This document shows positions 1 through 32,003 of a DNA stretch of 32,003 nucleotides, one piece after another. Each line of letters begins with the position of its first letter. Position 1 is the stretch's first letter. Below the pieces are notes generated by a model that saw only the letters and a list, made by a program, of their open reading frames with translations, had not been told where the DNA came from and made no database searches. Source of the DNA: Candidatus Peribacteria bacterium (GTDB lineage: Bacteria; Patescibacteriota; Gracilibacteria; UBA1369; 2-02-FULL-48-14). The position numbers were made by a program, and so were the translations under genes. The stretch is taken from the NCBI GenBank assembly GCA_943354505.1, contig CALRCE010000013.1:1-32003 (forward strand), read 5' to 3'.

Positions 1-1330
1 TGAGGTGTACTTTTGAATCGTGGGTTTGAGCGCGTTTGTCGTTGTAGGCTTTGTTGATTTGTTCTGCGAACTGGAAGTACAAATTGCCCGCTTTGGGGTG
101 GCGCAGAATTTCGCTTTCGAAGGCTTCTTGATAAATCGCTTGTTCTTGTTCGCGTCTTGTTTTTCGCCCATTGAAATCAAGTGCTTGGGCGAGGTTTGTA
201 CTGGGAGTGTCCGCCAAACCCCCCATTCCGTTGCTGAGTTCTAAGCCCCCCACAGTCATCACCAGTCCAATGCCAAGGGCTTTGTTGTTGAGCAGTTGTG
301 AAGGCTGGTGGATGTTCATCAAAACGTTCGCTGCGACGGTTGCCATTCCGTTCAAGGCGAGCAAGGTGCCGCCCAGCCCTCTCAAGGTGAGCAGTTGTCG
401 AGCGTTGTTGCTGCACCCAAGGTGCCTACCGCGCTTGCGCTTTTTCATGTCCTTTACTTTGGCGGTTTCAACCTGTTGCTGAGCCTTGGCCATTTCTGGG
501 TCTTGGACAGAAAGCAGGTAACTTTGAAGTTCTTGTCTCTTGGCTGGACCGCTTAAGGTTTTGATCTTGGCCTCTAAGGTTTCTGTGACTTGAGCGGTCT
601 TGAGGTAACCGCTGATGAGTAAGGTGTTTAAGATCTGTTTATAATTGGGTTGATCCACCATCCTCTCCACAAACTCGGTGCGTTGTTTGGGCTTCATGAT
701 GGCCATCATGCTGATGGCGACTCCATTTTTTACAAAATCGTCGCTTCCCTCTACCAGCACTTGAGCTTGCTGGGTTATGATGCCCCAGTCCTTATCCGTG
801 AGAGTGTCTTTGTAGATATTTTCTTTGGTCTCATCAAAATCGGGTACCACTTGAAGTCCTCTTTGTTCCATTTTTTTGAGGTATAAGGCTGCCGCTTCTG
901 GCATTTTCTTCTCCAAGTGTTGGTAAAGCAGTGAAGGCATGTTTGCGGCTTGCAAGAACACGATCCCTCGAGAAACTTGGGCTTGAATGTCCGTTTGTGC
1001 GGCCTTTGAATCCATCACCTCTACACTCATTCCGGCACGACTTTGTAAAGATTTGAGCAAGGTTTCTTGGAGGCCCAAGAACACTTCATTGCTCAACTCC
1101 ATGGAGTCGGTGACTTGCTTAAGAGACAAAACTTCGCTAGTGAGTTCCGTCGCTTTTGCTCGATACACTGCATTGAACTGATCTTTGATGTGACCTTCGT
1201 CGCCCAAGGCTTTCGTTTCGATCCAATGCATGCGACTTGCCATCATTTTTTCAGATTTTGCTTCTTCAGTAGCTTGCTGAGTCTTCAGCTGCTGCTCTAA
1301 GCTCCCGGATTGTGGTATTTCTTTTCCCAT
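1..1330 (-). CDS. hypothetical protein, partial (C-terminus runs off the left edge)
   Basis: Manual reverse-strand translation from ATG at 1330 (MGKEIPQSGSLEQQLKTQQATEEAKSEKMMASRMHWIETKALGDEG...) stays open to base 1. Not in the ORF track, probably because it lacks a stop inside the window. No family recognised. Confidence 0.75.
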   Translation of the reverse strand, partial: MGKEIPQSGSLEQQLKTQQATEEAKSEKMMASRMHWIETKALGDEGHIKDQFNAVYRAKATELTSEVLSLKQVTDSMELSNEVFLGLQETLLKSLQSRAGMSVEVMDSKAAQTDIQAQVSRGIVFLQAANMPSLLYQHLEKKMPEAAALYLKKMEQRGLQVVPDFDETKENIYKDTLTDKDWGIITQQAQVLVEGSDDFVKNGVAISMMAIMKPKQRTEFVERMVDQPNYKQILNTLLISGYLKTAQVTETLEAKIKTLSGPAKRQELQSYLLSVQDPEMAKAQQQVETAKVKDMKKRKRGRHLGCSNNARQLLTLRGLGGTLLALNGMATVAANVLMNIHQPSQLLNNKALGIGLVMTVGGLELSNGMGGLADTPSTNLAQALDFNGRKTRREQEQAIYQEAFESEILRHPKAGNLYFQFAEQINKAYNDKRAQTHDSKVHL

Positions 1331-1331
1331 G

Positions 1332-1838
1332 CTAATTGAGTCTGAAAAGACGAGTTAAAGTTTCCATGAAACTGAGGTGTTTCCCCTCCCATTCCAGCAC
1401 TTGAGTGACCAGGAATTGGCGGAGCACCGTTGGGTCTAAATTCATGAGTTGGATCACGTATTCTTTGTGCATTTTGCTGTCGGTTTCCAGATGCAGTTCA
1501 TTCACGAAAGGCGGATTGTGCAAAATCCAGAAGTGTTCAATGCTGCTGTAAGGCAGTTTCATGTCTCCAAAACGGATTCCGTACTCTGAAATCACCACGT
1601 CCACCATGTCGGGTTTCTTGCGGTGTTCCAAAATCAGCACCAAAGGCAGGATGGCAAAGGCCACGGCCATGGTGATGGAATCGGTTTCGTAGCCATACAG
1701 AGCTAAGCCGCCGCAAACCAGAAAGAGCACTACAAACCAGATCCAGCTGCGTTCGTAGCGAAGGTAGCGGGGCGCTTTCCAGGTCATGAGGGCTTGATCG
1801 AAGGCGCCTGCATTTGGATTTTGTTTGTGTTTTGCCAT
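1332..1838 (-). CDS. hypothetical protein with two predicted N-terminal TM segments
   Basis: 168 aa ORF; hydrophobic stretches SWIWFVVLFLVCGGLALYGY and ITMAVAFAILPLVLIL; directly upstream of the preceding CDS on the same strand. Confidence 0.75.
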   Translation of the reverse strand: MAKHKQNPNAGAFDQALMTWKAPRYLRYERSWIWFVVLFLVCGGLALYGYETDSITMAVAFAILPLVLILEHRKKPDMVDVVISEYGIRFGDMKLPYSSIEHFWILHNPPFVNELHLETDSKMHKEYVIQLMNLDPTVLRQFLVTQVLEWEGKHLSFMETLTRLFRLN

Positions 1839-1995
1839 ACGTGATTTTTGTTTTCTGGTTTATTTTTGTTTTTTTGGACCTTTTTTAATCTATTTATTTT
1901 ACCACGAAAGAGCCTTTTTTGGAAGGCAGCGGACCTGTTTGGACGGAGCTGAAGTGCTTGTGTTTGAGGACTTTCGGTGTTTTCCAGTGAACGTT

Positions 1996-2017
1996 GGCTT
2001 GTTTAAGCCATTTTTTT
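1996..2017 (+). terminator. candidate Rho-independent terminator
   Basis: GGCTT-gttt-AAGCC followed by ATTTTTTTG on the + strand. Confidence 0.35.
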
Positions 2018-2064
2018 GTTTTTGAAAATTAATTTGACAGTTTAGACTAAAAATAGTGCCTTAA

Positions 2065-2090
2065 CAAAAATCCCGCCAGGAATGACGGGA
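2065..2090 (-). terminator. Rho-independent terminator of the rpsF-ssb-rpsR operon
   Basis: Minus strand TCCCGTCATTCCTGGCGGGATTTTTG: CCCGTC/GGCGGG stem (with a G-U pair) followed by a T-run, downstream of the rpsR stop. Confidence 0.6.
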
Positions 2091-2145
2091 CTTTGATGCT
2101 GAATTGAGGAGCTAGCCGTTTTCTTAGGCTGCACTTCGTGCAGTG

Positions 2146-2364
2146 CTAATACTTGCGAGTGTAGGGAATCAAAGCCATTTCGCGAGCGCGTTTGATGGCG
2201 AGGGCGAGTTGCTTTTGTTGCTTGAGACTCACTCCGGTGTAGTAGCGAGGCACAATGCGTCCGAACACGGAAAGGTATCCGCGAAGGAGTTCCACGTCTT
2301 TGTAATCGACGAAGGCTGGAACCTCTGGGCGCTTGGTTTTTTGAACTTTAACTTTTTTCGTCAT
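2146..2364 (-). CDS. rpsR: 30S ribosomal protein bS18
   Basis: 72 aa, ...[50 protein letters not shown], characteristic bS18 sequence; operon with ssb and rpsF. Confidence 0.97.
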
Positions 2365-2443
2365 GTTTGAGAATTAGATGTTGTTGCTAGTGCAGTATTT
2401 CTTGGAAGAGATTGAAAACTAGGACTTTGTCCCGTTTTCAAGG

Positions 2444-2938
2444 TTAAAACAAATTGTCATTTCCGATGTCGGCAGCTAGGCCGCTGTCTCCTTGTGGAGC
2501 AGTAGGAGCCGCTGCTTGAGCAGGCATTTCCATGGGCATTTCGTCCATCATGGGAGCTCCACCCATTTCTCCTTCGTTGCCTTCAGGGATGTAATCCATG
2601 GCGTCTTGACGCTTTTCGAGGATGATCATGTCCTGGAGAACAATTTCGGTGCGGAAACGGCGGGTGCCGTCTTCGAGGTCCCAAGAACGGGTCTTGAGGT
2701 AGCCTTCGACGTACACAAGCATTCCCTTGTGGAGGTGTTGTTGGCAAATTTCAGCAAGCTTTGCCCATGCCACACATTCGTGGAATTCGGCGGAGCTGCG
2801 TTTTTCACGGCTGGACGTGGTCCATTGACGGTTGGTTGCCAATCCGAAGGTTACGATGGATTGTCCGCTGGTCGTATTTTTAAGTTCTGGATCTCGGGTA
2901 AGGTTACCGATGAGGATCACTTTGTTCACACTTCGCAT
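2444..2938 (-). CDS. ssb: single-stranded DNA-binding protein
   Basis: 164 aa OB-fold SSB: MRSVNKVILIGNLTRDPELKNTTSGQSIVTFGLATNR...; between rpsF and rpsR. Confidence 0.95.
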   Translation of the reverse strand: MRSVNKVILIGNLTRDPELKNTTSGQSIVTFGLATNRQWTTSSREKRSSAEFHECVAWAKLAEICQQHLHKGMLVYVEGYLKTRSWDLEDGTRRFRTEIVLQDMIILEKRQDAMDYIPEGNEGEMGGAPMMDEMPMEMPAQAAAPTAPQGDSGLAADIGNDNLF

Positions 2939-2957
2939 AGTACGAAAGTTTTAAAAA

Positions 2958-3443
2958 TTAAAGAATGTCTTTGTCTTCGATGATGGCCTTGAGCTTTTCA
3001 TCGAGTTCTTCAGTTTTTTCAGGATCTGCTGCCTTTTCAGAAACGTCGGTCTTCTTTTTGGAAGCACGAACTTTCTTGTTCAATTCTTCGGCTGGAGCAC
3101 TCATCTTTGTGGCGGTTTTAGCCATGGTGAGGCCACCTTCGTAGCGCATGAGCGTGTAATCGTCGGCCACCTTCACGAGAAGATAGCGAAGCAACCCTGG
3201 CTGAATGCGAAGGTCTTTGTGAACGGCTGGCATGCCAGCGGGTTCACCGGTGAAGTTTAAAATGACGTACGTGGCTCGATCGTTGCCGGCAATGCGGTAC
3301 GCGAGATCACGAACGCCCCAGTTATCCTCATCGACAACGGTGAAACCGTTTTCAGTGAGAGTTCCCTTCACCTCTTTGAGGTTTTTTTCGTTCTCCTTTT
3401 CAGTCTGCTTAGGACTGAGGAGTAACATAAGTTCGTATTTCAT
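2958..3443 (-). CDS. rpsF: 30S ribosomal protein bS6 with extended C-terminal tail
   Basis: MKYELMLLLSPKQ...VVDEDNWGVRDLAYRIAGNDRATYVILNFTGEPAGM...LRIQPGLLRYLLVKV matches bS6; genomic context rpsF-ssb-rpsR. Confidence 0.95.
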   Translation of the reverse strand: MKYELMLLLSPKQTEKENEKNLKEVKGTLTENGFTVVDEDNWGVRDLAYRIAGNDRATYVILNFTGEPAGMPAVHKDLRIQPGLLRYLLVKVADDYTLMRYEGGLTMAKTATKMSAPAEELNKKVRASKKKTDVSEKAADPEKTEELDEKLKAIIEDKDIL

Positions 3444-3472
3444 CTGTTTGGGTTAAAGGATACCTTCGGCTT

Positions 3473-3517
3473 ATTTTTGGGGAGGAGACAAATTGGGCTC
3501 CGCCCAAGGGCCGAAAG
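3473..3517 (-). promoter_or_regulatory. structured 5' leader of rpsF (candidate S6:S18-type autoregulatory leader)
   Basis: Minus strand TTTCGGCCCTTGGGCGGAGCCCAA...AAGCCGAAGG: outer stem TTCGGC/GCCGAA, inner hairpin TTGGGC-GGA-GCCCAA, about 30 nt upstream of the rpsF start. Confidence 0.35.
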
Positions 3518-3679
3518 ACAGAGAAAGCGCGGTGAGATTAGCATGAGGTTAGCGGGTTGGCAAGTTGTTTGGCTGAGGCTAAGCGAATTGACGTTGTTGG
3601 ACGAGAAACAACGGATTTTGCGGGTTGGATGGAAAATTCAACTTTTATTTTTTTGGATCGGGGGAATAGCTTGATTGTT

Positions 3680-4114
3680 ATGGACCAAACTCTTCCACTT
3701 CTTCGAGAAAAAACTCGCCTTCTTTATCAGAAAATTGGTTCCGTTTATTGTCCTTATCTATCCGATAGAGTTTATTTTAGTTCAGAAGGATTTAATCATA
3801 TCCGATATCGTTCCGCTCGACGTGAACGTCATCCCCAAGTTCAATATTTAAGATACAAACTTCTTTACCTGGCTCCAGGCCTTTTGGAGATGTCTCACAC
3901 TCTACAAGAGTATGAAAAACGGGATTCTTCGCTTTCTTCGACACAGTTTTTTGGCTTCATTGGGATTTTAAATCAACGAAAAGTCAAAGTGATCGTAAAG
4001 CAGTCTGGCAGGGGTAACTATCATTTTTGGAGCATCATACCTAACTGGAAAACTCGCAAAAATGCCGATCAAAAATGGGTGCAACATTATTCTGGAGACC
4101 TTTTAGACGACTAA
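3680..4114 (+). CDS. small hypothetical protein, possibly BECR-fold/PBECR-like nuclease
   Basis: The 185 aa track ORF probably starts at internal M42 (MDQTLPLLREKTRLLYQKIG...). C-terminal ...FGFIGILNQRKVKVIVKQSGRGNYHFWSIIPNW resembles phage-derived BECR nuclease domains; recognition from memory only. Confidence 0.6.
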   Translation: MDQTLPLLREKTRLLYQKIGSVYCPYLSDRVYFSSEGFNHIRYRSARRERHPQVQYLRYKLLYLAPGLLEMSHTLQEYEKRDSSLSSTQFFGFIGILNQRKVKVIVKQSGRGNYHFWSIIPNWKTRKNADQKWVQHYSGDLLDD

Positions 4115-4202
4115 AAAAGCACCTGCCTTCGCCTTGAATCCGGCGCAATAGGGCTGACGCCCCACAAGTGCTGCCTGTATTTTAACTCCACTGGATTTAG
4201 AG

Positions 4203-5021
4203 TCAAACTTTTTTAGGTCCCGGTAGTGTGTCCCACAGCATGTCCCAGAGAGCGCTGTGCATCTGGTAGATGTGGTGGTTTTCGATGATGACGCCGATGA
4301 GATCGTTCTCGACGTAGGTGAGGTAGGATACTTTGCCGTCGTAGATGTTCATTTCAATCGAGAAAAAGTAGGGATGGTTTTTGGGGTCTTTGGCGGGCAA
4401 CCACTTGTAGCCTTTGTGTGATTTGGGCGAGTAAGATCCGCTTTCGTAAACCTTGTGAGCGAAGGGCGTTTCGAGCAGGAGTGAGCGCTTGGTGAGATGA
4501 GGCGCGGTGCTGGCAACGAGTTTTTCGCGCGCGGCCACATATTCATCGTTCACTTCCTTGACGTGCTCGAACATGGCGTCGATGTTGGCGAAGTCCTTGA
4601 GCTCGGTTTTGGAAGTGAGCGTGTCGAAGAGCACTTTGCGAACGCCTTCAATGCCACGGAAAAATTTCACGCCTGGAAGGTGCTTGTTAGAGCGCATCAT
4701 GCTTTCGAGTTCGGGAAGGATTTTTTTGAGCGCGCCCAGGTTTTTTTTGGCTTCGCTGGCTTGGCGGACGTAGCGACTTTCCAGGTTCAAAAAGAGTTCT
4801 TCTGGCGAAACGGCGGTGTAGAGTGCGGTGTTTTTGTCGAAACGTTTGTGCACCATTTCTTCCTGCTCCAGGCGGAGCAAAATGTTTTGAATGCTGGTGC
4901 GCGGTTGTGCCATTTGATAGGCCAAAGTGCTGGCCCGCATTTCCCCCGCTTGAGTGAGTCGCAGGTACACAGCGACTTCTTTGTCGTCTAAACCGATTTT
5001 TTTGAGTGTTTCGAGGAGCAT
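4203..5021 (-). CDS. TrmB-family transcriptional regulator
   Basis: 272 aa; N-terminal wHTH LLETLKKIGLDDKEVAVYLRLTQAGEMRASTLAYQMAQPRTSIQNILLRLEQEEMVHKR, followed by an effector-like domain. Confidence 0.85.
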   Translation of the reverse strand: MLLETLKKIGLDDKEVAVYLRLTQAGEMRASTLAYQMAQPRTSIQNILLRLEQEEMVHKRFDKNTALYTAVSPEELFLNLESRYVRQASEAKKNLGALKKILPELESMMRSNKHLPGVKFFRGIEGVRKVLFDTLTSKTELKDFANIDAMFEHVKEVNDEYVAAREKLVASTAPHLTKRSLLLETPFAHKVYESGSYSPKSHKGYKWLPAKDPKNHPYFFSIEMNIYDGKVSYLTYVENDLIGVIIENHHIYQMHSALWDMLWDTLPGPKKV

Positions 5022-5209
5022 AGTGTGTTGTGATTTGCTCGTAGTTTAAACGTTGATTGGTAACTTTACAAGTAAATGCCTATGAATGGTGGGCAGAATT
5101 TAAGTTGATTTTGATCTAAAAAGTACTGCTATCAGTAAGTTTTTGCCTATTTATCTTGATCGATTATTGACGGCATGAAAGAATTATTTTCCTGTTTAAT
5201 TTCGCGTCA

Positions 5210-8200
5210 ATGCCTGAAACATCTGAATTTTTTCTTAAGAGTGATGAGGAACGAGTTCTTGTTAGAACCGCTTATCATAGGAGGGCTCAAATGCCTGACA
5301 TCTTAGCTCAAGAAGCTGGCGTTTCCGAACGCACTTTCATGGATTTTCGACTGGGTAAACCAGTTGATCAGGAATCTGCCGAGCGCATTCTCGGCATGCT
5401 TTCTGGGCGGCTTCCCAAATCAGATCCCGTCCGTCACAGGCTGCTGGCCATTCGAGAACAACTGATGGCTGTTACACCTGTGATTGAAGTGGAGAGTCAA
5501 AATCCCTTTATCACCCTACTTTTAGAGAGAATCGCGTCGAGGCTTCCCCTCCTCCAGGAACGTTTTCCACACATTCGATTCAACCAAATGAAGGTGCTGA
5601 CTCAATTCGTTGAATGGCTTAAAAAGCACGCTTACGCCCCGACACCTGCTGATTTAAAGACTTATTTTAAGGAAAGCACGGGGGGTGGCAAAACCGTCAC
5701 CTACCTCCTTCTTTATCTTCTGCTGGATATTCCCACTCTAATTCTTGTTCCCACTAAAACGCTTTTACGCCAAACAAAAAGGGAAGCAATAGAAACTTTA
5801 AAAATCGACGAAGGAGAGCTTGGACTTGTGGGAGACGGCGTCAATGAACGGGGTCGAAAACTGACCATCATGACCTATAGTAGTTTTTTGGAGATGCATA
5901 AACGGAGACAAGCCGTTCCAGTGGAGTTTGTCATTTGTGACGAAATCCACACTTCTTTGGGGGACAAAACCCAAGCGAGTTTAAGTGATATACTCGAAGG
6001 TTCAGACGGCGTGGATTTTGATATGGACGAGGTTTTTAGACAACTAGAGGGCCAGTCCAGAGCAAAAATTTCTATCGGAGGAACCGCCACGGATGCCTTA
6101 GCGTCGAAACACGTCAGAGACTACTTCGGTGAACGCTTTTGTGAATCAAAAATGGCCGACTTGATTGCTGCCGGAGTTCTTAAAAGATATCGTTTGGTTC
6201 CCGTGAGTGGGACTTTAGAACCGCAGGACGAGTGGGCTAATATCTCTGCTGAAAGAGAAGAGTTTTTGGTCACTAAGCAAAGGATCCACGAGAGACTTCT
6301 TGAAAGATACGTTCAATTTCAAGGTGAAAACTCCACTTTACATTTGAGAACGGCAGCCTACTGTTCGACTGTAAAAGAATGTCTTCGTTTCAAAGAACTG
6401 GCTGAGGCGAAGGGGCTTAAGGCTTTGGTCGTTACTGGCACAGAGGGAAAAGACGATCTCGAAAAAGCCGAAAGAGGCTTATTGGATGGAACGGTTGATT
6501 TGGTGATTTCTGTTGATCGATTGACTCTGGGATGGAACTTCCCTCCCCTGAATGCAGTGATATGGGGCAGAGCCTGTAGTAGTGCTGCCAAATTTGTTCA
6601 AGCCACCGGACGCGCAGCTCGAGCTTACGAAGGCGAGCCTTATGCCTATGTTTTTGAAACCCAGTGGCGCGTGAGCGGCCCCAATGAAAGAAAGAAAGGG
6701 GCTGGCAGCGATGCAAGCGATGGTGATTCCAGTTCAAACGAAACGACCTTGTCTCGCAAGGCCTTGAGTCTTGCAGTTGCTTTATTCCTTATGGGAGAAG
6801 ATGTGGAGGCCGTTATAGAGGGCTTCCATTCGTCTCCAGAGATGGAGGCCCTGAAGCAAGCCTTTACTGAGCAAAAACTTACCAGTGACACCGCTGAGGC
6901 TTTTGAAGAAATGCCCGTTGAAGATCTTCGTTCCTTACTCAGAAGTTCTTTTCCAGCTCAGGATTGGGTAAAAATGATTGCACTTTTTAAAGGAGGCATA
7001 AAGATTGTTTTCCTGGAGGGCAGATTCGTAGTCCAACAAGGCAAGGTTGGTGTTGGAATGGTTTCTATCGCTAGAAAATTTGGCCTGAGTGGAGACCCAA
7101 CTACAAGTCATTTGGATCATGTACGACTTGGTGCTCATGTTTTCGGTGACAAGAATCCAGTCATACAAGCTGCTTTAGTGGCTGCTGAAAAGAAAGCCCT
7201 TACAAAAACAGCGGGCCAAGAAGCGATAAGGCAGCGTCTACTTCAAGATCACCCTACCGCAACTTCGTGGATGGCCGTGGAAGATCGTGGCGCTATTTCT
7301 GTCGATGGGCTTGGGATCAGTACGATTGCCACTCGGCTGGGTGTCTCAGGAAATCCACTGAGAGGAGTGGCTCACTATATTGAGCTGGGCCAAAAACTGC
7401 ACGGGGCGGACGACCCTGTCTACCTGGCAAGATTGACTGAACTTGAAGAACGGAAAACTGGGCTCCAATTGTCTAAGGAGGCCCTCGTTCCGCTGGTTTT
7501 GGATCAACATCCTACGCAGGAAAGTTGGAACGGAATGGGTGCTAAAGCCAGGTTCAAATTCAAAGTCAAAGGTTTGGGCTTAGCGGGTCTTGCCACTCGC
7601 TTTGGGGTGGAAGGGGATCCTGTGGGGCACACCAGTGTTCATCAGGAGCTGGGTGAACGGATATATGCTTCAGTACCCGTTGTTTCAAGTCAGGCTGAAA
7701 CGCATCTAGAAGAAGCGGGCGAAGACGAGGGGCCTGAGCAGGTTTCAGAGGAAACCTCTCCAGATGAAGAAGGTGTTGAAGATTCGGCACCTACGGCAAA
7801 CCACTTAAATGTGGCGGTGAAATTACGCGAAATGCTTTTGGAGCTGGATCACTTTGATCGTCATTTTGGCACTCACTCTAGAAAGGCTTTGCGCCGAATA
7901 CTAGAAGTTCCTGACTCGCTGGCATTTCAAAGGCTCTTTCAAATTGCGAAAGGTCTAAGTGCTACCCGCGTTCCACTCACAGGAATAACTCTCGAGCAAA
8001 GACTGTCTGTCATCGCGAGACTTTTGAATGCCATTAAGCAAGGTGAAGAGGAACGTGGTATTCAAAGCAGGCCTGTCACTCCCACGGTTGAAACTTCTCC
8101 TAATATAGATAAATCTGAATTAGAGGAAATAGATCCAACAACTAGAAATGCTGAACTACTTCTTCACTTAAGAGATTCGGTTGTGGTTGCTTGGCGCCCT

Positions 8201-8392
8201 CATCATCTAGACATTAGTATCCAAGAACCTTGGAGTATGGAAGGGGCACCTTGGGTTAAGTTTGAGAGAGTGGGTAGAATAAGAAATGAGGTGAGTGAGG
8301 AGTCCATTGAGCCTGTTCCAGTCTTTCCTCTCACCCACTTGAGCAACGGAATGGGTGGACTTTGGAAAAAACGCTTGCCAGGTGCGAAGTGA
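5210..8392 (+). CDS. SF2 DEAD/DEAH-type helicase with N-terminal HTH-like segment and C-terminal repeat region
   Basis: 1060 aa; Walker A-like ESTGGGKTVTYLLLYLL, ILVPTKTLLRQTKREA, DExH-like VICDEIHTSLGD, motif VI-like QATGRAARAYEGEPYAYVFE. Confidence 0.88.
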   Translation: MPETSEFFLKSDEERVLVRTAYHRRAQMPDILAQEAGVSERTFMDFRLGKPVDQESAERILGMLSGRLPKSDPVRHRLLAIREQLMAVTPVIEVESQNPFITLLLERIASRLPLLQERFPHIRFNQMKVLTQFVEWLKKHAYAPTPADLKTYFKESTGGGKTVTYLLLYLLLDIPTLILVPTKTLLRQTKREAIETLKIDEGELGLVGDGVNERGRKLTIMTYSSFLEMHKRRQAVPVEFVICDEIHTSLGDKTQASLSDILEGSDGVDFDMDEVFRQLEGQSRAKISIGGTATDALASKHVRDYFGERFCESKMADLIAAGVLKRYRLVPVSGTLEPQDEWANISAEREEFLVTKQRIHERLLERYVQFQGENSTLHLRTAAYCSTVKECLRFKELAEAKGLKALVVTGTEGKDDLEKAERGLLDGTVDLVISVDRLTLGWNFPPLNAVIWGRACSSAAKFVQATGRAARAYEGEPYAYVFETQWRVSGPNERKKGAGSDASDGDSSSNETTLSRKALSLAVALFLMGEDVEAVIEGFHSSPEMEALKQAFTEQKLTSDTAEAFEEMPVEDLRSLLRSSFPAQDWVKMIALFKGGIKIVFLEGRFVVQQGKVGVGMVSIARKFGLSGDPTTSHLDHVRLGAHVFGDKNPVIQAALVAAEKKALTKTAGQEAIRQRLLQDHPTATSWMAVEDRGAISVDGLGISTIATRLGVSGNPLRGVAHYIELGQKLHGADDPVYLARLTELEERKTGLQLSKEALVPLVLDQHPTQESWNGMGAKARFKFKVKGLGLAGLATRFGVEGDPVGHTSVHQELGERIYASVPVVSSQAETHLEEAGEDEGPEQVSEETSPDEEGVEDSAPTANHLNVAVKLREMLLELDHFDRHFGTHSRKALRRILEVPDSLAFQRLFQIAKGLSATRVPLTGITLEQRLSVIARLLNAIKQGEEERGIQSRPVTPTVETSPNIDKSELEEIDPTTRNAELLLHLRDSVVVAWRPHHLDISIQEPWSMEGAPWVKFERVGRIRNEVSEESIEPVPVFPLTHLSNGMGGLWKKRLPGAK
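6962..7680 (+). repeat. three degenerate protein repeats inside the helicase ORF
   Basis: Units starting near 6962 (DWVKM...GMVSIARKFGLSGDP), 7265 (SWMAVEDRGAISVDGLGISTIATRLGVSGNP) and 7523 (SWNGMGAKARFKFKVKGLGLAGLATRFGVEGDP). Confidence 0.75.
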
Positions 8393-8424
8393 GTCTAAAT
8401 TTACGAAGCAGTGGGCGTTTAAAC

Positions 8425-9636
8425 TCACCCCAAACTGATTTCCCCTGCGTAACATTTGGTCACCATCTCTTCCTGAATTTCTTGGAGGCTGGCATCGGGA
8501 TGGTTGCCTAGAATGTTCATGAGTTTCACGGTGGCGGCTGAGGTGGACATGTCGCAGAGATTTCGAACTCCCGCTTCGTAGGCGATGAGTGCATCCACAT
8601 CGTGCAACTGCATGCTGGAATGGATTCCCGATTCTGCACATGAAGAACTCAAGAAAATGGGATGACCTGCTTTCACATGTTTACTGATGGTTTCCACGTA
8701 TTCTCTTGGAATGGCACCCGAACCATAGGTTTCCAAAATGATGCCTCGATCTTTGCCGCGTTCGATCAAGTAGTCGATGACCGCGCGGTCCATCCCAGGC
8801 TGAATCTTCAAAATGCTCACCGATTTGGAGAATTTGGGAGAAAAGTACAATTCGAATTTTCGTCGTTTTTCTCTTCGGTAGGCGTTGGCTAGCAGTTCCA
8901 CTCCACTCGCAGTGAAGAAACCGATGGGCCCCAAAATGCGAGATTCAAAGACATCCAGTCGATTGTCGTTCTTTTTGGTGACGCGCGACCCGCGAAAAAT
9001 CTGCCCATTTGCATAGGCGACGACTTCTGCAAGGTTGCCGTAAGCCGCGATTTCCATGGCTCCTGTTAAATTTCCAAGGCCGTCGCTTCCTGGGCGCCCC
9101 ACGATGGGGATTTGAGAAGCCGTGAAAACCACGGGAATGGCGATGTTTCTGAGCGAAAAAGAAAGTGCAGCAGTTGAATACTCCAAAGTGTGGGTTCCAT
9201 GCCCCACCACCACTCCTTCCACTTGATCGTAGATGGAATAGACGGTGGCCGCGAGCGCTGTCCACATTTCAGTGTTCACTTCTTTGGAATCTTGGTTGGC
9301 CAGATAAATCGCGATGATGTTGTAACGCGACTTGATGTTGGATACGCGATCGCAAATGTTGATCGTTTCGGCAATGTCGATTGCTCCTTCGAAAGTCAGC
9401 TTATCTGTGTGTTTTTTATCTGGGACCATCATCAAAGTTCCACCTGTGTGGATGTAGCAAATGGTTGGGTTTCTGGAGTCGAAGGGCTCATTTTTGAATT
9501 GAATTTGTGGAACGAAATTCCCAAACAAGTCTCGGCTGATACCTTTTCTGGCAGCTAAATCCAAAAACTCCAGTTGTCCGGGGGTGAGGGCTGTCTCCTT
9601 TGTCTTTGTTGATGTTGGAATAGGTTCAGCCTCCAT
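8425..9636 (-). CDS. L-asparaginase/glutaminase-family amidohydrolase (type I asparaginase or GatD-like)
   Basis: 403 aa; IHTGGTLMMVPD, VVVGHGTHTLEYSTAALSFSLRNIAIPVVFTASQIPI, GSGAIPREY. Long N-terminal extension. No gatE seen in the window. Confidence 0.88.
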   Translation of the reverse strand: MEAEPIPTSTKTKETALTPGQLEFLDLAARKGISRDLFGNFVPQIQFKNEPFDSRNPTICYIHTGGTLMMVPDKKHTDKLTFEGAIDIAETINICDRVSNIKSRYNIIAIYLANQDSKEVNTEMWTALAATVYSIYDQVEGVVVGHGTHTLEYSTAALSFSLRNIAIPVVFTASQIPIVGRPGSDGLGNLTGAMEIAAYGNLAEVVAYANGQIFRGSRVTKKNDNRLDVFESRILGPIGFFTASGVELLANAYRREKRRKFELYFSPKFSKSVSILKIQPGMDRAVIDYLIERGKDRGIILETYGSGAIPREYVETISKHVKAGHPIFLSSSCAESGIHSSMQLHDVDALIAYEAGVRNLCDMSTSAATVKLMNILGNHPDASLQEIQEEMVTKCYAGEISLG

Positions 9637-9757
9637 AGAAAGTCCTTTTAACGTCAGAGCTTTTATTTTAGAGGACAGGTCTTGAAATGGCGAGTGTCAG
9701 ACCTTATCAATTGGGTTGGAATCAATTTTACCAGATTCATCTGGAATTTTATTCTGC

Positions 9758-9779
9758 CCACCGAAGTTGGTGGTTTTTT
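9758..9779 (+). terminator. candidate Rho-independent terminator in a divergent intergenic region
   Basis: CCACC-gaagtt-GGTGG followed by TTTTTT. Confidence 0.4.
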
Positions 9780-9872
9780 GAAGTGAGTGTTGTTGAAGCT
9801 CCAACAACGCATTTTTCAGGTCAGTTTTTTGACGATGGTGGTGTGACGAGCAGAGTGTTTTAGAGTGGTGGA

Positions 9873-10382
9873 ATGAAAGTTGGAATCTATATCGACGGGG
9901 CGAATCTGTTTTACCAAGGCAAGCGCAGTGGGTGGCATCTTGATTACAAAAAATTCTATCGCTGGGTGGAGAAAGAAAATGAAATTGTGGTGGCGAAGTA
10001 TTTTATCGGTGAACCCTTTTGGGAACCTGCAATGAGCATCAATCGGGCATTCAACTCTTATTTGAGAAGAATTGGGTTTGCAATCATTTCAAAGCCTTTG
10101 AAAAGGCTGAAGTCAAAGACCGGCGGCGTTAAGAATAAGTGCAACTTCGATGTAGAGATCCACGACGAGATCATCCACGATCTGGACAAGCTGGATATGG
10201 TTTACCTAGCGAGTGGAGACAGCGATTTCATGAGGACTAAAGAGCGTGTTCTTTCCAAAGGCAAGAAAATCAAGTTCTTGGCTTATAAGTTGGGCTGCGC
10301 TTGGGAATTGAAACTCTCTTGGCATGTATTTCTGGATGACATCAAGGAGGAGGTGCAACGCGTAAAAACTATTGACGATTGA
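9873..10382 (+). CDS. NYN domain / DUF88 (LabA-like) putative PIN-fold RNase
   Basis: 169 aa; MKVGIYIDGANLFYQG ... DLDKLDMVYLASGDSDFMRTKERVLSKGKKIKFLAY, hallmark Asp residues of NYN proteins. Confidence 0.88.
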   Translation: MKVGIYIDGANLFYQGKRSGWHLDYKKFYRWVEKENEIVVAKYFIGEPFWEPAMSINRAFNSYLRRIGFAIISKPLKRLKSKTGGVKNKCNFDVEIHDEIIHDLDKLDMVYLASGDSDFMRTKERVLSKGKKIKFLAYKLGCAWELKLSWHVFLDDIKEEVQRVKTIDD

Positions 10383-10415
10383 AGCCTCCATAGAGTAGAA
10401 TTCTCTCAGTTACAT

Positions 10416-10440
10416 CGCCGGCTCTTGTGGCCGGTTTTTT
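10416..10440 (+). terminator. Rho-independent terminator after the NYN gene
   Basis: GCCGGC-tcttgt-GGCCGG followed by TTTTTT. Confidence 0.75.
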
Positions 10441-10471
10441 CGTGCCTAATTTTCTTTCCACCTCACAATTC

Positions 10472-10511
10472 TGTACAATCTTCTATTTTTATTGTATAAT
10501 AACTTTGTACA
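10472..10511 (+). promoter_or_regulatory. promoter region with TATAAT and inverted/direct TGTACAAT-like repeats
   Basis: TGTACAAT (10472-10479), ATTGTATA (10491-10498), TTGTACA (10505-10511); TATAAT at 10495-10500, about 26 bp before ATG 10526. Confidence 0.45.
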
Positions 10512-10525
10512 TAAGCTCCTACCCC

Positions 10526-11218
10526 ATGACTGGTGATGAAGAAAATTTCGCAGCAGTAGACCTCGATGCAGCCGCTGAGGCTTTGCCTGGGGAACTTGGA
10601 TTTGTTCCTGTTGGGCGTGGAAGTAGTGACCGTCTGAGGCCGCCTCACGGCGTAGAAAATCCAGCGGCCGTACGTCCCACTGAAGACCGTATTCATTCGG
10701 ATACAGCGCGAGCCAACGTTGAAGATGCCGTTTTGAGAGGAGTTCAAGCGCCCGAAGATGCAGATGCTCATTGGCAAAAACAGTTAGGAAAAATACTCCA
10801 TTGGCTCCCAAGCGAGTTGAGGAAAGAGGCTGGAATCAAGAGTGCGAAGGATCTAAAGAGGTATTTGAGAGGTTTAACAGTGGGCCGTGATGCCGTTAAT
10901 GCGGCGATCAATGGCGATTCGAAGAAAAGCGCTCATATCCTAAAACTCCGTCGACGCATTCTCAGCTGCCTTGTGAATGTTTTTCAAACCACTGAAGATC
11001 CAGACTTAAAGGAGACGCTTCGCGTCTTACTTTTTGAAGTCAGCCCTGTGAATGCCAAGCGTGCCTTCCAAACCCTTTTGGCAGCGGGTGTCACCCCTGA
11101 AGAACTCGCTGAATTTTACCGCCCAGATGTGAGCGGCGATGAAGACCCCTCCGATCATACCAGCCACTATGAAGAGATGATCAACAGCATCGTGGGACAG
11201 GATGGTACTGCATTTTAA
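10526..11218 (+). CDS. hypothetical protein
   Basis: The track ORF starts at 10427, but the N-terminal part overlaps the terminator and promoter; likely start MTGDEENFAAVDLDAAAEALPGE at 10526. No family recognised. Confidence 0.7.
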   Translation: MTGDEENFAAVDLDAAAEALPGELGFVPVGRGSSDRLRPPHGVENPAAVRPTEDRIHSDTARANVEDAVLRGVQAPEDADAHWQKQLGKILHWLPSELRKEAGIKSAKDLKRYLRGLTVGRDAVNAAINGDSKKSAHILKLRRRILSCLVNVFQTTEDPDLKETLRVLLFEVSPVNAKRAFQTLLAAGVTPEELAEFYRPDVSGDEDPSDHTSHYEEMINSIVGQDGTAF

Positions 11219-11219
11219 C

Positions 11220-12080
11220 TCAAACCTCCTCCCACCTGACCTGCTTGAGTAAGGCGGCGGTGCCTTCGGGGCCAGTGAGACGAGTGTCTTTCGAGCTGAA
11301 GACGGGCAGTGGGTAAATGTAGGGCGTGGTTTTGCCGACGGTGAAGCCGGTGCCGTTGCGACCGGAGATGAAGTCTTCGTCGTTGCCGCCTTCTTCGGGT
11401 TGGTCGCCCACCACAAGGATATCTTTGAGAGGCAGTTTCATGAGTTTTGCCCAACGCTGCATGGCGTTGCCCTTTCCTGCTTCTTTAGGGAGGATGACGT
11501 TTCCGATGCCCGAATCTTGGATTGAAAATTCCTCAAGCCAGCCGTTGTGGTGGAACAAGGTTTTCAGCTTGTCGTGGCTGCGTTTGGACATGTAGCGCGT
11601 GATTTTGGGTGACAAGTAAACCCAATCCGGATGACGCACCACCACGGTGTGTTCCCGGAGCAGAAAGACACCCTGTGAACCGAGTTTGTCTTTTCCGTAG
11701 GCTTCGACTGTGTCCATGGTGGGCTCTTTAGGCCAAGGCACTTCGAACCAAGATTCGTAGTCTTTTTTTCGCGCGTTCCAACGGTATCCTTCACTTCCGT
11801 TTTCGGGGAAAATTGTCCATCGTTCTTGTTCTTCTTGAGGCTCTGGACTGTGTCCACAAATGTGTTTGAGTTGAGTGTGAATGAAGCGTAAATCTCGGCC
11901 CGTGCAGATGGCCCGAGGAATGTTTCCTGGAATGGCCACGAGCGCTTCCGCCATGAAACTGGGGATCACAAAACGGGCAAAGTGCGTGAGAGTTCCATCC
12001 ACATCAAAAGCCACCGCTTTGAAGGGATGTTTCAGTGCTTTTTCGTGAGCTTCTTTTTGGGCGGTGGAGTGGAAGTTCAT
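11220..12080 (-). CDS. HAD-superfamily phosphatase (Cof / sucrose-phosphatase-like)
   Basis: 286 aa; KAVAFDVDGTLTHFARFVIPSF ... AICTGRDLRFI ... KDILVVGDQPEEGGNDEDFI. Confidence 0.85.
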   Translation of the reverse strand: MNFHSTAQKEAHEKALKHPFKAVAFDVDGTLTHFARFVIPSFMAEALVAIPGNIPRAICTGRDLRFIHTQLKHICGHSPEPQEEQERWTIFPENGSEGYRWNARKKDYESWFEVPWPKEPTMDTVEAYGKDKLGSQGVFLLREHTVVVRHPDWVYLSPKITRYMSKRSHDKLKTLFHHNGWLEEFSIQDSGIGNVILPKEAGKGNAMQRWAKLMKLPLKDILVVGDQPEEGGNDEDFISGRNGTGFTVGKTTPYIYPLPVFSSKDTRLTGPEGTAALLKQVRWEEV

Positions 12081-12098
12081 GGTTTGCCCCAGTATCTC

Positions 12099-14687
12099 TT
12101 AATTCTTCATCTCCTTCAACTCATTCAGCGCGTTCATGGCTTCGAGGGGTGTCATTTTGTCTAGATTCAAGGTTTGGAGTTTGTCCAAAGCCGGATGCGT
12201 GAGTTTGCCGGGCTGTCGACTGGAGGCGTAGGTGCCGTTGAAGAGACTGACCTGGTTGTCGGGGATTTTTCCGGTGCTGAGGCTCTTTTCGAGTTCGAGA
12301 GCGTCCAAGACTTGGGCGGCGCGGTCGATGAGCGTGCCGGGTAGGCCGGCGAGTTTGGCGACTTCGATGCCGTAGCTCTTGTCGATGGCGCCTTCTTTGA
12401 TTTGGTGTAGGAAAAGCACGCCGCGGACGGTTTCTTGCACGTCGATGGAATAGTTTTTGGAACGCGAAAGTTTATCTGCGAGTTGGATGAGTTCGTGGTA
12501 GTGCGTCGCAAACAAAGTGAAGCCGCGGATTTTGTCGTGGAGGTGTTCAAAAATAGCCCAGGCCAAACTGAGTCCGTCGTAAGTGCTGGTGCCACGACCC
12601 ACTTCATCCAAAATGATGAGGCTGCGGTCGGTGGCGTGGTTTAAAATGTAGGCGGATTCTTGCATCTCCACCATGAAGGTCGATTGACCGCGGACCAAAT
12701 TGTCGCTGGCACCGACGCGCGTGAAGATGCGATCGAAGACGCGCATGGTCACAGATTTTGCAGGGACAAAGGATCCGATTTGCGCCATGAGCACGATGAG
12801 CGCGACTTGTCTTAGGTAGGTGGATTTTCCGCTCATGTTTGGACCCGTGAGCAGCAGCACTTCCTCTTGGTCTTTGGCGAAAAAAGTATTGTTGGGGACA
12901 AAGGCTTGCTCGAAGGTCATGCTTTCCACGACGGGATGACGACCGGCTTCGATGGCGAGCACGGGGTCGTTGGTCAAATGAGGTTTGCAGTAGGAACGTT
13001 GAATCGCGGTGTGGGCAAAGCTGTGAAGTACGTCGAGCTCAGCGAGGACTTTGGCGTTTTGTTTGATGGCGCGCACTTCCGTGAGCACGGTGTCTCGGAG
13101 CTTTTGAAAGAGTTCGTGTTCCAGCACCACGCTGCGCTCTTCCGCGGTGAGGATTTTTTCTTCGTAGGCTTTGAGTTCGGGCGTGATGTAGCGCTCGGCG
13201 TTGGCGAGGGTTTGTTTGCGAATGTAGTCCACCGGCACTTTGGCGAGATTCACTTTGCTGACTTCGATGTAGTAGCCGAAGACGCGATTGTAAGACACTT
13301 TGAGGGAGTTGATTCCGGTGGCCGCGATTTCTTTTTCTTCGATGGCTTTGAGCGCGGATTTGGCGTCGTGCATCAATCCGTGCAGTTCGTCGAGTTCGGC
13401 GTGGTAGCCCGTTTTGATCAGCCCTCCTTCCGTGAGGCGGAGCGGCGGTTCATCCACGACTCCCCGTTCAATTTCGGCGACGAGTTCGTTCAAGGGTTTG
13501 AGCTCTTTTTGGAGGTTTTTTAAGAGCACGGCGGTGGCGGTGGCGAGTTCACTTTGAATTGTCGGAATGTGGGTGAGGGTTAGGGCCAGACCTTTGAGGT
13601 CTCTGGCGTTTCCGCTGCTGGACCCGAGACGTCCCAAGAGGCGCTCGAGGTCATTCATGGGTTTGAGTTCCGTTTCGAGGGCGTGGCGCAAATCGTGGTT
13701 CTGCACGAGGTCTTCGACAGCCTCGTGGCGGGCTTCGATTTCATCTTTTCGCAGAAGCGGTTGAGTCACCCAGCGGCGCAGCAAACGAGCACCCATCGCG
13801 GTGTGAGTTTGATCGAGCACTCCGAGCAAAGTATGCGTTTCTTCTTGGTCACGCAAGGTGCTGAAGAGTTCGAGGTTGCGCACGGTGGCTTCATCCAAAG
13901 GCATGGTTTTTTCACGGTGATGCGCCGTGATTCGATCGATGTGCACGAAACTTTCTTTTTGGGTCGTCTGCAAATATTTGAGCAAAAGCGCGGAAGCTTG
14001 AATCGCGAAAGGTTGGCTGGCGATTCCAAAGCCTTCCAAAGTCGTGACTTTGAAGTGCCGCGCGATGAAGGCGTAGGCCTCTTCAAACAGTTCCACGGTG
14101 GAGGTGGGTGCTTCACACCAACTGTGGATCGCGACGCGAAGTTCGGGGTCGTCGTAATGTTCTTGGCGCACCACCAATTCGGCTGGGTCGAGGCGGAGCA
14201 GTTCCATGCTCAGCGCTTCTTCCCCTTGCAGTTCGGTGGCCTTGAATTCACCGGTGCTGAGATCCGCAAAGGCCAGTCCGTAGTAATCTTTTTGAGGGAA
14301 AACCGCGACCACAAAACGGTTTGCTTTTTGATTGAGTATTTGAGTGCTGTAGGTCGTGCCGGGTGTGATGATACGGACGATTTTTCGTTTTACAATCCCA
14401 GGCAAAGTTGGGTCTGAAATTTGTTCGCAAATCGCCACTTTTTTCCCGGCTTTCACGAGACGGGCAATGTAGTTTTCGGCCGCGTGATAGGGCACACCGC
14501 ACATGGGCAGGGGTTCGGTTTCGTTTTTGTTGCGAGAGGTCAGCGTGATGTCCAATAGTTTGGAGGCTTCGAGCGCGTCGGGTCCGAACATTTCATAAAA
14601 ATCCCCGAGGCGAAAGAAAAGAATCGCGTCCCTGACTTGGGATTTGAGTTCCTGGTACTGCTGCATCATGGGAGTGAGCTCTGGCAT
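12099..14687 (-). CDS. mutS: DNA mismatch repair protein MutS
   Basis: 862 aa; [90 protein letters not shown]. Confidence 0.98.
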
Positions 14688-14760
14688 GGCCGCATGATAA
14701 GGGAAGTGGCTTTGCGCTGCAAAAAAATGACGTTGCGAAGCCTCTATTTCCCTCTCGCCG

Positions 14761-15078
14761 TCACTTTCTAGGCAAAGGCACGTTTTCGGCCGTGATCTGG
14801 ATCAGCTGGCACAGCCACTCTCTGTCCTCGATTCGTTCTTCATCGACTTGCATGGAGGGCTTGGCTCCTTTGTAGGCGGCGCCTTCTTGGTAATGCTCAC
14901 CGACAAAAGCTTTTCCGGGCTCCGTGACTTTTACAAATACACTGTCGTCGCAGACGAGTGCCACGACTCTGCCTTTGTAGTACAAGGCGTATTCGCCAAA
15001 CATTTTTCGAGCGGAGACTCCTTCGAGAGACATCAATTGGTCCAAAATGTAGTCGACGGTGGATTGTTTGGTGGCCAT
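14761..15078 (-). CDS. TfoX/Sxy N-terminal domain family protein
   Basis: 105 aa; [51 protein letters not shown]. Confidence 0.88.
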
Positions 15079-15187
15079 GCTTTTCAGAAAAAAGTGCTGC
15101 TGAGACTATGCTGCTGATTGGGCTGAATTGCAAAGAATGAGAGGTTTTGGTAAAATGGTTTTGACGGGCTGTTCAGGCAGACTACAC

Positions 15188-15213
15188 AAAAGACCTCCTT
15201 CTGGAGGCCTTTT
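15188..15213. terminator. bidirectional Rho-independent terminator
   Basis: AAAAGACCTCC-ttct-GGAGGCCTTTT, A-run and T-run on either side of the stem. Confidence 0.65.
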
Positions 15214-15225
15214 GCTTATGTTCGG

Positions 15226-15297
15226 TGGTGGAGGTAAGGGGAATTGAACCCCTCTTTAATCAGTGACGGGCTGATCTAGGTCACCAGAACTACCCCC
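15226..15297 (-). tRNA. atypical tRNA with encoded CCA (anticodon ambiguous: CGT by loop position, GTC if shifted by one)
   Basis: Reverse complement GGGGGTAGTTCTGGTGACCTAGATCAGCCCGTCACTGATTAAAGAGGGGTTCAATTCCCCTTACCTCCACCA: acceptor GGGGGTA/TACCTCC, anticodon stem ATCAG/CTGAT, T-arm AGGGG-TTCAATT-CCCCT, discriminator A + CCA. D-arm is short and irregular. Confidence 0.6.
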
Positions 15298-15451
15298 ACG
15301 TCGTCCATCGAACATTTGCGACTTTACTATTCCGACCTTACAGAAATCCTGAAATTTTTCTTACAGACGCCTTACATTTTCCTGAATTTCTTTGTAGTAG
15401 TAAGAAGCCTTTTCTTGTGCAAACGTGCAAAACTGACTAAATTGGCTCCGT

Positions 15452-15526
15452 GCTCCTGTAGTTCAACGGATAGAACAGATCCGTCCTAAGGATAAGATGA
15501 AGGTTCAATTCCTTCCGGGAGCACCA
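15452..15526 (+). tRNA. tRNA-Arg(CCT) with encoded CCA
   Basis: GCTCCTG TA GTTC...GAAC A GATCC GTCCTAA GGATA ... GAAGG TTCAATT CCTTC CGGGAGC A CCA; anticodon CCT at 15485-15487. Confidence 0.92.
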
Positions 15527-15536
15527 CCCCTCTTTC

Positions 15537-16403
15537 ATGCCCACTCTTGCCATCGTTTTGGTTCTGACCGCCGCGCTGTTTCACACCTTGCGTGATTTCA
15601 CGACCAAACAAACCTCCGACAAGCTGCTTTTTGTGTGGTGGATCTCTCTGATCTCTCAGTGCATGTTGGCACCGATTTCCTTGTACTTTTTGTTCACGAC
15701 TCAACCCTCGTGGGGTGCTCTGGGTTTTGCGGCTGCAATGGGGCTGGTTCATTCCTCGTATTGGATGTTTTACGCCAAAGCTTACGAAAAGGGCGACATC
15801 TCACACGTCTACCCCATCATTCATTCCGCACCGGCCTTTGTTTTGATCTTTGGAGTTTTATTTCTTGCGGAAGACCCCAGTTGGAATGGGGTTTTGGGTA
15901 TTCTTTTAACGACGTGTGGACTCTACTTTATCAACCTCAAAAAAGTCAGTTTCAAAACGCTCCTGGAGCCTTTCGCCGCTATTTTTAGAGAAGAACATGT
16001 TCAGTTCGCCTTTTTAGCCCTCATCATGGTGGTCGCCACCAACTTGCTCGATAAAAGAGCTGTGACTGAACTTCATCCCATGGTTTATGTCTTTTTTATG
16101 AGTATTAGTGGCTTAACTTGTTTCACCTTCTTCATCCGAAAAAAGGTGAGATCAAATTGGCTGCGCCCTTGGCAAAAAGAACGCGGCAAGGCTTTGGCCG
16201 GGGCTCTGTTTGGCAGCATCAACTACCCTCTCACTCTGTTTGCGCTTCAACTGACCCATGCCAGTTATGTGGCGGGTCTTAAACAGGTTGGCGTGGTGTT
16301 TGCTTCGATTTTAGGAGTGGTTTTCCTCAAAGAACGCCTCTCCCTTTTGCGGGTTTGCTCCGCCCTGCTGATTTTTTTGGGAGCTGTTTTGATTGCGCTT
16401 TAG
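15537..16403 (+). CDS. EamA/DMT-family transporter
   Basis: 288 aa with about 10 hydrophobic segments; GVLFLAEDPSWNGVLGILLTTCGLYFI ... GVVFASILGVVFLKERLSLLRVCSALLIFLGAVLIAL. Confidence 0.88.
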   Translation: MPTLAIVLVLTAALFHTLRDFTTKQTSDKLLFVWWISLISQCMLAPISLYFLFTTQPSWGALGFAAAMGLVHSSYWMFYAKAYEKGDISHVYPIIHSAPAFVLIFGVLFLAEDPSWNGVLGILLTTCGLYFINLKKVSFKTLLEPFAAIFREEHVQFAFLALIMVVATNLLDKRAVTELHPMVYVFFMSISGLTCFTFFIRKKVRSNWLRPWQKERGKALAGALFGSINYPLTLFALQLTHASYVAGLKQVGVVFASILGVVFLKERLSLLRVCSALLIFLGAVLIAL

Positions 16404-16418
16404 GGATCGTGCTATAGT
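16389..16418 (+). promoter_or_regulatory. sigma70-like promoter for the secreted-protein/EamA module
   Basis: TTGATT (16389-16394) - 18 bp - TATAGT (16413-16418), 20 bp before ATG 16438. Confidence 0.55.
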
Positions 16419-16437
16419 GTGCACAACCCACCCACCC

Positions 16438-16797
16438 ATGAAAAAATACCTCCTCGCCTTGGTCTTGCTCACCGGTTTTTGTCTCACGCTCTCTCAACTC
16501 GGCTTTGGCGGCTTGCCCATTGAAGGGACCTGGAACGCCACCGGAGGCGACACGAATTTTGCTTGGTACCTCACTTACGACTTCAGAGGTGGGCAGTACA
16601 CTCTTGAAGGTTATCCACCCCTTGAAGAGTCTGGAACTTATTCCGTCCTGTACGTCGAAGACGACACTTATACCGTTTTGATCAGTCCTGAAGATGAAGA
16701 TCCTTACCTTTCTGAGTTTAGAATTTTGGAAGACGGCAACATGATGATGAGCAGTTACAGTGCCAGTGGAGGAACTAAATATGGCTTGATTCGATGA
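16438..16797 (+). CDS. small secreted/membrane-anchored protein (paralogue of 17704-18123)
   Basis: Start at internal ATG 16438: MKKYLLALVLLTGFCLTLSQLGFGGLPIEGTWNATGGDTNFAWYLTYDFRGGQYTLEGYPPLEESGTYSVL...; N-terminal signal/TM segment. Confidence 0.78.
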   Translation: MKKYLLALVLLTGFCLTLSQLGFGGLPIEGTWNATGGDTNFAWYLTYDFRGGQYTLEGYPPLEESGTYSVLYVEDDTYTVLISPEDEDPYLSEFRILEDGNMMMSSYSASGGTKYGLIR

Positions 16798-17702
16798 ATA
16801 AACATAAAGATGAACGGATCGGCGAATGGGCGGCCGTTGGGCACATGGTTTTGGATGGATTCTGGCCGGTGGGCGCCGCTTACGGAACGCAAGTTTTGAA
16901 GCTACCTCCTGTGGAACTTTTGGGTTTGGCCACGTTTATCAGTTCGGTTTTTTTCTTGGCGCTCACTCTCAAAAAGGGTGAGTTTTCTCATTTAAGAAGT
17001 TTGAAAATTTTAAAGGGCTGTTTGCTTTACACCGCGTGTCTGCTTATTCCCTATATGGCTATCTTTTGGGCCGCTCAGAGCAATAGTGGCATCAACATTG
17101 CCTTGTTCACTCAGTCGGAAGTTATTTTTGCGGCTCTTGTGGGCTGGATTTTTCTTAAAGAGAGAGTTCAGGTTGCCCGTATTGCAGGCGTGTTGTGCAT
17201 TGTGGCGGCGAACCTGATCGTGCTCTACAACGGCAGTTTGTCCTTCAATCCCGCTTCGCTCATTTTGATCTTTGCTCCTCTTATTTTTGTGTTTGGGAAT
17301 GCCACGGCCAAACGTCTTCAGACTCAGGGGTTGTCCTACGCTCCTTTACTGTTATTTCGAAGTGGAATAGGAGGCTTGTTCGTTCTTCTTTTTTCCTTCC
17401 TGTTGGAAGACTTTCAAATCCCTTCCAGTTCTTCTTGGCTTTTTCTGTTTCTCTTTGGCTTTCTGGCGTTTGGACTCCCCAAGGCCTTTTGGCAAATTGC
17501 TCTCAATAAGATTGACCTTTCCAAAACCACCGCCATCGGCCTCAGTTACCCGGCGTTCAGTTTTGTTATGGCCTATTTTTTACTCCATGAGATTCCAAGT
17601 TTTTACCAATGGCTTGGTTTGGGATTCTCATTCATTGGCATTTATTTCTTAATGCAGTCCAGTTCCAGGAAGTTGAGTGAACTGGCGGCTCCAATCGATT
17701 GA
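16794..17702 (+). CDS. EamA/DMT-family transporter
   Basis: 302 aa multi-TM; FTQSEVIFAALVGWIFLKERVQVARIAGVLCIVAANLIVLY; start overlaps the upstream stop (ATGA). Confidence 0.9.
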   Translation: MNKHKDERIGEWAAVGHMVLDGFWPVGAAYGTQVLKLPPVELLGLATFISSVFFLALTLKKGEFSHLRSLKILKGCLLYTACLLIPYMAIFWAAQSNSGINIALFTQSEVIFAALVGWIFLKERVQVARIAGVLCIVAANLIVLYNGSLSFNPASLILIFAPLIFVFGNATAKRLQTQGLSYAPLLLFRSGIGGLFVLLFSFLLEDFQIPSSSSWLFLFLFGFLAFGLPKAFWQIALNKIDLSKTTAIGLSYPAFSFVMAYFLLHEIPSFYQWLGLGFSFIGIYFLMQSSSRKLSELAAPID

Positions 17703-17703
17703 T

Positions 17704-18123
17704 ATGATCAGAAAAACTCTATTTCCGTTCTTGCTCATTTTATGTGTGCTTTTCAGCATTCACTTTTCCTATCCAGACTCAAGTGTCTCTTCTGTTGAGA
17801 CTACAGATATTCAAACCGCAGAAAGCCGTGAGCCTAGTCTTTATGGAACCTGGGAAAGGAGTGGCGTAGAAGATGAAACCATTCAGTGGTTCATCCGTTA
17901 TACTTTTGACGAAGATGGAACTTTTTTAAAAGAAGGCTATCCTCCCATTTATGAGTCTGGAAATTACAGAATTGTTTCAGAAAAAGAGGGTTTTTACGAT
18001 TTGGAGTGGTTCTTGATGCAAGATGAAACCACGGTTCGTCACACAGGACATTTTGAGATCAGTCAAAATGGTTTAGAATTGCTCTACGAAGGTCAAACTT
18101 TCACTTTTGTAAGTGCTGAATAA
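17704..18123 (+). CDS. small secreted protein (paralogue of 16438-16797)
   Basis: Start at ATG 17704: MIRKTLFPFLLILCVLFSIHFSYPD...YGTWERSGVEDETIQWFIRYTFDEDGTFLKEGYPPIYESGNYRIV. Confidence 0.78.
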   Translation: MIRKTLFPFLLILCVLFSIHFSYPDSSVSSVETTDIQTAESREPSLYGTWERSGVEDETIQWFIRYTFDEDGTFLKEGYPPIYESGNYRIVSEKEGFYDLEWFLMQDETTVRHTGHFEISQNGLELLYEGQTFTFVSAE

Positions 18124-18131
18124 AAAAAGTC

Positions 18132-18160
18132 TTGACGGTGAGCGAGGACTCACCTAATAT
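18132..18160 (+). promoter_or_regulatory. lexA promoter
   Basis: TTGACG (18132-18137) - 17 bp - TAATAT (18155-18160). Confidence 0.75.
18137..18154. promoter_or_regulatory. putative LexA operator 1: GGTGAG-cgagga-CTCACC
   Basis: Perfect 6+6 bp inverted repeat inside the -35/-10 spacer of lexA. Confidence 0.65.
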
Positions 18161-18176
18161 GTGAGCGCATACTCAC
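18161..18176. promoter_or_regulatory. putative LexA operator 2: GTGAG-cgcata-CTCAC
   Basis: Same half-sites and same 6-bp spacing, immediately downstream of the -10. Confidence 0.65.
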
Positions 18177-18185
18177 CTCCTCGCC

Positions 18186-18797
18186 ATGATTACAGATAAA
18201 CAACAGGCCGTTCTTCAGTTCATTGAAGAATATCAAATGCAATTCGGGAAGTCGCCCACTCTTCGTGAAATGCGCGAGCATTTTGGTGTGAGCAGCGACA
18301 ACAGCATTCTCAAGCACCTCAAAGCCTTGGAAGAGAAAGGCTATCTCAATAAAGATGACACTCCTCGTGGCATTGGCCTTCTTCAAAAAGTGAAAGATCG
18401 ACTCGATTCGGCTTCCAACATGGTGCGTATTCCTTTGCTCGGAACGATCCCTGCCGGAGGGCCCACGCTCAATGAAGAACATGTGCTGGAACATTTTGAG
18501 GTGGGAAGCACTTTCCTTAAAAAGCCTCAGGGCTCTTTTGCACTTCGCGTTACAGGGCTTTCTATGATCAATGCCGGTATTTTAGAAGGCGATTTTGTCA
18601 TCGCCAACCAAAACATGACTCCCAAAGATGGAGACATTGTTGTGGCTCTCGTCGACGGACGAAACACGGTGAAGCGCTACCGTAGCCACAATGGACAAGT
18701 CTGGTTGCAGGCAGAAAACCCTGACTACTCCGACATTGAACCGACTGAGTTTCTTGAGGTTCAAGGTGTGGTGACTTCGGTCATCCGCATGTACTAG
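18186..18797 (+). CDS. lexA: LexA repressor (SOS regulator, S24 peptidase)
   Basis: 203 aa; wHTH TDKQQAVLQFIEEYQMQFGKSPTLREMREHFGVSS; VRIPLLGTIPAGGPTLNEEHV cleavage-site region; ALRVTGLSMINAGILEGDFVIANQ; GDIVVALVDGRNTVKRY. Confidence 0.95.
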   Translation: MITDKQQAVLQFIEEYQMQFGKSPTLREMREHFGVSSDNSILKHLKALEEKGYLNKDDTPRGIGLLQKVKDRLDSASNMVRIPLLGTIPAGGPTLNEEHVLEHFEVGSTFLKKPQGSFALRVTGLSMINAGILEGDFVIANQNMTPKDGDIVVALVDGRNTVKRYRSHNGQVWLQAENPDYSDIEPTEFLEVQGVVTSVIRMY

Positions 18798-18995
18798 CAC
18801 AGACTTTAGTGCGCGTTTAAAAAAGTTTTTAACCACTCTACCTATGTTTAGCAAAAAATCTCGCAAAACTTTTCACCTTTCGACCTCTCGTTTTTACTTG
18901 GCTGGCAAAAAGAGCAACTACACTAAAATCATGCACTTTTTACGTCCTTACACGTCTCGTGCATGTTATCGCTCTGCCGGTGCTTTGGTTGCGCT

Positions 18996-19601
18996 TTAGG
19001 CTTCCTTTGCAATGAGGCGGACGAACTCCATGTTTCCGTCGGGAAGCGCACTGCGACCTGCAAGCGTGTATTTGTCTCTGGCCTCCAACTCCGTCTTTCC
19101 AATGGCTTTCAAGAATTCTTCAGGGCCCGCGAGTTTGAGTTCGGAGTCTGTCTCGGCAAAGAGCATTGGGATCACGACACGGGGTTCAATGGCCTCCATG
19201 ACCTTTTGAGCGGTCTTTCCCTCCAAAACAGGAGTTCCGCCCACCGGTAGCATGAGCAGGTCCACATCTCCAATTTGATCAAGGACTTCGTCTGAAAGTT
19301 CGTGGGATAGGAAACCCAGGTGACAGATGCGAATGCCGTCTAGAACGAAAGTGAAAATCGTCGATTCTTCTCCGTTGGGTGCAACGCTCACGATGGCCAC
19401 GTTGGACACTTCAAATTCTCCAGGCCAGTCCAGGACTTTTGCGGATCCCTCGATTTCTGCAATTTTTCCTTCTCCAGAAAGACTCACGATGTCTGCTTTG
19501 AGTTTGGGAAGTTTGGCTCCGAGTTCAAAAGGGTCCGTCACGATGGTGGCGTCTTTTCCTTTGATCGTGAAGCAAGAATGTCCGTGCCAAATGATGTCCA
19601 T
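18996..19601 (-). CDS. metallo-beta-lactamase-fold protein (UPF0173-like), apparently without metal ligands
   Basis: 201 aa; MDIIWHGHSCFTIKGKDATIVTDPFELGAKLPKLKADIVSLSGEGKIAEI...RICHLGFLSHELSDEVLDQIGDVDLLMLPVGG...VVIPMLFAE. Confidence 0.85.
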   Translation of the reverse strand: MDIIWHGHSCFTIKGKDATIVTDPFELGAKLPKLKADIVSLSGEGKIAEIEGSAKVLDWPGEFEVSNVAIVSVAPNGEESTIFTFVLDGIRICHLGFLSHELSDEVLDQIGDVDLLMLPVGGTPVLEGKTAQKVMEAIEPRVVIPMLFAETDSELKLAGPEEFLKAIGKTELEARDKYTLAGRSALPDGNMEFVRLIAKEA

Positions 19602-19693
19602 GGGGGTTCAGGTTAGCTTAATGCGCGGGCATTCTAACAAAGCTTGCACATTTCGCCTAGTGCATGAAATAGTGTGGGCGATTAACCCCTTGA

Positions 19694-20986
<1,293 letters not shown>

Positions 20987-20992
20987 AGTCCT

Positions 20993-21520
20993 TCACTTAC
21001 ACTGAATCCGTCGGCGAATGAAGAAATCGAGTTCCTCCAGTTTTAAATGTTTTTTGCTGAAAAATCCGATGATTTTGTGCAATCTAAATCTCTGGAACAC
21101 GAAGAAGATCTGCACCACAAAAGGCAACTGCCAAAATCGTTTCTTTTGAAAACCTGTTTTGAGAGCCAGGCTATTTTTGGTGATGGGATTGAAAGCCACG
21201 GCAAAAATGTTCCGGCTTGAAAGTTTTTCCACGACTTTTCGCCACAATTTTTTCCCAAACCCTTTTCCTTGGTGCTTCGGCAAAACGATCATGGTCGTGA
21301 TTTCTGCCCACTCTTCGTCGATGAATTCATAGGTGGCTATTCCGCAGATTTCTCCTGAAGAACGTAAGCCTATGACTTTGTTGTTTTCGTTGTACTCTCG
21401 CAGCTCGTCCACCGTGTAATCGGTGAATCCCGAAGAAGCTTTTATGGCGGTGACGAGTTCTGTGATTTCACCTTCGGTTAAACTGGCGTCGGAGCATTCA
21501 AATGAGTCTGTCATGCTCAC
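20993..21520 (-). CDS. GNAT-family N-acetyltransferase
   Basis: 175 aa; YEFIDEEWAEITTMIVLPKHQGKGFGKKLWRKVVEKL acetyl-CoA binding motif. Confidence 0.85.
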   Translation of the reverse strand: MSMTDSFECSDASLTEGEITELVTAIKASSGFTDYTVDELREYNENNKVIGLRSSGEICGIATYEFIDEEWAEITTMIVLPKHQGKGFGKKLWRKVVEKLSSRNIFAVAFNPITKNSLALKTGFQKKRFWQLPFVVQIFFVFQRFRLHKIIGFFSKKHLKLEELDFFIRRRIQCK

Positions 21521-22110
21521 AGTCTAACAGCCCTCGTTGGCATCTGACCAGCTTTGAGCTCTTGGATCAAGCGATGAATTTCCTCTTGAACGTTTTCTCT
21601 CTCTAGAAGGACTGTGAGTGCTCCTAGACTCTTTCCTTCTTTTAGTGCTTCTTCTGTGCCATCGTAGTCTTCTTCTTCGATTCGATATTTTTGTCCATTG
21701 TTGTCTTCTAAATGCGTGTAGGCTTCTCCTTGGGTCACAATGTAAAGAGACAAAATTCCACCTGTTGCTGGATTCTCTCGTGTAGACATTCCACATGCTT
21801 TCTCAAACACTGTTCTTGTGGGAGTTTCGTTGTAGCGAGTCCTTGGAACGTGAACCACAAATAAACCCAATCCTCCTTGATTCACCGCTAATCGAGTGGC
21901 TGCAAGACCGAGTTGGAATCTTCGTTCATGGTAACGGGAGTTGAGATGAGTCGTGTCTGCTCCAGCTCCTTTTAAAGCAGATTCGTAAGCTTGAAAACGA
22001 TACCCTGGAACGATTCCCGTAGGATGAAGAAGTCCACCGCTCGTTTTGAATCGTTCGAGAACCTCCTCTGGCTCTCCAAACTCCGCTCTCAAGTTGATTT
22101 CTCTCGACAT
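21517..22110 (-). CDS. hypothetical protein
   Basis: 197 aa ORF overlapping the start of the GNAT gene by 4 nt (coupled). No family recognised. Confidence 0.75.
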   Translation of the reverse strand: MSREINLRAEFGEPEEVLERFKTSGGLLHPTGIVPGYRFQAYESALKGAGADTTHLNSRYHERRFQLGLAATRLAVNQGGLGLFVVHVPRTRYNETPTRTVFEKACGMSTRENPATGGILSLYIVTQGEAYTHLEDNNGQKYRIEEEDYDGTEEALKEGKSLGALTVLLERENVQEEIHRLIQELKAGQMPTRAVRL

Positions 22111-22153
22111 ATCCCTTATAAGATAGTGGCCGACACTAACTCACATCAACGTT

Positions 22154-22228
22154 ATGTACAAGAAAAAGAAAATGGCTCTCCGCAAACGTCGCCAAAAGAA
22201 AGGAAAGAAGCTCAGCCTTCGCTACTAA
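22154..22228 (+). CDS. 24-aa highly basic microprotein, possibly a small ribosomal protein (AURKAIP1/bS22-like)
   Basis: ATG TAC AAG AAA AAG AAA ATG GCT ... TAC TAA = MYKKKKMALRKRRQKKGKKLSLRY; below the track's length cutoff. Confidence 0.45.
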   Translation: MYKKKKMALRKRRQKKGKKLSLRY

Positions 22229-22281
22229 TAGCTTTATCGCTGCGCAGTTTATTCACAATTGACTTAATTGACTTAAAAAAA

Positions 22282-22795
22282 GACCCCGCACTCGATCCAG
22301 GGCGACACTATATTATAAAGTGCGAGGATCAATGATGAGTGCAGGGTCAGTTTCGAGAAAGGTGACTAATTCTTTCTGTTTTTGTTTTTCATTTGCTGTA
22401 CTTTGGTCGACTTTAGGGCCGGACCAGGGCTACTTTTGGCGTGGAGTCGAAGTCGCTGTGCCGAAGCAGGGAACGAAGCGTGATCCACAAAGTGGAGGGT
22501 GAGAGGCTAACTCTCATGGGTGATCGCGTCGGGACCACCAGCGTAAAGCAAACGCCTTAATAGGTAACTTAACTTTTGGTTTTTCTTTTGGTATCGAGTT
22601 GTGAATGGGCGGGTGAATCTTCTTCTCTAGTAGCACTTCGCTTTCGCTTTGTGCCTAGGCGACGATTCATATCAATATACGTAGCCTTTGATTTTTCTTC
22701 AAGTTTCTAGGATGGACGACCGTGCAAGATTGTTGCATATTGACATATTTTAATCTGAATATAATGCACCTTTTCTTTAAAACTTTTTGCAATAA
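22282..22795 (+). ncRNA. candidate large structured ncRNA, copy 1 (strand inferred)
   Basis: 5' hairpin 22282-22348, then core 22371-22684 nearly identical to copy 2, many internal helices, no convincing ORF, tail ending ...TTGCAATAAAA. Confidence 0.6.
22371..22684 (+). repeat. direct repeat core, copy 1 (about 314 bp; partner 22888-23200)
   Basis: Shares TCTTTCTGTTTTTGTTTTTCATTTGCTGTACTTTGGTCGACTTTAGGGCCGGACCAGGGCTAC ... GACGATTCATATCAATATACGTAG with copy 2. Confidence 0.95.
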
Positions 22796-22797
22796 AA

Positions 22798-23305
22798 AAC
22801 CGGCCTCCCCCTCGAGCTCTCAGACGTAATAATATGACGCTGGGCTCTTTATGAGTTGAAGACCGGTTAGTGTGAAAGGCGATGAACTCTTTCTGTTTTT
22901 GTTTTTCATTTGCTGTACTTTGGTCGACTTTAGGGCCGGACCAGGGCTACCTTGAGCGTGGATGCAAGCCGCTGTGCCGAAGCAGGGAACGGAACGTGAT
23001 CCACAAGGTGGAGGATGAGAGTCTGAATCTCATGGGTGATCTAATCGAGACCACCAGCGTAAAGCAAACGCCTTAATAGGTGAACGAACTTTGTGTTTTT
23101 CTTTTGGTATCGAGTTGTGAATGAGCGAGTGAATCTTCTTCTCTAGTAGCACTTCGCTTTCGCTTCGTGCCTAGGCGACGATTCATATCAATATACGTAG
23201 GCATTTGAATTCGTGCAACTTTCTAAGATGGACATGAACTAAAAATTGTTTCACCGTGGACTAGTTTAATCTGGAGGCTCCCGACGATCCCCTTGCAATA
23301 AAATC
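22798..23305 (+). ncRNA. candidate large structured ncRNA, copy 2 (strand inferred)
   Basis: 5' hairpin 22798-22868 (AACCGG...CCGGTT), core 22888-23200, tail ending CCTTGCAATAAAA; lies between copy 1 and sdaAB. Confidence 0.6.
22888..23200 (+). repeat. direct repeat core, copy 2 (partner 22371-22684)
   Basis: Offset about 516-517 nt from copy 1, scattered substitutions and few indels. Confidence 0.95.
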
Positions 23306-23332
23306 TCTTTTCTTTCATAATTCCGGCACGAT

Positions 23333-24019
23333 ATGGGTCAATACACTCTCTTCGACATTGCGGGACCGATCATGGTTGGGCCCTCCAGCTCTCATACAGC
23401 AGGAGCCGCTAAGCTAGGACAGTTCGCGAGAGCCATTTTTGATGCGACCCCCACCAAGGTGCATTTTCTGCTGCACGGTTCTTTTGGCGAAGTTTACAAA
23501 GGACACGCCACGGATCGCGCTTTGCTCGGTGGAGTGATGAAATTCCCTCCAAATGATGCACGCATTAAAAACTCCTTTGAAATTGCGACTGAAAAAGGAC
23601 TGCATTTTTGTTTTGAACCTGGAAACATGGGGCCTCAATACCATCCCAATACCGTGAAGATCACCTTAGAAAACGAAGGGCGAAAAATGGATGTGGTGGG
23701 CTCTTCGATTGGAGGTGGAGCGATTGTGATCGATCAAATCAATGGTTTTGACGTGCACCTCACGGGGAACAGTGCTGAGCAGTACTTCACCCTTGTGATT
23801 CAGAACGAAAATCAACCTGGAATGCTGGCGAAGATCACTGGATTCTTGGGTAAAAAGAACATTCGCATTGTGAACATGCAGAGTTCCTTTCTTGCGTTTG
23901 AAAACAAGGTGCTTTCGGTGCTCAGCATTGAAAAAGCGCTGACGCTGGATGAACTTTTGGATCTGGAAAACGAAGAGGGCATCCTCTTCGTTCGTTCTCT
24001 TAATAAAATCGCCTCCTAA
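23333..24019 (+). CDS. sdaAB: L-serine ammonia-lyase, iron-sulfur-dependent, subunit beta
   Basis: 228 aa; LFDIAGPIMVGPSSSHTAGAAKLGQFAR ... VSS-type domain and C-terminal ACT domain VIQNENQPGMLAKITGFLGKKNIRIVNMQ. Confidence 0.95.
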   Translation: MGQYTLFDIAGPIMVGPSSSHTAGAAKLGQFARAIFDATPTKVHFLLHGSFGEVYKGHATDRALLGGVMKFPPNDARIKNSFEIATEKGLHFCFEPGNMGPQYHPNTVKITLENEGRKMDVVGSSIGGGAIVIDQINGFDVHLTGNSAEQYFTLVIQNENQPGMLAKITGFLGKKNIRIVNMQSSFLAFENKVLSVLSIEKALTLDELLDLENEEGILFVRSLNKIAS

Positions 24020-24028
24020 CTCCTTTTT

Positions 24029-24958
24029 ATGGCTTCTTCTTTCTTGTTCCACAACGCAAAAGAATTGCTCGAACGTTGCCATGAACACCGCATGCCCATT
24101 TGGGAAGTGATGTTGAATTACGAATTGCAAATGTCTCCCCGTTCTAAAGAGGAAGTTTTTAAAATGTTGGAGGAACGTCTTCAGGTGATTTTTGACGGGA
24201 TCGATGCTGCGATTGCAAAACCCGAAATGTCTGCGAGCGGAATGGCCGGGAAGAGTGCGCCTCTTTTGGCGGTGGCCGTGCGAGACTTTAAAGAGTTGGA
24301 TGCGGGTTTGCTCCTCAATGAAGCCGCGATTCGTGCCATGCTCGGAGCGGTGGCGACCGGAGAAAACAATGCACGAATGGGAGTGATTTTAGCCTTCCCC
24401 ACAGCGGGAGCCGCAGGGGTTTTGCCGGGAGTGATTTATGGCGCCAAGTTTAAACTCGGACTCACGCAAGAACAGATGGTGCAGATGATGCTCACGGCGA
24501 GTGCGATTGGAATCATTATTGCGAACACGGCAACGCTTTCGGGCGCGGCCGGAGGCTGCCAAGCCGAAGTGGGCAGCGCCACCGCCATGGCGGCGGCCGC
24601 ACTGACGGAAGTGCGTGGCAAAACACCGGAATGCTCTTTGCATGCGGCTTCTTTGGCTCTGAAAAACATGATTGGACTGGCTTGCGATCCGATCGGTGGA
24701 CTGGTGGAAGTGCCTTGCATTAAACGGAATGGAATCGGGGCGGTGTTTGCGATGTCCGCTTCGGATATGGCCTATCTAGGAGTGGAGAGCTTTGTACCTT
24801 TCGACGAAGTCGTGCGGGCTATGCGAGAAGTCGGTGACCTCATGTCCCCAAAAATTCGTGAAACCGCCCTCGGCGGACTCGCGGTGACTCCCACGGGTCA
24901 AGAAGTGGCCAAACGCATGGGACTGCTGCACATCGGGGACAATGCGTGCTCTAAGTGA
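24029..24958 (+). CDS. sdaAA: L-serine ammonia-lyase, iron-sulfur-dependent, subunit alpha
   Basis: 309 aa; MGVILAFPTAGAAGVLPGVIYG ... LSGAAGGCQAEVGSATAMAAAAL ... GLACDPIGGLVEVPCIKRN. Confidence 0.96.
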   Translation: MASSFLFHNAKELLERCHEHRMPIWEVMLNYELQMSPRSKEEVFKMLEERLQVIFDGIDAAIAKPEMSASGMAGKSAPLLAVAVRDFKELDAGLLLNEAAIRAMLGAVATGENNARMGVILAFPTAGAAGVLPGVIYGAKFKLGLTQEQMVQMMLTASAIGIIIANTATLSGAAGGCQAEVGSATAMAAAALTEVRGKTPECSLHAASLALKNMIGLACDPIGGLVEVPCIKRNGIGAVFAMSASDMAYLGVESFVPFDEVVRAMREVGDLMSPKIRETALGGLAVTPTGQEVAKRMGLLHIGDNACSK

Positions 24959-24965
24959 GAGACAA

Positions 24966-25955
24966 TCAATGTCTTGGCTGTAGAAACAGATTCTCTCCTT
25001 GAGATTCCAGAAGATCTGCGATTTCTTCAAGAACAACGGAGGCGCGTGTGTCCACCATGGCTTGGTCTTCGTCTGGATTTGTTTCCAGGCACTCCAATTC
25101 ATCTCGTATGGCTCGGATGCTTTTCATGGCTTTCACATCTCCGAGGTCTTCTCGGATGAGATCTAGAAAATGAGTGATGAGTTTGTGCACCAGTCCGTCT
25201 GCTTCCTTTTGAGACATTGCCGGATTTTTGATCAGCTTGTTGGACAACTCGATGTTTTTTTCTGCTTCGTGGTGTCCTTCTTCACCTGTTAAAGTTTGAT
25301 AAAAGCTAAAGACCTCGAAGAAAGAAACCCCAATGAGGTAGTTGGCCACTTGAAGACTGTTGGACTTTCCTCGCAAACTTGAAGCAGTGGAATTCAACAG
25401 GGAGAGGGATTTTTTAAAGAAGCGTTCAGCCGCTTCGTTCTGACCCGTTAACAGAGAATCGTTGATGTCGTATTGAAGAGAACCCAAAAAGATCTTAAAG
25501 AGCAGCCGTCCCACCACTGCCGTTCCCAATAAACCTGAAATCAAAAGCACTACATTTTTCTCGGGAACTTCATCTATAAAAGGCTGCACGTAAGAACCGA
25601 CCAGTGAAAAAAGGGTCACCAAGAGCAAGAGTCCCAGAGAGGTTAGAAAAGATTCAAAAAGGTTGCGAGTGAGTTCCGTTCCGAAGCTTTCGAACTTTTT
25701 CTTAAGGTTGGCGAGGGAAACCGCGTACCAGGCGGTTCCGGCGACGGTCGTGGAAGGAATCAGCACTCCTACGATGGTCGTGGTGTCTAAAAAGGCAATG
25801 GCGGGGACGGACAAGCAAATTGAGATCAAACTGGCCTTCACCGCGGGAGCGTATTTTTCTCTCAGAGATTCTTCCGCAATCTGTCTTTCCATCGAGCTTA
25901 GATCGATTTGAAAGAAGTTTTTGAGGGCGATTTTTTTAAGCAGTTGATGAATCAT
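24966..25955 (-). CDS. hypothetical multi-TM membrane protein
   Basis: 329 aa with 4 or so hydrophobic segments (ASLISICLSVPAIAFL, VGVLIPSTTVAGTAWYAV, FLTSLGLLLLVTLFSLVG, VVLLISGLLGTAVVG) and a soluble helical C-terminus. Confidence 0.75.
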   Translation of the reverse strand: MIHQLLKKIALKNFFQIDLSSMERQIAEESLREKYAPAVKASLISICLSVPAIAFLDTTTIVGVLIPSTTVAGTAWYAVSLANLKKKFESFGTELTRNLFESFLTSLGLLLLVTLFSLVGSYVQPFIDEVPEKNVVLLISGLLGTAVVGRLLFKIFLGSLQYDINDSLLTGQNEAAERFFKKSLSLLNSTASSLRGKSNSLQVANYLIGVSFFEVFSFYQTLTGEEGHHEAEKNIELSNKLIKNPAMSQKEADGLVHKLITHFLDLIREDLGDVKAMKSIRAIRDELECLETNPDEDQAMVDTRASVVLEEIADLLESQGENLFLQPRH

Positions 25956-26017
25956 GTTTTGCTTTTAGATGCTGAAAAGATATCATGCTGAGGCTAAAAA
26001 TCACGACTAAAATTCAC

Positions 26018-26635
26018 ATGACCTTTAAACTCGGCATCCTCGCTTCCGGCAACGGCACCGACCTCGACGCCATCTACGATGAGATGGATGCGGGCAAACT
26101 GCCCGGTGTTGAAATCGTGGCTGTTTTGAGTGATCGAGAAGACTCTCTTGTCTTGGAAAAAGCTGGGGCTCGCGGCTTGCGAGCGGTTTGGGTGGATCCT
26201 CGGGATGAAGCGGGCGAGTTGAAACTTCGAGAGGAGTATGACCAGGAATTGGTGAATCAAATGGGTTCTGTGGATTTGGTCTGCCTCGTGGGTTACATGC
26301 GCATTCTCTCTTCGGTGTTCATTCGGGCTTACAGTCCTCGTCACATTCTCAACGTGCATCCTTCTCTTTTGCCCAAATATGGAGGCAACGGGTGGTATGG
26401 AATGAAAGTGCACGAAGCTGTGATTGCGAATGGAGATACTGAAAGTGGGATGACGATCCATTTTGTGGACTTTGGAGTGGACAGTGGACCCATGGTTTTG
26501 CAAGAGAAAGTGCCGGTGACAAGCGAAGACTCTCCCGAAACTTTGCGAGATAAAGTGCAGGCGGTGGAACAAAAGGCTTACCCTGAGGCGATACGGTTGA
26601 TTCAAAGGGAGCGAAGTTCATCGTCTATGAACTGA
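26018..26635 (+). CDS. purN: phosphoribosylglycinamide formyltransferase
   Basis: Start at internal ATG 26018: MTFKLGILASGNGTDLDAIY ... LVCLVGYMRILSSVF ... ILNVHPSLLPKYGG ... GMTIHFVDFGVDSGPMVLQ. Confidence 0.88.
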   Translation: MTFKLGILASGNGTDLDAIYDEMDAGKLPGVEIVAVLSDREDSLVLEKAGARGLRAVWVDPRDEAGELKLREEYDQELVNQMGSVDLVCLVGYMRILSSVFIRAYSPRHILNVHPSLLPKYGGNGWYGMKVHEAVIANGDTESGMTIHFVDFGVDSGPMVLQEKVPVTSEDSPETLRDKVQAVEQKAYPEAIRLIQRERSSSSMN

Positions 26636-27333
26636 ATCACTTCCTGTTTGAGAAATTTCCTAAGTGCATGAAAGGAGTCTGGCTCAAGGAGCACGTTCAA
26701 GTCTTGATCGAGGAGTGTTTGAGTGAGGTGAGTGTTCACAAAGGCTTTTAGTTTTTCAAAAAAAACTTTCGTAGACAAGCCCGTTCGCTCTTCTATGATT
26801 TCGGGCTTATAGCGAAATCCTTGTGTGAAAAAAGCGTGGACGTCGTAAAAATCTCTTCCAGCAATGGATTTGTAGTGGTCGTAGCGATCTATAATGGCGA
26901 CCAATTTATTGGCAAAAAGAGTGGGGATGGTGTGTCCATAACAAATGCGGTCAATATCTTTTAAGAGAACTGCTTCGTAAGCATTGGACGCTGGAGCTGG
27001 AAAAGTCACATCCAATTGAAGGGTGTTTCTCTCCCCCGTTTTGTTCGGATACTTTAAGAAATATTGAGGAACTTTGAGGCTTTTATCTTGAATCGTAAGA
27101 CCCAGTTTTTCAAACAGTGCTTCCAGATGAGTTTGAACTTCCGCATTTTGATCGGGTTCAAGAAGATCAAAATCCAAATCTACAGAAAATCGATCCAAAA
27201 GACCTCGCATGGCAGCATAAGTTCCCCCTTTGAATCTCAAAACTTGCACCAAAAATGGATCGTCTACAATCGAAGAGAGCAGGCGGTTGAGATAAGCTCG
27301 ATGAATGGCATCGGTGGGTTTAGGCAGTTTCAT
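26602..27333 (-). CDS. AbiEii-type nucleotidyltransferase (putative type IV TA toxin)
   Basis: 243 aa; VLRFKGGTYAAMRGLLDRFSVDLDFDLLEPD matches the AbiEii/AbiGii GG...RxSxDxDF signature; overlaps upstream gene by 14 nt. Confidence 0.85.
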   Translation of the reverse strand: MKLPKPTDAIHRAYLNRLLSSIVDDPFLVQVLRFKGGTYAAMRGLLDRFSVDLDFDLLEPDQNAEVQTHLEALFEKLGLTIQDKSLKVPQYFLKYPNKTGERNTLQLDVTFPAPASNAYEAVLLKDIDRICYGHTIPTLFANKLVAIIDRYDHYKSIAGRDFYDVHAFFTQGFRYKPEIIEERTGLSTKVFFEKLKAFVNTHLTQTLLDQDLNVLLEPDSFHALRKFLKQEVIQFIDDELRSL

Positions 27334-27910
27334 AACGCTCGGGTGTTAAAGGATACCCCCATTTCTTTTGAAGTTCACTGATTTTTTTCCAATCCACCGT
27401 TTTGTCGATCGTGGCCTTTGGATTGAAATATAAAAGTTCTACCAGGGCTCGCTCGGGACTTGCTTTTAAGCATCCGTCCACCTCAAGCAAGCCTTCCGTT
27501 TGATAGAGGTAGCGGTCACTGAGTTGCCTACTGCGGTAATGCTGTTTCCCCACATTAAAATTCCGAGAGAGTTCACTCACCAAAGTGATGGCTGAAGGCG
27601 CTTGGGAAATCCAGGCCGTCTCGTACAGTACGCTCTCCGTGCTCAAATAAGAAAACCGGTGCAACGCTTTAATTCCCAAGTCCACTGGATTCATTTTTTC
27701 CAGCGGGAGGAGTCCGTAAAATCCTCGGTAGATGCTGTGTAAAAGTCCGCTATGAACGTAACGATTCAGGGTGATTCTCAAGGTATTTGGATTTTTAATG
27801 CCCCACAGTGCCCCCAATTCCTTGATATGAAACACCTTTTTTCCTTCTTGGCTGAGCTGCACCAAAGCACTCATCCGACCCGCCATTGTGTTATTTTTTA
27901 ATATACTCAT
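27320..27910 (-). CDS. AbiEi-type wHTH antitoxin/regulator
   Basis: Track ORF to 28012; likely start is M35 at 27910 (MSILKNNTMAGRMSALVQLSQEGKKVFHIKELGALWGIKNPNTLRITLNRYVHSGLLHSIYRGFYGL), winged-helix start of AbiEi antitoxins. Confidence 0.8.
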   Translation of the reverse strand: MSILKNNTMAGRMSALVQLSQEGKKVFHIKELGALWGIKNPNTLRITLNRYVHSGLLHSIYRGFYGLLPLEKMNPVDLGIKALHRFSYLSTESVLYETAWISQAPSAITLVSELSRNFNVGKQHYRSRQLSDRYLYQTEGLLEVDGCLKASPERALVELLYFNPKATIDKTVDWKKISELQKKWGYPLTPERYETA

Positions 27911-28000
27911 ATGTATATGATACCAGAACGCTGCGGGCCTTACAAGATCGACCAATAGTGTTGAGTTGATCTCTCTGAAGATAATCGCTACCTTGAGTTC

Positions 28001-28273
28001 ATGAACCCTCAAGACTTAAAAAGTTATAAAATCCGCCACGATAGACCCAACTGCATTGGGTGCAATGCTTGCGCTTCTATTGCCCCCACCTTCTGGGAAA
28101 TGAGTCCCATGGATGGACGCTCGGATGTGATCGGCAGCAGCAAAACGGAGGAAGGCTGGGAAGAACTCGAGATCAGCGAGGCCGATTTTGAGACCAACAT
28201 GAACTGTGCGGAGGCGTGTCCCGTGAATGTGATTCACTTGATCAAGATTGGCTCTGGTGAGCAAGTGATTTGA
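28001..28273 (+). CDS. ferredoxin ([4Fe-4S]/[3Fe-4S] type)
   Basis: 90 aa; RPNCIGCNACASIAPTFWEM ... NMNCAEACPVNVIHL. Confidence 0.9.
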   Translation: MNPQDLKSYKIRHDRPNCIGCNACASIAPTFWEMSPMDGRSDVIGSSKTEEGWEELEISEADFETNMNCAEACPVNVIHLIKIGSGEQVI

Positions 28274-28301
28274 AGGGTCAATTGAATCCAACCTGAAGAT
28301 C

Positions 28302-28315
28302 CCGTACTAGTACGG
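28302..28315. repeat. 14-bp perfect palindrome CCGTACTAGTACGG
   Basis: Identical to its own reverse complement; lies between the ferredoxin gene and korA. Confidence 0.7.
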
Positions 28316-28396
28316 AGTTCAAACCTGTAATTTTTCCATTTCGTTTTTTCTTTTCTATCCTTTTCCCTTTCCAAGGAATCGGGTAAAGTGCCAGCG

Positions 28397-30208
28397 ATGA
28401 AAAGCGTTTATGAACCATTGACGTGGGTTGTGGGAGGGGAAGCCGGTTATGGCATCTCCACCATGGGGGCCAGTTTTGCGCGGATTTGCACCCGTGCGGG
28501 TCTTTTTGTGCATGGCTACGGAGAATATCCTTCCCTGATTCGTGGGGGCCACAATATTGCTTCGGTGCGCGTGGGGTATGAACCGGTGACTTCGCATGGC
28601 AATAAGATCGATATTTTGCTCGCGCTGAACAAAGAAACCGTGGATTTGCATCTGGATGAAATGATGGAGCACGGAGCCGTGATCTATGACGGAGAAGCCA
28701 TGCCCTGGGACACCAGTGCCGTGCAGCCCAACTTGCGCTTGGTTTCGGTGCCTCTGGCGCGTCTCACTAAGGAACTCGGAGCCGAACGCGTGATGCGGAA
28801 TACCGTCGCACTCGGCGCCAGTTTAGCGGTGTTTGGATTTGAATTTTCGCACATTGAAGAAATCATGATGCGCACCTTCGGGAAAAAAGGCCCTGAAGTG
28901 ATAGCCCACAACGTGAATGTGGCTCGGGCCGGATTCGATTATGTGCACACCCAATTTGCGGAGGGCTTCCCCACGCCGAGTGGCGCGAAGTTGCCGTTTG
29001 AGAAGAAAATGCATCCAGTGGAAGGCGCGCCCAAGCGGGTTTTGATGTCCGGAAACGAAGCTCTGGCATTGGGAGCCTTGAAAGCCGGAGTTAAGTTCAT
29101 GGCCGCTTATCCTATGACGCCGGTGACCTCCATCATGCTGGCGTTGGCCGGCTGGGGAACCAAGCACGGCATTGTGATGAAACAAACGGAAGATGAAATT
29201 GCGGCGATGAACATGGCGATTGGAGCGTCCTACATGGGTGTGCGAACTTTGACCGCCACGTCGGGCGGAGGTTTTGCGCTCATGACCGAAGCGATTGGGA
29301 TGGCGGCGATCACGGAGACGCCCTTGGTGGCAATTGAAGGAATGCGTCCCGGGCCTTCGACGGGACTTCCCACCTGGACCGATCAAGGCGATTTGCGTTT
29401 TGTGATGCACGCGTCTCAAGGAGAATTCCCACGAATGGTGCTGCTGCCCGGGGACATCACCGAAAGTTTTGAAATGATGCTCAAAGCCTACAACTGGGCG
29501 GATGAATATCAAATGGTGGTCTTACTCGTGACCGACAAATACATGGGTGAATCCATTCATACGGCGGAGCCGTTCAAGCACGACGACTATGTCATCAATC
29601 GCGGACCTTTCATGACGATGGATGAGGCTCTCAAAGTGGTTCCCGGAACTTATAAGCGTTATGAATTCACTGCGAACGGGGTTTCTATGCGTGCCGTACC
29701 AGGCATGCCCAACACCATTCACTCCGCAGCGACCGACGAACATAAAGAAGACGGCGACTTGGATGAAAGCTCTGAAAACCGAATCAAGATGGTGGACAAG
29801 CGCGCACTCAAGCTCGAGATGTTGCAAAAAAACTCACTGGCAGAAAGCGACGGAGCTGTGCTGCATGGACCTGCGACGGCGGATCTCACTCTCGTCGGCT
29901 GGGGCTCGATGAAGGGTCCGATCATGGAAGCAATGACTGTGTTCAATGCAGCGAACGAGGCCGAAGGTAAAGCAGAGCGGGTGAACTTTTTGCAGATCAA
30001 AATGGCACTGCCCTTCCCTTCTGAAACGGTGACTCGACTTTTGAACACGGCGAAAAAAACCTTGCTCGTGGAGAACAACGCCACCGCACAAATGGGGGGC
30101 ATTATTCGTGAACACACGAGCATCCATTTGGAAAATAAATTCCTGCGTTACGATGGAAGGCCCATCCACTCGGCTGAAATTTTGGATCAAATTTCTAAAC
30201 ACCTATGA
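28397..30208 (+). CDS. korA: 2-oxoacid:ferredoxin oxidoreductase, fused gamma-alpha subunit
   Basis: About 600 aa; N-terminal gamma domain VVGGEAGYGISTMGASFARICTRAGLFVHGYGEYPSLIRGGHN, alpha domain LMSGNEALALGALKAGVKFMAAYPMTPVTSIM. The track start at 28388 uses GTG; ATG at 28397. Confidence 0.93.
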   Translation: MKSVYEPLTWVVGGEAGYGISTMGASFARICTRAGLFVHGYGEYPSLIRGGHNIASVRVGYEPVTSHGNKIDILLALNKETVDLHLDEMMEHGAVIYDGEAMPWDTSAVQPNLRLVSVPLARLTKELGAERVMRNTVALGASLAVFGFEFSHIEEIMMRTFGKKGPEVIAHNVNVARAGFDYVHTQFAEGFPTPSGAKLPFEKKMHPVEGAPKRVLMSGNEALALGALKAGVKFMAAYPMTPVTSIMLALAGWGTKHGIVMKQTEDEIAAMNMAIGASYMGVRTLTATSGGGFALMTEAIGMAAITETPLVAIEGMRPGPSTGLPTWTDQGDLRFVMHASQGEFPRMVLLPGDITESFEMMLKAYNWADEYQMVVLLVTDKYMGESIHTAEPFKHDDYVINRGPFMTMDEALKVVPGTYKRYEFTANGVSMRAVPGMPNTIHSAATDEHKEDGDLDESSENRIKMVDKRALKLEMLQKNSLAESDGAVLHGPATADLTLVGWGSMKGPIMEAMTVFNAANEAEGKAERVNFLQIKMALPFPSETVTRLLNTAKKTLLVENNATAQMGGIIREHTSIHLENKFLRYDGRPIHSAEILDQISKHL

Positions 30209-31101
30209 GCGAAAAACCTCTTAAAATTCTGAACACACAGCAAGAACTCGACACGGGTTCCAAGTGCAACTGGTGCCCCGGTTGTGGAGACTTTGGAATT
30301 TTAATCGCGCTCAAACAAGCGATTTTTGAGCTCAAACTCGATCCTGAAAATGTGATGCTCGTGTCTGGAATTGGATGCGGTTCGCAAGCGCCTCACCTCG
30401 TGAAAGTTTATGGTTTTCATTCCTTGCATGGACGCGCGCTTCCTGTGGCAACGGCGATGAAAATGGCCAACCACAAGATGACGGTGATTGTGATCGGCGG
30501 AGACGGCGACGGCTATGGAATTGGAATGGCGCACTTCATCCACACGGCGCGACGCAATTTTGACATCACCTACATCGTGCAAAACAACCAAGTCTACGGA
30601 CTCACGAAAGGACAAACTTCCCCGACCAGCGACAAGGGATTTAAGACCAAATCCACCCCGGAAGGAGTCATTGAAATCGCAATTCGACCGCTGGGACTTT
30701 CCATCATGGCGGGAGCGAGTTTTGCCGCTCGTGGTTTTGCCGGCGACGTGATGCACCTCAAAGAAATGATCAAGCTCGGCATTCAGCACAAAGGTTTCTC
30801 GCACATCGATGCCTTGCAACCCTGCGTGACCTTCAACAAAGTGAACACCTATCAATGGTATCAAGAGCGTGTTTACAAGCTCGAGAAAGATCCGGCTTAT
30901 GATCCGACCAACCGTGCGATGGCTTTGGCCAAGGCCGAAGAATGGGGGGACCGCATTGCCGTGGGAGTTTATTACAAAGAAGAGCGTCCGACCTACAACG
31001 ATGAACTGCCTCAACTCGCCAACGGGTCCTTGCTCGAACAAATGCTCGCGACTCCTGCGGGAGGAGTGGACATCAGCAAAACCATGGAACACTATTTTTA
31101 A
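30205..31101 (+). CDS. korB: 2-oxoacid:ferredoxin oxidoreductase, beta subunit (TPP-binding)
   Basis: 298 aa; SKCNWCPGCGDFGILIALKQAI ... VIGGDGDGYGIGMAHFIHTARRNFDITYIVQNNQVYGLTKGQTSPTS; start overlaps korA stop. Confidence 0.95.
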   Translation: MSEKPLKILNTQQELDTGSKCNWCPGCGDFGILIALKQAIFELKLDPENVMLVSGIGCGSQAPHLVKVYGFHSLHGRALPVATAMKMANHKMTVIVIGGDGDGYGIGMAHFIHTARRNFDITYIVQNNQVYGLTKGQTSPTSDKGFKTKSTPEGVIEIAIRPLGLSIMAGASFAARGFAGDVMHLKEMIKLGIQHKGFSHIDALQPCVTFNKVNTYQWYQERVYKLEKDPAYDPTNRAMALAKAEEWGDRIAVGVYYKEERPTYNDELPQLANGSLLEQMLATPAGGVDISKTMEHYF

Positions 31102-31110
31102 CCTTTTTTT

Positions 31111-31401
31111 ATGCCCACCATCAAGAACGATTCAACCGGTGCCACCGCGGAGTGTGCGGCTGGCAGTTCCTTTAAACAAGTGGCTCAAGACCAAAATTTG
31201 GATGTGCCTTTTGGGTGTGAGAGCGGAATTTGTTCCACGTGTTTGATCCAAATCAAAAGCGGAGCCGAGAACATCAGTCCTAAAACGGATCAAGAAGAAT
31301 TCACGCTCGAGGCGCGTGGCGTTGCCAGCGACGACATGAACACTCGACTCGGCTGTCAGTGCCAGATCAATGGCGACGTGGTGTTCCATCAAGGGATGTA
31401 G
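31111..31401 (+). CDS. [2Fe-2S] plant-type ferredoxin
   Basis: 96 aa; VPFGCESGICSTCLIQIKSG ... LGCQCQINGDVV (CxxxxCxxC...C). Confidence 0.92.
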   Translation: MPTIKNDSTGATAECAAGSSFKQVAQDQNLDVPFGCESGICSTCLIQIKSGAENISPKTDQEEFTLEARGVASDDMNTRLGCQCQINGDVVFHQGM

Positions 31402-31410
31402 CAAGAACGG

Positions 31411-32003
31411 CTAAAAGAACATGCCCGTTTGAACTGCCGATTGAGTGAGTTCGGCTCTTTGCCTAGGCGACATGCTGAACGGAATCCCGTGAGAAAAGTA
31501 TTGCAATGGTGTGTAGTTGGCAGAGACTCCAGCCCCTTCCAAATCTAACATTTGCTGGATTGCCATGCTTTGAGGAAGAAGTGGTTCCTCCTTGGCCCCA
31601 AGAATGTTGGCTCTAAACTTTGATCCTTCTGGGGGAGTGGGGATGTTTTGACCGTGAAAATTGAAGACCCAATCTAAGAACACTCGCGCGGAGTCCGGCA
31701 TGCTTCTTCTGAAATTTTCGAGATCTTCACGATTTGAGCCCCCAAACATCAGTCGATTGTATTGCTCTTGAGTGAGGCCTAAACCTTCTGCGGTGAAGTA
31801 ACGTTCGACTGCAGCCGGAACCAATTCCATCACTGCTTTTAAGAACTCTGGATGCAGGCCCGCAAATCTTTTATAAACCGCTGGCATCAAGGCGGTGTGT
31901 TGTTTGACGTTGATGTTTGCCTCAGGCTTTTCTTCTTTCAATTTCCACAGTCCTCTCACCAACTCCCAGCCCAGCATATTGCCAATGGAATGCCCGATGA
32001 CCG
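31411..32003 (-). CDS. hypothetical protein, partial; possible alpha/beta-hydrolase
   Basis: The track ORF starts at 31977, but the frame stays open to the right edge (VIGHSIGNMLGWELVRG...), including a GHSIG nucleophile-elbow-like motif. Confidence 0.6.
   Translation of the reverse strand, partial: VIGHSIGNMLGWELVRGLWKLKEEKPEANINVKQHTALMPAVYKRFAGLHPEFLKAVMELVPAAVERYFTAEGLGLTQEQYNRLMFGGSNREDLENFRRSMPDSARVFLDWVFNFHGQNIPTPPEGSKFRANILGAKEEPLLPQSMAIQQMLDLEGAGVSANYTPLQYFSHGIPFSMSPRQRAELTQSAVQTGMFF

Follow-up and report, generated by a model that had tools for sequence, protein, structure and literature searches.

A predicted large structured RNA, encoded in tandem on the minus strand beside sdaAB, recurs across an order of Peregrinibacteria

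The window, the whole stretch of 32,003 nucleotides analysed here, carries two long repeats between a short open reading frame and the serine dehydratase beta gene sdaAB (23333..24019, plus strand; PF03315, 4.4e-12). The locus raises the question of what these repeats encode, in which direction they are read and to which known RNA, if any, their product is related. A previous sequence-only reading had taken them for an undescribed large structured noncoding RNA, transcribed from the plus strand and recently duplicated. Our analysis supports the structured RNA but places it on the other strand and gives the pair a different history.

Two tandem units predicted to be read away from sdaAB

A repeat search of the window confirmed the tandem pair of large elements. 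The units repeat every 516-517 nt at 88-92% identity, one repeat pair covering 268 nt (22450-22717 and 22966-23233; 88%, spacing 516) and the other 89 nt (22357-22445 and 22874-22962; 92%, spacing 517). The same search found weaker similarity in the tails of the units than in their cores, as had been noted before. In the ORF list of the window no reading frame of at least 80 amino acids lies inside the repeated cores, in agreement with the earlier impression that no convincing ORF covers the units, and the plus-strand ORF 21991-22335 overlaps copy 1 only at its terminator. sdaAB itself is a divergent neighbour outside the RNA. Just past the copy 1 terminator, on the strand opposite to the RNA, we also observed a 24-residue, extremely basic ORF (22154-22228, plus strand; MYKKKKMALRKRRQKKGKKLSLRY) with no Pfam match.

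The predicted transcripts are both on the minus strand. Copy 1 (22276..22668, 393 nt) would start at a G 6 nt past the -10 box and end in a U-tract after a hairpin of -30.8 kcal/mol; copy 2 (22794..23184, 391 nt) was delimited likewise by promoter and terminator prediction. Sigma70-type promoter sequences were found on the minus strand at 22674..22702 (TTGAAG-N17-TATATT) and 23190..23218 (TTGCAC-N17-TATATT), the stretch 23219-23305 being DNA upstream of the second promoter. Folding identified a hairpin followed by a T-run, that is an intrinsic terminator on the minus strand, at 22275..22348 for copy 1 and at 22794..22870 for copy 2, the latter ending in CCGGUUUUUU. An upstream hairpin described earlier was thus recovered as a hairpin, but its role is that of intrinsic terminator of the minus-strand RNA.

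The homologous loci described below allowed both signals to be compared between strands. Upstream of the RNA, and on its strand, 92/92 testable loci show a TTGnnn-N16-18-TAnnnT promoter, against 21/92 in the antisense control, and the predicted transcript start that follows it is conserved, mostly as NGA(A/T). A hairpin with T-run was present downstream in 83/92 loci and in 46/92 of the opposite-direction controls (upstream windows), which makes the terminator test the weaker of the two strand tests. Predicted RNA lengths across the homologues range from 331 to 708 nt, with a median of 435. The mismatches in the helix P1, which closes the core of the fold, point in the same direction: read as minus-strand RNA in the wider homologue set, P1 cells contain 143 G.U against 48 A.C. 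The strand could be told clearly from this asymmetry only with the wider set, since the eight sequences of the family alone were ambiguous (35 G.U against 22 A.C on plus, 15 against 22 without the P4 extension). A plus-strand model and its covariance model of the core, R1, gave weak matches in other families of the order, at loci showing the same motifs; R1 had found homologues but was later superseded by a minus-strand model, R2, built from 22 sequences, and many of the A.C mismatches of the plus-strand model are G.U pairs on minus. Most evidence favours the minus strand, and the plus-strand transcript of the sequence-only reading could not be upheld against the promoter, terminator and P1 results. 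We put the probability that the minus strand here truly encodes a structured RNA at about 97%.

This direction bears on the reading that the units are a plus-strand 5' leader or riboswitch of sdaAB, or another cis element tied to eno or sdaAB. The element does lie just upstream of sdaAB in its own family (f1) and in part of family f14, and regulation of this gene by serine would make sense. The RNA, however, runs away from sdaAB, has its own promoter and stops before the next gene; the G.U/A.C asymmetry points to minus; other homologues adjoin unrelated genes; and sdaAB appears to have a promoter of its own in the gap (TTGCAA-N17-CATAAT, recognised by eye, with similar sequences in G001 and G003). 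Because of the transcription away from sdaAB and the varied contexts, we regard a leader or riboswitch as highly improbable.

A covarying core with a pseudoknot

The eight family sequences share a core with 42 pairs, in which 90.3% of the cells pair and 14 pairs have changed on both sides. Core pairing fell to 37-47% when the partner strand was slid, and 0 of 500 shuffles matched it, the sequences being related and the shuffle counts therefore not to be read as probabilities. Because of this extent of pairing, the two-sided changes and the drop on sliding, the eight-sequence covariation establishes, at the level of sequence, a conserved structured RNA. Single-sequence folding gave z-scores of -2.58 and -2.49 for the transcripts of copies 1 and 2, and folding each transcript alone returned the 5' hairpin, the closing helix and the terminator in both.

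In copy 1 the core extends over 22391..22554 (minus strand; covariation, and R2 with E 2.1e-19), closed by P1 (UUUGCUUUAC / GUACAGCAAA), and in copy 2 over 22908..23070 (minus strand; R2, E 1.8e-19). P1 has about ten paired positions, most of them variable, and its covariation, like that of the pseudoknot described next, is seen across the class. Inside P1 the core contains the helices P2 and P3 and an H-type pseudoknot, which in copy 1 lies at 22405..22430 on the minus strand and consists of P4 (GGUC 22425-22422 / GACC 22408-22405) and the pairing PK (GCC 22430-22428 / GGC 22420-22418). In general form, a G(U/C)C upstream of GG pairs with a G(A/G)C within the P4 loop. Among the 79 sequences that could be parsed, the middle pair of PK is U-A in 53 and C-G in 25, with one mismatch, so that 78/79 pair; the third pair of P4 is UA in 31, CG in 22 and AU in 8 (61/79). 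Nine more sequences fell outside the parser, most of which fit by eye. Closing helix, pseudoknot and other helices appear from these alignments to covary strongly.

On the 5' side of the core, a terminal hairpin (GAAUC...GAUUC; 22614..22668 in copy 1, minus strand) starts at +1 and was present in the MFE and centroid structures of both copies. Its arms vary among genomes yet pair, for instance as GAAACG..CGUUUC or GAUUUC..GAAAUC. The 3' side is marked by an A-rich tract of the form AAA..CAAAA (22376..22390 in copy 1, minus strand; GAAAAACAAAAACAG). Such tracts were found 3' of the core in 65/93 homologues, against 1.9 in shuffles, and 5' of it in 48/93, against 4.5.

Covariation and folding show most of the helices proposed earlier from the letters to be real. 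The suspected long-range TTTGCT/AGCAAA pairing is P1 and covaries, TGGTC/GACCA is P4, GTGGA/TCCAC lies in P3, GTGAGAG/CTCTCAT forms a side hairpin, and GAATC/GATTC is the 5' hairpin of the transcript. The hairpin GCGT-aaagcaa-ACGC, on the other hand, is without conservation.

A contact is probable between the P2 loop and that of the hairpin 3' of the core. In copy 1 the P2 loop GAC (22528..22530, minus strand) would meet GUC in the 3' hairpin loop (22364-22366), and in copy 2 CGAU (23044..23047, minus strand) would meet AUCG (22880-22883), so that the two loops differ in concert between the copies. The general motif is UGACCA and variants in P2 facing UGGUCA and matching variants in the hairpin after the core, and covarying loop pairs occur in homologues from other families (UGACUA/UAGUCA, UAACUA/UAGUUA, UUACCA/UGGUAA). 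The mean match was 5.34 against 4.97 (sd 0.11) under permutation, a modest excess. The motif registers favour the contact as well, several of them being probably misassigned.

Such kissing-type complementarity, together with A-rich tracts on both sides of the core, could also belong to a self-assembling, RNA-only homo-oligomer held by loop-loop and A-minor A-tract contacts. Kissing loops and A-minor contacts occur in OLE, ROOL and GOLLD, which are large, stand-alone, ornate bacterial RNAs (PMC12286853). Their Rfam models, however, matched neither the units nor 16 homologous loci, no viral match was found, and sequence cannot separate an intramolecular from an intermolecular loop contact. The present RNA, known from sequence and located in Peregrinibacteria chromosomal contigs at the lengths given above, differs from them in these respects, and we consider a homo-oligomer of this style rather unlikely. 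The analogy drawn earlier with OLE, ROOL, GOLLD and raiA RNAs thus stands as an analogy of style, and not as family membership. The raiA motif RNA (ModT, RF03072) likewise stands alone, is structured with pseudoknots and is conserved throughout a broad lineage (PMC11706538). Its model gave no match in the window, the units or the 16 homologous loci, and the new RNA is longer and belongs to a different lineage.

Distribution, known RNA families and possible role

In the five other genomes of the family the element lies directly upstream of sdaAB (5/5), and downstream of eno wherever the contig extends that far. Beyond the family, R2 matched 68/89 genomes of the order, in 58/67 genera, each carrying one or two loci and many of them two, and gave weaker-scoring matches in fourteen genomes from other families of the class; the class-level homologues retrieved share this promoter and pseudoknot. 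In a sample of 380 genomes from across the phylum R2 had no match at E <= 0.01 outside its own order, which supports its specificity. When 84,980 species were scanned for an exact pattern, 31 stretches came up, nearly all of them assigned to Peregrinibacteria, Gracilibacteria or Patescibacteria. The labels Nitrospirota and Nitrospirae on at least two of them are probably wrong, these contigs agreeing in length with ones from genomes of the order (G065, G063). Within the order, family f13 gave no R2 match in 8/8 genomes (G017, G028, G035, G042, G047, G052, G057, G082) and one genus of f14 gave little signal, where the RNA has diverged, was lost or was missed by the model. The covarying structure therefore recurs in relatives; its description as lineage-specific was too narrow, since it covers the greater part of an order and reaches parts of further families in the class.

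At the homologous loci the gene upstream of the RNA is divergent and the downstream gene usually convergent, with varying neighbours that form a few recurrent sets. One of these is sdaAB-sdaAA, and sdaAB relatives make up the largest neighbour cluster (23 proteins). The others, named by eye, are what we take to be a CofE-like then a PurN-like gene with an MscS-like channel downstream, an exonuclease-like gene with carA, and a DUF881-like gene with a glutamate-racemase-like one. No functional partner emerges from the gene contexts of the homologous loci. The divergent and convergent flanks, the varied neighbours and the two loci per genome argue for an independent, trans-acting RNA. In many genomes of the order two unlinked paralogous loci are found (L076 and L105 in G011, for example) with different recurrent neighbours, which suggests two RNA subtypes.

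None of the known families accounted for this RNA. With Rfam 15 at the gathering score, the whole window contained only a tRNA, elsewhere; the two units gave chance matches far below threshold (GA-cis, sR35) and the 16 homologous loci none above it, so that the undescribed status was borne out. A literature search, with bioRxiv preprints outside its scope, turned up no account of an RNA like this from these bacteria. A ribozyme or mobile-element product would be conceivable from the compact pseudoknotted core and the tandem copies. It is improbable, however: no known ribozyme family matches, synteny is fixed in the family, no coding gene is carried, each genome has one to two loci, and no match to a virus, phage or plasmid was found. 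tmRNA and RNase P RNA resemble it as RNAs of 300-400 nt with pseudoknots; both identities are ruled out, as the genome's own copies lie elsewhere, on contigs C3 (120.7 bits) and C1 (145.4 bits) respectively. 6S RNA is alike in having its own promoter, a housekeeping-like distribution and paralogues, but is a rod with a bubble, unlike the branched pseudoknot core found here. No 6S model matched at the locus, and 6S occurs at other loci in 8/20 relatives, several of them also carrying the new RNA and none belonging to its own family, which excludes this identity too.

The small and large bacterial SRP RNA models matched nothing in 20 genomes (G000-G019), its own included, in searches whose controls missed B. 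subtilis; SRP RNA may have been lost or have strongly diverged in the order. Bacterial SRP RNA shares with the new RNA its wide presence in the lineage. If the new molecule were SRP RNA in strongly diverged form, or had replaced it in that role, its presence in most genomes of the order would fit. We nevertheless find this very doubtful. The search that missed B. subtilis with both models is imperfect, the helix 8 motif (GGAA/GNRA-type apex, AGCA internal loop) was found by pattern in 0/93 homologues, the covarying fold is a pseudoknot and not the SRP helix, and two loci per genome are common. Hfq, a protein that binds A-rich tracts, was not found in 30 relatives, which speaks against it as partner of the tracts.

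We therefore return to a stand-alone RNA. With its own predicted promoter and terminator, a covarying fold and no ORF, it has the features of a large stand-alone structured noncoding RNA, and recurrence of the structure with promoters and terminators, in the lack of any Rfam or sequence match, supports the earlier proposal of an undescribed one. Two genes would each give a minus-strand molecule made of the 5' hairpin from +1, the P1-closed core, A-rich single-stranded tracts, a second hairpin and an intrinsic terminator, which would work in trans as an intact folded molecule; its transcription, stability and trans role we infer from these features. Judging from anatomy and distribution, it would probably act as a ribonucleoprotein scaffold or as a regulator of a shared cellular machine, like 6S, SRP or raiA/ModT RNA, with the pseudoknot core as the surface that is recognised and the A-tracts as sites where a protein docks or A-minor packing occurs. 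More tentatively, it may be a large pseudoknotted housekeeping RNA at the core of a ribonucleoprotein, possibly making up for SRP RNA and Hfq, both apparently lacking; if so, such a class would be present in most genomes of a Peregrinibacteria order and in other families.

Large structured RNAs as a general kind are known, and the class appears new in the sense that model, sequence and literature searches found no relative, not as a demonstrated new mechanism. It is rare for a large structured RNA to be retained throughout an order, and among those whose role is understood several serve central machinery. The wide conservation within the order suggests that this one is probably important. Its hosts have small genomes, are mostly uncultured and have had their RNA biology explored hardly at all. 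The RNA has well-defined predicted ends, many homologues, a covariance model and strong support from covariation. It can be made in vitro and probed or imaged by cryo-EM at once, and partners can be sought.

History of the two copies

Each of the family genomes G002-G005 has one copy, and the sister species G001 has two, with two genes between them. The 3' parts of the present copies match their counterparts in the sister species (W1/G001a 86%, W2/G001b 93%) better than each other (73-76%). The 5' domains, in contrast, are 92% identical within this genome and 47-61% between genomes, as if homogenised within the genome by gene conversion. From this opposite behaviour of the two parts, the duplication is, as far as sequence comparison tells, older than the split from the sister species and was later homogenised; the recent tandem duplication assumed earlier is at odds with the closer match of the 3' parts across species. 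Between its two complete copies the sister species also has what looks like a piece of another copy's terminator (L014, about 10141-10194), surrounded by inserted genes, one of 472 and one of 163 amino acids.
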